DNA of 62,357 bases from the IMG/VR virus record IMGVR_UViG_3300017734_000004, positions 1-62,357 of that record; one strand, written 5' to 3'. Positions 1-62,357 of the stretch are shown in pieces (positions within the stretch are counted from its first letter, which is position 1; each line of letters starts with the position of its first letter). The notes under the pieces were generated by a model. That model did no database searches and was not told where the DNA came from. It saw only the letters and a program-made list of their open reading frames with translations. A program made the translations under genes and the position numbers. This stretch comes from a virus.

Positions 1-123
1 GATCTTAATAAGGTTTTCGTCAAGGATTTGCTTCATGATGTCGTCGATGATTTGGTCCATGACGTTAGCGCCGTCACTCCAGTTGCAGTACCCTTTTGTG
101 GTTCGCAACCAGTTTGTGAAATC
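1..123. repeat. Terminal direct repeat, left copy (circular overlap)
   Basis: Bases 1-123 are identical to bases 62235-62357. Gene 1..411 continues in frame through the right-hand copy into its stop codon, so this is best read as the overlap left when a circular or circularly permuted genome is assembled. A true 123-bp terminal repeat is less likely because it would lie inside a gene. The unit genome would be 62,234 bp. Confidence 0.93.
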
Positions 124-411
124 GTTGTACAACTTTCGGGATGAGACGTGGTATCCTACGTACTCCACCATGTCTTCGTAGTACGGGTCCATCGTGATGT
201 CAGGGTCGTCGTCCCACCCCGTCTGCCACAGGTTGCAGAACCCGTTGTTGTAGTAGTCGTATCCGATACGAGAGATGGAACGGAGGGCTTCGGGTAGGCC
301 GTCCTCAGCTTCGCCAGACGCGGGGACGAGTTGCTTCCATGCTTCGTTGTATTCGGTTTGGTACTTGCCTTTGTTGTCCCAGTAGGACGTGGATTGTGTG
401 TCGTTTGACAT
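1..411 (-). CDS. Hypothetical early protein, 5' part of a 140-aa gene crossing the genome join
   Basis: The reading frame starts at ATG 411 on the minus strand and stays open to base 1. Across the circular join it continues through the right-hand repeat copy to a TGA at 62223-62225, giving 140 aa ending in KIGQA. The protein is acidic and rich in Trp and Tyr, with a YYEDMVEYVGYH stretch; I do not recognise the family. The start is preceded by TTCAATTCAATG, the leader motif seen at other early genes. The upstream neighbour 62008..62226 is itself downstream-coupled to this gene's stop by an ATGA overlap. It belongs to the leftward early arm. Confidence 0.85.
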   Translation of the reverse strand, partial: MSNDTQSTSYWDNKGKYQTEYNEAWKQLVPASGEAEDGLPEALRSISRIGYDYYNNGFCNLWQTGWDDDPDITMDPYYEDMVEYVGYHVSSRKLYNDFTNWLRTTKGYCNWSDGANVMDQIIDDIMKQILDENLIKI

Positions 412-433
412 TGAATTGAATTTAAAATTTTGC

Positions 434-478
434 GGTGCGGAAGGAATCGAACCTTCGGATAACCCAACCATTCGCACC
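434..478 (-). other. 45-nt tRNA-like element (acceptor stem plus T arm only)
   Basis: Read on the minus strand, GGTGCG at the 5' side pairs perfectly with CGCACC at the 3' side. Inside lies a textbook T arm with a five-pair stem GAAGG/CCTTC and the loop TTCGATT. The middle holds only about 15 nt resembling a D loop, with no anticodon arm, so this is not a functional elongator tRNA. It lies between the stop of gene 493..630 and the start of gene 1..411. It could be a decayed tRNA, a minihelix leader element, or a host tRNA 3' fragment of the kind found at attP sites, although no integrase was seen. Confidence 0.6.
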
Positions 479-492
479 TGTGGTCTATATCC

Positions 493-630
493 TTACTTAT
501 CTACCACTTTCTTTTCTTCTTTTTTCTTACGTGGCGGAATCTTCACGATGCTGATGACGTGCCTGTCCATCGCTTTGTTGTGCATGTCCGCTATCTCCTT
601 GATGAGATTGAATTGTTCGTTGTCTTTCAT
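493..630 (-). CDS. Small basic hypothetical protein (45 aa)
   Basis: The start at 630 is chosen because its ATG overlaps the TGA of gene 627..812 (ATGA coupling); the frame extends further upstream but only inside that neighbour. The first 25 residues look helical and the C-terminus is very lysine-rich (KKKEEKKVVDK), suggesting nucleic-acid or charged-surface contact. Family not recognised. Member of the small-gene early cluster. Confidence 0.65.
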   Translation of the reverse strand: MKDNEQFNLIKEIADMHNKAMDRHVISIVKIPPRKKKEEKKVVDK

Positions 631-812
631 GAATGTGAGTTCCAAAATTCTACTTCTTCGTCGTGAATGCGGAACTCGATGCAGCCGCTGAGGTCGCCGT
701 TCCACACCTCAATCCACACTCCGTGATCGTCACGCGCTCCCATCACATGGGAGGCGTAATGGCCTTCTTCCTGTAGTGCCTTGACTGCACCTTCGCATTG
801 TTCTTGTGTCAT
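627..812 (-). CDS. Hypothetical early protein (61 aa)
   Basis: The protein begins MTQEQCEGAVKAL, at the ATG that overlaps the stop of gene 809..964, so translation is probably coupled. It combines a short helical N-terminus with a beta-rich, acidic, Trp-rich C-terminal half (VWIEVWNGDLSG). That layout is common in small phage proteins, but I cannot name the family. Both ends are ATGA overlaps, which supports the gene despite its size. Confidence 0.7.
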   Translation of the reverse strand: MTQEQCEGAVKALQEEGHYASHVMGARDDHGVWIEVWNGDLSGCIEFRIHDEEVEFWNSHS

Positions 813-964
813 GTCAAATCGAATGCTGTATCCTTGAAAGCCCTTTCGAGGATGAGTTTGTTGTTTCCGTCTGCGTGGTACCATGCGTCGATGAGTCGGT
901 ACATGAAGCCACCGCAGGTCTTTTGTCGGCTCTCGAGTTTTTTGTGTTGCTCAGATAAAGTCAT
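809..964 (-). CDS. Hypothetical early protein (51 aa)
   Basis: The ATG at 964 lies one base after the stop of gene 966..1301, and its own stop overlaps the next start. It is predicted mostly helical (MTLSEQHKKLESRQKT at the N-terminus) with alternating charged residues. The same frame is open further upstream, but that part is antiparallel shadow of the neighbouring gene. Function unknown. Confidence 0.7.
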   Translation of the reverse strand: MTLSEQHKKLESRQKTCGGFMYRLIDAWYHADGNNKLILERAFKDTAFDLT

Positions 965-965
965 G

Positions 966-1301
966 TCAGTTTGCTTTGCGTTTGATGTCCTTGCCTGTCT
1001 TGACAGACACACGTCCGTCGCTGTGCAGGTGATACTCGTACTCCTCCCACATGTCTGCTTTGATAGGTACGATGCCCCACCCTGTGTCACGGGACTTGTC
1101 AAGGTTGAACTTGTCTGCATCCCATGCGCTTGACCGCAGGAGTTGTGCAAGTTTGTAGTCAGGGTCGTCGCCTCGTGCTTCTGTGAAGGACTTGTTGAAC
1201 TCCTCAAGCCAAGGCAGGGTGGCCTCTTCGTACCCGTCCCAGTGTTTGTAGGCCTTTACAGAGGGCTGTCCCTCCACAATGATTGTTGCTCGTGTTGCCA
1301 T
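966..1301 (-). CDS. Hypothetical early protein (111 aa), MATRATIIVEG type
   Basis: It starts MATRATIIVEGQPSVKAYKH, a beta-strand-rich N-terminus of a type often seen in small phage proteins of unknown function, here followed by a helical Trp-rich segment. It follows gene 1303..1602 with one base between stop and start and is followed by 809..964 with equally tight spacing. No catalytic motif is visible. I cannot assign a function. Confidence 0.8.
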   Translation of the reverse strand: MATRATIIVEGQPSVKAYKHWDGYEEATLPWLEEFNKSFTEARGDDPDYKLAQLLRSSAWDADKFNLDKSRDTGWGIVPIKADMWEEYEYHLHSDGRVSVKTGKDIKRKAN

Positions 1302-1302
1302 G

Positions 1303-1602
1303 TTAGCTGTATTTTTCGTCGATTCGGTTCTGTGTTTCTTCGCAGCACTCCACCCATGCCTTCATGTTGATGAGTGAGATGCGCCCATCCTCACGGGGCT
1401 TGTTGTGCTCTGCAAGGATTTCATCTTTCTTGGATATGTAGTGGTCGAGGCCACGCTGAAGGCAGTCCATGACTACCATCTGTACGAGTGCCCCGTGGTT
1501 GTTGTACCCAGTCATGAGGTGTGACATGAACTCGTCGTTGGTCATATCATTGGTTGTTTTCAGGGCCGTCTTTCCGTCTATGCTTGTGGTTAGATGCTTC
1601 AT
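1303..1602 (-). CDS. Hypothetical early protein (99 aa)
   Basis: An all-helical-looking protein with a Met/His/Asn-rich centre and the segment KAWVECCEETQNRIDEKY at its end. Its ATG overlaps the TGA of gene 1599..1763. The adjacent CC pair is notable, but a metal site cannot be argued from two cysteines alone. Function unknown. Confidence 0.8.
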   Translation of the reverse strand: MKHLTTSIDGKTALKTTNDMTNDEFMSHLMTGYNNHGALVQMVVMDCLQRGLDHYISKKDEILAEHNKPREDGRISLINMKAWVECCEETQNRIDEKYS

Positions 1603-1763
1603 GCTGTAAGGATTTTTTGGATTACGTCAAGGTTCTCGGATGTGATGGGGCCGTACTGCTGAACCTGTCGGTCAGCGAAGTACTGAACTTTTTCGGCGTT
1701 GCCCTGTGCCATGTGGTAGGCAATCTTTGGAAGATAGCCGTTGGGATGCTTCGGATTTCTCAT
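1599..1763 (-). CDS. Small hypothetical protein (54 aa)
   Basis: Begins MRNPKHPNGYLPKIAYHMAQ and is positively charged at the N-terminus. It is supported by ATGA coupling to the next gene (stop 1599-1601, next start 1602). It is the first gene downstream of hairpin 1776..1846, so that hairpin lies in its 5' leader or between transcription units. No Shine-Dalgarno sequence is present; the leader is A-rich. Family not recognised. Confidence 0.75.
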   Translation of the reverse strand: MRNPKHPNGYLPKIAYHMAQGNAEKVQYFADRQVQQYGPITSENLDVIQKILTA

Positions 1764-1775
1764 GGTTTTGAGGAT

Positions 1776-1846
1776 TTAAGTTGTACTAATCAATAAGAAG
1801 AAGACTCATTCTGAGTCTTTCTTCTTCTTATTGATAGTACTACTAA
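1776..1846. other. Long hairpin, early-arm element 1
   Basis: Arms of about 20 pairs (around ATCAATAAGAAGAAGACTCA and its complement, with a 3-nt bulge) close on a loop of only a few bases. Outer flanks TTAAG.TGTACTA and TAGTACTACTAA pair as well. The flanks match those of hairpins at 3487, 4148 and 61580, although the stem sequence is different. There is no U-tract on either strand, so it is not a standard terminator. It lies between genes 1851..2072 and 1599..1763. Confidence 0.85.
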
Positions 1847-1850
1847 GGGT

Positions 1851-2072
1851 TCATCGTCGTCGAGGAATTGTTGTCTCCCATCGTGAGGCGTGTCCGTTCA
1901 TTACGTCCGTGTAGTATAGGAGAGACATCGGTTTGTAGATTCTGTTGGCCCCGCGATAGTTCGTGATGGCCTCTTTCATCTCCGTGTGTGTGAGCTTGTC
2001 ACCCTTGGGTGTCTTGAAGGAACCGTCCGTGTACACGATCCCGTGGTACGTCTGATGCTTGATATCGCTCAT
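1851..2072 (-). CDS. Hypothetical early protein (73 aa)
   Basis: The start MSDIKHQTYHGIVYTDGSFK at 2072 overlaps the stop of 2069..2236, which is why it is preferred over the longer frame beginning at 2102. The YTDGSFKTPKGDKLT segment recalls the first strand of RNase H folds, but the acidic triad is not evident, so this is not called. It ends 5 bp from hairpin 1776..1846. Confidence 0.75.
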   Translation of the reverse strand: MSDIKHQTYHGIVYTDGSFKTPKGDKLTHTEMKEAITNYRGANRIYKPMSLLYYTDVMNGHASRWETTIPRRR

Positions 2073-2236
2073 GCCATCCATTCTACATTGGACATGTCCC
2101 ATCCGAGTTCGGATAGCTTTTCATCGTTGTCGATTGATGGGTCCGATGTGTCCCAATCGCAGTGTACGAGATGCACGACTCGTGTCGTGTAGTCGAAGAT
2201 GGCAATTTGATTCTTGCCGAGGTGAATTTCAGCCAT
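2069..2236 (-). CDS. Small acidic hypothetical protein (55 aa)
   Basis: Begins MAEIHLGKNQIAIFDYTTRV, probably a short beta sheet, followed by an acidic helix (DPSIDNDEKLSELGWDM). The ATGA overlap with gene 1851..2072 and 11-bp spacing from the upstream lipoprotein-like gene support it. Function unknown. Confidence 0.75.
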   Translation of the reverse strand: MAEIHLGKNQIAIFDYTTRVVHLVHCDWDTSDPSIDNDEKLSELGWDMSNVEWMA

Positions 2237-2247
2237 GATTGTGGGGT

Positions 2248-2424
2248 TTACCAGTTACGAAATGTTTGTGAAGTCTTGCCGCATTTACGCGGACTCATGT
2301 CATCGTATGCGGTGCCGTATCGGGCACCTGTCGTGGAGCATGAGGATAGGAGGATGGACACGATTGCCATCGCCGTGAACCACGCAAGCACCGCAAGTGT
2401 GGATGTGTCAAATACTTTTTTCAT
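2248..2424 (-). CDS. Small lipoprotein-like membrane protein (58 aa)
   Basis: The N-terminus MKKVFDTSTLAVLAWF continues into a long hydrophobic stretch (about residues 9-28) ending in LLSSC, a lipobox with the cysteine at position 29. The mature part would be about 30 residues (TGARYGTAYDDMSPRK). A signal-peptidase-II lipoprotein or a single-pass membrane peptide is predicted. Its ATG overlaps the stop of gene 2421..2753. In an early cluster such a protein could act on the envelope, for example in superinfection exclusion, but that is inference. Confidence 0.75.
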   Translation of the reverse strand: MKKVFDTSTLAVLAWFTAMAIVSILLSSCSTTGARYGTAYDDMSPRKCGKTSQTFRNW

Positions 2425-2753
2425 TGTTCGTTGGTTTCAAATTGGTAATCGTCTTCGTCCTCCCACTCCGTGTAGTATGCGTAGTCCGTCTGGAACGCGA
2501 TGGTCATGAGGTCATGGTCGTCCTCCTTGTTTTGCAGGGCTTGGTCTCGCGCTGTCGCGAACTCATCCCATGCCGTGGGGTCTTGTAGTTCCTCGGCAGT
2601 CACGTTCTCGATGTCGTGCAGGATGGTGTCCCTGTCCTTACGGCACTCTGCCAAGGCATCCTTCTCGTGCTTGGCGTAGAACACGCCGCATCCGAAGACC
2701 CATCCTTTGTTCATCCCTTCGCCCGTCACGGAGCATTGTCTTGCGTACTTCAT
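2421..2753 (-). CDS. Hypothetical acidic early protein (110 aa)
   Basis: N-terminal MKYARQCSVTGEGMNKGWVF has the look of small phage proteins with a Cys-containing turn. The second half is a long, very acidic helix ending EDEDDYQFETNEQ, so part of it may mimic nucleic acid charge. The family is not recognised. It is followed by the lipoprotein-like gene with ATGA coupling. Confidence 0.78.
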   Translation of the reverse strand: MKYARQCSVTGEGMNKGWVFGCGVFYAKHEKDALAECRKDRDTILHDIENVTAEELQDPTAWDEFATARDQALQNKEDDHDLMTIAFQTDYAYYTEWEDEDDYQFETNEQ

Positions 2754-2762
2754 GTGTGTTGT

Positions 2763-3080
2763 TTAGAGGTCAATGATTACGCCCTTCGATTCCAGGGCAT
2801 CGGTAATAAATTCAGGGAGTTCGAAGCACCCATCGTACCCCACAAGGCGTACACTTCCATCCTCATCGTGTGAGGTCTCGAGTACACCCTCTGCATAGAA
2901 GCGGTCGCCACCTGACTCAAGGTCGTAGGTCTCGTACCATCCACCATACTGATGGTCGGGGTCAATGGACACCGAAGAATCCATCACGACGTTGGTCGCT
3001 CGGTCGTGGTCCACGTCGTATGCCGTGGTCATTGCCACGTGTGGTAGCGTGGTCTTGAACTTGTGTGTGAACTTCATCAT
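2763..3080 (-). CDS. Hypothetical early protein (105 aa)
   Basis: Two adjacent ATG codons begin the frame; the first overlaps the stop of gene 3077..3283. The protein is acidic and beta-rich, with a WYETYDLESGGDRFYAEGV centre. Nothing identifies a biochemical role. Confidence 0.78.
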   Translation of the reverse strand: MMKFTHKFKTTLPHVAMTTAYDVDHDRATNVVMDSSVSIDPDHQYGGWYETYDLESGGDRFYAEGVLETSHDEDGSVRLVGYDGCFELPEFITDALESKGVIIDL

Positions 3081-3283
3081 TCTTGGGTTTCAGAGTCAGA
3101 CAAATCGTGGCACATGGATGCAAGGACTTCTCGCAGGTCGTTCGTGCCCAGGTAGTAAAAGACGTGTTCAATCATGGCATTCGGTCCCATGACCTCTTTG
3201 ATGTCATCGAATGCGTAGCCCAGTTCGGACTTGGACATGTACCCACTCTCCGTGAGCTTTGTGTGAAGGTTGGTGAATTGCAT
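3077..3283 (-). CDS. Hypothetical early protein (68 aa)
   Basis: A helical acidic protein (MSKSELGYAFDDIKEVMG in its middle) coupled at both ends: its start shares a base with the stop of 3283..3462 and its stop overlaps the next ATG. Function not recognised. Confidence 0.75.
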   Translation of the reverse strand: MQFTNLHTKLTESGYMSKSELGYAFDDIKEVMGPNAMIEHVFYYLGTNDLREVLASMCHDLSDSETQE

Positions 3284-3462
3284 TATCCGAGAAGGTTATC
3301 GAGTTGGGATTCAAGTCGGGCAGCCGCCGCATCTGCCTTACGAGCGATTTCCATCTGCACTTGGATGGCACGTTTGGTGGCTTCAATCAGGTCTGACTTT
3401 TGAGCCATGAAGTCGGCAAAGTCGCGCTCCGCCTCGACGAGGATGATGTTTGATTCTGACAT
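3283..3462 (-). CDS. Small coiled-coil protein (59 aa)
   Basis: Begins MSESNIILVEAERDFADFMA and continues as one long predicted amphipathic helix with repeated Ala/Lys/Glu residues (RKADAAAARLESQLDNLL). It was found from the TAATG overlap with the next gene. It is the first gene downstream of hairpin 3487..3545. A dimerising helix is likely; the partner is unknown. Confidence 0.72.
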   Translation of the reverse strand: MSESNIILVEAERDFADFMAQKSDLIEATKRAIQVQMEIARKADAAAARLESQLDNLLG

Positions 3463-3486
3463 CGGGAAAGGATTTGATGGTTGTTA

Positions 3487-3545
3487 AGAGGGGTTTGTAA
3501 TATATATCTCTCATGTTCCATGAGATATATATTACTAACCTCTCT
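3487..3545. other. Long hairpin, early-arm element 2
   Basis: AGAGGGGTT pairs with AACCTCTCT through nine positions (one G-U). After a T-T mismatch, GTAATATATATCTC pairs with its complement, with a 2-nt bulge and a short loop near TTC, giving about 26 pairs in total. Sequence and layout are almost the same as the hairpin at 61580. No U-tract follows on either strand. It sits in the leader of gene 3283..3462 on the minus strand. Confidence 0.88.
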
Positions 3546-3563
3546 AAAGGTTGGTGGATTCGG

Positions 3564-3809
3564 TTAGGCTGACTGGGCTTTGAGCCACTCTTCCTTGCTA
3601 CGTAGGTACGCTTCCTGCGGCGTCTCACCTGCTTGGATGACCAACTTCTCACACGTCTGCCGTGACGGACGGGATGGTCTGTCTGACTTTGCCGCCATCT
3701 CTGAACGGATGAAGGTCGTGGATACGTGGTTACGTACTTGACGTACATCTGTCCACTCGGTCTTAGTCATACGCTTGGCTCGGCGTGCCTTCTGTGCAAG
3801 AGTTTGCAT
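3564..3809 (-). CDS. Basic hypothetical early protein (81 aa)
   Basis: Strongly basic N-terminal half (MQTLAQKARRAKRMTKTEWT) and a helical C-terminus with YLRSKEEWLKAQS; a small nucleic-acid-binding protein is plausible. The leader contains CAATTCAATTCAAT directly before the start and the branched structure 3827..3880 just upstream of that. No domain assigned. Confidence 0.78.
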   Translation of the reverse strand: MQTLAQKARRAKRMTKTEWTDVRQVRNHVSTTFIRSEMAAKSDRPSRPSRQTCEKLVIQAGETPQEAYLRSKEEWLKAQSA

Positions 3810-3826
3810 GGTGATTGAATTGAATT

Positions 3827-3880
3827 GTTACTGACCCCCCAAGGGGGGGGTTTCGGCTACTGAAGCCTCGTCAGAGTAAC
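3827..3880 (-). promoter_or_regulatory. Branched RNA-like leader structure (three-way junction)
   Basis: GTTACTGAC and its near-complement GTCAGAGTAAC close a stem. Inside are two further hairpins: CCCCCC-AA-GGGGGG and GGCT-ACTGA-AGCC. On the minus strand this whole unit lies between gene 3892..4137 and the start of gene 3564..3809, so it would be in the leader of that mRNA. It could be a regulatory leader, a processing site or a weak terminator; no known riboswitch consensus was recognised. Confidence 0.5.
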
Positions 3881-3891
3881 TGGGTGGGGTG

Positions 3892-4137
3892 TTAGCCCTT
3901 GTTGATGAGTTCAATCAACTGAGCCTTTGTCATCTTGCTGATGTTCTTAGGCTTTGACTTGGTTGCCTTCGCCTTAGGCACCACGACTTCCAAGGCTTCG
4001 ACCTCTGAAGTGAGTTGGGCCAACAGCTTGAGAGCCAAGGCTTTCTTCTCCTTGGTAGTGTAGTAACTAGCCTTGTTGATTGCTGACTTGGTAGCAGACA
4101 TCAAGGACTGGGGGGTGGTGGTGGATTTTGCCATCAT
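3892..4137 (-). CDS. Lysine-rich DNA-binding-like protein, first gene of the early arm (81 aa)
   Basis: Highly basic, with KAKATKSKPKNISKMTKA near the C-terminus followed by QLIELINK, which resembles the first helix of a SAP or LEM-like DNA-binding motif. The N-terminal half is helical (ASYYTTKEKKALALKLLAQL). It is the first gene transcribed leftward from the large non-coding region, with hairpin 4148..4212 in its leader. A histone-like or host-chromatin-binding early protein is an inference from charge and position. Confidence 0.75.
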   Translation of the reverse strand: MMAKSTTTPQSLMSATKSAINKASYYTTKEKKALALKLLAQLTSEVEALEVVVPKAKATKSKPKNISKMTKAQLIELINKG

Positions 4138-4147
4138 TTAAGGATTA

Positions 4148-4212
4148 AGATGTTGTAAGTAATAAAAGAAGATTCGTAAACGAATCATCTTCTTTTATTA
4201 CTAACAACCTCT
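4148..4212. other. Long hairpin, early-arm element 3
   Basis: GTAATAAAAGAAGA..TTCG pairs with CGAA..TCTTCTTTTATTAC around a short TAAA loop, with a 3-nt bulge on the right arm. The outer segment AGATGTTGT pairs with ACAACCTCT with one mismatch. The right flank TACTAACAACCTCTAAGG matches the flanks of the hairpins at 3487 and 61580, whereas the stem does not. It is the leader of the first early gene (3892..4137). Confidence 0.85.
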
Positions 4213-4875
4213 AAGGGGTCGGAGTCTGGGGTCATGGATGAGTACTACTGGTAGTACTCATATAGGAGGAGGGAGTTGTCCTCGGGCCGCTTATAGCTGG
4301 GGGAGCCAAACCCATAACTAACCGCATATACCTACACATGTACGGTTACTTAACGTGGGGTACGGCAAGTGGCTGTCGCACAGCGCGGTACAAAAAGCTG
4401 AAAGTATACAGCTAACCGCGTATGTGTGCGGTAGATAGGTATCATAAGCGCGTTTCGGGTAGGCGTGCGTGGCGTGCGCATATATATATAATCCCCTTCA
4501 CCTCTATGACTCAAAAAATTTTCAGCCCAAATTTTTCTTCAGTCCCTTTTGCGCCCTTTTTTCTGCGGTTGCGCGATTCTTCTCCGATCAGTCTGATTTG
4601 TGTAAGCCTTATGATTACTAATCACTTACACATCTACACCTAGACTGTTTGTTTACTCTTGTTTTTGTCATTTTTCTTGGTTAACTTTGCTGTAGTTAGA
4701 AGCGAAACCAGAAAAACCTAACGATTCGTTTTGTTTTTAGTGTATTCGTAGAGAATCACTGGTAGTTCGTTTTAATTGGTTCTTAAGAGACAGCTGCATC
4801 CTGTTTCTTTGGCACATAATCATCATTATACCGCATTATCTTGGTGATCACGGGGGCTGCTGATAGCTTAGCCCC
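4213..4875. other. Large non-coding divergence region (early/late control, possible origin)
   Basis: This is the only long stretch without a convincing gene, and it separates the two divergent arms. It contains a perfect 10-bp-arm palindrome (TGAGTACTAC / GTAGTACTCA, 4239-4260), two TAACCGC(A/G)TA copies (about 4319 and 4413) with nearby TACGGTTA and GTGCGGTA inverted forms, a purine/pyrimidine alternating run ending in TATATATATA (about 4480-4490), an inverted repeat TGTGTAAG / CTTACACA (4599-4606 and 4625-4632), and a T-rich block before the late arm. Promoters for both arms and possibly the replication origin should be here. Confidence 0.7.
4659..4689 (+). promoter_or_regulatory. Candidate late-arm promoter
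   Basis: TAACTTTG at 4682-4689 fits the Bacteroidota -7 box TAnnTTTG. A TTG at 4659-4661 lies 20 bp upstream, within the expected -33 spacing. It faces the first rightward gene (4876), leaving a leader of about 180 nt. Confidence 0.4.
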
Positions 4876-5136
4876 ATGAAAACAGTAGCATTCTTACTAT
4901 CAGTCTTGCTTGTGGGCTGCGTCTCAGTGCCCACTAAGGTCTACACTCACCCAGAGAGGTACAGTTGCGACCTTATCATACCTACATCTTGGAATGGGTC
5001 ACATCCCGTAGAGTACTTTGAACACAGGCTGTCTGTTGGTCAAACATACCAGGACTATTTGGGCATGGAGTATACCTTGGTGGCAACAGATCAAGACACA
5101 GTATTCTTGCTCAGGGTAGAGGTTGCCCGTCCGTAA
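4876..5136 (+). CDS. Small lipoprotein (86 aa)
   Basis: MKTVAFLLSVLLVGC is a short, typical type II signal with a lipobox LVGC and the lipidated cysteine at residue 15. The mature part of about 70 residues is beta-rich and contains one further Cys. This is the first gene of the rightward arm. An outer-membrane lipoprotein is predicted; it could be an o-spanin-like or exclusion protein, but neither the proline-rich spanin character nor a partner next to it is visible. Confidence 0.8.
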   Translation: MKTVAFLLSVLLVGCVSVPTKVYTHPERYSCDLIIPTSWNGSHPVEYFEHRLSVGQTYQDYLGMEYTLVATDQDTVFLLRVEVARP

Positions 5137-5165
5137 CTTTTCGTAGCTCACAGCGTATCCAAAGT

Positions 5166-5333
5166 ATGTGGTCAACATACATAATGGATTTCTTGCTCCT
5201 GTTAGCAAACTATGGTCAGGCTATTGATCCTGAGTCTCATGCTGCATGCATGGACTTTAATGGTGATGGGTTCATTACGATGTATGACTTTCTTGAAATG
5301 CTGTCTCGGCAGCCGTTAATCGAAAAGGAATGA
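5166..5333 (+). CDS. EF-hand/dockerin-like mini-protein (55 aa)
   Basis: Begins MWSTYIMDFLLLLANYGQ and contains DFNGDGFITMYDF, a canonical 12-residue calcium loop: acidic or Asn side chains at positions 1, 3 and 5, hydrophobic residues at 7 and 8, Asp at 12. Two small helices flank the loop. Its stop overlaps the ATG of the next gene (ATGA). A single EF-hand or half dockerin could bind Ca2+ or pair with another protein; the partner is unknown. Confidence 0.72.
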   Translation: MWSTYIMDFLLLLANYGQAIDPESHAACMDFNGDGFITMYDFLEMLSRQPLIEKE

Positions 5334-5560
5334 AGAATACAGATTACCATCAGATTGTAAAGGCGGTTGTATCTAAAGACTTCAAGTTTATCCATATCGA
5401 TGCGGGGATGGGTAAGAACGGATTGCAGAGAATCGTTACAGAAACGAGTGAGGAGGAGATCGCTCACTGCTATCTCTACCCGATCATAGATAGAATTGCT
5501 AGGAGTGAGTTTAGAGACCTTGAGGGAGTTGCCTTGACTGTTAAGATTACCTGGGTCTAG
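5330..5560 (+). CDS. Hypothetical protein (76 aa)
   Basis: Alternating helix and strand pattern (MKNTDYHQIVKAVVSKDFKF at the start, VALTVKITWV at the end); a compact alpha/beta domain is likely. ATGA-coupled to the EF-hand gene. No family recognised. It is followed by a 50-bp gap holding a TAnnTTTG box. Confidence 0.75.
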   Translation: MKNTDYHQIVKAVVSKDFKFIHIDAGMGKNGLQRIVTETSEEEIAHCYLYPIIDRIARSEFRDLEGVALTVKITWV

Positions 5561-5590
5561 TTGGTGTTTACATCATTGTCAAATAAAATG

Positions 5591-5598
5591 TACATTTG
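5591..5598 (+). promoter_or_regulatory. Candidate promoter -7 box TACATTTG
   Basis: TACATTTG fits TAnnTTTG in the 50-bp gap before gene 5611..6045. The leader would be only a few nucleotides long. TTG is present at 5571-5580 region only loosely, so the -33 part is weak. Confidence 0.4.
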
Positions 5599-5610
5599 TA
5601 AAAAGATGTC

Positions 5611-6045
5611 ATGGCACTTACGGTAACCATTCAAGAGGATCTAATCCTTAGCGGTAACGATAAAAGCAATACCAATACTGCGACGTTTGGTTGCACAAAT
5701 CTGGACCACCGCATCCTTACAATTACAAATGCAGAGAAGAGCATCTTGCTTTTTGACGCAGCCAACGAGGCTGGCACAATTAAAGACAACAACCTTACCT
5801 ACCTAAGGATTACAAATCTGGATGCTAGTGATACTATCACTCTGCGTGTACGTGATGCAGCCCAGGAGTTTATGGTGCAGGTTAATGGTCAAGGATCTTT
5901 TCTGTTGACAGAAGATAAGTTGGATGCAGATGCCACGGGGAGTGAAGAGGTTACCAGTCTTTCTCAGATCAATAAGATCTCAGCTGTATCTTCTGATGCC
6001 TCTGGATCTTTGGTTGAAATTTATGCTGCATCTGTATTCGCATAA
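5611..6045 (+). CDS. Beta-rich putative virion protein (144 aa)
   Basis: Starts MALTVTIQEDLILSGND and is a Thr/Ser/Asn-rich, strand-only protein with repeated LRITNLDASDTITLRV-type segments. Small decoration or head-fibre proteins commonly look like this, as do the proteins at 20376-21560. It is followed two bases later by the DUF5675-like gene. No specific family match was recognised. Confidence 0.75.
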   Translation: MALTVTIQEDLILSGNDKSNTNTATFGCTNLDHRILTITNAEKSILLFDAANEAGTIKDNNLTYLRITNLDASDTITLRVRDAAQEFMVQVNGQGSFLLTEDKLDADATGSEEVTSLSQINKISAVSSDASGSLVEIYAASVFA

Positions 6046-6047
6046 GA

Positions 6048-6590
6048 ATGAAGCTTGAAGTAATTCGGTTTAATAAGGGCGTCGATGCCACCAACGGCAT
6101 GTTGTTTGACGTCACAGGAGACAGGGAGTTTCTGTGCTACACCCTGGAGGATGAAGATCGTGAGGAGAAGGTGTGGGGTGAGACATGCATCCCCGACGGC
6201 ACCTACGAGATTAGATTCAGAACAGAGGGTGGGTACCACAACAAATACTCTGGCAGGTTCCAGGATATCCACAAGGGTATGTTAGAGGTCTGCGGTGTCC
6301 CGAACTTTCAGTACATCCTGATCCATTGCGGCAACACAGACGAGGATACTGCTGGTTGTCTACTGGTGGGTGATACCCAAGAAAACAACAATACCAAAGC
6401 GGGTGGTTTTATTGGCAAATCCACACAAGCATACCAAAGGATTTACCCACCCATTGCTGAAGCTTTGGAGTGTGGTGACACTGTAACTATCGCATACAGG
6501 GATCTTAGAGACTGTTTGTTGCTTGATGCTCAAGACTTAGGTGAAGCATCGCACTTTTCTAAGCTGATTGTAAACTCTTTACAAGACTGA
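6048..6590 (+). CDS. DUF5675-like protein, putative cell-wall-active enzyme (180 aa)
   Basis: N-terminal MKLEVIRFNKG...GMLFDV and FLCYTLEDEDRE, then IPDGTYEIRFR and an ILIHCGNTDEDTAGCLLVGD motif (about residues 96-118), match the layout of DUF5675 proteins found in many phages. The HxGN...D..GC pattern resembles the active-site region of L,D-transpeptidase-type folds, and a His/Cys pair is conserved here. A role in peptidoglycan processing is an inference; the family is formally uncharacterised. It lies just before a large fibre gene. Confidence 0.75.
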   Translation: MKLEVIRFNKGVDATNGMLFDVTGDREFLCYTLEDEDREEKVWGETCIPDGTYEIRFRTEGGYHNKYSGRFQDIHKGMLEVCGVPNFQYILIHCGNTDEDTAGCLLVGDTQENNNTKAGGFIGKSTQAYQRIYPPIAEALECGDTVTIAYRDLRDCLLLDAQDLGEASHFSKLIVNSLQD

Positions 6591-6591
6591 T

Positions 6592-8850
6592 ATGGCTCTA
6601 TACGACGACGCAAAAATCATGTTTTTGGCCTCTGCGGCTGCTGGTCTTGAAACAAAAGACGCCAGTAAGGTTTACAATGTTAAGCCAGACGGATCTCTTG
6701 GGAGTGAGCTCATCATAAATGGTACATTTGATTCTGATTCAGATTGGACCAAAGGAACTGGGTTTAGCATTAGCGGTGGCGTGGCTTCATGTGACGGATC
6801 ACAATCCTCCACCACCAACCTGCACAACGCAGCAGGTAATGGCCTTGTGAACGGAAAGACTTACAGGGTTGAGTACACAATTACTTCGTATACAGCTGGC
6901 ATCGTGCGCGTTAAGGCTGGCAACACGGGTTACGGTACTGACAGATCTGCTGCAGGGACATACGTAGAGCACTTGGTGGCTTCAGGGACGCCGTTCACCT
7001 TCCCAACCGTTCAGTTCAATGCGGAATCTGACTTTGTAGGATCTATCGACAATGTCTCTTGCAAAGAGATGGATGTCGCAGATTTTACTATCAGCAGAGA
7101 CGCCAACCTCGACGCTACTCGCGTAGGCCCTACTGGGTTGATCGAGAAGGGGAGGGAGAATAAATTCTTATACAGCACTAACTTTTCTAAAGATATTGGA
7201 ACGTGGGGTCATGCGGGTTTGTCCAGCGTGCAGGGGATTCACAACTCACTGGGTCAGGAAGGATACGACGGAACCAACAACGCCACATACATGAGGTCTG
7301 AGACTAACACTGGTGTTCATAGAGTTCAAGTAAACACTCAGGCAGGAGTTTCTGTAAATAGTCAAGTAGTTCAAACAATCAGTATTCATGCAAAACCATT
7401 GGGATATACTTTTCTTGGAATCGGAACCCAGAGTGGAAATCAAGAAGCTTATTTTGATCTTGCAAATGGAACTGTAGGAACGACAGAAAGCGATGTTATT
7501 GAAGCGAAGATAACTCCTGCAGGCAACGGTTATTTTAGATGCTCTATGACTGTAAACGCTGATATAGCCATAACTCAGATTAACTTTAATATCGCTTTAG
7601 AAGACAACAATCATTCGTTTACAGGAGACCCAAATAGAGGCGGGACAAACAATGGGGGTATCTTTATTCAAGATGCCCAGTGGGAACTTGGGCTGGTCCC
7701 GACAGAAATTATCTTTAGCAATGGATCTGCAGGCACAGCTGGCATCAAAGAAGATGAACCACGCTTTGACTACCCTCTTTCTGGTGGCGCCCCTGCCTTG
7801 CTGGTTGAGCCGCTGAGAAAAAATGAAGTTCCAAATAGTGAGGGTATTGTAGAGCATACCAATGACGTTACCCTAACTGTAAATTATGGTATAGCTCCAG
7901 ACGGCACTAAGTCATCTCTAAAGGTTGCCAAGGATGGAGCTGATGCTAACGACAGGATTCAACCAATATCAAATGACAATGTCACCCTTACAAATTCAGA
8001 AAATTACTCGATATCAGCATTTGTAAAAAACATTGATTGCACTGGTGTTACCACCCTTGCGTGTAGGACAGATGCAGGATCTAATGAACTGTTTCGTCAG
8101 GGTTTTCAGTGGACTGGAACATCTTTGGCACTAACCTCTACTGGAGCAAGTGGAACTCGAACTGGAGCTTTTGTAGAGAGTTACGGCAATGACTGGTGGC
8201 GTATAGGCTTTACATTTACAGCCAACTCTACTGCAGGTGATTTTGAACTAGACATTGACAGAGCAAACGGTACAGCCACTACATCTATAGAGACGTGGGG
8301 CTGGCAACTAGAAGAAGGCAGCAACAGTGCTAATCCTACCTCTTATATCCCTTGTCATGGCACTGCAGCTACTAGAAGCGCTGATGTTCTTCCAGAAATC
8401 ACACACGGAATTACGCTAGGCACAGCGGTGACTGTTCTTCTTGAAGCACGAGTCTTTGGAGGTGGGGGTCAAATAAGTATCCTTCAGCTGAGGGTTGATG
8501 ATCAAAACAGATTTCTATTTTTTGCAACCAATTCTTCAGTTGGCTCTACTCATGACATCAATGTTCAGCACAGAGAAAGCGATACTAATGTCGCTATACA
8601 GAAGACAGGTTTAACTAGAGGAGATATCTTTAAATGTATTGGCCGCGTTGATGGAACAACATTTAATGTATTCGTAAACGGTGTAAAGCTGGGAACAACT
8701 GGAACTGTTGTTGCTGCTGACATCTACGACAAGATCTCCCTTATCAGAAATGGGACCACAACAAATCAGAGTGGTCACAAAACCAAAAGCGTCGTTGTGT
8801 GGGATTCAGCTCTTACTGATCAACAGTGTATAGATCTAACAACTCTTTGA
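6592..8850 (+). CDS. Large fibre / receptor-binding candidate with lectin-like domains (752 aa)
   Basis: The N-terminal 60 residues (LASAAAGLETKDASKVYNV) look like a virion attachment segment. Then comes NGTFDSDSDWTKG, the signature of a carbohydrate-binding (CBM4/9-like) jelly roll. Two further Thr/Asn-rich repeat blocks follow (about 180-370 and 395-590), each ending in a WQLE-type strand. A LamG/concanavalin-like C-terminal domain runs from about 600 to 752 (VFVNGVKLGTTG, VVWDSALTDQQ). Such composition suits a host-glycan-binding tail or head fibre. The two internal blocks appear to be duplicated modules. Confidence 0.75.
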   Translation: MALYDDAKIMFLASAAAGLETKDASKVYNVKPDGSLGSELIINGTFDSDSDWTKGTGFSISGGVASCDGSQSSTTNLHNAAGNGLVNGKTYRVEYTITSYTAGIVRVKAGNTGYGTDRSAAGTYVEHLVASGTPFTFPTVQFNAESDFVGSIDNVSCKEMDVADFTISRDANLDATRVGPTGLIEKGRENKFLYSTNFSKDIGTWGHAGLSSVQGIHNSLGQEGYDGTNNATYMRSETNTGVHRVQVNTQAGVSVNSQVVQTISIHAKPLGYTFLGIGTQSGNQEAYFDLANGTVGTTESDVIEAKITPAGNGYFRCSMTVNADIAITQINFNIALEDNNHSFTGDPNRGGTNNGGIFIQDAQWELGLVPTEIIFSNGSAGTAGIKEDEPRFDYPLSGGAPALLVEPLRKNEVPNSEGIVEHTNDVTLTVNYGIAPDGTKSSLKVAKDGADANDRIQPISNDNVTLTNSENYSISAFVKNIDCTGVTTLACRTDAGSNELFRQGFQWTGTSLALTSTGASGTRTGAFVESYGNDWWRIGFTFTANSTAGDFELDIDRANGTATTSIETWGWQLEEGSNSANPTSYIPCHGTAATRSADVLPEITHGITLGTAVTVLLEARVFGGGGQISILQLRVDDQNRFLFFATNSSVGSTHDINVQHRESDTNVAIQKTGLTRGDIFKCIGRVDGTTFNVFVNGVKLGTTGTVVAADIYDKISLIRNGTTTNQSGHKTKSVVVWDSALTDQQCIDLTTL

Positions 8851-8856
8851 TACATC

Positions 8857-9246
8857 ATGGCAATCTTTAGAAAATACGAGTTTGGCAGCAAGTCTGCTGC
8901 TACGGCTAAGATCAATGCCTTGGGTGTTGACGAAGAAGGATCACCCACCCACATTCACTCTATTGTAAGGCTCGGTCACATTATCACCACACCAGGTGAG
9001 TATGATGCAGAGGGGAATGAAATCACCGCCCCTGTCTATTCAGACAATTATCATGTTGATGTTTTGTGGAGAGGTGAGTATGACGAAGACGGTAATCAAA
9101 TTGCTGTAGCAGACTGGGACAATCAGATGGTGTGGTGCCGCCCCATGGGTGTGCATACCTTTGGATCGTCTAGCGCCAATAGAGAGTATATTGCAAAATG
9201 TCAGGAGCTACACCCAGAGTGGTTCCCCGAACCTGAAGAAGAATGA
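8857..9246 (+). CDS. Hypothetical protein after the fibre (129 aa)
   Basis: MAIFRKYEFGSKSAATAKIN followed by a hairpin-rich region with two related GEYD(A/E)DGN segments and a VDVLWRGEYDED strand. Small proteins of this type next to fibres in Bacteroidota phages may be assembly factors or adaptors, but no function is known. Seven bases separate it from the fibre gene. Confidence 0.78.
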   Translation: MAIFRKYEFGSKSAATAKINALGVDEEGSPTHIHSIVRLGHIITTPGEYDAEGNEITAPVYSDNYHVDVLWRGEYDEDGNQIAVADWDNQMVWCRPMGVHTFGSSSANREYIAKCQELHPEWFPEPEEE

Positions 9247-9407
9247 TTGGATTAAGCATATCTGTTGCTTCTGGGCACGTTCAAGACGTGTCAACAGAAT
9301 ACAATTTGGTCATAGCCTTTGCCGCTAGGGTTTTGGCTGACGGAGGAACTATTGAAAATCAGGGCCTTCTTGAGGGTGATATAAGGTTTATCAATAACGC
9401 CACTTAA
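9243..9407 (+). CDS. Small hypothetical protein (54 aa)
   Basis: Starts MIGLSISVASGHVQDVSTEY, ATGA-coupled to the previous gene. Its stop overlaps by 4 bp the stop of the opposed gene 9404..9826. Mildly hydrophobic and beta-rich. Function unknown. Confidence 0.7.
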   Translation: MIGLSISVASGHVQDVSTEYNLVIAFAARVLADGGTIENQGLLEGDIRFINNAT

Positions 9408-9826
9408 GTTTCAAGGTCGTTGTACATCCTCTGCACCAGAAGCCTTGCCTTCTGTGTAATTGCATACCGCACTCTGTAGTTGTACTTTGTCTCTTCTCGA
9501 AACAAGTGATCTTCATAGCTCTGTGAAGGTGTAAGCTTGTCGAAGTGCTTGTATATGTATCCACCCTTAACCAGGGGATAGATGTACCGCTTACCTATGT
9601 TTGACTCACTGACATCGAAGTCCTTGCTGGCATACTTGATTGTAAAGAACTGCAGGTCGTAGGCCCACAATAAAAACTCAACTTTCGAAAAGTCCATTCC
9701 GATAGCCTCGGAATACTTTAATCTTACCTTCTTAAGGTTCTTGAGATAGTTCTTGTTGATGTAAGCTCTTTCCTGTTTCGCGAAGTCTCTAAATAAGATT
9801 TTCCTTGGTACCTTACTTCTAGGCAT
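9404..9826 (-). CDS. Winged-helix DNA-binding protein, opposed to the late arm (140 aa)
   Basis: Basic N-terminus (MPRSKVPRKILFRDFAKQER). Then a MarR/PadR-like winged-helix core: helices around VEFLLWAYDLQFFTIKYASK, a recognition-helix-like segment FDVSESNIGKRYIYPLV, and a wing with YNYRVRYAITQKARLLVQRM. It is the only minus-strand gene in 49 kb of plus-strand genes and has its own upstream TAGGTTTG box. A transcriptional regulator switching late expression is plausible. Confidence 0.75.
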   Translation of the reverse strand: MPRSKVPRKILFRDFAKQERAYINKNYLKNLKKVRLKYSEAIGMDFSKVEFLLWAYDLQFFTIKYASKDFDVSESNIGKRYIYPLVKGGYIYKHFDKLTPSQSYEDHLFREETKYNYRVRYAITQKARLLVQRMYNDLET

Positions 9827-9832
9827 ATTTAT

Positions 9833-9856
9833 TAAATTTGTTTCAAGGCAAACCTA
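9833..9856. promoter_or_regulatory. Back-to-back candidate promoter boxes
   Basis: TAAATTTG (9833-9840) points right toward ATG 9856. TAGGTTTG, read on the minus strand at 9856-9849, points left toward ATG 9826. Both fit TAnnTTTG. The two boxes lie in the 29 bp between the divergent starts, so a regulator binding here would affect both genes. Confidence 0.4.
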
Positions 9857-10158
9857 TGACACCTGACTTTGAATTCCTTTTACACATGCAGCGTCTAATG
9901 TTTGAAGCAGAAGCATTGGCAAAGCAGTACGAGGTAGAAGACAGGTTCATATCAATCATGTTTGCTGGATTACTTAACCCTATGCCCGATGACATGTCTA
10001 AGGTCAGCGCGATGTATAGTATTAATGTAGAAGACTTTAGTGAACTAGTTGAAATACAAGAGTTTATCATCTCAAACTATCAGAATGAATCCAAGCAACA
10101 GCTTGATGAAAATGATTTGACTGATCTGCTAGATGGTTTGGGAATAGATCTAGAATAA
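9856..10158 (+). CDS. Hypothetical acidic helical protein (100 aa)
   Basis: The ATG at 9856 (MTPDFEFLLHMQRLMFEAEA) is preferred; a TTG six codons upstream would lie inside the promoter box. All-helical, acidic, ending in DENDLTDLLDGLGIDLE. Many phages carry such a protein just before the packaging genes, but no function is assigned. Confidence 0.75.
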   Translation: MTPDFEFLLHMQRLMFEAEALAKQYEVEDRFISIMFAGLLNPMPDDMSKVSAMYSINVEDFSELVEIQEFIISNYQNESKQQLDENDLTDLLDGLGIDLE

Positions 10159-10159
10159 A

Positions 10160-10396
10160 ATGGATGGAGTAATTAGAAAAATTGTCATTGGGAAAGATCC
10201 CAAAGATGCTATGGCATACTATCTAGGCATGCGTGCAGGTCGAGGAGAAGTAAGCGCCATCATTCACGATGAAAGACATCTTCACAGATACGGAAAGAAC
10301 AGGTATCTCATCTACCTACAGGATGAAGACTCGCAAACGCTTTGGAAAAGTGTAGACGAAATGCCCTGTATGTTGGAGTTTGATTGTAATTTTTGA
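10160..10396 (+). CDS. Hypothetical protein (78 aa)
   Basis: MDGVIRKIVIGKDPKDAMAY begins a mixed alpha/beta domain with a basic central patch (HDERHLHRYGKNRY). Spaced one base after the previous gene. Similar small proteins occur upstream of terminase genes in marine phages; role unknown. Confidence 0.75.
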   Translation: MDGVIRKIVIGKDPKDAMAYYLGMRAGRGEVSAIIHDERHLHRYGKNRYLIYLQDEDSQTLWKSVDEMPCMLEFDCNF

Positions 10397-10397
10397 C

Positions 10398-10670
10398 ATG
10401 GTTAGAACAGAGCTATACACAACTGGTGGTGAGTTCCGTAGGCCTGATGGTACGGAATATATCGGTGCATATCACATTCACTTTAATCGTGGAGCTATGG
10501 TTGGTGGGTTTCATAAAGTAGAAGCTCATGATCGACTTAGGCCTATTACAAGAAGCGCTGATTTACTGGTTCAATCAACCATGAAGGAACTTGCAAACGA
10601 AACATCAAATAGAATACGATCTGTCTATTCATCTTCTGGATCATCAGGAGGTGGGTCGGGAGGATATTAA
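10398..10670 (+). CDS. Hypothetical protein with Gly/Ser tail (90 aa)
   Basis: The start at 10398 (MVRTELYTTGGEFRRPDG) follows the previous stop by one base and is preferred over the frame-internal start at 10380. The YIGAYHIHFNRGAMVGG segment is a recurrent motif of small phage structural proteins. The C-terminus is a flexible SSSGSSGGGSGGY tail. Probably virion-associated. Confidence 0.7.
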   Translation: MVRTELYTTGGEFRRPDGTEYIGAYHIHFNRGAMVGGFHKVEAHDRLRPITRSADLLVQSTMKELANETSNRIRSVYSSSGSSGGGSGGY

Positions 10671-10684
10671 TTAAATACATTCAA

Positions 10685-11269
10685 ATGAAAACCTTAGACT
10701 TATTTGTCGTAGAGTTAGAAAAACAAATCAAAGACACAATAACAACAAAAGAAGGGTTGACCCTGTATGTTGATTCTCGCTTCAACGAGTTTGAACATAG
10801 GGTAACAGAGGGCCCTGTTGTGTCTCCACCCATTAAACATGACACTGGCGTTGAGGCTGGTGACACCTTATACTTTCATCACCTCGTTGTAATGAATGAA
10901 GGTCAGATTTTAACTGGAGAAGAAAATCATTATCTTGTGCGCTATGACCCTAGTCATACAATTAACAATCAAGCCATTGCACACAAGAACAAGGACGGTG
11001 AGATTAAGCCCTTGGCTGGTTGGACCCTGCTTGAGGCTGTTGAACAAGAAGAACTAAAGACCAAGTCAGATGTCATCGAAGTGGTCGAACTTAAAAAGAA
11101 GTTACCTACAAAGGGTCGTGTCGCTTTTACGGCTCCTTGGATTGAGGAGATGGATTTAAAGGTGGGTGACGTTGTAGGTTTCAAAGAGAATCGAGACTAC
11201 AGGATTACCATTGATGGTAAAGAGTATTACAGAACAAGACTAGATGACCTTCTATACGCTGAGAAATGA
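10685..11269 (+). CDS. Putative tandem Cpn10/GroES-like protein (194 aa)
   Basis: Two segments resemble the signature of co-chaperonin-10 folds: VEAGDTLYFHHLVVM (about 56-70) and LKVGDVVGFKENRDYRI (158-174). The second is followed by IDGKEYYRTRLDDLLYAEK, close to the C-terminal strand pattern of GroES. Phage co-chaperonins (for example T4 gp31) replace host GroES for capsid protein folding. A fused double domain of about 95 residues each is unusual. Identification is by pattern only; a structural protein with SH3-like strands is the alternative. Confidence 0.5.
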   Translation: MKTLDLFVVELEKQIKDTITTKEGLTLYVDSRFNEFEHRVTEGPVVSPPIKHDTGVEAGDTLYFHHLVVMNEGQILTGEENHYLVRYDPSHTINNQAIAHKNKDGEIKPLAGWTLLEAVEQEELKTKSDVIEVVELKKKLPTKGRVAFTAPWIEEMDLKVGDVVGFKENRDYRITIDGKEYYRTRLDDLLYAEK

Positions 11270-11535
11270 TTGACAAAGAACAACTTATGGAGATGCTGGC
11301 GGAAGAAGAGTGCCTCACCGCAGATGGATTTGAATCCGCCCTGGTTGGCTGCACCTATGGCCCCGATGTGGTGGCAGTATACGATATCAATAAGATGATA
11401 GAGGTGCTTGTCGAAGAGGGTATGGATTCTGATGAAGCCATAGAGTTTCTTGATTACAATGTTGTAAGTGCTTACGTGGGAGAGAAGACACCTAAATACA
11501 TCAATTTTGTCACGCAAGAAGTTTACAACGATTGA
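11266..11535 (+). CDS. Hypothetical protein (89 aa), MIDKEQLMEML type
   Basis: Acidic alpha/beta protein: MIDKEQLMEMLAEEECL, then FESALVGCTYGPDVVAVYD and MDSDEAIEFLDYNVV. Such proteins occur next to terminase genes in many Bacteroidota and marine phages, with unknown function. ATGA-coupled to the Cpn10-like gene. Confidence 0.78.
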   Translation: MIDKEQLMEMLAEEECLTADGFESALVGCTYGPDVVAVYDINKMIEVLVEEGMDSDEAIEFLDYNVVSAYVGEKTPKYINFVTQEVYND

Positions 11536-11551
11536 GGCTGCCAAGCGCTTG

Positions 11552-11797
11552 ATGTCATCTATGGAGGTTGCAATCAACAACATGATAGATGAAATTAAAA
11601 AACCTGTTGACCCTGATATCAATGGAAGCGCTAGAAAGGCTGAGCTTCAGTCTATCAAGCAAACAGCTACCGACTGCAAAGAACTACTCGTTGAAAGACA
11701 ACGACTAGAACAAATGATCAAAGACCTTAATGACAATGGATCAATCGAACAAGCCAAAGACTACAGCGGAGGATTCGCTGAAAGATTTTCGAAGTGA
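11552..11797 (+). CDS. Coiled-coil hypothetical protein, possible packaging accessory (81 aa)
   Basis: The first ATG after the preceding stop is at 11552 (MSSMEVAINNMIDEIKKPVD). The frame is open upstream to 11468 and the residues just before this ATG also look coding, so an earlier non-ATG start is possible. It has a long amphipathic helix with heptad character (ELLVERQRLEQMIKDL). Position and helical nature fit a small terminase subunit, but no HTH is visible, so this is only a suggestion. Confidence 0.65.
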   Translation: MSSMEVAINNMIDEIKKPVDPDINGSARKAELQSIKQTATDCKELLVERQRLEQMIKDLNDNGSIEQAKDYSGGFAERFSK

Positions 11798-11879
11798 TTG
11801 GAAAGAGATAGTCTGGGAAAAAAACAAGATTGACTATAAGTTTTGGGAATCATCTTGGAACGAAGGTTGCAATGAGTGA
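11736..11879 (+). CDS. Small hypothetical protein overlapping its neighbour (47 aa)
   Basis: Begins MDQSNKPKTTAEDSLKDF; its first 62 bases overlap gene 11552..11797 in another frame and its TGA shares a base with the HNH gene start. It is Trp-rich (DWKEIVW, FWESSW). Without it, 80 bp would be unexplained between two tightly packed genes. Moderately supported. Confidence 0.55.
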   Translation: MDQSNKPKTTAEDSLKDFRSDWKEIVWEKNKIDYKFWESSWNEGCNE

Positions 11880-12235
11880 TGCCCTTCAAGGACCCCCATA
11901 AAAGACGAGCCTATCAACACGAGTACCATAAGAGGTACTATCTTGACAATATCGAAAAGTACAAGAAGAAAGCAAAGAAGTGGAATAAGTCTCAAAGAAA
12001 GTGGGCGAGAGATTTTATATCTAGGGTAAAGTCCTTTAGTCGATGTGTTGATTGCGGTCAGTCTGATGCAAGGGTTTTAGACTTTGATCATGTTAGTGGC
12101 GAGAAGGTTGGCAATGTTTCAGACATGGTCAATGGAAGCTACTCTATTGAAGCAATAAAAGAAGAAATTAGAAAGTGTGAGGTTAGGTGTTCTAACTGTC
12201 ACAGGATAAAAACAATTGAACGTAGGAATAAATGA
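11879..12235 (+). CDS. HNH endonuclease next to terminase (118 aa)
   Basis: A very basic N-terminus (about 1-45, with YKKKAKKWNKSQRKW) precedes an HNH domain: CVDCG, then LDFDHV with the catalytic His, then CEVRCSNCHRIKT, giving two CxxC zinc pairs and the final H/N positions. HNH proteins adjacent to the large terminase stimulate packaging-related cleavage in HK97-type phages. It could also be a homing endonuclease, but its position favours a packaging role. Confidence 0.88.
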   Translation: MPFKDPHKRRAYQHEYHKRYYLDNIEKYKKKAKKWNKSQRKWARDFISRVKSFSRCVDCGQSDARVLDFDHVSGEKVGNVSDMVNGSYSIEAIKEEIRKCEVRCSNCHRIKTIERRNK

Positions 12236-12366
12236 AAATGCGAAATCTAACCGTTAAGGTCGAAAAGAAGCGTATCAAAAGAAAAGGGGTTCACGCTAAG
12301 ACCAAGCAGTCAAAGAACAAGAACTCTAAAAATTACTCCAAAGCATATGCTGGTCAAGGTCGATAA
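12232..12366 (+). CDS. Small arginine/lysine-rich protein before terminase (44 aa)
   Basis: MKMRNLTVKVEKKRIKRKG followed by HAKTKQSKNKNSKNY and GQGR; about 40 per cent of residues are Lys or Arg. Short proteins with this KGVHAKTKxSK pattern sit upstream of terL in several Bacteroidota phages. Its ATG overlaps the HNH stop and its end overlaps the terminase start by 20 bp. Probably a nucleic-acid-binding or packaging helper. Confidence 0.75.
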   Translation: MKMRNLTVKVEKKRIKRKGVHAKTKQSKNKNSKNYSKAYAGQGR

Positions 12367-14461
12367 TTATGACGAGCAGGCGGTTAGCATATGCCCCCAG
12401 GGTACGAAAGGTGAAAGTATTGAACTCGGTGGGCTACTCATTATTCTTCCCTCTCAGCCTCCCAAAAAAGAAATTGCAGGATATGGAAGTCCAAAGCATC
12501 TGCAATTGTGGGAGAGGGTTTCTATGCCAAAGGAGCTGTCTAGGATTAAGTCTATGGATGAGTGGGGGGAGATGCCTAGGGAGTTTCGACAAAAATTTTC
12601 TGCGTATATCGAAGAGGAGTTTCGCCGCAGGCGTGACGGCTTTTGGTTTTTCAACAATGGTGTCCCTACATATATTACGGGTCGGCACTACATGATGCTT
12701 CAGTGGACTAGGATGGATATTGGATATCCGTCTTACCTTTCCTTCCAGCGTGAAATATTTATACACCTTGCTGCGTGCGAGTCTGATCCGCGTTGCATCG
12801 GTCAGCTCTACACTAAATGCCGTCGCTCTGGATACACTAATATCTGTTCTTCAATCTTGGTTGATGAAGCTACGCAGATCAAGGATAAACTCCTCGGCAT
12901 CCAGTCAAAGACGGGTAAAGACGCGCAAGAAAACATCTTCATGAAGAAGGTGGTCTACATGTTTAGACACTACCCATTCTTCTTCAAACCCATTCAAGAC
13001 GGTACCACCAATCCCCGTATGGAGCTTGCCTTTCGTGAGCCGTCAAAGAGGATCACCAAGAACAACAAAACCTCTCAGCAGGGAGAGGCTCTCAATACAG
13101 TTATCAATTGGAAGAACACCACGAACAATGCATACGATGGTGAAAAGCTGCACATACTTTATCTTGATGAGGCAGGTAAGTGGGAGAAGCCCACTGACAT
13201 TAGAGATGCCTGGAGGATACAGAGAACATGCTTAATTGTAGGTAAGAGAATTGTAGGCAAGGCCCTGGTTGGCAGCACTGTAAACCCTATGTCAAAGGGT
13301 GGCAAAGAATACAAGGCCTTATGGGAGGACTCTAATCCACTAGAAAGAAACAAAAATGGTAGAACTCGCAGCGGTCTATATCGCTTGTTTATTCCTGCGT
13401 ATGAGTCTCTTGAAGGCTTCTTCGACGCTCACGGACATCCAGTCATTGAAGACCCTGATACTGTATTATCTGGTCTTGATGGTGATACTATTGATATCGG
13501 AGCGAAGACGTATCTCAAGAACGAAAGATCGTCACTGAAGCATAATGCTTCTGAGATGAATGAGGTTATTCGTCAGTTTCCTTTTACCTCTGATGAAGCC
13601 TTTAGAGATAGCATTGAGGGCAGTGTATTTAATATTGGTAAAATCTACGAGCAGGTAGAGCACAACGAAGAGTTGTTTCCCAACCCTGTAGTAGTGGGTA
13701 ATTTCATCTGGAAGGGTGGAGTGCAGGATACCGAGGTGGTTTTTACACCAGATCCTAATGGGAGATTTAAAGTTTCGTGGATGCCACCTGTAGATTTAAG
13801 AAACAAGAAAGCAACAATCAAGGGCAAACGAGTTGCACCTAATGCTGAGATGGGCTGTGGTGGTGTTGACTCATACGATCTAGATGCCACAGTTGACGGC
13901 AGGGGTTCAAAGGGTGCGCTTCATTTATACAACAAGTTTCATATGGAGCATCCATCAAACATGTTTGTTTTGGAGTATGCTTCACGTCCTCCACTGGCAA
14001 AAATCTTTTACGAGGATGTATTGATGGCTGCCTTCTTCTACGGATACCCACTCTTAATTGAAAACAATAAGTACGGTATCGCAAGATACTTTGAATCAAG
14101 GGGTTACGATGGCTACCTAATGGATAGACCGCAACACCTAAAGACCAGCAGCGCTAAGGTAAAGGTGAAGACCAAAGGCATTCCATCAAACTCTCAGGAT
14201 ATCATCCAGTCGCATGCTCACGCGATTGAATCCTACATACATGACCATGTTGGCATCAATCATGAAACACTTGAGGTTGGCAACATGTACTTCAATGAAA
14301 CTCTTGAAGACTGGATAGCCTACAAGATAGACAACAGGACAAAGTTTGACTTGACAATTAGTTCAGGTCTTGCTCTTTTGGCTGCTCAGAAAGTGAAAAA
14401 GAAAAAGGTTAAATCGTTCGATGAGCGTCGCTTTTTTAGACGATATAGTGTCATAGGCTAA
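12347..14461 (+). CDS. terL: Terminase large subunit (704 aa)
   Basis: Packaging motor and nuclease that fills the prohead with DNA. A degenerate Walker A (CRRSGYTN, 158-165) is followed by Walker B ILYLDEAG (270-277) with the catalytic glutamate. The C-terminal RNase-H-type nuclease begins at GCGGVDSYDLDAT (503-515), where VDxxDLD carries metal-binding aspartates. The N-terminal 100 residues (WERVSMPKELSRIKSMDEW, FWFFNNGVPTYITG) are characteristic of large terminases from Bacteroidota phages including crAss-like ones. It is preceded by the HNH and small basic genes and followed by the portal gene. Confidence 0.95.
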   Translation: MLVKVDNYDEQAVSICPQGTKGESIELGGLLIILPSQPPKKEIAGYGSPKHLQLWERVSMPKELSRIKSMDEWGEMPREFRQKFSAYIEEEFRRRRDGFWFFNNGVPTYITGRHYMMLQWTRMDIGYPSYLSFQREIFIHLAACESDPRCIGQLYTKCRRSGYTNICSSILVDEATQIKDKLLGIQSKTGKDAQENIFMKKVVYMFRHYPFFFKPIQDGTTNPRMELAFREPSKRITKNNKTSQQGEALNTVINWKNTTNNAYDGEKLHILYLDEAGKWEKPTDIRDAWRIQRTCLIVGKRIVGKALVGSTVNPMSKGGKEYKALWEDSNPLERNKNGRTRSGLYRLFIPAYESLEGFFDAHGHPVIEDPDTVLSGLDGDTIDIGAKTYLKNERSSLKHNASEMNEVIRQFPFTSDEAFRDSIEGSVFNIGKIYEQVEHNEELFPNPVVVGNFIWKGGVQDTEVVFTPDPNGRFKVSWMPPVDLRNKKATIKGKRVAPNAEMGCGGVDSYDLDATVDGRGSKGALHLYNKFHMEHPSNMFVLEYASRPPLAKIFYEDVLMAAFFYGYPLLIENNKYGIARYFESRGYDGYLMDRPQHLKTSSAKVKVKTKGIPSNSQDIIQSHAHAIESYIHDHVGINHETLEVGNMYFNETLEDWIAYKIDNRTKFDLTISSGLALLAAQKVKKKKVKSFDERRFFRRYSVIG

Positions 14462-14466
14462 TTCCT

Positions 14467-14474
14467 TATATTTG
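14467..14474 (+). promoter_or_regulatory. Candidate promoter -7 box TATATTTG
   Basis: TATATTTG lies in the 33-bp gap between terL and the portal gene, 20 bp before ATG 14495. It is an exact TAnnTTTG match; no clear -33 TTTG is present. Confidence 0.45.
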
Positions 14475-14494
14475 TGCCATATACTCTCTCTTAA

Positions 14495-16921
14495 ATGAAA
14501 CAATATAGCGGTAAGAAAAACTTCCCCGATCCACTTGCTTCTCAAGAAGAGAAGGAGGGTAAGGGCTATGGGTTGAGATATGCTAAAGCTATTGAGTCTC
14601 AGTGGGGGAAAAAGTCTGACAGTAACTCTTTGTTTTCAAAACGATACAATCTGTTTAAGAAAAACAAAGATTATGCTACAGGTGTGCAAGACACCAGCAT
14701 TTACAAGCGACTTCTAAATAATGCAGATCCAAATGCAGGCGATGGTAGCTTGATGAATTTGGACTTTACACCAGTACCTATCCTGCCCAAGTTTGTGAGG
14801 ATTGTGGTAAACAAGATCCTGGGTAGAAATCTTTATCCAAACCTAGAGGCCGTTGACCCTCTGTCGTCCTCTGAAAAGAACAGGGACAAAAAAAGAATTG
14901 AGATCCAGGTTGCACTGAAGAAGCAGCTTATGGCATTTCAACAAAAGACAGGTGCAACAATTGGCATGGACCCGTCTATGATTCCAGACACCGAGGCAGA
15001 GGCGGAAATTTTTATGGGGGAGAATGTCAAGAGTGATGCTGAGATTGCTGCTCAGGTAGCAACAGACATGACTTTGTCTTGGAACAGCTTTGATGACAAC
15101 ACTTTTAGACGGTGCGTCAATGACTTGGCTACCAATGGCATGGCTGTAGTGAAGAGGTCAAATGATCCTAACTATGGAATCAAGACCCATTATGTTGATC
15201 CAAAAGATTTTATTCATAGTCAAACCGAAGACCCAAGCTTTGAGGATATCACATATGCGGGCCATATCCGTAGCATGCCTATTCAAGAGCTTAAGCGCCT
15301 TGCCAGCGGCGAGCTAGAAGACAAAGACTTTGAGAAGATTGCCAAAAAGGTTACTGGCAAGATGGGGTCAGGATATCATTTTGACACAAGCATGAATAGA
15401 AATGTCTACGATTACGAAGAGTATTCGGTAGATGTTTTGGAGTTTGAGTTTCTGTCTACTGACTGCATGTTCTTTGAGGAAAAAGAAAATAGATTCGGCA
15501 ACAGGAACTTCTTCTACGAAGGCTTCGACTATAAAGAAAAGGCAGGGAGTGTCTTTGAGCGCAAGCCGCATAAGATGGAAATCGTCAATGTCTACAAAGG
15601 ATATTTTGTAATAGGCACTGACTATCTGTTTGGCTATGGCAGGATGCACAATGTGCCAAAGAATATCCATGACATCAGCAAAGCAAGGATGTCTTATTCT
15701 GTCGTAGCAACAAACATGACAGACATGATGCCTAAGTCTATGGTATCAAGCTGTGTTGGATTTGCTGACATGTTGCAGTTGACTCACCTGAAGATTCAAC
15801 AAGCCATCGCGAAGGCAAAGCCTGATGGCCTGATCATTGACATTGAAGGTCTTGAGAATGTGCAGCTTGGAAAGGGTGGTGAGTTACAGCCACTGGACCT
15901 ACATGATATCTACGAGCAAACTGGTGTCTTCTACTATAGGAGCAAGAACCCAGAAGGCGGTTTCCAAAACCCGCCAATCCGTGAAATCGGGAACAGTATT
16001 AGAAACATTAATGAGCTTGTTGGGCTGTACAACCACTACCTCAGAATGATCCGTGACACAACGGGGATCAATGAAGTAGTTGATGCAAGCACTCCAAAGT
16101 CTGAAGCCTTGGTCGGGGTGCGTGAGCAAGCCATTGCTGCATCAAACAATGCTACTTACGATATCACAAATGCATCGATGATTCTGTACAAGAACGTATG
16201 CAATGACATTGTCAAGTGTTTGCAGATTCTTCCTGAGGAATCAGTCATCATGGAGGTGTACAAGAATGCTATTGGTGAAACCAATATGAGCATTCTTACT
16301 AGCTTCTCTAGGTTGCCTATGTACAACTTTGGTGTTCAGGTACAGAAGGATATGGATGATAAGGATCAGGCATACTTAGAGCAGGCCATTCAGATTTCAT
16401 TGGGCCAAAAAGAGATTGACCTAGAAGACGCTATGGCAATCAGAGAGCTTAAGGATGTCAACCAGGCCGAAAGACTTCTTGTTGTCCGCCGAAAGAAAAA
16501 GATTCAGCAAGCACAGTCGATGGCTGCTCAACAGCAGCAGATGCAAGCTCAGATGGCTCAACAGTCACAAGCTATGCAGATGCAGATGGAAGGTCAAAAG
16601 ATGCAAGCAGAAGCTCAGATTGAAGCTCAAAAGCTTCAGCTCAAGGCTCAGCTTGATGCTCAGATGGCTGCTGTTCGCCACGAGTTTAACAAAGAGATTG
16701 AGACCATCAGGGCCAAGGCTACACTTGGATTCAAGGAAACTGATGAAGAGTTTAAAGAGAAGATTGAAGTTCTCAAAGAAGATCGCAAAGACGAAAGAGT
16801 TGAGAAGCAAGCAGTCGAACAGTCTAAGCTTATCTCTCAGAGAAAGGGTCAAAGGACTGAGCTTAAAGACAGCGATGGCAATCCAATGAGAAACGCACTA
16901 ATGAATATGCAAGATGTCTAA
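14495..16921 (+). CDS. Portal protein (808 aa)
   Basis: Dodecameric head entry channel for DNA. The first 90 residues include RYNLFKKNKDYATG, and RGxxxLPxx-like VPILPKFVRIVVNKILGR is typical of podovirus portals. The central domain contains DPKDFIHSQTEDPSFEDITY and NELVGLYNHYLRMIRDTTGI, the latter close to the pore-helix region. Residues about 660-790 form a Gln/Met/Ala-rich then charged coiled coil, comparable to the barrel of P22-like and crAss-like portals. The length of about 800 aa matches crAss-like portals rather than the 500 aa of siphoviruses. Confidence 0.92.
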   Translation: MKQYSGKKNFPDPLASQEEKEGKGYGLRYAKAIESQWGKKSDSNSLFSKRYNLFKKNKDYATGVQDTSIYKRLLNNADPNAGDGSLMNLDFTPVPILPKFVRIVVNKILGRNLYPNLEAVDPLSSSEKNRDKKRIEIQVALKKQLMAFQQKTGATIGMDPSMIPDTEAEAEIFMGENVKSDAEIAAQVATDMTLSWNSFDDNTFRRCVNDLATNGMAVVKRSNDPNYGIKTHYVDPKDFIHSQTEDPSFEDITYAGHIRSMPIQELKRLASGELEDKDFEKIAKKVTGKMGSGYHFDTSMNRNVYDYEEYSVDVLEFEFLSTDCMFFEEKENRFGNRNFFYEGFDYKEKAGSVFERKPHKMEIVNVYKGYFVIGTDYLFGYGRMHNVPKNIHDISKARMSYSVVATNMTDMMPKSMVSSCVGFADMLQLTHLKIQQAIAKAKPDGLIIDIEGLENVQLGKGGELQPLDLHDIYEQTGVFYYRSKNPEGGFQNPPIREIGNSIRNINELVGLYNHYLRMIRDTTGINEVVDASTPKSEALVGVREQAIAASNNATYDITNASMILYKNVCNDIVKCLQILPEESVIMEVYKNAIGETNMSILTSFSRLPMYNFGVQVQKDMDDKDQAYLEQAIQISLGQKEIDLEDAMAIRELKDVNQAERLLVVRRKKKIQQAQSMAAQQQQMQAQMAQQSQAMQMQMEGQKMQAEAQIEAQKLQLKAQLDAQMAAVRHEFNKEIETIRAKATLGFKETDEEFKEKIEVLKEDRKDERVEKQAVEQSKLISQRKGQRTELKDSDGNPMRNALMNMQDV

Positions 16922-17375
16922 TTCAGTAAACTTAGATGTATCGGAGGTTCTTGACATTACATGTCGCCAGGGGGACACCTTTGAACTTACTGTAACCCTT
17001 AAGGATTCTAGTGGTACGGGCTTAACTCTTGTCACGTCTAGCTATGCATTTGTAATGCAGGTGTGGGCTACAGGAAGAAAGTCTAGAAGTCCTTTGATTG
17101 CAACAACGGAGAGAGGCCTTAAGGGCAGCAATCTTAATACTGCAGAGATTCCTGGTGGCGCATATTTTGAGCCATTTGTTGTAGATGATAGCGGCAACGT
17201 AACGATTAAAGCTACTGCTGCGACTATGCGAAATGTTCCTCCTGGTCGCCATGTTTATGATCTGCAGTTTATTCTTCCAACAGCATCGGGTGTAGACACA
17301 CACACTACAGTGTTGCGCGGGTCATTTACCATCAATGAAGATGTAACCAAAGCAACTAGCAGTGCAAGAAGATGA
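16914..17375 (+). CDS. Putative virion protein, BppU-like N-terminal type (153 aa)
   Basis: An all-beta protein with DITCRQGDTFELTVTLKD near the start, a pattern shared with the N-terminal domains of phage baseplate and fibre-base proteins, and PPGRHVYDLQFILP near the end. It overlaps the portal stop by 8 bp and couples to the collagen-like fibre by an ATGA overlap, suggesting it anchors that fibre. Confidence 0.7.
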   Translation: MSNSVNLDVSEVLDITCRQGDTFELTVTLKDSSGTGLTLVTSSYAFVMQVWATGRKSRSPLIATTERGLKGSNLNTAEIPGGAYFEPFVVDDSGNVTIKATAATMRNVPPGRHVYDLQFILPTASGVDTHTTVLRGSFTINEDVTKATSSARR

Positions 17376-19282
17376 GTGTAACTGTATCATCAACACAGGG
17401 GAATACTGTAGAGGTTTCTGTTTCTGGCAGTAACGCGCTTAGCTTCACTCAGACAACAAGCACTGTATCTGTTGCTTCTCCTGTAGCAAACAGTTTTGTT
17501 GTTACATCAAAAGGTCCAAAAGGCGACAAGGGAGATACTGGAGCAACAGGTGCAACAGGAGCTACAGGAGCTGCTGGATCTGACGGCAGATCATATTCTG
17601 TCTCATGCGTAGATGGAGACAACAGTGATGAAGAGAAGATCAGATTATCTGACAGCGCTGGAGTAAATGATGACGTGGTCCTAGAGGCTGGCACGGGACT
17701 TTCCATTGCTAGGTCTGGAGATAAGATTACATTTACAAATACTGTAACCGATACTGACACTGTCTTGACTTCTGAGCAGGTTCAGGATATCGTGGGAGCC
17801 ATGTTTAGCGGCAATACAGAGACAAGGATATCAGCCACGTATCAAGATGATGATGGAAACATTGACTTAGTTGTTGATGCTATTCCTGTAGACCTTACAT
17901 CTGATGGAGCAGGTACGATACACGCAAACAATGTTCCTACCCTTAACCAAAGCACTACTGGTAACGCAGCTACAGTAACAACTAATGCAAACCTAACAGG
18001 CCACATTACATCCACTGGTAATGCCGCTGTTTTAGGTTCTTTTAGTGTGGCTCAACTTAGCACTGCTCTTTCAGATGCTACTATATCAGGAAACAATACA
18101 GGCGATCAAACTACTGTTTCAGGGTCTTCAGGTTCGTGTACGGGAAATGCTGCAACAGCTACAGCACTTGCCACAGCTAGAGCAATCAATGGTGTGGACT
18201 TTGACGGTACTGCACCTATCACGGTTACTGCTGCTGGCTCTACACTGTCTGATACTGTTACCGTAGCCAAAGGGGGCACGGGGGCTACCACCTTAACGTC
18301 AAACGCACTGCTTACAGGGAATGGAACTTCTGCAATTCAAGCTGAAGCTGACCTAACTTTTGATGGTGGTGATCTGTCTGTAAGTTCTTCTGTTTCAAAT
18401 AAGCCGTCTCTTTTACTTAACAACACCAATACCAATGGCTTAGCACCTCAGCTTGTGTTTAAAAAGAGCACTACTGGGGCGGATGGAGATGATCTTGGTA
18501 AGATTTTTTTTAACGGACTTGACGCCGCAGACAATGATCAAACTTTTGGCTTTATTCTTTGTGAGATAGACGAGGCAGACGATGGCTCCGAAGAGGGCAA
18601 GATGACAATCAAGGTAGCCAGTCACGATGGAGAGTTACAGCCAGGGTTAATTGTCACAAGTGGAGCGTCTGAAGATGTAGTAAATGTTACCCTAGGCAAT
18701 GGCAGTTGTGCAGTCAATACTGCTGGTACTTTTACTGGTGCCGCTGTTAATGTTGGGATTTATAAAATTGGCGGACACGCCATCAATGATGTAGATCTAG
18801 CTGGTGAGTTTGTAGATTCTGATGAGCACCTTATGACATCAGCAGCTATCAACGATCGTATTGCAGCGGTTGGCGGTGGTTCGGACGGTTGGCATGGTTC
18901 AACGACAAGAATTAAAATTTTGCCTAGAGACTTTATTGCTGACGACGGTGGTAGACCCCTTTTTATAGATGATACTAATATTGGTATAGATCAACTGTTT
19001 TTAGAGTCATTTTCTTCCAATCCAATCTATGCATCAATTGCAATACCTACGGGGTTTAAAGCAACACACGTTAAAATTAATGGATCTGCTGCAGATGCCG
19101 TTGAGGTTTGGGAGTTTCAGATTGATTCTAAAACAGGCGTTAGCAAAGGAACTGGTAACGTAGGTACAGAGATTGATATAACAGATGTAACTAGCTCTAC
19201 AACTAATTATTTATTTATAGGGATAGCCAATGCTTCAGGCAATGAGGTTCACGGTGGTTACGTAACAATAGCAGCAGTATAA
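17372..19282 (+). CDS. Collagen-like fibre protein (636 aa)
   Basis: A 45-residue beta N-terminus is followed by Gly-X-Y triplets from about 48 to 69 (GPKGDKGDTGATGATGATG). A long Thr/Ser/Asn/Ala-rich shaft with repeats such as TGHITSTGNAAVLGSF, LSDATISGNNTGDQT and GGTGATT follows, typical of trimeric phage fibres. A probable C-terminal beta domain occupies about 500-636. Its place between portal and capsid genes suggests a head fibre, though a tail fibre is possible. Confidence 0.82.
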   Translation: MSVTVSSTQGNTVEVSVSGSNALSFTQTTSTVSVASPVANSFVVTSKGPKGDKGDTGATGATGATGAAGSDGRSYSVSCVDGDNSDEEKIRLSDSAGVNDDVVLEAGTGLSIARSGDKITFTNTVTDTDTVLTSEQVQDIVGAMFSGNTETRISATYQDDDGNIDLVVDAIPVDLTSDGAGTIHANNVPTLNQSTTGNAATVTTNANLTGHITSTGNAAVLGSFSVAQLSTALSDATISGNNTGDQTTVSGSSGSCTGNAATATALATARAINGVDFDGTAPITVTAAGSTLSDTVTVAKGGTGATTLTSNALLTGNGTSAIQAEADLTFDGGDLSVSSSVSNKPSLLLNNTNTNGLAPQLVFKKSTTGADGDDLGKIFFNGLDAADNDQTFGFILCEIDEADDGSEEGKMTIKVASHDGELQPGLIVTSGASEDVVNVTLGNGSCAVNTAGTFTGAAVNVGIYKIGGHAINDVDLAGEFVDSDEHLMTSAAINDRIAAVGGGSDGWHGSTTRIKILPRDFIADDGGRPLFIDDTNIGIDQLFLESFSSNPIYASIAIPTGFKATHVKINGSAADAVEVWEFQIDSKTGVSKGTGNVGTEIDITDVTSSTTNYLFIGIANASGNEVHGGYVTIAAV

Positions 19283-19283
19283 C

Positions 19284-19718
19284 ATGTCATTAACTACAAG
19301 AAAGCACGAGCCCATACACGACAAGACTGGCGATAACTTGGCACGAATCAAAGCAAACTTTGACAATGGCAAACATCTTGATGTCTTAGATTTTGAAGCA
19401 GAGGCTGCAATGATCTATCAGATACAGAAGATGCAAGATGAGCTGGATTACTTAAGGACTGAGATTGCATTGAACAAAGCCAAGGCTGGGATTACATCTA
19501 GTCAGTCAAGCGCTATCACCGCGAACACAGCTAAGACCAGCATGTCTTTAGGCACAAGTTCATCTACTGCTCTTGCTGGTGACACGAAGTTGGTGGGCAT
19601 TGGGTCAAATACTACGCTGTCGTTTGGAGACCTCACTGTATCTAGAGGAACGTATTCGATAACGCTGACTGCAGTCAATGGTCGAGACACAAAGTCAATT
19701 ACTTTGACACTTACGTAA
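19284..19718 (+). CDS. Fibre-associated protein with coiled coil and Ig-like end (144 aa)
   Basis: The N-terminal half has helical heptads (AMIYQIQKMQDELDYLRTEIAL), suitable for trimerisation. The C-terminal 80 residues are Ser/Thr-rich and end in SITLTAVNGRDTKSITLTL, an Ig/bacterial-adhesin-like strand pattern. One base follows the collagen-like gene. Probably a second component of the same fibre. Confidence 0.72.
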   Translation: MSLTTRKHEPIHDKTGDNLARIKANFDNGKHLDVLDFEAEAAMIYQIQKMQDELDYLRTEIALNKAKAGITSSQSSAITANTAKTSMSLGTSSSTALAGDTKLVGIGSNTTLSFGDLTVSRGTYSITLTAVNGRDTKSITLTLT

Positions 19719-19730
19719 TCATTATATTTG
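19703..19730 (+). promoter_or_regulatory. Candidate promoter with both elements
   Basis: TTTG at 19703-19706 and TATATTTG at 19723-19730 are 16 bp apart, matching the Bacteroidota -33/-7 pattern. The -7 box ends only 4 bp before ATG 19735, so the transcript would start at or very near the start codon. The -33 part lies within the end of the previous gene. Confidence 0.5.
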
Positions 19731-19734
19731 CATC

Positions 19735-19929
19735 ATGGCTCGAGTTGTCAAATACAAAAAAGGAGGCAAGCTTTCTATCAGTAGCAAGAAGGTGTCAGTA
19801 GATCCGCCTTCAGGATATCACTGGATGGAGGAGCAGGGTCGTTACTATTTGATGAAAGGGGATTACAAGCCTCATGCTGGAGCTGTTGCAAAAGCCAAGT
19901 TTAAAGTTGCAAGTCATCCTAAGTCATGA
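19735..19929 (+). CDS. Small basic protein (64 aa)
   Basis: MARVVKYKKGGKLSISSKKV at the N-terminus, then SGYHWMEEQGRYYLMKGDYK. The KKGGKL motif recurs in the gene at 20108 and in the 50781 protein. Likely a DNA-associated capsid or internal protein. ATGA-coupled to 19926..20111. Confidence 0.75.
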   Translation: MARVVKYKKGGKLSISSKKVSVDPPSGYHWMEEQGRYYLMKGDYKPHAGAVAKAKFKVASHPKS

Positions 19930-20111
19930 AGTTCAATCCAAAGTACACTCGTGGCAGCAAGGACTCAGGTAAGAGAAAGCAGCTGATGAAGCAGATCTCT
20001 GACATCTATAAGAAGTACAGAGGCACCAAGGCCAAGAGAAAGAAGAAAGGATTCCCTCCTGCCGTAGAAGCTAGACTCAAAAAGCTTATGGCTCAAAGAG
20101 ATAAGATATGA
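19926..20111 (+). CDS. Small basic helical protein (61 aa)
   Basis: Lys/Arg-rich throughout (SGKRKQLMKQISDIYKKYRG, KAKRKKKGFPP), predicted as two helices. Coupled to both neighbours by ATGA overlaps. Together with its neighbours it forms a three-gene set of basic proteins between fibre and decoration genes. Function unknown; DNA binding inside the head is an inference. Confidence 0.75.
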   Translation: MKFNPKYTRGSKDSGKRKQLMKQISDIYKKYRGTKAKRKKKGFPPAVEARLKKLMAQRDKI

Positions 20112-20341
20112 TTGTACTCAAAAAGGGCGGCAAGTCTAAGAAAAAAAAGAAGGGTAAGAGCTTTGCAAACCTAAGTGCAGCTCAGAAACAGGTTTATCGT
20201 AGAGGCCTTGCGGCATACATGAGCTCGGGCAACAGACCTAAGGTTTCTCAGCACGCTTGGGCTATGGCAAGAGTAAAGTCTGACTTTGGTAAAAAAGAAG
20301 CCGCTAAGATCAGAGCTGGCAAGGGTAAAAAGAAGAAGTAA
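20108..20341 (+). CDS. Small basic protein, KKGGKSKKKKKGK type (77 aa)
   Basis: Both ends are poly-lysine (KKGGKSKKKKKGKSF and KGKKKK). The centre, AQKQVYRRGLAAYMSSG with HAWAMARVKSDFGKK, resembles a short helix-turn-helix module seen in small marine-phage proteins. Probably nucleic-acid binding. Followed by a TATATTTG-containing gap. Confidence 0.75.
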   Translation: MIVLKKGGKSKKKKKGKSFANLSAAQKQVYRRGLAAYMSSGNRPKVSQHAWAMARVKSDFGKKEAAKIRAGKGKKKK

Positions 20342-20349
20342 ATAATAAG

Positions 20350-20357
20350 TATATTTG
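20350..20357 (+). promoter_or_regulatory. Candidate promoter -7 box TATATTTG
   Basis: Exact TATATTTG in the 34-bp gap before gene 20376..20768; ATG follows 18 bp after the box. No convincing -33 element in the purine-rich upstream coding sequence. Confidence 0.45.
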
Positions 20358-20375
20358 TGCAAATAACCATCTATT

Positions 20376-20768
20376 ATGGCAACAACAACTGCAACATTGA
20401 CATTATCTAGCGCAGACCTTACTGGTGATGCGCTTTCGTTGTCCACTACGGCAACACTCACCAAGGCTGGCACCGTGACTGGCTTGGATCAAACTACTGG
20501 CGTTGGTCGCAAGACTTACTCATCTACCAGTATCGCAACTCTTGTGGAGAAAGCTGACTATGCTGATGACAAGGCTCACAAGGTCTACATCAGAAATACA
20601 AGCACTGTTGCCACAGAGAATATTGCGATTACCGTTGAGGCTCAACTCTTGGGTAGGCTTTACGCTGGTGATTGGGCTTTGCTTCCATTCAATGGAGATC
20701 AAGACATCAAGGTTACTCCAAGTGTTGCCACTGCTCTGACTGTTGAGTACCTGGTTATTTTTGAATAA
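20376..20768 (+). CDS. Beta-rich head decoration-like protein (130 aa)
   Basis: MATTTATLTLSSADLTGDAL begins a Thr/Ser/Ala-rich, strand-only sequence; it ends with TALTVEYLVIFE. Its start resembles MATLRATLTLSSASVLASP of the next gene, so the two are probable paralogues. Strong expression is suggested by its own promoter box. Likely a minor capsid, decoration or vertex protein. Confidence 0.72.
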   Translation: MATTTATLTLSSADLTGDALSLSTTATLTKAGTVTGLDQTTGVGRKTYSSTSIATLVEKADYADDKAHKVYIRNTSTVATENIAITVEAQLLGRLYAGDWALLPFNGDQDIKVTPSVATALTVEYLVIFE

Positions 20769-20770
20769 GA

Positions 20771-21184
20771 ATGGCTACGCTTAGAGCGACATTGACGTTG
20801 AGCAGCGCTTCCGTTTTGGCAAGCCCTGTAAACGTATCTGCAGATTTTTCTGGAGCCGCAGACTCTGGCATTCTTAGCCGAGCTAAGGTTGTGAAGACTG
20901 CTGTAGATGCAAATGCTCTAGAGGTCTATACAGCCAACGACAAAACCGAATCGGCATATCTCTTCATTAAAAATCTGGAGACAGAGAAGGAGACGTATGT
21001 ATACATCTACAATGACACGGACAACGATGGTCTTGTGGCAAAGGTGGGTGGCTCTGAGTTTTGTTTTATTCCCGTTGCAGTGAATAAATCATACAGAGTC
21101 TACGGCACCAAGGTAGATCAGATGGTGGAGTTCGGTGTGTTCGGATTGGACAGCTCAGCTGCAGGACCATTCAACCAAAACTAA
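20771..21184 (+). CDS. Beta-rich head decoration-like protein, paralogue (137 aa)
   Basis: Similar N-terminus and layout to the preceding gene (ATLTLSSA... then a central ESAYLFIKNLETEKETYVYI strand pair where the other has AHKVYIRNTSTVATENI). Two bases separate them. Probably a duplicated decoration or fibre-base protein. Confidence 0.72.
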   Translation: MATLRATLTLSSASVLASPVNVSADFSGAADSGILSRAKVVKTAVDANALEVYTANDKTESAYLFIKNLETEKETYVYIYNDTDNDGLVAKVGGSEFCFIPVAVNKSYRVYGTKVDQMVEFGVFGLDSSAAGPFNQN

Positions 21185-21194
21185 TAATTGAGAT

Positions 21195-21560
21195 ATGGCA
21201 ACATTAGCACATCCAGCTACAGCAAATCAGGTTTCTTTTGGTCAGCTTGGCGCTGTCTTTACAAAGAACGGCGCTGCCGCCATTAAACCGCCCACAGGGA
21301 AAGTCTTTGTGGCAATCACCATGCTTGAGGACACCACGTTTGACAGCAGCGGGGGATTGGTTGCAGATATTGCAACTAAGTACTTCAATACTGCAGACGC
21401 TGCAGGTGATCTTGCTGATGGCTCAGAGACGGCAGATGAGGGTAGCGGTGGACTTCAAATCACAAACTCAATGACCTTTCCTAAAGGCGTCACTGTGTTT
21501 GGAAGATGGACTGAGATCGATGTGAACTCAGGTTCCTGCATTGCATACATTTCGGACTAA
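21195..21560 (+). CDS. Beta-rich putative virion protein (121 aa)
   Basis: MATLAHPATANQVSFGQLGA with PPTGKVFVAITMLEDTTFD; ends in FGRWTEIDVNSGSCIAYIS. This pattern (a thin beta sandwich ending GRWTxIxVxSGxxIAYI) is common in cyanophage and pelagiphage small structural proteins. Located immediately before the scaffold gene. Confidence 0.75.
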   Translation: MATLAHPATANQVSFGQLGAVFTKNGAAAIKPPTGKVFVAITMLEDTTFDSSGGLVADIATKYFNTADAAGDLADGSETADEGSGGLQITNSMTFPKGVTVFGRWTEIDVNSGSCIAYISD

Positions 21561-21584
21561 ACTGTAAACAATTAATTAAATAGA

Positions 21585-22724
21585 ATGAACGAAAATAAAG
21601 ACGCCGTTGGAGGGTTCGAAGTATACGACTCCCCAGATGCGCTCGCTGCAGCTATGTCTGCCGAGCCACAAGTAGAGACACCAACTGAAGAGGCTCCCCA
21701 ACAGGAGTCTCCAGTGGTTTCTGAACCTAACCCAGAGCCAGCTGCAGAGCCACAAGTAGAAACTACTTCTGAGCCGCAGGCGCAACAGCCTGTATCTGAG
21801 CAAGTTGAACAGGTTAGTCAAAGTGAATTCACTCAGCAAAATAATGCTGACGATGAAGAATATAGTGAGGAAGACATGGAGAAAGCTGTCATCTCATACT
21901 TGAGCGAGAAGCTCAACAGAGATGTATCTTCTCTTGATGACCTCATGCCTAAACAAAACCCATTAGACGAAAGGGTGGAGGCAATTGCCAAGTTCGTAGC
22001 GGAGACAGGAAGAGCTCCCAAGGACTGGTTTACTTATCAATCATTGAGCACATCTGAGATGGATGATGCGACTTTGGTTAAGGTGGACATGGCATTGCAG
22101 TATCCTAATCTTTCTGCTGATGAGGTAAACACTCTCGTTCTGAATAAGTACAAGCTTGATCCAGGCAAGTACTCAGAGGATGAAGTCAAAATTGGAGCCC
22201 TTCAGATGAAGGTCGATGCAGCCAGTGCCAAGAATCAGATTGAAGAGCAACGCATGAGATATGCTGCTCCTGAGGCTGAGCAAAAGACTGCGGAAAAAGA
22301 AAGCTTTATCAATGATGAGTGGGTCTCAACTATGAGACAGGAAGTCAACGATTTGGATGGATTGGAATTTGATCTAGGCAATGAGAAGACTTTCACTTTC
22401 GGACTGGATGATCGATACAAACAGGACCTTGTGAATAAGAACGCTCGTCTTGACGAGTACTTTGACGCATACGTCCACAACGACGGAAGCTGGGATTTTG
22501 ACAAGCTTAACTCTCATCGCGCCATTCTCGACAACATCGACGCTATTGTGTCGTCCACTTACAGGCAAGGCCTTAGTGATGGTCAGAAGGGTGTGGTGCA
22601 GAACGCGGCTAACGTCTCTACTCAGGTTCCTCAACAGAGTTCTGATCCCAATGCTAACCCACTCGGGGAGCAGCTTAAAAACATTATGGGACGGACCTCT
22701 AACAAACTTACTTTTAAAATCTAA
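21585..22724 (+). CDS. Capsid scaffolding protein (379 aa)
   Basis: Placed directly before the capsid gene. The N-terminal 85 residues are an acidic, Pro/Gln/Glu-rich linker with repeated AEPQVET segments. The rest is helical and charged (DDEEYSEEDMEKAVISYLSE, QMKVDAASAKNQIEEQRMR), ending NPLGEQLKNIMGRTSNK. This is the usual make-up of podovirus scaffolds, with a basic C-terminal helix that could bind capsid. No protease motif is seen. Confidence 0.8.
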   Translation: MNENKDAVGGFEVYDSPDALAAAMSAEPQVETPTEEAPQQESPVVSEPNPEPAAEPQVETTSEPQAQQPVSEQVEQVSQSEFTQQNNADDEEYSEEDMEKAVISYLSEKLNRDVSSLDDLMPKQNPLDERVEAIAKFVAETGRAPKDWFTYQSLSTSEMDDATLVKVDMALQYPNLSADEVNTLVLNKYKLDPGKYSEDEVKIGALQMKVDAASAKNQIEEQRMRYAAPEAEQKTAEKESFINDEWVSTMRQEVNDLDGLEFDLGNEKTFTFGLDDRYKQDLVNKNARLDEYFDAYVHNDGSWDFDKLNSHRAILDNIDAIVSSTYRQGLSDGQKGVVQNAANVSTQVPQQSSDPNANPLGEQLKNIMGRTSNKLTFKI

Positions 22725-22736
22725 AGCTAGAAAATT

Positions 22737-24161
22737 ATGGCTACTATTACTGGGGCAGCTCTAGACCAGGCTTCACAAGACCTGCGTTTGACGCCCGAAA
22801 AATACACGACTATTGACAACCTGCTCAAGACGACTAAGGATTTCGTCTTGCCTGACTTGGTGGAGTCTTACGGAGACCAGGGTATCACTGGATTTTTGAA
22901 ACTCGTTGGCGCTGTGAACTCAGGCGGTACTTCTGACCAGATTGACTGGTGGGAAGCTGGCCGTCGCCACAGAGTTATTGGTGGTGCTCTCGCATCATCT
23001 GCTGCTGGTGGAACTGCAAACACTCCAGGTACTGCTGTCTTTACTGTTGACGACACCCTTTCTGGTGACACCACAGACAGCTCTAAAGGATTGGTTCAGG
23101 CCAACGACGTCCTCATGAACGCAGAGACGGGCACTCGTTACCTCGTAAACGAAGCTCCTGCAACTGCTGATGCTGCTTTGAAGTTGGAGCGCCTCGACGG
23201 TTTGCAGGCTACACCTAATGAAGATGGTACTACTACCAAGATGATTCACATTGGTAACATCTACGCTCAGGGTACAGATCAGCCAACTCACTTCCACGAC
23301 GCTGATGTCATCAAGCGTAGCAATCCATTCCAGATCGTAAAGGATCGCTACCAAGTCAATGGATCACAGGCAACCAACATTGGTTGGGTGAACCTTGGCA
23401 ATGGCGACTACCGCTGGTTCATGTACGGTGAGGCTGAGGCTCGTAAGCGCTTCGAAGATCGCAGAGAGATGATGTTGCTCTTCGGTGAGAAGAACGCAGC
23501 TACTGCTCAGCACAACACTGACAACGATCTCGGTCAAAACATTGCTGGTTCTGAGGGTTACATCACCGCTGTTGAAGACAGAGGTATCGTCGTTTCTAAT
23601 GCAAACGCCAACCCTATGGATAGCTTTGCTGAGTTCGATGATTTGATCTTGGAGTTGGACAAGCAGGGTGCTCCTTCTGAGTACGCTATGTACTTGAACA
23701 GAAAGCAGGACTTGGCTGTTGACGATATGTTGGCTTCTGGTGTTTCTACTGGTGTGACTGCAGGTTTGGCTGGTCAATTCGGCGCGTTCAACAACGATGC
23801 TGACATGGCTGTGAAGCTCGGCTTTAAGTCATTCACTCGCGGAGGTTACACTTTCCACAAGCACGACTGGAAGCTCTTGAACGATCCTACCCTGTTGGGT
23901 TCTGGAAACTTCTTGCAGGGCGCTATGATTCCTTTGGCTAATATTGCTGATGCTCGTTCAGGCGCTACTGCACCTGCACTCTCAATGTTCTACAAGGAAG
24001 CCAATGGCTACTCTCGTGAGATGGAGCACTGGGTGACTGGCGGCGGTGTTATGGGTCACACCAACGGCGACGCTGGTAATGACTCTATGACATTCCACTA
24101 CCGCTCAGAGGTTGCTATGTGTGTCCGCGCTGCTAACCAGCACGTGGTCATCAAGGGATAA
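22737..24161 (+). CDS. Major capsid protein (474 aa)
   Basis: Follows the scaffold by 12 bp. Length and composition match HK97-fold capsid proteins of Bacteroidota podoviruses: an N-terminal helical segment (TPEKYTTIDNLLKTTKDF), FLKLVGAVNSGGTSDQIDWWE, a central FMYGEAEARKRFEDRREMML spine helix, and the C-terminal KEANGYSREMEHWVTGG with an ending MCVRAANQHVVIKG. Codon use here is visibly more selective than in the neighbours (GTT/GCT/AAC/CGT rich), as expected for the most expressed gene. A terminator follows. Confidence 0.88.
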   Translation: MATITGAALDQASQDLRLTPEKYTTIDNLLKTTKDFVLPDLVESYGDQGITGFLKLVGAVNSGGTSDQIDWWEAGRRHRVIGGALASSAAGGTANTPGTAVFTVDDTLSGDTTDSSKGLVQANDVLMNAETGTRYLVNEAPATADAALKLERLDGLQATPNEDGTTTKMIHIGNIYAQGTDQPTHFHDADVIKRSNPFQIVKDRYQVNGSQATNIGWVNLGNGDYRWFMYGEAEARKRFEDRREMMLLFGEKNAATAQHNTDNDLGQNIAGSEGYITAVEDRGIVVSNANANPMDSFAEFDDLILELDKQGAPSEYAMYLNRKQDLAVDDMLASGVSTGVTAGLAGQFGAFNNDADMAVKLGFKSFTRGGYTFHKHDWKLLNDPTLLGSGNFLQGAMIPLANIADARSGATAPALSMFYKEANGYSREMEHWVTGGGVMGHTNGDAGNDSMTFHYRSEVAMCVRAANQHVVIKG

Positions 24162-24178
24162 TAATTAACCTGAAGTAA

Positions 24179-24203
24179 GAGAGGGGGCAATGGGTCTCCT
24201 CTC
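24179..24203 (+). terminator. Terminator hairpin after the capsid gene
   Basis: GAGAGGGGG pairs with TCTCCTCTC over nine positions (two G-U) around a CAATGGG loop. The downstream sequence is T-rich but interrupted (CTTCTTAATACTTTT). It lies 18 bp after the capsid stop. Its presence argues against the start at 24190 for the next gene, since that ATG would be in the loop. Confidence 0.65.
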
Positions 24204-24225
24204 AAGCTTCTTAATACTTTTAACT

Positions 24226-24591
24226 ATGGGTGTAGCTACACGAAACTCCATTCTAAAAGATAGTCCTAAGTACCTGTTTTTCAGGGAGACGACAGCAAAG
24301 TATCGTTGCTTCCCCGTAAATTCTCTTCTGGGTTTTTCAGATGACGCGAACGCTGCCACGGGACTTATTCTCTACTTCTGCCCTACAAATGACTTTAGCA
24401 CAGGGTACTACTCTTACATTGAGCTGACGGTTGCAAATCATGAAGATGCAATCAAGGATATCATGGATCAAATTAATTTCAGCAAACAAGCTGTAGTTAC
24501 GGTTGCAGATGTCGTTGATAGCAATTTCTTGAGCGCTAACATCAGTGCTTGCGTTGTTCCAGATGGTGTTGTGAATGGCGACCAAACATAA
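24226..24591 (+). CDS. Tandem paralogue array, member 1 (121 aa)
   Basis: The ATG at 24226 (MGVATRNSILKDSPKYLFF) is preferred over 24190, which falls in the terminator loop. The pattern shared by the array is: KYLFF at the start, an FS/FxF strand, a middle helix (DAIKDIMDQINFSKQ), then VVTVADV and an Ala/Val-rich end. It is the first of five consecutive genes of the same plan. Probably a small alpha/beta virion or capsid-accessory protein. Confidence 0.72.
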   Translation: MGVATRNSILKDSPKYLFFRETTAKYRCFPVNSLLGFSDDANAATGLILYFCPTNDFSTGYYSYIELTVANHEDAIKDIMDQINFSKQAVVTVADVVDSNFLSANISACVVPDGVVNGDQT

Positions 24592-24596
24592 ATGAT

Positions 24597-24944
24597 ATGA
24601 AAAAAGTTTTATTGTTTAAAAGCACAAGCGACTCTACTGTTGCTTTTCCAGCAGATAGATTTACTGGGATATTTCGCAACGCTGACGAGGACATCAAGTT
24701 CTTTTTCGACGACATGCAGAATACCGTAGCAAAAGCAGGGATGGCACACCTTCAGATGCCTGCAGGTATTACTGATACTGAGTTGAAGGATTACATGAAG
24801 GCCTTGGTTGCTGAAATCAATGAGGGAAAATCTCCCACCATCCTTATTTATGACGCAGCAAATGACACAGGATTTGGTGATTCTGGGACTAGCGGTCATC
24901 CAATTTTTTCAGGCTTCGACGATCTAGTAACTCACGGAGCATAA
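24597..24944 (+). CDS. Tandem paralogue array, member 2 (115 aa)
   Basis: MKKVLLFKSTSDSTVAFPAD, then IKFFFDDMQNTV and the helix DYMKALVAEINEGKSPTILI followed by YDAANDTGFG. Same order of elements as members 1 and 3-5. The ATG at 24597 is used rather than the open frame beginning 24549, which overlaps member 1. Confidence 0.72.
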   Translation: MKKVLLFKSTSDSTVAFPADRFTGIFRNADEDIKFFFDDMQNTVAKAGMAHLQMPAGITDTELKDYMKALVAEINEGKSPTILIYDAANDTGFGDSGTSGHPIFSGFDDLVTHGA

Positions 24945-24954
24945 TCATATTATC

Positions 24955-25278
24955 ATGGGAACAGAATATAAATTTTTCTACGTAAAGGGAACTACTAAAA
25001 GAGACTTCCTGTTGGCGTCAAATCAACTTCAAGGCGTTGTTGATACTGATGTAGACACTGTAAGTTTTCGATTTGAGAACCTTGGCTTGGATAGAGATGG
25101 CACAGAAGCTCAAGTGGCTTTTGACATCACTTCTGGAAACGCAAAGAAATTTTGCGAAGATGTTTTTGATCATCACGCAAAAAATGCGTTTACAGTTATT
25201 GCTGACGACATTGATATCGAAAGTGTCTCAGCTGAATACGCTGGCGGCGCTGTTACAGTTTCAAATGAAATTGCATAA
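24955..25278 (+). CDS. Tandem paralogue array, member 3 (107 aa)
   Basis: MGTEYKFFYVKGTTKRDFLL, VSFRFENLGLDRDGTEAQV, then KKFCEDVFDHHAKNAFTVIA and DDIDIESVSAEYAGG with a VTVSNEIA end. A near-perfect terminator follows 11 bp after the stop, so members 1-3 may be one transcript and members 4-5 another. Confidence 0.75.
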   Translation: MGTEYKFFYVKGTTKRDFLLASNQLQGVVDTDVDTVSFRFENLGLDRDGTEAQVAFDITSGNAKKFCEDVFDHHAKNAFTVIADDIDIESVSAEYAGGAVTVSNEIA

Positions 25279-25289
25279 CACATAAGAAA

Positions 25290-25315
25290 CAGGGGGCTTC
25301 GGCCTCCTGCTTTTT
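25290..25315 (+). terminator. Rho-independent terminator
   Basis: CAGGGGGC and GCCTCCTG form an eight-pair stem closed by a UUCG tetraloop, followed by CTTTTTACTTTT. It lies 11 bp after member 3 of the paralogue array. Confidence 0.9.
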
Positions 25316-25336
25316 ACTTTTACATTAACAGTTAGG

Positions 25337-25351
25337 TGAGGATACTCCTCA
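25337..25351 (+). promoter_or_regulatory. Short dyad in the leader of array member 4
   Basis: TGAGGA-TAC-TCCTCA is a perfect six-pair hairpin 20 bp before ATG 25371, in the gap between terminator and gene. It could be an operator or a 5' stabilising hairpin. No TAnnTTTG box was found in this 55-bp gap. Confidence 0.4.
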
Positions 25352-25370
25352 GCTATAAGAAATAACTAAG

Positions 25371-25697
25371 ATGTTAAAATTTTTATACTTTGCCGACGGT
25401 GATGCAGACGGAGGCGATACTGGTTGTTTGCCAGTAACTCTGCTTCGTGAGATCAGGGTAGACACCGCTAGTGATGGTGTTCAGTTTAGATTTAAAGATG
25501 TTGGAGACGGCATTGGAAATGAGATCTTGATCAAAATCAATACAACAACAGACAAAGCAAAAGATGTTGCAGATGCTGTTGCTGAGGCTATCCGATCAAG
25601 CAAAAATCCTTTTATTGTTGTTTGCGATGACTTGAGTCAACAATATATTCACCCAGATGTCACCTCACTTCAAGATGGCGCCGTAAGCATTGCATGA
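25371..25697 (+). CDS. Tandem paralogue array, member 4 (108 aa)
   Basis: MLKFLYFADGDADGGDTGCL, VQFRFKDVGDGIGNEILIKI, KDVADAVAEAIRSSKNPFIV then CDDLSQQYIHPDVTSL and GAVSIA. The DDxxxxYIHPD motif is shared with member 5. ATGA-type overlap with that gene. Confidence 0.75.
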   Translation: MLKFLYFADGDADGGDTGCLPVTLLREIRVDTASDGVQFRFKDVGDGIGNEILIKINTTTDKAKDVADAVAEAIRSSKNPFIVVCDDLSQQYIHPDVTSLQDGAVSIA

Positions 25698-26605
25698 TCA
25701 TGGATACTACTAAAAAATACCTGTACTTCAATAACGACACAGGCGACACAGATGGTTCTGTAATGATGCCCGTATCAACCTGTGTTGGATTTGAAACAAC
25801 TGGCGCAAGCGATGTAAAGTTTTACTTTAAGTCTGCTCCCGATACTGATACTCTTGATATACAGCTGGATAGAACAGCTGACAGCAATCCGAGAGAACTG
25901 TTTGAGCATATTGTAAATGCAATAAATTTTTCAAAGGATGCAGTTGTTACTGTTGGTGATGATTTTACTGGAAAATACATTCATCCAGACATTACCGCCG
26001 TCAACAATATTTCAGACGCCGCTGACTCTGTAATTAAGTTTCAGGGTCATGTTCAGTCTAACATCACTTCTGCAAATCCAGCAGGCGCAGGAGCTCCAAT
26101 AAGGTCTACCAATGTTGGTGAGATAAACTCTGAGATCATCACTACAATTTTTGTTGACTTATCGACGACTAGTACATCGGCTGTTGCATCGGCGACAGCT
26201 GATCATGCGATTGGCGTACCAGGCACAGGCGGTGGTGGCGCGGATGAACCAGCATACATTACTCAAGTGACAGAAGCCGTTAATGGTATTGTATACGCAG
26301 GTGAGCTTATCTGTTTGGAGGCTCCAGGAGGCGCCAGCACTACCGTAGGGCTTTCATCGTCAAGCTCAGGCACCGTTACACAGGGTCAAGACGCTACGGG
26401 CGTTGAGAGGATTACAGAAGCGGTTCAAGCAATCGGTGATAGAACTCAATTTAACCTCGCTGACGCAGCTAATAACCCAGTTCACAATGCTGGAATCCCA
26501 GATACTCGCTACCTATATCTGTATCATGGCTCGGGCGCTGCGGGAACATATAACGCAGGAAAATTTCTTATTAGACTTTACGGCGCCAAGACTACGGGCC
26601 TGTAA
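25694..26605 (+). CDS. Tandem paralogue array, member 5 fused to a longer domain (303 aa)
   Basis: Residues 1-110 repeat the array plan (KYLYFNNDTGDTDGSVMMPV, VKFYFKSAPDTDTLDI, AINFSKDAVVTVGDDFTGKY, IHPDITAVNNI). Residues about 115-303 are Gly/Thr/Ala-rich and beta-like, ending TYNAGKFLIRLYGAKTTGL. That second half looks like a structural protein tip. It ends in front of a strong terminator. Confidence 0.75.
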   Translation: MIMDTTKKYLYFNNDTGDTDGSVMMPVSTCVGFETTGASDVKFYFKSAPDTDTLDIQLDRTADSNPRELFEHIVNAINFSKDAVVTVGDDFTGKYIHPDITAVNNISDAADSVIKFQGHVQSNITSANPAGAGAPIRSTNVGEINSEIITTIFVDLSTTSTSAVASATADHAIGVPGTGGGGADEPAYITQVTEAVNGIVYAGELICLEAPGGASTTVGLSSSSSGTVTQGQDATGVERITEAVQAIGDRTQFNLADAANNPVHNAGIPDTRYLYLYHGSGAAGTYNAGKFLIRLYGAKTTGL

Positions 26606-26624
26606 CGCTAAACGATTCAACAGA

Positions 26625-26654
26625 AAGGGCTCCTTCGGGGGCCTTTTTCTTTTT
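26625..26654 (+). terminator. Rho-independent terminator
   Basis: AAGGGCTCC and GGGGCCTTT pair (nine positions, two G-U) around a UUCG tetraloop, followed by TTTCTTTTT. It closes the array transcript. Confidence 0.88.
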
Positions 26655-26656
26655 GC

Positions 26657-26684
26657 TATATTTGCAATATGAGGGCTATCTTTG
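26657..26684 (+). promoter_or_regulatory. Two overlapping promoter boxes after the terminator
   Basis: TATATTTG (26657-26664) and TATCTTTG (26677-26684) both fit TAnnTTTG, immediately after the terminator U-tract. The second is 20 bp from ATG 26705. The terminator/promoter pair marks a transcription-unit boundary. Confidence 0.5.
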
Positions 26685-26704
26685 TACACAGTTGAATTTA
26701 CTTG

Positions 26705-28003
26705 ATGAAATTTTTTCTGTTTAGCATATCTAATGTATCGCTGGCGAGCACAAGAAACTCGGACAGCGGCATTGGCATTAGCTCTATAGCTATCCCTGCT
26801 AACAAGCTCTCAAACATCACGGCCACCAAAGGCTTTGTCAACATGACGTTTGATGATGCGGGCGTGTATGATGAGTCCTTTATGAATGTGGGGGAGGCTA
26901 TCGAAAAAGTAAATATCTCCGTAGCTGCAGCAGAATCTCGTGAGGTCAATCTGATCGAAGACATTTTGAACTTCATCTCTTCGGAAGAGCGTCAGTTTGT
27001 GATGAGGTTTGATGCTGTAAACAATGTGTCTAACATGCGGTTCTCAGATGTAAGCTCATCCTCCAACCTCATAGCCAAGGTCTCTACTGCGCCTATCAAT
27101 ATGGAAACGGGAAGGCTGTCTGTTGGCACAACAGAGGAGGAGTTCCAAGACACGATTGCTGGCATCAACTTCAGAGGCAACTTACCATCCCTTGACTTTA
27201 ACCATGAAGGATTGTCTGGCTTTGCAGATGGCGCAGAGATTACGTCGTGGTCTAATGATGGCACTCTAGGTTCAACTCATAGCATAGTGGCTAATTCTGG
27301 AACGCCAAAGTGCGAAACATCTGCTGCTACAAGCAACCTGTCTAAGAACTCTGCTGACATTGGTGTCTCAGCCGTTGGTGCTCACTTTATCGTACCAAAT
27401 GCATTTACTGTAACGGATGATTACACAATCTATTGTGTCATTGGTCAAGCCATTCCAGTCATGTGTCTCTATGGTGATGCTGCTGGGCAGACTGTTGGGT
27501 TTGGTGGATCGTATCCAGCGGGCACAGACTTAACTCTTAGTAGCGTCGTTGACAAAAGAAATTCTTTTTCTGTAAGGCATAGCGGTATAGATGGTGCTGT
27601 AGCTTCAGTGCAAACAAACAACGAAGACAGTGGCACCTTGTCATACAAGTGGCCGAAAGCTCAGATCGCACAGCAAGTTGTTGCGGACTACGATGCAGAA
27701 GTTTTCATCATTAGACGAGACAAGAGCTTCAATATGATCTTGCACAACAGGGATGGAGATATTATTGGGTTCATACCTGCTAAGACTAAAGCCCAAGACG
27801 AGAATCTTACTAAGGATTCTTCCGCAAGAACAGATGGAAACCTTTTGATTGAGAGACTAGGCACAGTGAAAGATATTATCTCTGTTGCTGGGGGCCGTGG
27901 CTTTAGAGGCTACGTCGCTAGGTTTGGCGTAATACCTCAAGACATTGGCGTTACCAAAGCCAGAATACTTGCAGAAGACTTATTTAAATTTTACAAATCT
28001 TAA
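26705..28003 (+). CDS. Putative virion protein with lectin-like domain (432 aa)
   Basis: The ATG at 26705 is chosen (MKFFLFSISNVSLASTRNSD); a TTG just upstream is less likely. Residues about 1-140 again begin with a KFFLFS strand like the array members. From about 155 a concanavalin/LamG-like region follows (LPSLDFNHEGLSGFADGAEI, SWSNDGTLGS, DDYTIYCVIGQ, FGVIPQDIGVTKARILAEDL). Probably a structural protein binding polysaccharide or another virion part. Confidence 0.72.
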   Translation: MKFFLFSISNVSLASTRNSDSGIGISSIAIPANKLSNITATKGFVNMTFDDAGVYDESFMNVGEAIEKVNISVAAAESREVNLIEDILNFISSEERQFVMRFDAVNNVSNMRFSDVSSSSNLIAKVSTAPINMETGRLSVGTTEEEFQDTIAGINFRGNLPSLDFNHEGLSGFADGAEITSWSNDGTLGSTHSIVANSGTPKCETSAATSNLSKNSADIGVSAVGAHFIVPNAFTVTDDYTIYCVIGQAIPVMCLYGDAAGQTVGFGGSYPAGTDLTLSSVVDKRNSFSVRHSGIDGAVASVQTNNEDSGTLSYKWPKAQIAQQVVADYDAEVFIIRRDKSFNMILHNRDGDIIGFIPAKTKAQDENLTKDSSARTDGNLLIERLGTVKDIISVAGGRGFRGYVARFGVIPQDIGVTKARILAEDLFKFYKS

Positions 28004-28014
28004 TTCATTTCAAT

Positions 28015-28857
28015 ATGGAAACTAAAACAAAAAGGTCCCCTGGACGACCCAAGGTCCAGAAGCCAGTCTCAGTTCAACCCGTTGTAGATACGCCCAAACC
28101 CAAGGCGGCTGCAAAAAGAACTATCAAAAGAAAAGAACAGGTTGATACTGCCGTAGAATATGAAATCACCAAGGGTGGTGGTGTAGTTTTTATGCTCCCT
28201 CAAAAGGGAGTCACTATTTACGACAAAGAAAACGACACAGTTCGGGAGATTAGATATTGTCCAAACGAACCTTCGATCTATAGAGATGAGCAATCAGAAA
28301 ATGCAGTGCGTAAATCTGTTGCGTTTACCTCTGGGCGATTGTTTGTTCCAAAAGAAAAGCCAAACCTCAAGAAGTTTCTTGATCTTCATCCGCTGAATAA
28401 GGCGAACGGCGGAAAGGTTTTTGCTCTGGTAAACAAAACAAGAGATGCCGCGCAAGAGCTGCAGCGAGAGTTTGCTGTGTCTGATGCCGTGTCTATTGTA
28501 AGAGACAGAGACATCAACGATCTATTGGCTATTGCTCTGTACTACGGCCTTGACATCAACGCCAATACATCTGAGATTAGATACAACTTGTTGAGAATTG
28601 CCAAGTCCAAGCCTATTGAGTTTATGCAGTCGCTGGATTCTCCAGAGGTTACATGTCGATCAACAATTAGACAGGCTAGTGATTATCAAATTATTGTTTT
28701 GAGAAACAATGGAGTCTACTGGTTTGATGCCAACACGCTTATCGTGTCAGTGCCTGTGGGTCAAGACCCTACAGATACGATGGTAAGATTCTGTTTGACA
28801 GAGAAGGGTGCATCAACACTTGGCTTGATTGAAGAGAAGCTTGACAAGCTTGGATAA
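28015..28857 (+). CDS. Hypothetical protein with AT-hook-like N-terminus (280 aa)
   Basis: Residues 1-45 are basic and disordered, with KRSPGRPKVQKP resembling an AT hook (core GRP). The rest is a mixed alpha/beta body (VVFMLPQKGVTIYDKENDTV; DINDLLAIALYYGLDINANT; FWFDAN-type strand YWFDANTLIVSVPVGQ). Located between array and ring genes; the presence of a DNA-binding tail suggests an internal head or connector component. Family not recognised. Confidence 0.75.
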   Translation: METKTKRSPGRPKVQKPVSVQPVVDTPKPKAAAKRTIKRKEQVDTAVEYEITKGGGVVFMLPQKGVTIYDKENDTVREIRYCPNEPSIYRDEQSENAVRKSVAFTSGRLFVPKEKPNLKKFLDLHPLNKANGGKVFALVNKTRDAAQELQREFAVSDAVSIVRDRDINDLLAIALYYGLDINANTSEIRYNLLRIAKSKPIEFMQSLDSPEVTCRSTIRQASDYQIIVLRNNGVYWFDANTLIVSVPVGQDPTDTMVRFCLTEKGASTLGLIEEKLDKLG

Positions 28858-28879
28858 TTCTGTATTACCTTTGTGAAAG

Positions 28880-28905
28880 AGCCGCCTGAAAGGGCGGCTT
28901 TTTTA
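28880..28905 (+). terminator. Rho-independent terminator
   Basis: AGCCGCC / GGCGGCT stem of seven pairs with a TGAAAG loop, followed by TTTTTTATT. It lies 22 bp after the stop of gene 28015..28857. Confidence 0.9.
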
Positions 28906-28910
28906 TTGCT

Positions 28911-28918
28911 TATATTTG
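28911..28918 (+). promoter_or_regulatory. Candidate promoter -7 box TATATTTG, near-leaderless
   Basis: TATATTTG lies directly behind the terminator and only 4 bp before ATG 28923, so the predicted mRNA would be leaderless or nearly so. This is the same arrangement as at 19723. Confidence 0.5.
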
Positions 28919-28922
28919 CTGT

Positions 28923-29702
28923 ATGATCAACATTATTGATGTGTATAACGCCGTTAGAGACCTTTGCAACAAGGATCAGCGGGGCTTTGTCACGCCCGAA
29001 GTATTCAGCACGTTTGCTGGCATTGCACAGCAGAACATCTTTAATGAGATGTTTCAAGAGTTGCTCGTGGCAAACAGGGCGAGAAAGCAAGGCATCGACC
29101 CTGCACGCGACAAGTCTTTATACAAGCATGTAGAAGAAGACCTGTCTTACTTCATTGCTACAAGAGACCTTAGCGACGATGTCCCAGAGGATTACTACGA
29201 AGATGAGGAGGACGGCACGATCATAAACCCAGCGAATCTAGGTGCAAGTGTCTTTAGCAAACCATCGGATCTTGCTAGAATCATTAGCATTCACAGAACG
29301 GGCACGACTATTCAGGTGAGTATTGTTTACAACCCTGAGCTAAAAGAAAGAATCCTTGGGAGCTACCTGTCTGCATCTAGTGGAAACTACCCTATGGCTT
29401 TCGTTGAAACAAACAGCATTACGATCTATCCAAACGTCGTAAACTCTGTCACCCTCAGGTATTACAGGCAGCCTGCATCGCGTCAGCTTGGAGCTGGTAT
29501 AGACCTAAGCTCTACCCCTGTCTATGTAGAGATGGTTGCTGGCGCTGACATCATCGTGCCAGACCCGATCAACTCCAGGCACTTTGAGCTCCCTGGTCAC
29601 TACAAGAATGAAGTTATCATGGAGATCGCCAAGATGATTGGCATTAGATTAAGAGACAATTACCTTTCTGGATTTGCAATCGCAGAAGAAAAAGCTGAAT
29701 AA
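28923..29702 (+). CDS. Head-tail ring/adaptor protein (259 aa)
   Basis: The pattern MINIIDVYNAVRDLCNKDQRG with FVTPEVFSTFAGIAQQNIFN at the start, a middle beta domain, and LRYYRQPASRQLG, followed by SRHFELPGHYKNEVIMEIAK at the end, resembles ring or adaptor proteins of crAss-like podoviruses. Such proteins sit below the portal. The gene order, adaptor - adaptor - giant tail protein, agrees. Overlaps the next gene by TAATG. Confidence 0.7.
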   Translation: MINIIDVYNAVRDLCNKDQRGFVTPEVFSTFAGIAQQNIFNEMFQELLVANRARKQGIDPARDKSLYKHVEEDLSYFIATRDLSDDVPEDYYEDEEDGTIINPANLGASVFSKPSDLARIISIHRTGTTIQVSIVYNPELKERILGSYLSASSGNYPMAFVETNSITIYPNVVNSVTLRYYRQPASRQLGAGIDLSSTPVYVEMVAGADIIVPDPINSRHFELPGHYKNEVIMEIAKMIGIRLRDNYLSGFAIAEEKAE

Positions 29703-30619
29703 TGGCACTTGAAGACGTCGTATACAATGGCTTAAGAGTTGATGCCACAGAAAGCACTGAGGCCATGAACTATTTGCCTCTGTTCCAGGTTATTGCAGAC
29801 TACATTATTACTATGGATGGTGACGACTACACCAGCAATGTGTCAGACGTAGCTATTCAAAACATCGCTATGCGCGGCATTAGAGAGCTGGGGTTTGATG
29901 TAACCTCTCGCGTCCGCTCTCTTAAGCGATCGGTAGAATCAAACAACACTGTCATCTTGCCAGAGGATTTTGTGGACATCGTCAAGCTTGGCGTGGTAGA
30001 TGGCGATGGTGTCATCAGAGTTTTTAAGCAAAACAAAAACCTTAACTATTCTAGAAAGAATAAGGTCAATACTGACAGTGGTGGGAATCTCGTAGGCACT
30101 GGTGACACCTCTGATCAGTACAACTTAAGCCCACATCCACTTGCACCCAACAGACTTCCAGACAGAGAAGACGACAAGGGCGCAACCAGCTCTTCAACAC
30201 CAGACAGCGGTGATTTAGACTTCTACGTTTTTGAAAACTACCTGTACCAGGGTGGGCTTGGAAGGCTTTACGGATTGGGTGGTGGTCACGGACCAGGAGA
30301 ATACAGAATTAATCTTGATCAAAACAGAATTGAGATTGCCACGGATTCTCAGACAACAGACGTGGTGATTGAATACATTGCCGACCAGGCAAGAACAGCC
30401 AATCCTGTTGTCCACGTGTATGCAGAGGAAGCCTTGCGGTGCTACATCTACTACAAGTTGTGCGAGAGAAAGTCTACTGTGCCCCAGGGTGAGAAGATGA
30501 GAGCTCGCGCTGAATATTACAACGAGAGAAGAAAGGCTAAGGCTAGAATGTCAGGCTTCAGCAAAGAAGAAGCGCTGCACACCATTCGCAAGAACTTCAA
30601 GCAAGCACCTAAGTATTAA
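29702..30619 (+). CDS. Second ring/tail-connector protein (305 aa)
   Basis: An N-terminal helix bundle (IADYIITMDGDDYTSNVSDV, AIQNIAMRGIRELGFD) and LPEDFVDIVKLGVVDGDGVI are typical of gp4/tail-tubular-A-like connectors, in which PxDFVxxxKV precedes a beta hairpin. A C-terminal helical domain (HVYAEEALRCYIYYKLCE) follows. It overlaps the 1,921-aa gene by TAATG, so stoichiometric assembly with it is likely. Confidence 0.75.
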   Translation: MALEDVVYNGLRVDATESTEAMNYLPLFQVIADYIITMDGDDYTSNVSDVAIQNIAMRGIRELGFDVTSRVRSLKRSVESNNTVILPEDFVDIVKLGVVDGDGVIRVFKQNKNLNYSRKNKVNTDSGGNLVGTGDTSDQYNLSPHPLAPNRLPDREDDKGATSSSTPDSGDLDFYVFENYLYQGGLGRLYGLGGGHGPGEYRINLDQNRIEIATDSQTTDVVIEYIADQARTANPVVHVYAEEALRCYIYYKLCERKSTVPQGEKMRARAEYYNERRKAKARMSGFSKEEALHTIRKNFKQAPKY

Positions 30620-33600
30620 TGATTGATAAGGTCATACCCCAAAGGCTTAACTCTGACGTAGATTCAAGGTTTCGCCCATCAACCGATATGATTGATGCGC
30701 TGAACATTGCGTTTCAAGAGAGTTACAATTCTGACGCTGGGGCAGCTGGCAATGGCGCATCAAATAATTTCTCAGGCGATGCAGGGGTAATCAAGCCCAT
30801 GCCGTCAAACAAAGACATTGAGGCCATTACGGGTATGACCTCCCTGATTGACAACAGCACAAATGTCAGGGTGATTGGATCTGTGTCCGACGAGGTCTAC
30901 AACGTAATCTACTTCTTCGCCTGGTCAGACAATGTTGATCAAATGGGTGTGTATGCATGGGATCAAGACAAAGTCTTGCCTGGTACTCACGGTGCTGGTG
31001 ATTACGTCAAGGTATATGCATCACCAAAGTTTGACTTCCCCAGCGACGGATTTGTCAAAGGAGACGTAGTACATGTAGGTCAGCGTAAAAATGTTGATGA
31101 CGAGGATAGAGTCCGAAATGTAATTCTATACTTTACTGACAACAAAAACGAACCAAGGAAGCTGAACATCTACGATGTGATGGAGGCAAACCTTGGAAGC
31201 TACAATGACATCGACATCTTGGACATGATCACCGCATGCCCAAGGACTCCACTGACTCCTATCTCGTTTGAATTTGATTTTGATCCAGCAAGAGCTACTT
31301 CAAATTTCACGAGCCTACCTGGTTTGCAGTTTGCTTATCAGCATGTTTACTCAGACAACGTAGAGAGCGCCCTGTCTACATACTCAAAGCTTGCTGTGCC
31401 TCCAGCCTACTTAGCTCTAGGTCAGGTTACAGGCAGCGTGAATCTTCAGAACAGGTGTGTGCTAACAATACCAAGGGGCTCTAGAGAGGTTGACCGAATC
31501 CGTGTTTTAGTTAGGTATGGAAACCTTGGCTTGTGGAGGCTTATTGATGAGCTCAAGGAGTTGCCAGCAACAGACAGTGTAGAGTACAACTTCTACAATG
31601 ACCGCATCCTTATTCCTGTGTCAGAGAACACAACAGGCATGCCATACAGCAACTTGCCTAGGATTGCACAAGCACAAAGCGTGGTCTCTGACAGGCTCTT
31701 GTACGGAAACTATGTAGAGAGCTACCCAGAGGTTGAAGCGTCTGCAAACATTGACCCCGTCTACAATGGCACACCTCGTCAAGGTGATGTAATTGAGATT
31801 GATGTTGTGCCTGTGATAAATCAGCTTTATGCAAGGTCAGATAGTGAGAGCACTACCACTGAGCGCATCTACAAAAATCTTGGAACAAATAGGGTTGCTG
31901 GATATCAGATTAATCTTGATGGTGTTCCGCAAGACTTTTTGGAAGCGGGAACAATTATACAGGTAGACTTCACTACTGAGCCTGATAATAATTTTCACTT
32001 CTATAACCAACACAACTCGTACCACGCAAGCAGAGAGAATGGCTTTTATGGTGGCGAGAACAATGCTACTGGTGCAGACCTTGACAATGTCAACGATGCC
32101 TTAGTTGATGTAATTGCATCGGGCGATAGTGCTGGTGACTTTGTTGACAACGTAAATCAATACAGCAGGGGTCGCCAATACTTTGGAAAAAATCAAGGCG
32201 TTAAGTTTATTGACGGCCTAAACAAGTGGAAGTACCAGGGATGGGGTAGTAATGCTTTGCCGTATGGTGATGTCTTGGGATTCGAGAATGGCGGAACTGT
32301 AGATGTTGAATATGGCACCTCTGCTGCCAACCCATTTATCTTGGAGTCTAAGCCTTTGCGCTTTGCCGTTACGTTTAAAACGATGTACGACACGGATGGC
32401 CCAAGAGTTCTGGTGCAGCAGGCTTTGTACCACTACCTCACAGGGGCCCCGATGCCTGTGAATAGCGAGAGCCAAGCATTCGCATCTATTGATGAGCTGC
32501 CAGACCCCGTAGATACTGCGTCTTATGAGATTAATTTGCTTCTTGACAACCAAGACACCATCAACGCGCAATCTGGCAACGACTACAGGAAGCATTTGAT
32601 TGTTGGGTTAACGACTCCCTCAGGGTCACCTTCTAATACAGACGAACCAATTGGTTTTTTCATTGTCAACGAGGCCAAGGTAGAGATGAAGCTGAAGGCC
32701 TTCACATACATGGAGGACCAGTATGACACAGACCCAGGGTCAGCAAACTGCTATCTTGGTCTGGATCTAAGCAGTCTGACTGATGTCGATGTGATGACGT
32801 GCGTGCCTTATGTGCCCGTGGGTCAGAAAATTGCCATGAAGATTAGGAGCGGACCTTTTAACGTCGATAACCCATGGTATGGTGTAGGCCCAGCAAACAT
32901 TGTCAATGGCAATATCGCATATTGGACTGTGTTTTCTCGTGAAATTATGCGAGACTCTATTCCCGAAGACCTCAATATTTATGATACGGGCGACGCAATC
33001 AGCTGGCTTGGACCTGTAGAATACACCGAGAGCGGGGGTGTTAATGATGCGATTATGGGGGATGACACGAGGAATATGTATTTCTTCACCACCGTTCCTC
33101 AATACGCGTCAGTCTTTGCAGAACAAAGTTTAGCCTCGGGCAACGATTTCGCGGGTTCAGGGATTGACCCAGTTCAAAATTTAGGGCTGGCGATGTGCCC
33201 CGCAAACTTTAACAACCCTCGAGGCCAATACTGTCTTGGCTATATGCTTGATAGTGGTGAAACTTTTGCAGAGCCAATAAAACTGATTAATACCAGCGAT
33301 GAAATTTATGACTATGCCGAAAGCGAGCTCAATGTAATTGGCTCAACGCTTGTCAATGAGTGCGCTGTCTTTTCGTTAGTTGATGGCGAGGGTGGCCCAG
33401 GCTTTACCAAGAACAGAACTGGTGTTGGAGAGTTTGTTTCTTGGGGAAGCATCTCCCCATACGTCCTATTCAAAGGCGACATCCACAATCGTTGGGTCAT
33501 CAACGTACAGGAACTGCCCTATACAGGGTACGTTCCCAACCCTATTGGAGCAGGCTCTATTGCTGCTGCCCTAGACCTTAGCGATAGCGACCCAGGCGAC

Positions 33601-36384
33601 ACCCCAGCTATCGGTCAAGAAGATGACGGATGGACTAAGAGCAAGGGCTTCCTCAAGAGCTACAGAAACCTTGACATTAACACCCCATACAACTCTGTAG
33701 ATAGGGATTATTTCCAGGGCGCTACAGCCGACCTCACATATGATCACCCCATTCCCGATACGGTGAATACGTGGATTGAGATCACCGTGCTGTCAACATA
33801 CATCAGCGGAATTACTGGGCTCTATTACCCTCGGTCGTTTAAAACAAATGCCAATCACGATTTTGGAATTGTGTACTATGACCAGAGGGGCAGGTCAGGA
33901 AACGTCAACTACTTAGGAAACACGTTTGTTAGAGGCTATAGCAATGCTGACAGGGGTCTCGATGCTAAGGGTAGAGTTGATGTGCTGTTAAATCTGACCA
34001 GCAACCCACCTGACTGGGCAACTCAGTATCAGATTGTATACAGCCCGAACAGCACTGTTGGGGACTTTGTGCAGTACACCACGGGTCCTGCATTTGTGGC
34101 AACAGTCGCAGAAACAGACCCATCGGCTGGCAATGAGGCCTTGATCTATGTGAATCTAGGTCACCTTCAGGGGGTAAATAATGTTTCTTACAGCCATGCC
34201 TTTGGTGCCGTCAACAATGATGGCGGAAAAGATTTGTACACTCATCAGCAAGGCGACAGGCTGCGCATCTTGTACTACACAGAGTCCGATGGTGACGATC
34301 TGGTGTATCCAAGAGAGTATGTCTTTGATATTGTTGATGTCGTTACGCTTACTAGGAATAGGGTCGATAACATTTTGTACAATGAAGGGACTGCATCTAC
34401 AATATCTCCCGCAAAGTCTGGGCAGTTTCTTGTACTAAAGAACAATCCAAACGCCACTGGCTTTACATACACGGATGTTTTAAGCTCATACAATCAAGCG
34501 GATAGTACTCAAGATGTAGATGGTGCAACTGCAATCAACTATTGGAACAACAGGACTGTCGTTGAGATATTTACTCCAAAGAAAGTTCAAGACTTTGACC
34601 AAAGGTTTTACTACGAGATTGGAGAGAAGTATGACGTAACTGTCACAAGCCAAGGAAATCCATTGCATTCTCAATCATCAATCCTTTTGAAGGATGGGGA
34701 TGTCTGGTGGAGAAGGGTGCCTGTCAACCTTCAAGAATACGATGAAGATTCAAGTCGATTCCTTACTTTGTTTTCTGCAGCAGGTACTGGGCAGCAAGAT
34801 GAAGATGAAAGCCTTCCAGCTTTTAACACTCAGGTGTTGGAAACTATGGCGTTTACAGATGTAATCCCTGGATGCAAGACGCTGGACTGGGGTAAGCCTA
34901 AGGTTATTGTGCCAGGGTCTCAGTCTTTGTACAAGAGATCGTCTTTGACGTACTCAGAAAAGAACGACTACGCATCTAGAGCAAACAAGTACACCATCTT
35001 CAATGCTCCGTCACTGAACTTCAAGGACTTACCCAACGAGTACGGAGCAATCAACTACATCCTTAACGACTACGACAATGCTGTGGTTATCCAGGAAGAT
35101 AAGGCCAGCTCTATTCCAGTAAACAGAAACATCATCTCTACTGCAGGGGGCCAACAGTCTCTCGTTGCATCTAAAGATGTGCTGGGTACTCAGAAGTTTT
35201 ATGCTGGTGACTACGGTGCTGACAACAACCCAGAGAGTGTTGTTAGAGCAGGTGAGGCTATCTACTTCGCTCACAAGGGCAGAAGAGAGGTATACAAGCT
35301 GACCAGAAATAAAGGACTAAAGGTTATCTCAAAGGCGAATATGAAGGCGCACTTTAACAATCTGTTTGTGCAAGCCATTGAGGCAGAAGCAAGGGGAGAC
35401 GGTAAGGTTCGTGTCGTGTCTGGATATGACCCTCTGCGAGATGAGTACATCATCTCAGTCCACAACATGAAGGACTACTCAAGCAGCGAAGCAAACTACA
35501 ACCAGCTTACTGGTGTGTTTGACGGCGTTGGCATCGTGATTGATGACTCTGATGAGGGAGGCGTATTTGAACCTGGTCCCGTGGTGCCAGTTGATTTTGA
35601 CGGAGATGGCAATATTATTATTCCAGGATGCACTAACTCGTTGGCTTCAAACTACAACCCCGAAGCCAACACCGACGACGGATCATGTGTCTTTGGACCA
35701 GCTCCTGATGATGACGACGGGGTTACAGAGATAATCCCTGGCTGCACATATCCCAATGCCACGAATTACGACCCGACAGCCACTGTTGACGACGGTTCTT
35801 GCATCTTCCCAGATGCCGATGATCCAATCAGTGACTTCGACTCTGCTCGTCCTGTCATCCAATTGATCCCTTCTGATGTCTTAGATTTTGGAACTGTTGA
35901 AACCACTGAATCAATACAAAAGCTACTTGTAATTAAAAATGTAGGTGAAGGTGTTTTGAGAATTACAGGGTTTGAGCTAGTTTCTCTTGTCACAAACAAC
36001 ATCCCAGCACGATTTTTATTGACTGGCCCAAATGCTAACCCAACTGGAGCGAACCCTATAGTAATTGAAAGCAATAGTCAAAAGGTAATACCAGTTGTTG
36101 TAACACCTACCGAACCTGGGTTTGACGTTTCTGCCAATCAAGATTTCATCCTTAGTGAGCTTAGAATCTCAAATAACGACGCTCCAAAAGACGTCTTGTT
36201 TTTGGCAAACTTTAAAAATGATGTCGTCAGGCCTGATGATGACGATCCCGTGAGACCTGATGATGGCGATCCAGTGAGACCTGATGATAGCGGACCAGTA
36301 AAACCAGACGACAATGAACCTGTTGGTCCGATTGGCAGTGTTATGGGGCTGGGCGTCAGCGGCAATAGCTTTGTTCCTGTATAA
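30619..36384 (+). CDS. Giant tail (muzzle/nozzle-like) protein with appended surface-type domains (1921 aa)
   Basis: MIDKVIPQRLNSDVDSRFRP opens a long beta-propeller-like body with repeated YNVIYFFAWSD, VRNVILYFTDNKNEPRKLNI and SGYDPLRDEYIISVHN strands, as in P22 gp10-like nozzles and crAss-like muzzle proteins. After about residue 1660 unusual modules follow: two GCTxxxAxNYxPxAxxDDGSC repeats (1670-1740), a choice-of-anchor/ASH-like Ig domain (LDFGTVETTESIQKLLVI, about 1755-1865), then four 8-residue RPDDxDPV repeats. The expected nozzle C-terminal motif is missing here and is found in the next gene. Confidence 0.82.
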   Translation: MIDKVIPQRLNSDVDSRFRPSTDMIDALNIAFQESYNSDAGAAGNGASNNFSGDAGVIKPMPSNKDIEAITGMTSLIDNSTNVRVIGSVSDEVYNVIYFFAWSDNVDQMGVYAWDQDKVLPGTHGAGDYVKVYASPKFDFPSDGFVKGDVVHVGQRKNVDDEDRVRNVILYFTDNKNEPRKLNIYDVMEANLGSYNDIDILDMITACPRTPLTPISFEFDFDPARATSNFTSLPGLQFAYQHVYSDNVESALSTYSKLAVPPAYLALGQVTGSVNLQNRCVLTIPRGSREVDRIRVLVRYGNLGLWRLIDELKELPATDSVEYNFYNDRILIPVSENTTGMPYSNLPRIAQAQSVVSDRLLYGNYVESYPEVEASANIDPVYNGTPRQGDVIEIDVVPVINQLYARSDSESTTTERIYKNLGTNRVAGYQINLDGVPQDFLEAGTIIQVDFTTEPDNNFHFYNQHNSYHASRENGFYGGENNATGADLDNVNDALVDVIASGDSAGDFVDNVNQYSRGRQYFGKNQGVKFIDGLNKWKYQGWGSNALPYGDVLGFENGGTVDVEYGTSAANPFILESKPLRFAVTFKTMYDTDGPRVLVQQALYHYLTGAPMPVNSESQAFASIDELPDPVDTASYEINLLLDNQDTINAQSGNDYRKHLIVGLTTPSGSPSNTDEPIGFFIVNEAKVEMKLKAFTYMEDQYDTDPGSANCYLGLDLSSLTDVDVMTCVPYVPVGQKIAMKIRSGPFNVDNPWYGVGPANIVNGNIAYWTVFSREIMRDSIPEDLNIYDTGDAISWLGPVEYTESGGVNDAIMGDDTRNMYFFTTVPQYASVFAEQSLASGNDFAGSGIDPVQNLGLAMCPANFNNPRGQYCLGYMLDSGETFAEPIKLINTSDEIYDYAESELNVIGSTLVNECAVFSLVDGEGGPGFTKNRTGVGEFVSWGSISPYVLFKGDIHNRWVINVQELPYTGYVPNPIGAGSIAAALDLSDSDPGDTPAIGQEDDGWTKSKGFLKSYRNLDINTPYNSVDRDYFQGATADLTYDHPIPDTVNTWIEITVLSTYISGITGLYYPRSFKTNANHDFGIVYYDQRGRSGNVNYLGNTFVRGYSNADRGLDAKGRVDVLLNLTSNPPDWATQYQIVYSPNSTVGDFVQYTTGPAFVATVAETDPSAGNEALIYVNLGHLQGVNNVSYSHAFGAVNNDGGKDLYTHQQGDRLRILYYTESDGDDLVYPREYVFDIVDVVTLTRNRVDNILYNEGTASTISPAKSGQFLVLKNNPNATGFTYTDVLSSYNQADSTQDVDGATAINYWNNRTVVEIFTPKKVQDFDQRFYYEIGEKYDVTVTSQGNPLHSQSSILLKDGDVWWRRVPVNLQEYDEDSSRFLTLFSAAGTGQQDEDESLPAFNTQVLETMAFTDVIPGCKTLDWGKPKVIVPGSQSLYKRSSLTYSEKNDYASRANKYTIFNAPSLNFKDLPNEYGAINYILNDYDNAVVIQEDKASSIPVNRNIISTAGGQQSLVASKDVLGTQKFYAGDYGADNNPESVVRAGEAIYFAHKGRREVYKLTRNKGLKVISKANMKAHFNNLFVQAIEAEARGDGKVRVVSGYDPLRDEYIISVHNMKDYSSSEANYNQLTGVFDGVGIVIDDSDEGGVFEPGPVVPVDFDGDGNIIIPGCTNSLASNYNPEANTDDGSCVFGPAPDDDDGVTEIIPGCTYPNATNYDPTATVDDGSCIFPDADDPISDFDSARPVIQLIPSDVLDFGTVETTESIQKLLVIKNVGEGVLRITGFELVSLVTNNIPARFLLTGPNANPTGANPIVIESNSQKVIPVVVTPTEPGFDVSANQDFILSELRISNNDAPKDVLFLANFKNDVVRPDDDDPVRPDDGDPVRPDDSGPVKPDDNEPVGPIGSVMGLGVSGNSFVPV
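36229..36324 (+). repeat. Four tandem 24-bp repeats encoding RPDD(D/G/S)(D/G)PV
   Basis: Four consecutive units encode RPDDDDPV, RPDDGDPV, RPDDSGPV and KPDDNEPV, an acidic Pro/Asp linker near the C-terminus of the giant tail protein. Such repeats can expand or contract by slippage and may bind Ca2+ or act as a spacer. Confidence 0.9.
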
Positions 36385-36395
36385 AACGACGCACT

Positions 36396-37661
36396 ATGAG
36401 ACAGACACTGGCATTTGACAATACGCTTGAACACTGGAAGACGAGGTACTCCTACACTCCGTCATGCATGATGCATCTGAACAAGCTGTTCTTCTCTTCT
36501 CCGCAGAGAAAGACTAGTGGGGATGCAAAAAAAATATTCTATAGGCACAACGACTCATCTGAATCTCTCAACACTTTCTATGACTCTGCAGATCATTCGT
36601 CACCCAGCGCACTGGCCGTAAGCTTTAACGGATTTACTGCCAAGTCGATGCGGTCTGCCGCGTCAAACACGACCTCGTCAAACAAGCTGTTCAAGTCATT
36701 CTCTATCTCTGGCCTTAACGGGGCCTCGTCAGTTACAGGCCTTAGCCTGGGTGCCAGCTCGTTTATCGTAAACAACCAAGACAACACGGGATCTTCAGCC
36801 GAAGGATTTCACAGGCTTACACCACTTAAGCGCATGGGCAACTCTGGCTATGGCGAGGTGGGAAAAGACCTGAACATGTCGGGCATGAATATCAAAGCCA
36901 TTGGCAAGATTAAAAACGTGTATGGTTGGAATCAATTTGGAGGAATTATGGGCTATGCACAAGAAAATATATGGTCCCTTTTGAATACAAATGTCCCTGA
37001 GAATGTAACAATACCTGCCAAAATCACAGATGAAGATGGATTTGAAGTGGAGCCAGATGCAGATGGTATTTTTGAAGGTGGCTCTAGCCATTTGTATGCC
37101 TTTGAAATGGAGTATTTTCTGTCACAAAATCCTCTGCCCTCTAATGTTCTGGGCGGCGAGCCTGGAGAGGGGGTAAAGTTTTTTAGTAAAATCGATAGTG
37201 AGGATTCTCCTTATGTAAGTACGTATGTCCCATTAATTCCAGATTTTTCTGCCGCTATAAATAGTGTATTCAATGAGGATTTTGGTCTGTCTGCTGACTT
37301 TGCTGCTGGCACACAGTTTTCTTCTTATTTGTCTTATGGAGACCCATATCAGGACGAGACAAACACCTTTAAAAAAGGCAAATTTTTATTCGTTAAAACG
37401 AAATATGTAGATGGCAGCCCTCACCTTTCATTCCTAAGCGCTTTAGAGTTCAACGCATTACGAAATGGAGTTGATGTATATCTATACGCCATGACGCCAG
37501 GTAACATCAATGGCTCTGATGCACATGGGTCTTTTGCTGACGCATTTGTCGTTCTTGGCAACTCAAAGTTTGAGGTCTCATCATTGCAAACAGAGTTTGA
37601 ATTTACCGAGTATGACCACGGCGGCATAACAGGCACAGCCAGCAAGGCGAAGACTAAATAA
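36396..37661 (+). CDS. Probable C-terminal part of the tail nozzle, split off as a separate gene (421 aa)
   Basis: MRQTLAFDNTLEHWKTRYSY followed by PSCMMHLNKLFFSSPQ and IFYRHND is the motif (EHWxTRYSYxPxxM...LFF...H) that in one-gene nozzle/muzzle proteins follows the GYDPxxDEY segment. Here that segment ends gene 30619..36384 at about residue 1600. The rest is beta-rich. It starts 12 bp after the giant gene. A separate, small tail protein is the alternative. Confidence 0.6.
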   Translation: MRQTLAFDNTLEHWKTRYSYTPSCMMHLNKLFFSSPQRKTSGDAKKIFYRHNDSSESLNTFYDSADHSSPSALAVSFNGFTAKSMRSAASNTTSSNKLFKSFSISGLNGASSVTGLSLGASSFIVNNQDNTGSSAEGFHRLTPLKRMGNSGYGEVGKDLNMSGMNIKAIGKIKNVYGWNQFGGIMGYAQENIWSLLNTNVPENVTIPAKITDEDGFEVEPDADGIFEGGSSHLYAFEMEYFLSQNPLPSNVLGGEPGEGVKFFSKIDSEDSPYVSTYVPLIPDFSAAINSVFNEDFGLSADFAAGTQFSSYLSYGDPYQDETNTFKKGKFLFVKTKYVDGSPHLSFLSALEFNALRNGVDVYLYAMTPGNINGSDAHGSFADAFVVLGNSKFEVSSLQTEFEFTEYDHGGITGTASKAKTK

Positions 37662-37669
37662 TAATTCAT

Positions 37670-37677
37670 TATTTTTG
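37670..37677 (+). promoter_or_regulatory. Candidate promoter -7 box TATTTTTG
   Basis: TATTTTTG fits TAnnTTTG in the 39-bp gap before gene 37701..38813. A weaker TATATTG also occurs further on. No -33 element was recognised. Confidence 0.38.
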
Positions 37678-37700
37678 TTACACATTATATTGCAGAATAG

Positions 37701-38813
37701 ATGAGCGCATTAGGTACAGCTTTATTGGTATCCCAGGGACTGGGAGCTCTTGGTAACTTCTTTATTGGAAGAAACCAAAAGAAAGAGGGACGACGCCTGG
37801 CTCGTCAGGGCAGAAAGGATATGCTTGCTACTGCTGGGCCAAGCGCTGAGCTTCTCGCTGGGGTCGATGAAACCAAAGGCCTTATTGCACAGGGTCAGGC
37901 AAGGGGTGAGGAAAGGCTTGACTCCAGTGTGGCTGGGTTTCTAGACGCTCTTGAGTCAGGCAACCAGTCTACCCTCGGCGCACTTACTGGTCAGTTTGCA
38001 GGGAATGTAGCTCAAGCAGGGGCAGATGCTGGGCTACAAGCCGCCTCTGCTATGGCTCAAGCCAATCAACCAGCCATTGATGCAGCAGAGCGTGAGATGG
38101 ATGTCTCACGACAGCTCGCAGGCTTTGATTTTCAGACAGGAACAGATGCATTTAACAAGGGCAAGCAGTTGCAGTTTGATGCTGCGGGGCAATTGCTAGA
38201 TATGCCTATGGACTTGGCAACGCTTCAAGTAGCCAACGATGGTGCCTTTGATAACCTGTTCCCTTTCCTAGGGGAGAATGGTGTTAAGGTGGGGCAAGCT
38301 GGAGCGTATACAGGCAGTGGCATCAACTCATCAACCATCAAGGACCTGTTGGCTGCCATGCCTAAGAAGAAAGATGACGACAAGGAGGAGGAGACAGAAG
38401 AAGAGAAGCGGAAGAGAGAGGAGCAAGAAAGGATTGAAGCCGCAAAGCGGGGTGAAGCCGCTGATACCGTAGATACGGTTGACAATGTAGGAGCCATGGG
38501 CGGCATGATGGGACCTGGCGACACGTTTCGCACCAAGGGCGCTGAAGATCACGACAAACAAGAGTACAATATTGTAGACGCTGAAACAGGTCAAACTGTA
38601 GCTAAGACAACAGGACAAGAAGATCACACCGTCAATGAAGACGGAAGCATGACGGTCCTAAACAGCGACCAGTCGGGATCTATTCATGACGCATTCAAAG
38701 GTGTTGATGTGCCGATGCTTCTTAAGTTCCTTGAGAAGTACCCACAGAAGGGGCAAGTCAGGGAGCTGATGTCTGCCTTGAATGTGTTCACTCTACCACA
38801 ATTCCAAGACTGA
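37701..38813 (+). CDS. Internal virion (ejection) protein 1 (370 aa)
   Basis: The hydrophobic start MSALGTALLVSQGLGALGNF and an Ala/Gln/Gly-rich helical body (QAGADAGLQAASAMAQANQP) are typical of podovirus internal proteins that leave the head with the DNA and line the channel through the envelope. A charged, very acidic linker (KKKDDDKEEETEEEKRKREE) lies at about 225-245. First of three such genes, coupled to the next by TGATG. Confidence 0.75.
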   Translation: MSALGTALLVSQGLGALGNFFIGRNQKKEGRRLARQGRKDMLATAGPSAELLAGVDETKGLIAQGQARGEERLDSSVAGFLDALESGNQSTLGALTGQFAGNVAQAGADAGLQAASAMAQANQPAIDAAEREMDVSRQLAGFDFQTGTDAFNKGKQLQFDAAGQLLDMPMDLATLQVANDGAFDNLFPFLGENGVKVGQAGAYTGSGINSSTIKDLLAAMPKKKDDDKEEETEEEKRKREEQERIEAAKRGEAADTVDTVDNVGAMGGMMGPGDTFRTKGAEDHDKQEYNIVDAETGQTVAKTTGQEDHTVNEDGSMTVLNSDQSGSIHDAFKGVDVPMLLKFLEKYPQKGQVRELMSALNVFTLPQFQD

Positions 38814-40861
38814 TGTCTAACGGATCAGGACTCAACCCAATATATACTGGGGGAGGTATCAATATGAAGGGCTTTGAGGGGCTCATTGATGCAGCTCAAA
38901 ATGCCGCCGCAGTTGATGCACGTCGTAACCAGCAGCTTCAGAATGCACGCAGGTCACAAGTCAACAAGGTCCAGAAGATTCTTGACGGAGTTTATCAAGA
39001 GACGGGAGCTGACCTAGCGCCAGGGCTAAGGCCTTTTTGGGCAGAGTATGTCGATGGTGTGGACCAGCAGATACAGAACATGACCCTGCAAGATGGCGTG
39101 CCCATCACCAGCGTAGCTCAAGGTCAAGCGTTATTGTTTCAGGCTGAGTCCTTCTATGACCACCTGTACAATTACAATCACTTCGAGGGAGGGTATGCTC
39201 CTGAAGATGAAATTGAGCTAATTGAAAACCTTATCTCTGACCCCGTTGCTCGGAGAAAGTTTCAAGAGAAGGCTCCAGTCGATAAGAACTACCAACTAGA
39301 CGACGCTACTCAAGCCAACAGTCGCCTGTCTCAGATGCAGGACTACGCAGACATTGGGTTTCTTGGAGCAACCCGAGCTGAAATCGAAGACGGAACATAC
39401 ACTCAGGGAGGGTACGCAAAATATGGCGAGATTGACTATAGCGGACCTACGCCACGCCTCAGGCTTACTAGCCCTAATGGTGTTGCTGACAGAAACAGCG
39501 CCAGTGGTTACGCTCAGCCAGGCTCATACCTTGACGGGCTGTCCGTCTACGGAGCCAACCACCAAGGCCTCTTCAATGTAGAGCGTTTTGCTGTGGACAG
39601 AGAGGCTAAAGATCTCTTTGCTCTTGGTCAAGAATATTTGCAGCCACAGGTTAAGTCAGATAGAGTGCAGTTGGGATGGGATAGAGGTACTGCCAACCGT
39701 TTGACGCCAGGCCTTGTGGACGACACCACAAAAGCAGGTCAAGAGGTCAGATATGCCATGCTTACTCAAGCAAGAAAAGACAATCCTAACATCTTTACGG
39801 ACGCCGAGGCGCGTGCATTTAGGTTTAACAACCCATCACTGGCATTTGAGCTAGATCAGCAGGGCAACGTGCAGGCTACAGAGGAGCAGCTGGCAAGCCT
39901 TCAGACAAGGTTCGACAGGCTCAAGGCTAATACAGATTACGTTAAGGAGCTTGTCAATGGAAGTAAGTACGACAGAGCTGTAAGGCAGGATACAAGAGAG
40001 GATCGTCAAAGTGATCTGTTCGCAGATATGTTGGCTGGTATGACCACTCTTAATCCAAATGACATCTTCTCAATTGAGCAAATCGAAGAAGAGATTGACG
40101 CTGGTCGCTTGCTCTATGGCACAGATCAAAGCGGCGTAGAGGCGCGAGAGGCCTTCCATGTGGCGTATGCAAAGCTTCTGGCCGAGAAGGCGGTTTTGGG
40201 TCAACAGATTCAGCCTGGTCAAAACGTCGGCGACATTGTTATCGTTGGCGCACCATCGTTTGCGCTGGCGGGCCAGCGTCTGTCCGAGCAAGCAGGTGTT
40301 ACGCGAGCATTCATTGAACAGTTTGAACTTGAAGGACATCACCTTCCACAAACAATTGGTCGTTTCCCAGTCAACTCTACAGGTAGCACAGAGCTTCAGT
40401 TCTCTCCACAAACTGGCGTTGAAGGAAACATCGATACGGTCTTCTTTACTGAAGACGATCAAGGAAAGCTTCAGCTTGGGGTTGCCCTTAACAAGAGTGG
40501 TGTCACTGGCTTCGGTGTAGGAACCCTTGGGTTGCCAATCATGCCACTGGAAGGAGAGATTACATTTGATCTTGACACACCTCTCTTTGATGTTGTCACC
40601 GCTACCGATGGAAGCCAGTCACTGAGGGATTTGGGTAGGGTTCAGGAGGGTGGATATCTTGCGGGCAGGACGTTTGCAACAGATACGCCTGAGCTTGTGT
40701 TTTACTTTGACCCAGTCAGCGACATCAGTAAGCTCAATACCCTTGGTAACAAGCTCGATGCCTTGTATGGCAAGACAGGCCAGAGCTTCCCCAACTCCGT
40801 GAATCCATCGCTTGGATACACCCTTAACGCTATGTTTGACAGGATTAATAAAACGCCATAA
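38813..40861 (+). CDS. Internal virion (ejection) protein 2 (682 aa)
   Basis: Starts MSNGSGLNPIYTGGGINMKG; the first 250 residues are helical and Gln/Ala-rich (DARRNQQLQNARRSQVNKVQ). The remainder mixes helices and a beta region (LGTLGLPIMPLEGEITFDLD). Its position between proteins 1 and 3 fits the cargo-protein set of crAss-like or T7-type podoviruses. No enzymatic motif was identified. Confidence 0.72.
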   Translation: MSNGSGLNPIYTGGGINMKGFEGLIDAAQNAAAVDARRNQQLQNARRSQVNKVQKILDGVYQETGADLAPGLRPFWAEYVDGVDQQIQNMTLQDGVPITSVAQGQALLFQAESFYDHLYNYNHFEGGYAPEDEIELIENLISDPVARRKFQEKAPVDKNYQLDDATQANSRLSQMQDYADIGFLGATRAEIEDGTYTQGGYAKYGEIDYSGPTPRLRLTSPNGVADRNSASGYAQPGSYLDGLSVYGANHQGLFNVERFAVDREAKDLFALGQEYLQPQVKSDRVQLGWDRGTANRLTPGLVDDTTKAGQEVRYAMLTQARKDNPNIFTDAEARAFRFNNPSLAFELDQQGNVQATEEQLASLQTRFDRLKANTDYVKELVNGSKYDRAVRQDTREDRQSDLFADMLAGMTTLNPNDIFSIEQIEEEIDAGRLLYGTDQSGVEAREAFHVAYAKLLAEKAVLGQQIQPGQNVGDIVIVGAPSFALAGQRLSEQAGVTRAFIEQFELEGHHLPQTIGRFPVNSTGSTELQFSPQTGVEGNIDTVFFTEDDQGKLQLGVALNKSGVTGFGVGTLGLPIMPLEGEITFDLDTPLFDVVTATDGSQSLRDLGRVQEGGYLAGRTFATDTPELVFYFDPVSDISKLNTLGNKLDALYGKTGQSFPNSVNPSLGYTLNAMFDRINKTP

Positions 40862-40863
40862 AG

Positions 40864-43800
40864 ATGGAGGACGAAGAAATCTTACAATTTATTGCTGACG
40901 AAAGGGGCCAGGGCAGAAACGACCAAGTTATTGGGCGCAGCCTGCAGATGCGTGGTGTCCCAAATTTCGCTGAGTACTTAAAAAAAAAAGACGATACTTC
41001 GACCTCGGCATCAAGTTCGGGAGAGGGAAGTACGGAATCAGCGCAAGCTACAGCTCCTCAGGGAGGACAAGAGCCTGGTTCTTCGGTTTCACCTGTAGCT
41101 CCACAGCCCGACTCTAACGTAGGCACTCAGGTTGATGGCCTAAGAGACCCGAGCGTCAACCCGCTGACGGGTGAGGTGACCCCATGGACAGACACGCCCT
41201 CGAACAGAGCGCGTTTGGAGATCGACCCTGTCCACTATGATGCCTTCCAGAAAGCTGGGTTTGCCAGGGTCATGCAATCTGTTGGTCCTGAGTTTGTTAC
41301 ACCTGAAATTCAAGGTGCATTTTCTGATTTTGCCACCCAAGGCAAGTGGTGGTGGAACGCCGTAGATGGCAACGTGCAATCGGTGGCTGAACAGCTGGCT
41401 AAAAACGACCAGTATTTAGAGAGAAACGGCCTAGAATACAAGAGCACTTCTGTTGTTGATCCCACAGCTGGCTCTAGCGTGCCAATGATTGGTGATTCTT
41501 ACACCATGGACCTGCCTGAAGAGCAGGTTTACCAAAACAAGGTTAGCGCTGTCAGTCAGCACCTGAATAAGCAGATACAAGAGAGCGTTGTCTCGTCCAT
41601 GTTGGAAGCCATGCCTGCCGATGTCAAGCAAAGCAATGATGCCTTGAAGTACACAGAGCAGTACATGCTTGAAAACTACGGGGCTATGCTGGACCTTACT
41701 GGTGAAGGCCAAGTGGGCAACACCCCCTTCCTAAAATTCGAAGGATTCGAACTCAATCAAGGCAGATCTGATGTTGGTGCCTTTGCCGCACCACTCCCTA
41801 AGTTCTCAGGCTACTTAGTTGACAAGTTTGACGCAGCTGGAATTGACTTGGTAAATGGCATCTACAACCTGTTTGGAGGTGAAGCCAAGGACGTGGAGGG
41901 CATGCGCGAAAAAGCAGACGAGATCCGTGCAAACACACTGCAGTTTAGTGAGAGCATGAGCGGCAGCTTTACCGATGGGCAGTTTGCCAATGGCTTGATG
42001 CAGCTCAGCGGGTTTGTATCAGAGGCTGTACCAACTATGTCCGTGCTTATCCCTGCGGCTACAGTAACTACAGTTGCCACAGGTGGTGCGGCAGCACCCT
42101 GGTGGGTGACTACAGGCCTTATTGGTGTAGAGGGCGCGGCGTTTAGCACAGCTATTGAATCCGCAAGGACTCGAAACCACCCTATGTTTAAACGCTACAC
42201 AAAGGATGGTCAGACCATAGGTCACGAAGAGATGATGCTTGCTACTGGCGGAGACCCAGAGCTCATGAACCAATACACAGAGAGCTTTGACGACACCGCT
42301 CGTTGGGGTCACCTGAGCACCGTATTTGGTACTGACTTTGTCTCAGCTGGAGCATCGTCACTTTTCTTCCTGAGGGCGCTGAAGGGAGCTGGATCAGCGG
42401 CTAACGTGGGCAACAACATGAACTCATGGTGGAACTCCCACCTTGCCAACATGGGATACTCGGTGCCCGTCAATAGCGTGACTGCATCAACAGCCGCTAT
42501 GGCCCAGTATGTTAGTATGCTGGAAAGTTCTGGTCAGGAGTACGACGCCAACGAGGTGTTCGAGCTGGGACTCGATGTAGCACTGGGTGTGGTGCCAGTT
42601 ACAGTTGGTGTAACGGGCGCTGGCTCAAGCGTAAGCTACGTGCAAACCAAGGCGCAGATTGCAAATGCCTTGGCTCGGGATGCCATTGGTAGAAATGGTG
42701 GCAACATCAAGATCAACCAACAGAGAACAAAGTTCTTGGAGATCCTTCGCAACAGCAAGGACAAAAACGAACAGATATACGCAGAGCGTCAGCTTGTTGC
42801 GCTAGAGGAGCAGAAGCTCAGCACCATGAATGCTGACGAGCAGTTCTATCTACGCATGAATCCTGAGGATTACGAGAATGTTCTTGCTCTGCACAGAGAT
42901 TACAACAGCAAGCTCCGTCAGGTCAACTCTTTGGAAGACCCGACTGGTGAAGTTGGGAAGGCTCTTCAAGATGACATGAGTGCCATCAAGGACAAGCGCC
43001 TGAACATTGAAAAGATGTACGAAGCAGAGAGTGCTGCCGATGTTGAGGCAGGTGCTCCTCCGCCAGACTCTGGATTAACTGGCCCCGATGGGTCAACACT
43101 TCCTATGGACTTTACTCCTGGGCTTTCTAAGTGGTGGTATGTAGAGTTCTTTGAGAAGTATGGCGACGTCAATGCCCTTCAGAAGTCAATTACCGAGACG
43201 CTAGACGTGGAGAACCAAGGTGCCAGAGCAGAACTTAGCAAGGACTTTGAGGTGCTTCAAAAACTTGCTGTATCCAAGGCGGCCAACCGCATTGAGGAGA
43301 TGGTCACTTTAAGAACACAGGATGGTGGTCTTATGGATCAGCTGAGACAGCTTCAAAAGAGCACAGATGCTGCTCTCTATGACGGCTTGCCTGAGGTACA
43401 CGACAAGAACATCATTGGTCTCTACGACAGGTGGTCCATCGCAAAGTTTGCGCCTGAAAGAAATAAGCAGGTAGTGGCAGACAACAAAGCAGAGCTTGAT
43501 GCACTGACTTCTTCTGTGAATGGAGACCTTACGCAACTCTCCGCCAAGCAGCGCAGCAGGGTAAACTTCCTCAGAGACAAGATTGCCAGCAGGAAAGGCA
43601 GTGGTATGGCAGATCAAGAAGCGGAATCCTTCTTGAACTCACTACCCGAAGATTTGATGCAAGCCTTTGAGTCCGTGAGAGAAGAGCACAGAGCTATTCA
43701 GCAGAACACCAGGGATGCTGCCCTCTCATATGGCTTTATTGATCAGGCCATGTATGACAAGATGCAGGGCACTGCAGAGAACTACGTCACGCTGACTGGT

Positions 43801-46122
43801 GACGGCATGAAGAATGTGGATGGAGACATTGCTCTTATCGACAATGAAATTGTGGAAGCCATCTTCCCATCACGCTCACGCCAGGGCGGTGTGCCAGACC
43901 AGCTTAGAAAAGCTTCTGGTCGTAGCGATGAGACAGGAAGTATTCTGGCAAAAACAATCGACCAGAACACGCAGATCCATGTCGCAGGCCAGAAGAACGT
44001 GGCTCTGCAAGGCCTCTATGAACTCCTGCTGTCCAACCCAAGCCCCAAAAACTATACGGTCGCTGACGAGGGCAACTCTACAGCAAAGAATACCGTGATG
44101 GTGTATGTCGATGGACAGAAGAAGTATATCACATTTGAGAATGAAGCGTATGCAAAGCCATTCAAGAGTGCTGGACCGAGCGACAACCAAGCATACGTAA
44201 AGCTCATTCAGCCTGCACAGAGGCTATTCAGCCTGGTGCCCAAGATGTACACCCAATACTCCACAACATTCTTTGCTGGAAATAGTGTACGAGATTATCA
44301 GGCATCTATTGTCAACGCCTTGTCAGCCGCAGAGAAAAAGTATGGGTATGCTCTTTACAATGCGGAAGGCAATCCATTGAACATCAGGCAGCTAGTAACC
44401 GACTCACACTTGGTTGGTACAGGGGAGTTCTTCAAGTCGTTCAAGGCCATTGCCGCTGACGAGTTTGGACCAGGCAACAACTTTAGAGGCGAGGAGAACA
44501 TTCGGTATCAGGAATACAAGCGGCACGGAGGTCAAACTGGATGGGGCTACCGAACACCGCTAGAGGATTTATCTAAGCAGCTCGCCGCAGAAGTAGATGA
44601 AACGGTTCGCGGTCAGAGGGCAACCAAGTGGATGTACGACAACAGCCTTGGGATGATTGAATCGTTTAACAATACATTTGAAAATGTATTTAGATTCCAG
44701 GTTTTCAAAGGCCTGAGAAACCAGGGAGTAGAGCCAGACTATGCTGCGGCAGTTGCCAAGGATGTAAGCATTGACTTCAACCGATCTGGCAATACAACAC
44801 CCAAGATCAGCGCGATGAAGTTCTTCTTGAACGCAGCTCTACAAGGTGCGGACATGACAGCGCAGACAACAACGGCCCTCAAGCCCAAGGTCAGCCCAGA
44901 GGGAGAGCAAAGAAACAGTGTGCAAAGATTGACCAATGCACAGAAACTTTTGATCGGTGGTGTTGGCTTTAGCTACATGCTTACACAATTCAATCAAGGG
45001 GTCACGGAAACAGACGTCGATGGCGTGACATTCTACGACAAGATCCCTGATCAGATTAAGCAAAAGAACCACATCATCATGTTGCCAGGCAGCCACACGG
45101 GAGAGCGCGTGCTCATCCCGAAGTCTTATGGCTTTGGGGCATTCAATGATCTTGGAGTCATGATCGCAGAGGTTCAGACGGGTGAACGTGAGGTGGGAGA
45201 CGCTGGGCTTTACTTTGGAGCCTCTGTCATTCAGAACATGTCACCTATATATTTCCGAGGTGTGGGTAGGGAGGACGACCCAACAAAAGATGCCGACCCT
45301 GTGACACAAGTAGGACTGGTTCTTGATAACCTCACCTCAATTGATCCTATTCAGCCTTTCATAGATGTCAGTGAGAATCTTGATGGATTTGGCAACCCCA
45401 TCTACAAAGAGCCTCGGCCAGGCCAGTCTCGTGCATCCCTAGCAAAGGACTCACCATCACTGCTGCAAGACATTGCGAATGTTCTCAATGAATCTTGGGT
45501 GAGTGGTGGTAGTGATCAGATTAGTGGGGACCTTGATTTTAATCCCGATGCACTTAACTACCTGTTGCAGAACTACCTGGGCAGCTCGTACGTCATGTTT
45601 GGGGATGCGGCAGATGGCATTCTAAATCAACAAGCTGGTCAAGGCGGTGTTGAAACGTGGCCCTTAATCAAAAAGTTTTATCAAGAGGACTTTGAGTATG
45701 CCGCGTATGGAAACTACTACGAAGCAAAAAATGTGGTTGGTTCATACTTGGCTGAGTTCGGAGACGTTGAGGAGCTTCTGGGAAATAAAAACAAACCGCT
45801 GCCCAGCAGGGACGAAATTCTTGCGGATAAAACGGCGTCTGAAAAAACTCCAGGCGGCGCGAAAATTAGATACGGCAACGCGATCGCTATGCAAGAGCTC
45901 TTCAGGGACATTGACTCAGAGCTTCGAGAGGTCAAAGACGCAAAGGATTTGCTTCAAGAGAAGCAAGACGAACTCGGATATGACATGTTTAATCTCGGTG
46001 TAGCCGACGAGTGGGCTGGGCTTGAATCGAAGATCAGCAAGCTGGAAAAAACTGAGATGCTTCTTATGGAGAAAGCATTAAAACAATACTATAAAAACTA
46101 CCCAAAAACTGAGGAGTTATGA
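40864..46122 (+). CDS. Giant internal virion protein with LPD38-like region (1752 aa)
   Basis: The N-terminus MEDEEILQFIADERGQGRND resembles a short helical docking domain, followed by a disordered Ser/Gly/Pro linker (residues about 40-110). Several helix-rich blocks follow; one hydrophobic region (AAPWWVTTGLIGVEG, about 405-430) could insert in membrane. Near 1300, FNRSGNTTPKISAMKFFLNA matches the LPD38-type motif of large polyvalent phage proteins. It ends with a charged coiled coil. Ejection into the host is likely; the LPD38 link suggests additional effectors carried in the virion. Confidence 0.78.
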   Translation: MEDEEILQFIADERGQGRNDQVIGRSLQMRGVPNFAEYLKKKDDTSTSASSSGEGSTESAQATAPQGGQEPGSSVSPVAPQPDSNVGTQVDGLRDPSVNPLTGEVTPWTDTPSNRARLEIDPVHYDAFQKAGFARVMQSVGPEFVTPEIQGAFSDFATQGKWWWNAVDGNVQSVAEQLAKNDQYLERNGLEYKSTSVVDPTAGSSVPMIGDSYTMDLPEEQVYQNKVSAVSQHLNKQIQESVVSSMLEAMPADVKQSNDALKYTEQYMLENYGAMLDLTGEGQVGNTPFLKFEGFELNQGRSDVGAFAAPLPKFSGYLVDKFDAAGIDLVNGIYNLFGGEAKDVEGMREKADEIRANTLQFSESMSGSFTDGQFANGLMQLSGFVSEAVPTMSVLIPAATVTTVATGGAAAPWWVTTGLIGVEGAAFSTAIESARTRNHPMFKRYTKDGQTIGHEEMMLATGGDPELMNQYTESFDDTARWGHLSTVFGTDFVSAGASSLFFLRALKGAGSAANVGNNMNSWWNSHLANMGYSVPVNSVTASTAAMAQYVSMLESSGQEYDANEVFELGLDVALGVVPVTVGVTGAGSSVSYVQTKAQIANALARDAIGRNGGNIKINQQRTKFLEILRNSKDKNEQIYAERQLVALEEQKLSTMNADEQFYLRMNPEDYENVLALHRDYNSKLRQVNSLEDPTGEVGKALQDDMSAIKDKRLNIEKMYEAESAADVEAGAPPPDSGLTGPDGSTLPMDFTPGLSKWWYVEFFEKYGDVNALQKSITETLDVENQGARAELSKDFEVLQKLAVSKAANRIEEMVTLRTQDGGLMDQLRQLQKSTDAALYDGLPEVHDKNIIGLYDRWSIAKFAPERNKQVVADNKAELDALTSSVNGDLTQLSAKQRSRVNFLRDKIASRKGSGMADQEAESFLNSLPEDLMQAFESVREEHRAIQQNTRDAALSYGFIDQAMYDKMQGTAENYVTLTGDGMKNVDGDIALIDNEIVEAIFPSRSRQGGVPDQLRKASGRSDETGSILAKTIDQNTQIHVAGQKNVALQGLYELLLSNPSPKNYTVADEGNSTAKNTVMVYVDGQKKYITFENEAYAKPFKSAGPSDNQAYVKLIQPAQRLFSLVPKMYTQYSTTFFAGNSVRDYQASIVNALSAAEKKYGYALYNAEGNPLNIRQLVTDSHLVGTGEFFKSFKAIAADEFGPGNNFRGEENIRYQEYKRHGGQTGWGYRTPLEDLSKQLAAEVDETVRGQRATKWMYDNSLGMIESFNNTFENVFRFQVFKGLRNQGVEPDYAAAVAKDVSIDFNRSGNTTPKISAMKFFLNAALQGADMTAQTTTALKPKVSPEGEQRNSVQRLTNAQKLLIGGVGFSYMLTQFNQGVTETDVDGVTFYDKIPDQIKQKNHIIMLPGSHTGERVLIPKSYGFGAFNDLGVMIAEVQTGEREVGDAGLYFGASVIQNMSPIYFRGVGREDDPTKDADPVTQVGLVLDNLTSIDPIQPFIDVSENLDGFGNPIYKEPRPGQSRASLAKDSPSLLQDIANVLNESWVSGGSDQISGDLDFNPDALNYLLQNYLGSSYVMFGDAADGILNQQAGQGGVETWPLIKKFYQEDFEYAAYGNYYEAKNVVGSYLAEFGDVEELLGNKNKPLPSRDEILADKTASEKTPGGAKIRYGNAIAMQELFRDIDSELREVKDAKDLLQEKQDELGYDMFNLGVADEWAGLESKISKLEKTEMLLMEKALKQYYKNYPKTEEL

Positions 46123-46559
46123 GTGAAAAGAAAAAAATTAAAGACACCAAGCTAGGCGCGTGGCTGTCAGAAAAAGCGCCCCAAGTGTTGGGTGTTGTTG
46201 GAGACCTCCTGCCTGATAGCGGTGGTCTAGGTGTGGTCAAGAACCTGATTGACAAAGACCCAAAGGTGGACTCGCAAGAGGCACAAAGAATCATTGATGC
46301 TGAGGTTCGGTTTCAAGAGAACGTGACCGAGCGCTGGAAAGCCGACATGGGTAGCGACGTCAAGCTCGCTAAGCTGATTAGACCAATCACTTTGATTTGC
46401 CTCATGGGTATGTTCATGATCACCATGATGATTGACAGCATGGACAACGTGGCTTTCAACGTCAAGGACTCATATGTATCTTTGCTTGAGCTGCTTATGC
46501 TGACTGCATTTGGTGCATACTTCGCAGGCAGAACCATCGAAAAGAAAGCCAAGACATGA
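46119..46559 (+). CDS. Holin, GTA_holin_3TM-like (146 aa)
   Basis: The segment VTERWKADMGSDVKLAKLIR, directly before a first membrane span (PITLICLMGMFMITMMI) and a second (YVSLLELLMLTAFGAYFAGR), is characteristic of the phage holin family named holin of 3TMs for gene-transfer release. The first 65 residues are soluble and helical. It would form inner-membrane lesions at the time of lysis. ATGA-coupled to the preceding internal protein gene and to the T9SS protein gene after it. Confidence 0.85.
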   Translation: MSEKKKIKDTKLGAWLSEKAPQVLGVVGDLLPDSGGLGVVKNLIDKDPKVDSQEAQRIIDAEVRFQENVTERWKADMGSDVKLAKLIRPITLICLMGMFMITMMIDSMDNVAFNVKDSYVSLLELLMLTAFGAYFAGRTIEKKAKT

Positions 46560-48700
46560 GAGCGCTGCTGATTTTCTTGATGCCTTTGTTTGCCACTGCT
46601 CAGACAGGGTGGGTTGCTGTTACGATTCAAGCCGATCAGTACGGAAACGAAACCTCTTGGTATATCAAAGACTCAACCAACACTCTTGTTGCTGGGTCTC
46701 CTAGCTTAATATACAACTTTGCCTATGTGGAGGCCTTTCTGCCTCTGCCTCTGGGTGATTACACGTTTACCATCAATGACTTTTTTGGAGATGGTATCTG
46801 TTGCACCTACGGTGAAGGTTGGTTCTCACTGAATACATGTGAGCTAGACACCGCTGTCTACGACTTTGACAGTGAACAGATGGTCATTCCGTTTGAGGTG
46901 CTGGCCTGCCCCCCGCCAATCTTTGGTTGCATGCAGCAGGGTGCCTTGAACTACCACCCCTGGGCTACGGCACCATCTCCGTGCAACTTCCCTGCCGCGC
47001 AGTGTGACCCAGGAAACAACAACATTCTTGTCACAGTCACCCCCGACACTTACCCTGCTGAAATTAGCTGGGAGCTGATGACGCTACCCGACAGTACGAT
47101 TGCTGCTTCTAGGGATGACTACTCGATCACAGGTTTGGAGGAGCTGGACGCGGTATGCCTCCCTGTAAACTCTGACTTTGTGGTCAACGTATACGACTCC
47201 TTTGGGGACGGCATGTGTGGCAGTTGTTACGGTGGTGTAGACGGGAGCCTGTCAGTTACCACCCTGTGTGGAGACACTCTGTACTATGTCGGGGACCAGA
47301 CCCAATACCAGGTGGCATCAAGTGATATCATCACAATTGAACCATGCTTCCCTCCCATCCCACAGGGATGTACAGACCCTTGGTTCACGGAGTACGATCC
47401 CAACGCTGTCATTGATAATGGAAGCTGCCAGACAGAGGTCATCCTCGGATGCACTGACCCTGAGGCCATCAACTTCAACGAAGATGCCAACACACTGGAG
47501 ACAGCAGATAACTGTGACTTTACTCTGACACTTACAGACGGAGCAGGTGACGGATGGTTTGGTAGCTGGATCGGAGTGCAGCAGGGCGACGAGCTCTTTG
47601 GTCCATTCACTATGCATCCTAACGACGGATTCGAAAAGGAGATTCAGATACCACTGTACTCTGCGGAAGAGATCAAGGTCATGTTCTTTACTGAAGGTAA
47701 CGCTGAGACCACGGCCAGCCAGTGTGGATTCTACTTTGACGGACCTAACGGAGTGTTCATGGAGGGCGGAACCAACCCATGGTCTGACGCTATCAAGAGG
47801 TTTCCGTTTAAGTACAAGGGTACGCCTGTGTGCGGAGACTTCTGTGAGGCCGCCATCGTAGGATGCACAATAGACTTTGCCTGCAACTTTGACTCACTGG
47901 CAAACGTCCCAGGCAACTGCACGTTCCCTATCGAATACTATGGATGTGACAACGATTGCATTAACGACACCGATGGGGATGGGGTGTGTGACGAACTTGA
48001 GGTGACTGGATGTCAAGACCCATCTGCTTACAACTACGATGCGACGGCTACTGATGCTGGTGAGTGCGAGCCTGTGGTATTCGGATGCACAGACCCTACT
48101 ATGTTCAACTACAATGAGTCTGCCAACACCGAGAACAACAACTGTATCCCATACATCTACGGATGCATGGACATGGCGGCATTGAACTACGACGAGGATG
48201 CAAACACAGAACTGGAGGGCTCCTGCATTTCAGTTGTTGAGGGATGTATGGATCTCAATGCATACAACTTCAACGAAGACGCCAATGTTCCTGCCAACGA
48301 GGAATGCAACTATGATGCAGGTTGTATCACTGGACCAGGGAATCCCTACTGGTTAAACAATGGTTGTTACGCATGGATTATTGAGGTAGACCCGTACTGC
48401 TGTGAGGTGGCATGGGATGCCACTTGCGTTGACCTGTATGAGTACTGTGAACAGGGGTGGCCTCAGAATATCACAGAGACAACGCGCAACATCTCAGTGT
48501 ACCCCAACCCCACGAGTTCCTTGCTGAACATCAACGCGCCCACTGGTTCAACAACATCAGTGCATGATGCCTTAGGTAGGCTTGTGATCTCGGCTACCAA
48601 CGAGACAGTCATTGACCTAAGCGCACTACCCCAAGGACTCTACAACGTGAGAATAGAATACGAACAAATCATTGTAAATAAAAAAATTACAAAGTCATGA
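46556..48700 (+). CDS. T9SS-exported surface repeat protein (714 aa)
   Basis: A Sec signal peptide (MRALLIFLMPLFATAQ) is followed by three FGDG modules (DFFGDGICC near 75, DSFGDGMCG near 215, GAGDGWFGS near 328). Eight GCxDxxAxNYxxxA repeats start near residues 124, 271, 298, 435, 485, 510, 535 and 562, with cysteine pairs. At the end ISVYPNPTSSLLNI begins a type-A T9SS sorting domain (about 645-714) with LGRLV, LPQGLYNVRI and a basic end. Such domains direct proteins through the host's type IX secretion system to the cell surface. It overlaps the holin gene by four bases. Superinfection exclusion or adhesion are possible roles (inference). Confidence 0.92.
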   Translation: MRALLIFLMPLFATAQTGWVAVTIQADQYGNETSWYIKDSTNTLVAGSPSLIYNFAYVEAFLPLPLGDYTFTINDFFGDGICCTYGEGWFSLNTCELDTAVYDFDSEQMVIPFEVLACPPPIFGCMQQGALNYHPWATAPSPCNFPAAQCDPGNNNILVTVTPDTYPAEISWELMTLPDSTIAASRDDYSITGLEELDAVCLPVNSDFVVNVYDSFGDGMCGSCYGGVDGSLSVTTLCGDTLYYVGDQTQYQVASSDIITIEPCFPPIPQGCTDPWFTEYDPNAVIDNGSCQTEVILGCTDPEAINFNEDANTLETADNCDFTLTLTDGAGDGWFGSWIGVQQGDELFGPFTMHPNDGFEKEIQIPLYSAEEIKVMFFTEGNAETTASQCGFYFDGPNGVFMEGGTNPWSDAIKRFPFKYKGTPVCGDFCEAAIVGCTIDFACNFDSLANVPGNCTFPIEYYGCDNDCINDTDGDGVCDELEVTGCQDPSAYNYDATATDAGECEPVVFGCTDPTMFNYNESANTENNNCIPYIYGCMDMAALNYDEDANTELEGSCISVVEGCMDLNAYNFNEDANVPANEECNYDAGCITGPGNPYWLNNGCYAWIIEVDPYCCEVAWDATCVDLYEYCEQGWPQNITETTRNISVYPNPTSSLLNINAPTGSTTSVHDALGRLVISATNETVIDLSALPQGLYNVRIEYEQIIVNKKITKS

Positions 48701-48882
48701 ATATCAATTGGATCAACAGCTGGAGAGCTATAAACAAGAAGAAGAAGTATGAATTGAACTGGCGCATCGGCAAAGTCACGGTGCTGCAATTCGAGTACTG
48801 CCCATGCATCATGTGTGACAACAAGAAGACAAGCTGCTCAAGGTTTAGATTCATGATTGTCAACTTTGGCTTTGAGATTTAA
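48697..48882 (+). CDS. Small Cys-containing basic protein (61 aa)
   Basis: MNINWINSWRAINKKKKYEL then LQFEYCPCIMCDNKKTSCSR: four cysteines in CxCxxC...C spacing could bind a metal ion. Positively charged. ATGA-coupled to the T9SS protein gene and 10 bp before the outer-membrane protein gene. Function unknown. Confidence 0.72.
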   Translation: MNINWINSWRAINKKKKYELNWRIGKVTVLQFEYCPCIMCDNKKTSCSRFRFMIVNFGFEI

Positions 48883-48892
48883 TCGTAGATAG

Positions 48893-49930
48893 ATGAGACT
48901 GTTTGTAACTACACTGCTGTGTCTTTTGTGCTTTGATGTACACTCACAGACACTTAAGAAGACATTTAAGTTCGCTACGTTTTACACCGCATTCAGTGGT
49001 GGTAACTCTGTCGCTGACAAAAGCTTGTACTCAGTTACAAATGGACTAGAGACGGACATTGTAGAGACACCATTTGATTACTCGTTTACCGCTGGTGTTC
49101 GCAAGATCGCCAGGTTCGGATATGAGAACAGGGCCAACGTATTCTACGACGGCACAGAGAAGTCATACAGCGATGCCGCCAACATCGGCAAGGTCAAAGG
49201 CTTCGAGTTCTTGTTTGAGGCTGACTGGCGCAGGCAGCAGGGCCGCAACTTCTTGGATCAGGATTACTTCCTTCGATACGTCGCGAAGAAGTGGATAGCC
49301 AAGGCAGAATATTTGCAGGATGGCTTTGCTGATGTCGAATACTTCGAAGGGTCAGAGAGATATCGTTTCAATGTCAACAACAAGCTGAGCTTGAACATCG
49401 GAGTTGCCCAAAGGATTTCAGAACCATATGGATATGATCCACTGGAAGAGTGGCTACTTGAGAACAATGACATCCACTACACTAGCCTTGCACTGCAGGA
49501 GGGATACACTTTTGATCCGCAGCTCAGCGAATACTTCGACCCAAGCGGTGAGTTGGTTGCCACCAGCGCAGACGTCTGGTCGCAGATCATTGTGCCCGAT
49601 GTAATCAACGACTACGTAGATCGCAAGCGCAGCGAGTTGCCCAACCAATGGAACTATTCTTTGGTATTAGGGTATGACTATTATCAATACTCAAAAGAGT
49701 TTTGGATGCACAGCTGGGCCAGCGTGATGCCCTATCATCTCAACACTGGCGGGGAGTATTCCTACTTTGAGACCACCAATGGGGACCAATGGACAGATTA
49801 CGGATTGGGCCTTATCTTTGGTTGGAGATTAAACAAAAGTTTAGGTGTATTCCTTGAGGGAAAATATAACAGATACTGGAACAGAGAGTGGCATGACTTC
49901 TCTGTTGGACTTAACTATGTGATACTATAA
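48893..49930 (+). CDS. Outer-membrane beta-barrel protein (345 aa)
   Basis: Signal peptide MRLFVTTLLCLLCFDVHSQ, then an all-beta protein with alternating aromatic/hydrophobic strands (KVKGFEFLFEADWRRQQGRN, WNYSLVLGYDYYQYSKEF, YGLGLIFGWRLNKSLGVFLE). It ends DFSVGLNYVIL, a barrel-closing strand with terminal hydrophobic residues. Phage outer-membrane proteins (for example Lom-like) alter host surface. Alternatively it could be a periplasmic/surface receptor blocker. It follows the T9SS protein by one small gene and overlaps the next gene by TAATG. Confidence 0.8.
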   Translation: MRLFVTTLLCLLCFDVHSQTLKKTFKFATFYTAFSGGNSVADKSLYSVTNGLETDIVETPFDYSFTAGVRKIARFGYENRANVFYDGTEKSYSDAANIGKVKGFEFLFEADWRRQQGRNFLDQDYFLRYVAKKWIAKAEYLQDGFADVEYFEGSERYRFNVNNKLSLNIGVAQRISEPYGYDPLEEWLLENNDIHYTSLALQEGYTFDPQLSEYFDPSGELVATSADVWSQIIVPDVINDYVDRKRSELPNQWNYSLVLGYDYYQYSKEFWMHSWASVMPYHLNTGGEYSYFETTNGDQWTDYGLGLIFGWRLNKSLGVFLEGKYNRYWNREWHDFSVGLNYVIL

Positions 49931-50214
49931 TGGCTCAACAGATAGGCGAGGATACCAAGGTAACAATAGACCTAAAGACAATTGGGATGGCCGCTGCTGG
50001 CATTGGAACGATTGTCGCAATGTGGTTCACGCTTCAGTCAGATATTGCTGAGGCCAAAGAGCTACCCTTGCCTGAAGCCCCAGAGATCACACGCATGGAG
50101 TTTGACATGAAGGACCAGCTGGTTCGTCAAACCATCATGACCACACAAGAAGACGTACAAGAACTCAAGGAAGACTTGGACCGTATAGAAGAAAAAATCG
50201 ACAAACTCAAGTAA
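49930..50214 (+). CDS. Single-pass membrane protein with coiled coil (94 aa)
   Basis: A membrane span around residues 17-35 (LKTIGMAAAGIGTIVAMWFT) is followed by an acidic linker and a C-terminal coiled coil (DVQELKEDLDRIEEKIDKLK). The topology fits an inner-membrane spanin, a XhlA-like or an accessory holin component. In many marine phages this type sits among virion genes. No lipobox partner was recognised within the same operon except the lipoprotein at 4876. Confidence 0.75.
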   Translation: MAQQIGEDTKVTIDLKTIGMAAAGIGTIVAMWFTLQSDIAEAKELPLPEAPEITRMEFDMKDQLVRQTIMTTQEDVQELKEDLDRIEEKIDKLK

Positions 50215-50215
50215 T

Positions 50216-50443
50216 ATGCCCAAACACTACAAAGTAAAGAAAGCCATGGCTGGTACAAAGACCAAGCTGGCTGATGAAAAGCAAATGCTCATGGCTAAGA
50301 AGATGCCAGGCGGAGGTCACGCAAAAAAAGCACCCATGTACATGATGGGAGGCAAGGTCTTCGAAGGAGCCATGGGGCTGATGACAGCTCTTGCCAAGAA
50401 GAATCCAAAGGACTTTAAGAAAGTCGCCGAAGGGATTAACTAA
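50216..50443 (+). CDS. Small basic Met/Gly-rich protein (75 aa)
   Basis: MPKHYKVKKAMAGTKTKLAD, GGGHAKKAPMYMMGGKVF and a short amphipathic helix (AMGLMTALAKKNPKDFKKVA). The central YMMGGKV segment resembles motifs in small marine-phage virion proteins. Possibly binds DNA or capsid. Spaced 1 bp after the membrane protein gene. Confidence 0.75.
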   Translation: MPKHYKVKKAMAGTKTKLADEKQMLMAKKMPGGGHAKKAPMYMMGGKVFEGAMGLMTALAKKNPKDFKKVAEGIN

Positions 50444-50781
50444 TGCGTTGGCTCTTCGCTATCTGTTGCATGGCTGTGCTGTGCCTTGGCGCTGGTATTC
50501 CAGAGTCAGGCGTATGCGTTGTGGAATTCAACGCAGCATTCAATGCATCCAACAGTGTAGAGTGGATTGAAGGCCTTAGTGATTGCAGGGGTAAGCGAGT
50601 CGATATCATGGCTGAGCCTGATATGCAGAAGGAGCACAAGATTGTTGTCGTGCCTACAATTATTATCTTTAACGAAGGCGAAGAGGTCAAACGATTCCAG
50701 GGTAACATCATGATGCAGCTTGAAGCTAGTGAGAGTGATGTTCAGGAAGCTGTCGATGAAGTTATTATGAGCGCGTTCTAA
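50443..50781 (+). CDS. Secreted thioredoxin-fold protein without CXXC (112 aa)
   Basis: A hydrophobic signal-like N-terminus (MRWLFAICCMAVLCLGAG) precedes a thioredoxin-like core: VVEFNAAFNASNSVEWIEGL where the redox CXXC would be, then KIVVVPTIIIFNEGEEVKRF with the cis-proline (VPT) and the GxxVxRFxG strand. The two catalytic cysteines are absent, so redox activity is not expected. It may act as a binding or processivity-type scaffold, or in the periplasm. TAATG overlap with its predecessor. Confidence 0.75.
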   Translation: MRWLFAICCMAVLCLGAGIPESGVCVVEFNAAFNASNSVEWIEGLSDCRGKRVDIMAEPDMQKEHKIVVVPTIIIFNEGEEVKRFQGNIMMQLEASESDVQEAVDEVIMSAF

Positions 50782-51122
50782 TGGGTTGTGGTTGCTCGAC
50801 ATATACTGTTCTGAAGAAGGGAGGCAAGGCTCGCAAGGGCCGCATGCCCAAGAAGTTCTCCGTCAAGAGCGGAGACAAGGACAAGTCTGGAGGATTGACA
50901 GCCAAGGGTGTTCGCCGCTATCGTGCCGCGAACCCTGGTAGCAAGCTCAAGACTGCGGTGACAACCAAGCCGTCGAAGCTCAAGAAAGGTAGCAAGGCTG
51001 CCAAAAGAAGAAAGTCTTTCTGCTCTCGCATGAAGGGCATGAAGAAGAGATTAACTAGCGCTAAGACTGCTAGAGATCCAAACTCTAGAATCAACAAGGC
51101 GCTCCGTAAATGGAACTGCTGA
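50781..51122 (+). CDS. DUF6321-like basic protein (113 aa)
   Basis: From about residue 30 onward DKSGGLTAKGVRRYRAANPG, KLKTAVTTKPSKLKKGS and SFCSRMKGMKKRLT, ending ALRKWNC, match the pattern of DUF6321-type proteins from marine phages. The N-terminal MGCGCSTYTVLKKGGKARKG repeats the KKGGK motif seen at 19735 and 20108. Extremely basic; a DNA-condensing or capsid protein is likely. Confidence 0.82.
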   Translation: MGCGCSTYTVLKKGGKARKGRMPKKFSVKSGDKDKSGGLTAKGVRRYRAANPGSKLKTAVTTKPSKLKKGSKAAKRRKSFCSRMKGMKKRLTSAKTARDPNSRINKALRKWNC

Positions 51123-51123
51123 G

Positions 51124-53847
51124 ATGAGAACTAGAAAGAAGCCAAGCAAGAGATCGCTCGTCAAGAAGCTCCAGAACGGAGGCACTGGCGATCCCAAGAA
51201 GCCAGTAACCACACAGTCGGCTGCTGGTTTTCCGCTGTTCAAAGAAGACGGTCAGCTCACGGCTACACCCACGACACCATTTTACACAAGGACTGATCAG
51301 CGTGGTTACTACCCAGGCATTCCCATTGGTCTGCCTGAGGCCGAGGTAGTGGCAGATTCTGGTGATGCACTCGGGTCTGTGGACAGGGTCGTAGAGGAGC
51401 TGGGTGGCGGCATCTTCGGAGACTACGCTGCCCTGCCTTCAGAGGAGAGGGAGAAGTTTGAGGGTGGCGTAAGGGACGCCATCAATGAGGGCTCTAAGAT
51501 CGCAGCCATTGCTACATCTCCACTACTAGCTGTTGGTGCAGCGCCCATGCTTGCTTCGGGTCTGCAGGGGTATAGCGCCCTGTCCCAGGTGCCCCTTCTC
51601 ACTGTTGAAGGGCAGACTGCCGTTACAGTTGGGGGTGGTCTTGATGCCTTAGGTGTGGGGCTCTCTGCAAAGTTCTTGCCTCAACATATTCAAGATTTTA
51701 AAGATGACCCGTCGCTTGGCAATGCCGCGTACATAGGTTTGGATCTCTTGGGTTTTTTGCCAGCAGGAAACGCCGCACTGCAATCATACAGGCAGAGCTT
51801 GAGGGCTGGCGCATCATCTACACGCACGCCAATCACCTTGGCATCGGGAGAAAACAGATTGACACAGGCGGCACTTGAAGGATCAAAGGTTCAGCAGGCT
51901 TCGCTCTCCATGAACAATGTCATTAAGAATGAGGTAGCCAAGATCGATAAGTTAGATATCAGTCCTGCCGAAAAACAAAAAGCGATTGATGAGACGCTGA
52001 GTTTTTACGACAACTACCTATCAAGTCCAGCTGCTCTTGAAAAAATCGTTGAGCAGAAGGAGTTCCTAGAGGCGGTGCGTAAGGCTAGAACGGGAGATAT
52101 CTCTGCACTTCTTGGTGACATAGAAGTACCAATGGCCCCGTTCGAAAGCACTGGAGAATCATCTGTGGCGGCAATGAGGTTTATGAATAATCCACCATTC
52201 TTTTCGAAGTTTGGCAGAGAGGCTCAGTTGCTTGACCCCGACATGAATCTAGTTAGAAATATGCAGGTCGTTGAGGGGGCTGATGGAGCACTTGAGGCTC
52301 GTGTTGATTTCTTCAGCAACACCGTTTCTGGCCGAAGGCTTTCTGCCCAGGCGCTGCTAGACAATTTTAAATCTGGATCTCAGTCAGCAAAAAACGTCAT
52401 CCTCCGCACGATGGATGACATGAAGCGGGTTGTGGGTGGTGAGGCGCGTGGTGCTGCCATGCCAATATCTAACATCACAGGTCAAACAGAGATGGTAGGA
52501 GGCGTGCCTCTCACCGCTGGTGACTTTGGATATGATTTATCTGCACAACAAATACAGATGCTTCAGACCCTGTCCCCAGATGAATTCCTTTCTACTCTGG
52601 TTCATGAGACAAATCACAACATACTGATTCCATTTTTGGATCAACTTGCAGACGCTCAAATTATTGAGATGCACACCATTGTTTCTACCGCAAGCACACC
52701 CACCATGGTTGGGGGTAGGCAGGTGGCGGCAACAACTACGGCCACTGGGTTTAGATCCGCAGACCAGATCAATGATAACGTGACGAACTTCTTGACGAAG
52801 TATAGCAATGACCCAAGACTTAGAGAGGCTGGCATTAACGACAATGGTATCGTCGCATACCTGGAGGACATCGCAAAGCCCTCAGAAGTACAGGCCAGGC
52901 TCTTTGAAATCAAGAAACAGTTTGCGAATATCGCATCGAAACAGGGCCAAAAGTTTGAGGATTGGATGTACAACTTCACGCCCGAAACTGCCCGCCAAGG
53001 ATTCGAGGCATGGAAGGGAACTAAGGCTCAGTCCGCAGTGGGGCTGGGTGATGTTGAAGCTGACATGTTCCTTGACTTGATGGTGGGTAACAACACGCAG
53101 CAGAAGCTGCAGTCACTCACATCTGTGCTGAACAAGACGTTCACCAACACCGCACTTATCGGAGGCACCGCTGCTGTCGCAACGCAAGCGGACATTACAG
53201 GAACCCCCACGCAAGGACCAGGTCTCAAGCGCGGGGGATACGTATCTAAGAAGAAGAAGCGCAAAGGCTTCCGTTCAAAGCGATATGGAAGGATTGCACA
53301 GCAAGGGGCTGTGATTGCCAACGGAGACCCTAAAAAAGAAAGCACGGGTTACGCTAGACTCGATGCTCGATTGGCTAGGATGGATCAAGAGATTCCTTCT
53401 GACACCACTACCTACACCACATCTCAGGCGGACAGGTTGGAGAGGCAGATCATGGCAGAAAGCTCGGGTGACCCAAATGCAGTCTCTCCTGCTGGAGCTA
53501 GGGGCTTGCTTCAGATCATGCCAGGCACACAAACAGACCTAGAAGACAGAGGGTTCATCCCCAAAGGACTCGACCCCTTCAACCCAGAGCACAGCCGTCA
53601 GATGCGTGATGCCAAGATCAACGCTTTGTCTAAGCTGAGCTGGATAAAAGAGCCACCAAAAAAGATCCCCGAAGTAAATAGACTCGCACGCATATACGCC
53701 TCTTACAATGCAGGTGAAGGTAGAATCAAGAATGCTTTAGAGAAGGCAAAGGCTGAAGGCGTGGACATTTACGGTGATCCAAGAGTGTGGTTTGACTACA
53801 TCCCTCAAGAGACAAGAAGGTATCTTAACAAGATACTCTTCAACTAA
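51124..53847 (+). CDS. Virion protein with HExxH site and C-terminal lytic transglycosylase (907 aa)
   Basis: An N-terminal basic tail (RTRKKPSKRSLVKKLQNG) and an Ala/Gly-rich stretch (KIAAIATSPLLAVGAAPMLA) are followed by a helical middle. HETNH at 494-498 is a zinc-metallopeptidase-type HExxH. From about 770 comes a complete SLT-type transglycosylase: catalytic Glu779 in MAESSGDP, GARGLLQIMPGT, then YASYNAGEGRI and VWFDYIPQETRRYLN. The enzyme probably opens the peptidoglycan during entry, or at lysis. It is the last gene of the rightward arm. Confidence 0.88.
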   Translation: MRTRKKPSKRSLVKKLQNGGTGDPKKPVTTQSAAGFPLFKEDGQLTATPTTPFYTRTDQRGYYPGIPIGLPEAEVVADSGDALGSVDRVVEELGGGIFGDYAALPSEEREKFEGGVRDAINEGSKIAAIATSPLLAVGAAPMLASGLQGYSALSQVPLLTVEGQTAVTVGGGLDALGVGLSAKFLPQHIQDFKDDPSLGNAAYIGLDLLGFLPAGNAALQSYRQSLRAGASSTRTPITLASGENRLTQAALEGSKVQQASLSMNNVIKNEVAKIDKLDISPAEKQKAIDETLSFYDNYLSSPAALEKIVEQKEFLEAVRKARTGDISALLGDIEVPMAPFESTGESSVAAMRFMNNPPFFSKFGREAQLLDPDMNLVRNMQVVEGADGALEARVDFFSNTVSGRRLSAQALLDNFKSGSQSAKNVILRTMDDMKRVVGGEARGAAMPISNITGQTEMVGGVPLTAGDFGYDLSAQQIQMLQTLSPDEFLSTLVHETNHNILIPFLDQLADAQIIEMHTIVSTASTPTMVGGRQVAATTTATGFRSADQINDNVTNFLTKYSNDPRLREAGINDNGIVAYLEDIAKPSEVQARLFEIKKQFANIASKQGQKFEDWMYNFTPETARQGFEAWKGTKAQSAVGLGDVEADMFLDLMVGNNTQQKLQSLTSVLNKTFTNTALIGGTAAVATQADITGTPTQGPGLKRGGYVSKKKKRKGFRSKRYGRIAQQGAVIANGDPKKESTGYARLDARLARMDQEIPSDTTTYTTSQADRLERQIMAESSGDPNAVSPAGARGLLQIMPGTQTDLEDRGFIPKGLDPFNPEHSRQMRDAKINALSKLSWIKEPPKKIPEVNRLARIYASYNAGEGRIKNALEKAKAEGVDIYGDPRVWFDYIPQETRRYLNKILFN

Positions 53848-53850
53848 GCC

Positions 53851-54720
53851 TCAGTTCAGGTACTTGAGCAGCACTTCGTTGCGCTTCGTGTATCGCAGTC
53901 GGCGCATTGCCCCCTCACGAATCTGACGCACACGCTCTGCCGTCAAGTCGAACAGCTCACCCATCTCGGTATTGGACAATGCTTGTCTACCGTCAAGACC
54001 AAACGAGTGTGTGATGATCGCCTGCTCCCTGAATGACAGGATGCTCAGGCACGATTCGATGTCACCCATCAAGCTCTCTTTCTCAAGGCCTTCATCGGGG
54101 CTCTCGGTATCGGCGCTCTCAATCAGGTCGCCCATCGTCATTGAACCATTGTCATCTCTGTTGATAGGGTTGTCCAAGCTTGCAGTCCTGACTGCGCTTT
54201 TGATAACGAGGTCAACATCTTGCACACGCATGTCCAAGTAGTCGCCAATCTCTGCTGATGTCGGTGCTCTTTCGAACTCCTGCTCAAGCACAGCGTATGC
54301 GCTCCTGACTTTGAGCATGGCTGAGATCTTGTTCTGAGGCAAGCGTACCATTCTGCCCTTGTCTGACATGGATGCCAAGATGTTCTGCCTAATCCACCAC
54401 ACAGCATACGAGATGAACTTGAAGCCACGTGTCTCATCGAATCGTTGAGCTGCTTTGATCAGCCCGACGTTGCCCTCACTGATGAGGTCTGATAGCGTGA
54501 GCCCCTGGTTTTGGTATTGCTTGGCTACCGACACAACGAATCTGAGGTTAGCCTTTGTGAGCTCATGCATGGCAGCTTCGTCGCCCCCTCTGATGAGCTG
54601 TGCCAGTTCGATCTCTCTTTGTGGTGAGATCATAGGCTCCTTGGCGATGTCGTACAGGTATTTATCGAGGGCACCTTGATCCCTGTTTGTGATTTGCTTT
54701 GTGATTTTAAGCTGTCTCAT
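53851..54720 (-). CDS. RpoD-like sigma-70 factor (289 aa)
   Basis: MRQLKITKQITNRDQGALDK at the N-terminus reproduces the Bacteroidota primary sigma start. Region 1.2 (about 17-50), region 2 with LTKANLRFVVSVAKQYQNQG and FISYAVWWIRQNILA (2.3-2.4, about 102-116), region 3 (125-200), and region 4 with NTEMGELFDLTAERVRQIRE (4.2 helix-turn-helix) are all present. The length matches the host housekeeping factor. It would redirect host RNA polymerase to phage promoters, perhaps the TAnnTTTG boxes of the late arm. Last gene of the leftward arm, facing the end of the late arm. Confidence 0.95.
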   Translation of the reverse strand: MRQLKITKQITNRDQGALDKYLYDIAKEPMISPQREIELAQLIRGGDEAAMHELTKANLRFVVSVAKQYQNQGLTLSDLISEGNVGLIKAAQRFDETRGFKFISYAVWWIRQNILASMSDKGRMVRLPQNKISAMLKVRSAYAVLEQEFERAPTSAEIGDYLDMRVQDVDLVIKSAVRTASLDNPINRDDNGSMTMGDLIESADTESPDEGLEKESLMGDIESCLSILSFREQAIITHSFGLDGRQALSNTEMGELFDLTAERVRQIREGAMRRLRYTKRNEVLLKYLN

Positions 54721-55105
54721 GCTGTGCTTGTTGGTTTTGTGTGTTTATTAATTCTTGTCTTGCGGCAACTAACTTGTCTATCCTCTTGTCCAGGGTGTCT
54801 ATCTTCAGTTGCAACAGGTGATCCTGCAGGTTTTGTTCTATCTCATCGCTAACTATCTCGTAGATCTCACGATACCCCTTCCAGTATTTTAGATTCTGTA
54901 CATGCTTGGTTGTGTAATGACTGACACTTGACCTGTCCCTGTTGAGGGCTGTGCCAATCTCATACGTGTTACAGTAAGACGAGAGTGCTACGCCAATGGC
55001 TGCCCGAATCTGTATATGAAGTTTGGTTCGTGAGTTGCTGGGCCGAACACCTAGGGCAGCATAAGCCTGGCGAACGGCAACTTCTATTGCTTCCGATCGT
55101 TTCAT
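54707..55105 (-). CDS. DnaA domain-IV-like DNA-binding protein (132 aa)
   Basis: Residues about 28-80 (HIQIRAAIGVALSSYCNTYE, then IGTALNRDRSSVSHYTTKHV) follow the DnaA C-terminal helix-turn-helix that binds DnaA boxes (compare its GRDHSTVLHA signature). The ATPase domain is absent. A C-terminal coiled coil (QLKIDTLDKRIDKLVAARQE) may dimerise it. It could help start replication at the phage origin or interfere with host DnaA. Overlaps the sigma gene start by 14 bp. Confidence 0.75.
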   Translation of the reverse strand: MKRSEAIEVAVRQAYAALGVRPSNSRTKLHIQIRAAIGVALSSYCNTYEIGTALNRDRSSVSHYTTKHVQNLKYWKGYREIYEIVSDEIEQNLQDHLLQLKIDTLDKRIDKLVAARQELINTQNQQAQHETA

Positions 55106-55620
55106 TAGATTGTTATTTTATTGTTTGTCAAAGGGTGAACGTAAGACGAGCTGTATTTAATTACCTCGTAACTCTTGAGGCCTTGAAGGTCACTCAGCAC
55201 GAGCATGCTTATCTTGTCTTTTCTGTTCCGTCTTTGATATATTTTCCTGTAGGCATGGCGCTTAGACACAACGCTTTTTGTGAAGTCAATGTTGCATAGG
55301 CACCAGTCTAAAAGTTCTTCTCTTTCAATACGGACGAAGCCCCCCACCTCACATACCTCGAAGGCGATCCACTTGGCTTCACCCATCATCCATCCGAACT
55401 GTCCATGTACGTTGCGGAACTCCACCCATATCTCATCAGGCAGATTGTTTCCTTTGACATCGACCCCGTCGTTGCCATGCCAGAAGTCTACGTGAAGCTC
55501 TATATCTTCATCACGACTCGACTTCCTTATATCTTTGAATACTCTAGCGTACCTACTGGCACTTACTCCTCCGTCCCTCCACGATTGCTTTCTTCTTTCA
55601 TTACTGGGTCCGCTTTGCAT
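55105..55620 (-). CDS. Putative PD-(D/E)XK-like nuclease (171 aa)
   Basis: The segment HVDFWHGNDGVDVKGNNLPD, followed by EIWVEFRNVHGQFGWMMGEA, carries a D...DxK pattern and an EF strand consistent with restriction/resolvase-like folds. The N-terminus is basic (NERRKQSWRDGG) and the C-terminus contains RKIYQRRNRKDKISMLVLSD. Placed between the DnaA-like protein and a clearer PD-(D/E)XK protein. Function is suggested, not demonstrated. Confidence 0.55.
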   Translation of the reverse strand: MQSGPSNERRKQSWRDGGVSASRYARVFKDIRKSSRDEDIELHVDFWHGNDGVDVKGNNLPDEIWVEFRNVHGQFGWMMGEAKWIAFEVCEVGGFVRIEREELLDWCLCNIDFTKSVVSKRHAYRKIYQRRNRKDKISMLVLSDLQGLKSYEVIKYSSSYVHPLTNNKITI

Positions 55621-56068
55621 TCTGTTTAATTGATTTCTTTATCTCCTCTATGGCTTGGTCTACTTGAAGTTTGTTCTTGGCTAGATACACCTCGCAATCC
55701 ATGTTGCGATCCATGATGTACTTCAGGAACAACTTCCAACGCATAGGGAAATCGTGATGAGATGGTATGAATCCTTTTGTTTCTATGACCCAAGTGAAGT
55801 CCTTACAAACAAAGTCGGGTGTGTACCGTATGGGCTGTTGGATAGAGTTGCTCCTGTCCGACATGTCCTTACGACGTGCAGTCATCTTGAAATACTTCTT
55901 ATCAAACCTAAAGGACTCCACTAGCGTGAGCTGTGTCTCCTCGTAGGAAAAAGGTATGCCGTGTTCACGAAGCTGACAGGCACAGTACTTCTCAATTCCT
56001 GATTTGTACTTTCCGAGTTGTTTTTTTTTGGATTTGGAGGTAAGCTTCCTCCTCTTCTTCCTCATCAT
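55601..56068 (-). CDS. PD-(D/E)XK Holliday-junction-resolvase-like nuclease (155 aa)
   Basis: YTPDFVCKDFTWVIETKGF (82-100) supplies the PD...ExK catalytic site, with the acidic residue at 85 and ETK at 96-98. This pattern and a preceding helix (GIEKYCACQLREHGIPFSYE) are typical of T7 endonuclease I-like phage resolvases that cut branched replication intermediates before packaging. A very basic N-terminus (KKRRKLTSKSKKKQ) would bind DNA. It overlaps the upstream end of gene 55105..55620 by 20 bp. Confidence 0.8.
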   Translation of the reverse strand: MMRKKRRKLTSKSKKKQLGKYKSGIEKYCACQLREHGIPFSYEETQLTLVESFRFDKKYFKMTARRKDMSDRSNSIQQPIRYTPDFVCKDFTWVIETKGFIPSHHDFPMRWKLFLKYIMDRNMDCEVYLAKNKLQVDQAIEEIKKSIKQNAKRTQ

Positions 56069-56088
56069 ATATCGAAGTTAACCCCGTT

Positions 56089-57897
56089 TCAGTTCTTAGG
56101 TAGGAAACTGTTAGAGAAATCAATGGCCTCTTGCTTATCTGATTGAAAATGAATTGATTGAAACAAAGGCTTCTTGAGCATCCATGATATGAATCCTGTC
56201 TGTGATGAGTTCATTATCATCAGGTATGGCTCTTCAATTGGTGTCGGATACCCGCCTGTCTCTGTCTCTCGCACCTTACGTACATGCAACTCAGTGAGCT
56301 TGCGTATGTTGTGGTCAGGTGATTGAACCTTCCGATGAATAGTCAGGAAGCAATCTGCTCTGTTCACAAACTTGCCGCCGCCCTCCGTGTCTTCTGCATA
56401 GGGGGCTACAGGCAGCCCGTCAGGACCTTTGCGTCGTTGAGCTTCTGTGAAGGCGTGGGTGTTGAGCCACACCGCCACGTTGTTTGCCTTTGAAAACGTC
56501 AGAAAGGAACTGGCTGACTCGTAGTGGTAGTCATGCACCCCGATGTTGCTGCCCTTCATGTCCAACTTCAAGCTATTGTATGGATCAATGAACACCGCAT
56601 CAACAGGTTGTTGCTTCATGATCTTCTCCATGAACACAATCAGATCGCTGTAGCTGTACACCTGGTTGTTGCTGATAACCGTGAAGTACTTGTTGACCCA
56701 CTCGTATGCTGCCTTGCGTTCGTAGTAGTTCATGTCAGATATCTTTTTGTCTGACGCAAACTGCATGAGCTGCATCTTGATTGATGCCGTCCTGTTCTCT
56801 GATGAGTACAACACCCAGTGCCACTCATGCTTGATGGCTGAGTTGACAATCAGGTACAGCGCTGACGTGGTCTTACCCACGTTGCTGTGCCCGTTGATGA
56901 TAACGAACTCTTTCTTGTATCGGAAGTGATCGTCAAGGCGCTCGTCACCTGTAAGCAACCCGACTTCGATCTTGCCCTGCGAGAAGTCATCGATCCACCT
57001 GAAGTCCTCGTCATCCGAAGAGATGAAAGACATGTCGCCATCGTTGATGAGCAGGTCCCTTTCCGCTGACTGCTCGTTGTCAATCAAAGCCTTGATAGGC
57101 ATGGACTTGCCCTTCTCGATACCGCTGATGACAGTCGCCTTGGCATGTTCGATAGAATCTACGTCCCTCTTCTCAATCTCTCGCATCAGTATGCGCAGCA
57201 CCTCGTCCTCCTCCATGCGCCCTGCTGAGATATATCCGCCACACAGGATTGAGGCCTTGTTGAGTGTCATCCACTTCTCCCCGTCCTCTGCGTTACGTAT
57301 CATTCTCGCCGCCAGGTTGAGCTTCATGTAGTCCGTGTATGAATACGCTTCGTTGTCAGGCTTCTGCTCCGTGGCAAACTCAGACGTGAACGCACCAAAC
57401 TTCTTGGACGTGTCCTTGATTACGATGTCAGGGTCATACGACTCAAAGCAAGCCCTGGATTCATTGATGCCAGACTCGTCAACCTCTAAGAAGTATTGCT
57501 TGTGGAAGTATGTACACAGCGCCCTGAAGTGATCGCGGTGACGTTCAGGGTTGGTGATGCGAACCAAGGCCTTGATGCCATCGCCGCTCGGTGACACCCA
57601 ACACGAGTACACATACTCGTCAGTAGCTAACGCCGTCTTCACTTCATCGACAGCGACGTGGTCAAAGTCCAGGATGATGTATCCTGAGTGCTCAAACAGA
57701 GCGTCATCGCTACGGGAGGAGAACTCGCCACTGAAGCAAACCAGCGGCAGCTCTTTCTTCTTCGGCTTGTTGCCTGACCTTACCTCAGATATAAGTGATC
57801 TCGACCTGCCCTCCTGTATGCGTCGTAGGGCAGTAGGTAGGGTGATGTGATGAGGTGTCTTTGTCTCCCTTATGCTCTTGAATATCGTTACAGTCAT
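56089..57897 (-). CDS. Primase-helicase (BT4734-type primase N-terminus, SF4 helicase C-terminus) (602 aa)
   Basis: Residues 1-165 resemble the BT4734/VirE N-terminal domain, a primase-like fold: YIILDFDHV (73-81) with DxD metal ligands, SPSGDGIKALV (102-112) and RACFESYDPD (148-157). A middle helical linker follows (about 185-275). The helicase has Walker A GHSNVGKTT (336-344), Walker B AVFIDPYNSL (434-443) and an ECxH-like LNTHAFTEAQRR motif (about 470-485). It synthesises primers and unwinds the fork, analogous to T7 gp4. No phage DNA polymerase was recognised, so it probably recruits the host's. Confidence 0.85.
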   Translation of the reverse strand: MTVTIFKSIRETKTPHHITLPTALRRIQEGRSRSLISEVRSGNKPKKKELPLVCFSGEFSSRSDDALFEHSGYIILDFDHVAVDEVKTALATDEYVYSCWVSPSGDGIKALVRITNPERHRDHFRALCTYFHKQYFLEVDESGINESRACFESYDPDIVIKDTSKKFGAFTSEFATEQKPDNEAYSYTDYMKLNLAARMIRNAEDGEKWMTLNKASILCGGYISAGRMEEDEVLRILMREIEKRDVDSIEHAKATVISGIEKGKSMPIKALIDNEQSAERDLLINDGDMSFISSDDEDFRWIDDFSQGKIEVGLLTGDERLDDHFRYKKEFVIINGHSNVGKTTSALYLIVNSAIKHEWHWVLYSSENRTASIKMQLMQFASDKKISDMNYYERKAAYEWVNKYFTVISNNQVYSYSDLIVFMEKIMKQQPVDAVFIDPYNSLKLDMKGSNIGVHDYHYESASSFLTFSKANNVAVWLNTHAFTEAQRRKGPDGLPVAPYAEDTEGGGKFVNRADCFLTIHRKVQSPDHNIRKLTELHVRKVRETETGGYPTPIEEPYLMIMNSSQTGFISWMLKKPLFQSIHFQSDKQEAIDFSNSFLPKN

Positions 57898-57929
57898 CGT
57901 CGATGTCGATCGTTAAAATGATTTTGATT

Positions 57930-58169
57930 TTACCCCCTGTGTTCATGGTCGGTGAGGTTTGAATACGAGATGAACTTCTTGTCAAGTATCTCTCGAATGA
58001 TAATCTTCTTTTCTGTCTTCGCATTCTTTCCGTACAACTCACGACCAAGTCTTTCAATAGTCTTTGTGTCGTACTTCAAGATATCAGCGGGACTATCGAA
58101 GACGGATACAATCCACATGACACGCTCGTGTACAACCTTCCGTTTCTTGAAGGCGACACGAGCGTTCAT
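57930..58169 (-). CDS. Basic hypothetical protein (79 aa)
   Basis: The start at 58169 (MNARVAFKKRKVVHERVMWI) is preferred since the longer frame overlaps the SSB-like gene's stop. KAKTEKKIIIREILDKKFIS-like basic helices and YDTKTIERLGRELYGK suggest DNA or protein contact. Placed between primase-helicase and SSB-like genes. No family assigned. Confidence 0.65.
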   Translation of the reverse strand: MNARVAFKKRKVVHERVMWIVSVFDSPADILKYDTKTIERLGRELYGKNAKTEKKIIIREILDKKFISYSNLTDHEHRG

Positions 58170-58185
58170 GTAGTAGATAGGTGCT

Positions 58186-58488
58186 TTAGAATGGCATGTC
58201 ATCAGCGACAGCCTCCTTCTTAGCTTGCTTCTCAGCTCTCTTCTCCTTGGCAGCTTCGCTGTTAGGATCGTACACTGTGGTGTATGGCTTGTCGTTCTTG
58301 GACAGAGCCAACTTCAACCATACATTCCCGCCCTCTCCGTTCTGTTGTACGGGGGTGGCGTACTTGTCAATCATTTCCTGTAGCTCATTGACCTTGAGCT
58401 TGACGGTCATGCTTGCAAACTTGCCATCGTAAAAACGTGGCTCCTCGGTGTACCCTACGAGTACTGAATCATACTTAGTATCACTCAT
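58186..58488 (-). CDS. SSB-like protein with acidic tip DDMPF (100 aa)
   Basis: A short beta-rich body (YDSVLVGYTEEPRFYDGKFA, GNVWLKLALSKNDKPYTTVY) followed by a charged helix (EKRAEKQAKKEA) and the C-terminal VADDMPF. The DDxPF end is the hallmark of bacterial SSB tails that recruit replication proteins. The body is shorter than the usual OB fold, so it may be a minimal or diverged ssDNA-binding protein. Neighbouring exonuclease and annealing genes agree. Confidence 0.7.
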   Translation of the reverse strand: MSDTKYDSVLVGYTEEPRFYDGKFASMTVKLKVNELQEMIDKYATPVQQNGEGGNVWLKLALSKNDKPYTTVYDPNSEAAKEKRAEKQAKKEAVADDMPF

Positions 58489-58505
58489 AATAAAAAATTA
58501 AATTG

Positions 58506-59267
58506 TTAAACTTCAAAGACCGCGTAGTGCGACTTCGTTTTTTGATCACGGGCCAACCACTCCTTGATGTTGGTGACGGCTTCATGAAATTTCATCTCCC
58601 CCCGAAGCATAGTCTCTTCGGTACACTTGATTAGTGCGGGATAGTATGGATCTGTTTTTTCCTGTGCCACCCAGTAGTAATCTTGAATGCCGAAGACATT
58701 GCTGTAGATATACGCTTGGATGTCGTAAGACCAGCTATTCACGTCATACTTGAACTTGTTGATACTTCTACAGCTCTTGCTGTCTGTGATGAACCCGTCA
58801 CCAAGGCAGTCAAGGAATCCTTTGAGGGGTATGCCGTCCATGTCTACGTTGAACTCGACTTGATATTCTCCCTTGAGATATGTGTCAAGCAACCCGCATT
58901 CATCGAGCCTTAAGATCATGGCGTTCGCTTGATCCACATCCTCTTGCGTCACAATCTGCTTGTCAGCATTATGCGCTGCTTGAATAGACTCAGCCCTCCA
59001 CTCTTTGTATCTCTTGGTCATACGTGGGCTACGTCCACCAATCTCCGCACAGATTTCTGCATCGTCCAGGGTGTAGAACGTATCCGCTGCTTTCTCAGGT
59101 TCGAATAGTAGCATGTCGTACAGGGTGCCAAAGTGCAAAGCGTCTGACTCCTTCCTAAGCTCACCCCTCATGTACATCTCCCAGAGACGCATGTCTCCAA
59201 GAGCGTACTTGATTGACGAGTACGACAGGTGACCCTTACCTACTGCTTTTGTTAGTTCATCTCTCAT
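58506..59267 (-). CDS. PD-(D/E)XK exonuclease, RecE/Cas4-like (253 aa)
   Basis: HLSYSSIKYALGDMRLWEMY and ALHFGTLYDMLLF (43-55) give the N-terminal RecB-like helix motif. GIPLKGFLDCLGDGFITDSK (145-164) supplies the D...DxK site, and WSYDIQAYIYSN (179-190) the QxxxY motif. These are typical of DUF3799/RecE-type 5'-3' exonucleases that pair with annealing proteins for phage recombination. That partner is encoded at 59472..60002. It overlaps gene 59257..59475 by 11 bp. Confidence 0.85.
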   Translation of the reverse strand: MRDELTKAVGKGHLSYSSIKYALGDMRLWEMYMRGELRKESDALHFGTLYDMLLFEPEKAADTFYTLDDAEICAEIGGRSPRMTKRYKEWRAESIQAAHNADKQIVTQEDVDQANAMILRLDECGLLDTYLKGEYQVEFNVDMDGIPLKGFLDCLGDGFITDSKSCRSINKFKYDVNSWSYDIQAYIYSNVFGIQDYYWVAQEKTDPYYPALIKCTEETMLRGEMKFHEAVTNIKEWLARDQKTKSHYAVFEV

Positions 59268-59475
59268 TGTTCAGGTCGTTCCAGTGTTTAGTTCTTTCAA
59301 ATAAATCTTTTACCACTTCACTTTCAGGATAATTAAAATGTGAATCAACGGCACCACGCGCATCTTCATTGCACATGTATTTGCTGCGCTTGTAGTAATC
59401 ATACAGGATGGCTCTCATGTCCTTGACTAGCTTGTCTCTGCGCTCGTCAAGCTCGGCTCGAATGTCTGGATTCAT
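59257..59475 (-). CDS. Small helical hypothetical protein (72 aa)
   Basis: MNPDIRAELDERRDKLVKDM and DYYKRSKYMCNEDARGAVDS form charged helices. It lies between the annealing protein and the exonuclease with ATGA overlap upstream, so it probably belongs to the recombination unit. Function unknown. Confidence 0.75.
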   Translation of the reverse strand: MNPDIRAELDERRDKLVKDMRAILYDYYKRSKYMCNEDARGAVDSHFNYPESEVVKDLFERTKHWNDLNNER

Positions 59476-60002
59476 ACGAACTTCTTCAGCCCATCCTTTT
59501 GACGATCGCTCAAGTCTGCACCGTACTTGGCAAGCACATTGTCGTATGCCTTCTGCTTGTCAGTAGCTGACTTGATGTAGCCGACGGCGCTGTCCATGAT
59601 GTTTGCCTTGGGCTTTGCCTTGGACTTGACCTTGGGCATGTTCTCCTGTTGGTGGATAGCATCTGCCACCTCGCCTGCCGAGGCCATAGAATCATCAACT
59701 CCAATGCCCATCATCGCCAGAGCACGACCGACAGCGGACGTCTCGCAGTTCTCGATGTACGATGTCTTGTTGATGTTGCCGTTGGCTTGCACCTCGTGAG
59801 CATGTCCCGTAGATATGACGCGCTGCTCAGGATCGGCAATGGTTGCCTTGCATACGGCCTGCTCTGAATCTAGGACTGGAAACTCTGTAGCGATTGTCCA
59901 GTTGTCGTACTTGGGTTCTGCGCGGAAGTACTTGACGCGCTCTTTGACCTCGACATATTGCTTGCCTCGGATGTTTACTGTTTTGAACTTGTGTGTTCCC
60001 AT
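59472..60002 (-). CDS. ssDNA annealing protein, ERF/Rad52-like (176 aa)
   Basis: The segment NKTSYIENCETSAVGRALAM (78-97), with GHAHEVQANGN before it, matches the ENxETSAxGRALA motif of phage ERF/Sak-type annealing proteins. The N-terminal beta part (YVEVKERVKYFRAEPKYDNW, WTIATEFPV) is consistent. The C-terminal third is a basic linker plus a small helical domain. Annealing of single strands with the adjacent exonuclease is the expected role. The leader contains CAATTCAATTCATT directly before the start. Confidence 0.75.
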   Translation of the reverse strand: MGTHKFKTVNIRGKQYVEVKERVKYFRAEPKYDNWTIATEFPVLDSEQAVCKATIADPEQRVISTGHAHEVQANGNINKTSYIENCETSAVGRALAMMGIGVDDSMASAGEVADAIHQQENMPKVKSKAKPKANIMDSAVGYIKSATDKQKAYDNVLAKYGADLSDRQKDGLKKFV

Positions 60003-60039
60003 AATGAATTGAATTGTGTGTAAAAGTACGAATGAAATG

Positions 60040-60492
60040 TTAGTGAGTGGCCTCTTGTTGAATTGTTTTTTTTCTGCCCCGCAGTATATCTATCTGTCTA
60101 TCAATGTATTGCACCTGAAGCGCGGCTGATCCGACCCACCCTTCTGTGATCATCTTGATGCCTACATTCTTCAAGCACTTGTAGAGTTGGTTGAATATTT
60201 TGTCGGTCTTCAATAATCTCTGAGCCGAGCTGTACATCTCTGAAAGTTGCTGCCTGTTGTAATCTTGGAAGTAAGACTTGATGGCGTGGTTTGTTTTTGA
60301 TCCATACCTATACATGTGTTGATTGCAGAACAGGAGGTACAGCATATACGCTTGTCTCTTGAACTTAGAATTGGTGCTTTCTTCGCGCATCTTGAACTCC
60401 CTGGCAAGGGCCATAGTCATGAGCGCATTGACCTCACGCTCAAGGTCTTGGAAATCTTTGATTGCTCTGGAGGTAAGTTTTTTGTCAGGCAT
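60040..60492 (-). CDS. Hypothetical helical protein (150 aa)
   Basis: All-helical, Lys/Gln-rich, with MPDKKLTSRAIKDFQDLERE at the start and AYMLYLLFCNQHMYRYGSKT in the middle. No motif recognised. It overlaps gene 60485..60862 by 8 bp and lies 38 bp ahead of the annealing-protein gene. Confidence 0.78.
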   Translation of the reverse strand: MPDKKLTSRAIKDFQDLEREVNALMTMALAREFKMREESTNSKFKRQAYMLYLLFCNQHMYRYGSKTNHAIKSYFQDYNRQQLSEMYSSAQRLLKTDKIFNQLYKCLKNVGIKMITEGWVGSAALQVQYIDRQIDILRGRKKTIQQEATH

Positions 60493-60862
60493 GTAAAGAA
60501 AGTTTCATGTATTCGTGAATGGATATGTACTTGACCAACACCTTGAACATCCGTGCGGAAGCCAGTGCCAATCTCTTTGAGGTCTCAAGCGTGTCTATCC
60601 TGTCTTGCTCAACACCGAGAACCTCATCAATGAGCACCTGCCCTGCTTGCTTGGAGTTGATCTCTTCAATCAGGTCGCCCACTGCATCGTCTGTCATCTC
60701 TGAGAACGTGGTAGCCACGTCCAAAGAATCCCATGCAAGCCAGTCATCAAAGCCCTCAGCCCGTATGTCGTGAAGGCACAGGTCGATGGCCGCATTGTTG
60801 GTTTTGTTTCCGTCCATACGCATGGCTTCGATGCGTATCAGTGCTTCTTCTTGTGTCATCAT
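60485..60862 (-). CDS. Hypothetical acidic helical protein (125 aa)
   Basis: The start is placed at the first of two ATGs, MMTQEEALIRIEAMRMDG, because upstream codons in the frame lie within the tRNA. Acidic helices (FSEMTDDAVGDLIEEINSKQ). First protein gene after the tRNA. Function unknown. Confidence 0.75.
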   Translation of the reverse strand: MMTQEEALIRIEAMRMDGNKTNNAAIDLCLHDIRAEGFDDWLAWDSLDVATTFSEMTDDAVGDLIEEINSKQAGQVLIDEVLGVEQDRIDTLETSKRLALASARMFKVLVKYISIHEYMKLSLHA

Positions 60863-60873
60863 TGTGTGTTTTG

Positions 60874-60947
60874 CGATCCCACAGGGACTCGAACCCCGAA
60901 CCTGCACATTAGAAGTGTGCTGCTCTATCCAGTTGAGCTATGGGACC
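60874..60947 (-). tRNA. tRNA-Arg (anticodon UCU)
   Basis: A complete cloverleaf: acceptor GGTCCCA/TGGGATC (seven pairs, one G-U), D arm GCTC...GAGC, anticodon stem GCACA/TGTGC with loop CTTCTAA (anticodon TCT, reads AGA), T arm CGGGG/CCCTG with TTCGAGT, discriminator G. CCA is not encoded. It starts 7 bp after the stop of the GP88-like gene. AGA is a common arginine codon in the phage genes, which may explain its retention. Confidence 0.95.
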
Positions 60948-60954
60948 TGACTAA

Positions 60955-61563
60955 TCAGTGCATCACCAACCCCACTTTGTTGGATGCGTTGAACCACTTG
61001 GTCGCCATGACATCAGACTTCATAGCATTGACATACCCTGCCCCCTCCAAGGCCTCCACGTCGTCAAAGATGCGACAGTGACGGTGCTTGCTGTAGTCGA
61101 TAAGCTCATCTCGTGTGCCCCCCTCACTGAAGATGATGTCAAAGTTCTCGGGCATGGTCCTGTGTAAAAATAGAGGAATGGATTTCGTGTATGAATAGAA
61201 GCGGACATTGGGCAAGACCTTGGCAATCTCAATCCACTTGTCGATGTATGCCGTGGAATAGTAGTCGCCAGAGTCATGGACACGGAGGATGTCTACACGT
61301 TTCTTCGTCAACTCAGCCACCATCTTGTCTACGAAGGAGTCGCATTTGGTTGCCATGTATCTGTACTGAAAGGCAGGGGCGACATTGCTCCACACATACG
61401 CACCCTTCTGTGCATAGCAGAACTTAGCACACTCACCTGCAAAGGGGCAGGTTCTCTTGCCGTCCGAATCTTGGAATGCAGGGATACCGAAGTTGAAGAC
61501 CCGTTGCCCAATGATGTTGCTCGTCCTTTTGAGCTTGGTGTTTTGAGTAATGAGATGTGGCAT
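60955..61563 (-). CDS. GP88-like cysteine-cluster protein (202 aa)
   Basis: The start at 61563 (MPHLITQNTKLKRTSNIIGQ) lies behind the CAATTCAATTCAATG leader; the frame's further upstream extension runs through hairpin 61580..61639 and is rejected. TCPFAGECAKFCYAQKGAY carries C39, C45 and C49 (CX5CX3C), the signature of the phage GP88 family. RVHDSGDYYSTAYIDKWIEI and VRFYSYTKSIPLFLH follow the same family plan, which resembles a reduced radical-SAM barrel. Biochemical role is not established. Confidence 0.8.
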   Translation of the reverse strand: MPHLITQNTKLKRTSNIIGQRVFNFGIPAFQDSDGKRTCPFAGECAKFCYAQKGAYVWSNVAPAFQYRYMATKCDSFVDKMVAELTKKRVDILRVHDSGDYYSTAYIDKWIEIAKVLPNVRFYSYTKSIPLFLHRTMPENFDIIFSEGGTRDELIDYSKHRHCRIFDDVEALEGAGYVNAMKSDVMATKWFNASNKVGLVMH

Positions 61564-61579
61564 TGAATTGAATTGTATA

Positions 61580-61639
61580 AGAGGGGTTTGTAATATATCT
61601 CTCTCAATTACATTGAGAGATATATTACTAAACCTCTCT
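61580..61639. other. Long hairpin, early-arm element 4
   Basis: AGAGGGGTTTGTAATATATC... pairs with its complement ending AAACCTCTCT around a short TAC loop, about 27 pairs with small bulges. It is nearly the same as element 2 (3487) in flanks and upper stem. It lies in the leader of the GP88-like gene on the minus strand, 17 bp before the start, and overlaps by two bases the stop of gene 61638..61727. Confidence 0.88.
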
Positions 61640-61727
61640 AATGGTTTGAGTCCTTTCGGTCCAGTCCCCATCCGACACCGATGACGATGCCACATGCAAG
61701 ACAGGTGAAGCAAAGCAGAACAATCAT
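61638..61727 (-). CDS. 29-residue membrane peptide
   Basis: MIVLLCFTCLACGIVIGVGW is one hydrophobic span followed by GLDRKDSNH. It has an ATGA overlap with the stop of 61724..62008 and fills the only gap before hairpin 61580..61639. Tiny phage membrane peptides of this type can act on envelope proteins; the role here is unknown. Confidence 0.6.
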   Translation of the reverse strand: MIVLLCFTCLACGIVIGVGWGLDRKDSNH

Positions 61728-62008
61728 TTGCCTACCTTCTCTTCGTACTTACGATCCCACTCCTCCAGGTGATCGAACTCAGGTTCATCTGTGAACTTCG
61801 GGGACTCTTCTATGACGTATTGTGCAACCAGTGCTTCTATGTCGTCAATCACATCTTCCGCTTGGCTGTGTGTGAGGTCGTAGCTTTCTGTCAACAGGTA
61901 CGCGAGTTTCTGGTATGCGCTTTCAACGCCACCTGACAGGGAGTATGTAACGCGCTTGGCATTGAAGCAGTTGCTTACTTGCTCTTTAATTTTTAGTTCG
62001 TCATTCAT
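61724..62008 (-). CDS. Hypothetical acidic early protein (94 aa)
   Basis: The ATG at 62008 (MNDELKIKEQVSNCFNAKRV) shares a base with the upstream stop (TAATG); a TTG two codons earlier is less likely. Acidic helical protein with ESYDLTHSQAEDVIDDIEAL. Function unknown. Confidence 0.75.
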   Translation of the reverse strand: MNDELKIKEQVSNCFNAKRVTYSLSGGVESAYQKLAYLLTESYDLTHSQAEDVIDDIEALVAQYVIEESPKFTDEPEFDHLEEWDRKYEEKVGK

Positions 62009-62226
62009 TACCAATCAATTGTTTCGTGGTGATTTATTGCTGTCAATCGTAGCTCGTGTTGCTCTCTACCGATGGCGGGGTGCTGACCTTTGGGTACGCC
62101 CAACCACACTGCGTCGAATGTGAAATCGTACAGGTCTTCGCTGAGTTGTGTGTCGTGTACCTCGATGACAACCAGATCGTCGTCATGGTATTCGCTCAAG
62201 GCTTCGATTAGTTCTGCTTTTGTCAT
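62008..62226 (-). CDS. Small hypothetical protein (72 aa), MTKAELIEALSEY type
   Basis: MTKAELIEALSEYHDDDLVV followed by a beta pair is a widespread small phage protein pattern (a helix then LVxIxxxD). It is ATGA-coupled to the join-spanning gene upstream. No function assigned. Confidence 0.8.
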   Translation of the reverse strand: MTKAELIEALSEYHDDDLVVIEVHDTQLSEDLYDFTFDAVWLGVPKGQHPAIGREQHELRLTAINHHETIDW

Positions 62227-62357
62227 GCTTGTCCGATCTTAATAAGGTTTTCGTCAAGGATTTGCTTCATGATGTCGTCGATGATTTGGTCCATGACGTT
62301 AGCGCCGTCACTCCAGTTGCAGTACCCTTTTGTGGTTCGCAACCAGTTTGTGAAATC
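62223..62357 (-). CDS. 3' end of the 140-aa gene crossing the genome join
   Basis: Bases 62357 to 62226 continue the frame of gene 1..411 (the first 123 of these bases are the duplicate), ending TGA at 62223-62225 after ...KIGQA. The full gene on the circle is 423 bp. Its stop overlaps the ATG of the next gene (62226). Confidence 0.85.
   Translation of the reverse strand, partial: DFTNWLRTTKGYCNWSDGANVMDQIIDDIMKQILDENLIKIGQA
62235..62357. repeat. Terminal direct repeat, right copy (circular overlap)
   Basis: Identical over 123 bases to the left end of the window. See the left copy for interpretation. Confidence 0.93.

Follow-up and report, generated by a model that had tools for sequence, protein, structure and literature searches.

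The window, by which we mean the whole stretch of DNA analysed, is an IMG/VR virus record of 62,357 bp. Its terminal 123 bases are identical at both ends, which suggests that the genome is complete and either circularly permuted or terminally redundant; because of this 123-bp repeat, we regard it as probably the complete genome of a Flavobacterium/Cellulophaga-type podovirus. The terminase and portal are homologous to proteins of the Flavobacterium elemo and Cellulophaga phi38:1 podoviruses, which makes a bacterium of the Bacteroidota the most likely host. A nucleotide search with the structural region found no match among GenBank phages. The genes form a rightward arm of virion genes (about 4.9-53.8 kb) and a leftward arm containing the primase/helicase, the exonuclease and small genes. 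The leftward arm is terminated by a sigma factor gene, which converges on the end of the structural arm. The following features lie in the leftward (early) arm.

53851..54720, minus strand: RpoD-like sigma factor gene, 289 aa, ATG start (residues below are E. coli-numbered unless stated)
54707..55105, minus strand: 132-aa gene directly upstream of the sigma gene, whose first 14 nt it overlaps
60873-60947, minus strand: tRNA-Arg gene, anticodon TCT

Three sister phages, likewise from IMG/VR (G002, G003 and G004), keep most of the window genes in the same order. The sigma gene had been described as the last gene of the early arm, and this holds in the window, G002 and G004 but not in G003, where it lies inside the early arm; the terminal position therefore does not fix the timing of sigma expression. 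The 132-aa gene is syntenic in G002 and G004, with an identical overlap with sigma. Its weak, below-cut-off match to a helix-turn-helix family (HTH_38, E 0.05) makes a helix-turn-helix product possible. By eye, one stretch of this protein recalls the DnaA DNA-binding signature.

The sigma protein begins with MRQLKITKQITNRDQ (MRQLKITK) and contains regions 1.2, 2, 3 and 4 of the sigma-70 family, with Pfam scores of 31.7, 64.3, 49.8 and 33.3 bits, respectively, all above the curated cut-offs. It is as long as the RpoD proteins of cellular Bacteroidota, which match it over its own residues 1-288, and the N-terminus, region content and host-like length given in the original prediction are thus borne out. 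The protein also matched PHROG 351 (RNA polymerase sigma factor, E 7.5e-61). Among the NCBIfam models, those for RpoD and RpoS scored best, yet all remained below their curated cut-offs, as exemplified by the RpoD equivalog TIGR02393 (216.2 against a cut-off of 354 bits). The group 3 model FliA_WhiG gave 107.7 bits, which is below its cut-off and far below the RpoD and RpoS models. The ECF models likewise scored far below these two, and ECF (group 4) factors have regions 2 and 4 only, whereas the window sigma also has regions 1.2 and 3. The relatives with solved structures are SigA/RpoD and RpoS, and a predicted model of modest quality (mean pLDDT 70.6, pTM 0.40) matched sigmaA and sigmaS chains in a Foldseek search.

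In an 85-row tree, the window sigma and those of the three sister phages, which are its nearest proteins (60, 59 and 55% identity), formed a clade (support 96/99) nested in the Bacteroidota RpoD radiation, away from E. coli RpoD and RpoS. A second tree, built without the recognition-helix columns and containing no E. coli rows, recovered the phage clade with a support of 99. The phylogeny proposed as a check therefore groups this sigma with Bacteroidota; ECF and group 3 relations were judged from family scores and domain content, which speak against them. On sequence grounds, the protein is securely assigned as a complete primary-type sigma factor of Bacteroidota RpoD ancestry.

The gene had been called a near full-length copy of the host sigma factor. 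Although it is complete in all four regions, it proved to be a diverged relative, with 56% identity to the best cellular Bacteroidota RpoD and about 40% to the best GenBank phage matches. A second sigma from a Dokdonia MAG (L114) was sister to the phage clade in the 85-row tree with moderate support (90/94), making it the nearest cellular branch there, but the second tree placed it elsewhere, so that the link is weak. Between the window and its sister phages, the sigma is 55-60% identical, as compared with 86-90% for the portal and 86-89% for the primase; several virion genes are lower still (26-46%), and a few small early genes have identities similar to or below that of sigma. Sigma is thus among the fast-evolving genes, albeit not the fastest, and among the fastest-changing outside the virion genes. 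By all appearances, it belongs to an old, fast-evolving phage lineage and is no recent copy of a present host factor.

The divergence is unevenly distributed. Relative to the Phaeocystidibacter RpoD (L082), used as the reference for region-by-region identity, identity is about 80% in regions 2.1-2.4 but 29% in region 3.2, 40% in region 4.1 and 59% in region 4.2. Using 41 dereplicated cellular Bacteroidota sigmas, we defined 101 near-invariant positions (conserved in at least 95%), and only three of them, 406, 441 and 584, carry a non-conservative change in all four phages: N to S at 406, Q to A or S at 441 and R to A or S at 584. In the window sigma, these correspond to Ser at residue 81, Ala at residue 116 and Ala at residue 261, and the three relatives have Ser at 584. 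We take position 406 to belong to the core-binding region and 441 to lie beside the -12 readers.

The protein shares with Bacteroidota RpoD/sigmaA, which uses TAnnTTTG as its -7 element, the length, the MRQLKITK start, the four regions and the -10 region residues W433, W434, Q437 and L440, and differs in the equivalents of R584, Q441 and N406. The claim that the phage supplies its own version of the primary factor stands as regards full length and RpoD descent, but this version is altered. Since the promoter residues of regions 2.3-2.4 are mostly kept, as the suggested comparison of specificity residues revealed, this part appears compatible with TAnnTTTG; in region 4.2, however, the reader of the -35/-33 element, R584, is lost. 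Neither of the outcomes named beforehand as refuting the proposal, placement among ECF or group 3 factors and specificity residues incompatible with TAnnTTTG, was observed. R584 is a residue of the recognition helix, and its neighbours E585, R588 and Q589 are all retained, which argues for specialisation of the helix and against its decay. According to a review, R584 contacts position -31, the R584C substitution relaxes specificity there, and R584A in E. coli moves the -31 preference from C:G to A:T (PMC2613000).

The loss of this arginine recurs among phages. Among unique sequences, position 584 is R in 112 of 113 cellular sigmas and K in the remaining one, whereas K occupies it in 65 and R in 23 of the 126 phage RpoD-like sigmas, nearly all others having a different residue there. 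After dereplication at 85%, neither R nor K is present in 34 of 94 phage sigmas, as compared with 0 of 41 cellular ones (Fisher 6e-7, a p-value that is too small owing to the relatedness of the sequences). R584 loss is thus phage-specific in this sample, and the Dokdonia L114 sigma retains both R584 and Q441. The number of loss events is uncertain: parsimony on the tree without helix columns gives nine independent changes, of which the well-supported branches force only one.

Eleven other phage loci (L239, L240, L249, L254, L259, L260, L262, L264, L266, L312 and L269) encode two RpoD-like sigmas, head to tail and 27-142 nt apart. Ten of these pairs combine one R584 sigma with one R584-less sigma, and L269 combines R with K. 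The R584-less gene comes first in all ten mixed pairs, and by coordinates the K gene precedes the R gene in L269. Every intergenic gap (11/11) contains a TAnnTTTG box. The pairs mostly represent two co-inherited clades, and hence fewer than eleven independent cases.

Read by eye, the sequences before the first sigma in most tandem loci share a bipartite motif, TTGYAA-N17-CGTWT; L259 has ATGTAA in place of TTGYAA, and L269 has no such motif. The exact pattern was found in 10 of the 11 tandem-pair records searched (with the L261 record replacing that of L262), the sole exact match in the L259 record lying away from its sigma genes, and it is absent from all four window-type genomes. The motif resembles ECF-type promoters and could possibly be one, which we regard as a lead only; no ECF region 4 scored above the cut-off in the tandem-pair records searched.

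The late genes carry TAnnTTTG boxes, as had been predicted. The plus strand of the window has 26 matches, 13 of which are followed by a gene start no more than 60 nt away, where about 1.3 would be expected. The variant TATATTTG occurs five times, each time within 60 nt before a gene start (0.7 expected). Ten boxes fall outside coding sequence, and the sister phages have equivalents of most. On the early strand, the motif is scarce (9 against about 20 expected), with 1 of the 9 this close to a following gene, and a search for minus-strand early promoters in the window found none. The boxes and the upstream promoter candidate are as follows.

4682..4689, plus strand: TAACTTTG with a TTG 20 nt upstream, conserved in all four phages
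5591..5598, plus strand: late box TACATTTG, before the gene at 5611
9833..9840, plus strand: late box TAAATTTG, before the gene at 9856
14467..14474, plus strand: late box TATATTTG, before the portal gene, identical in all four phages
19723..19730, plus strand: late box TATATTTG, with a 4-nt spacer to the next ATG
20350..20357, plus strand: late box TATATTTG, identical in all four phages
26657..26684, plus strand: pair of late boxes, TATATTTG and TATCTTTG, before the gene at 26705
28911..28918, plus strand: late box TATATTTG, after a GC-rich hairpin with a T-run, an arrangement common to all four phages
37670..37677, plus strand: late box TATTTTTG, before the gene at 37701

The TTG-N20-TAACTTTG arrangement at 4682 may represent a host-type promoter at the entrance to the late arm. 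The boxes at 19723-19730 and 28911-28918 both end 4 nt before an ATG, a spacing repeated in G002, G003 and G004; with start sites at the usual distance from these boxes, the late mRNAs would be nearly leaderless.

We compared these boxes with those of related phages and of host loci. The related phages, namely Callevirus phi38:1, Elemovirus (elemo 6-9C) and ctfjg026, all gave no match to sigma region 2. Of the 37 late boxes of the window clade, 2 have a TTG at the -33 spacing; the corresponding counts are 2 of 22 for the sigma-less relatives and 23 of 159 for host loci. The frequency in the clade is not clearly below that of the host set (2/37 vs 23/159), and the three counts do not establish that the clade has clearly lost the -33 element when compared with host promoters. 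The preferred box is TATATTTG in the window clade and mostly TATCTTTG in the sigma-less relatives. The fourth base is A in 11 of 15 grouped late loci versus 3 of 22 sigma-less ones (Fisher p 0.0004, with groups made by hand), and A is fairly frequent here in the host set as well (57/159, p 0.01), so that a shift to A in the window clade is suggestive.

A strict sigma-TAnnTTTG link was considered as proof that the sigma is used, and was discarded. Because the sigma-less relatives carry similar late boxes, the boxes do not prove that the sigma is used or needed; since those late boxes also mostly lack a -33 TTG (2/22 have one), host RpoD alone can probably serve them. The proposed role in the early-to-late switch thus retains its boxes, which are real features of the late arm, but loses them as evidence that the sigma is required.

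With moderate confidence, we favour a primary-type phage sigma for the late phase, in which recognition of -7 is preserved while reading of -33 has become looser or has shifted; the altered residues, the arrangement of the boxes and the tandem pairs all fit such a factor. We infer that the sigma would bind the host core RNA polymerase and help to shift transcription to the late arm, with the late boxes as its targets. Its almost intact region 2 would read the -7 element TAnnTTTG, with the phage preference for TATATTTG, and its region 4 would operate without the arginine responsible for recognising the distal end of the -35/-33 element. Lacking R584, it would favour -7-driven promoters without a -33 element, as the late boxes appear to be.

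The box comparisons would also suit a simpler role, in which the sigma provides an extra primary-type holoenzyme or competes with the host sigma for core without having promoters of its own: sigma-less relatives possess late boxes of the same type, and the -33 TTG frequency is not clearly unlike that of host sites. We consider this unlikely, though the best placed of the alternatives, since the repeated, specific loss of R584 with its neighbours kept, and the splitting of tandem pairs into R and non-R forms, suggest a change in specificity. Next comes the idea that early proteins inactivate host RpoD and that an inhibitor-escaping phage sigma takes over its promoters unchanged. The mostly kept promoter residues of regions 2.3-2.4 agree with this, and the change at 406 (region 2.2) and the fast divergence of regions 3.2 and 4.1 could reflect escape; however, no anti-sigma candidate emerged among the scanned proteins, although most small early genes match no family, and the altered residue 584, as far as known, reads DNA and not an inhibitor, and we accordingly hold this replacement to be improbable. 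A middle or replication-phase sigma, serving a subset of promoters other than those of the late structural genes, is suggested by the location within the replication-gene arm (mid-arm in G003), but the early strand, depleted in TAnnTTTG, yielded no box class for it, making this role very unlikely. A decaying passenger gene is scarcely credible: the 55-60% identity is low relative to most neighbouring genes, but the ORF is intact in four phages over a long divergence, with region 2 strongly conserved and E585, R588 and Q589 kept.

Extending the late-phase reading beyond the window is more doubtful. Bacteroidota phages may repeatedly have converted the primary sigma of the host to a late factor that reads -7 only, by dropping the arginine that reads the -33 end, and some may use a tandem pair with and without R584 as a two-step promoter switch; we put this forward tentatively, as somewhat less likely than not.

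As for known systems, the late sigma of T4, gp55, goes with TATAAATA late promoters and has no normal region 4. Common to both cases is the notion that a phage sigma serves late promoters consisting of a -10 element only, but the window sigma does have a region 4, with one base-reading residue changed. Most phage sigmas had been said to be short, which is only partly true: complete RpoD-like sigmas are common in viral contigs, and those encoded by group 2 jumbo phages have been proposed to derive from cells and to serve in recruiting the host polymerase (PMC7824862). The window sigma resembles these in being phage-borne with a near-cellular RpoD architecture, and differs in its setting, a 62-kb podovirus-type genome, as that study covers jumbo phages (PMC7824862). 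While complete RpoD-like phage sigmas are therefore already known, we found no description of the R584 pattern or of tandem R584/R584-less pairs in the open-access literature, in a search not squarely aimed at tandem pairs, which is weak evidence that both are new. The window offers a testable case of a virus adapting the host primary sigma at a base-reading residue characterised in E. coli. The pairs with and without the arginine form a natural set for asking how promoter choice in Bacteroidota depends on sigma region 4, and are of value since the promoters of these bacteria are unusual.

Two further observations concern the genome as a whole. Long inverted repeats with 16-27 bp arms precede early genes in the window (1789-1835, 3484-3548 and 4148-4212), with no Rfam match in the stretches searched, and such repeats are also found upstream of early genes in G002, G003 and G004; the hairpin layout recurs, and the arm sequences vary between sites. 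In addition, the G+C content of the window is 46.7%, as compared with 36.5-37.1% in the three sister phages, despite terminase and portal proteins that are 85-90% identical.
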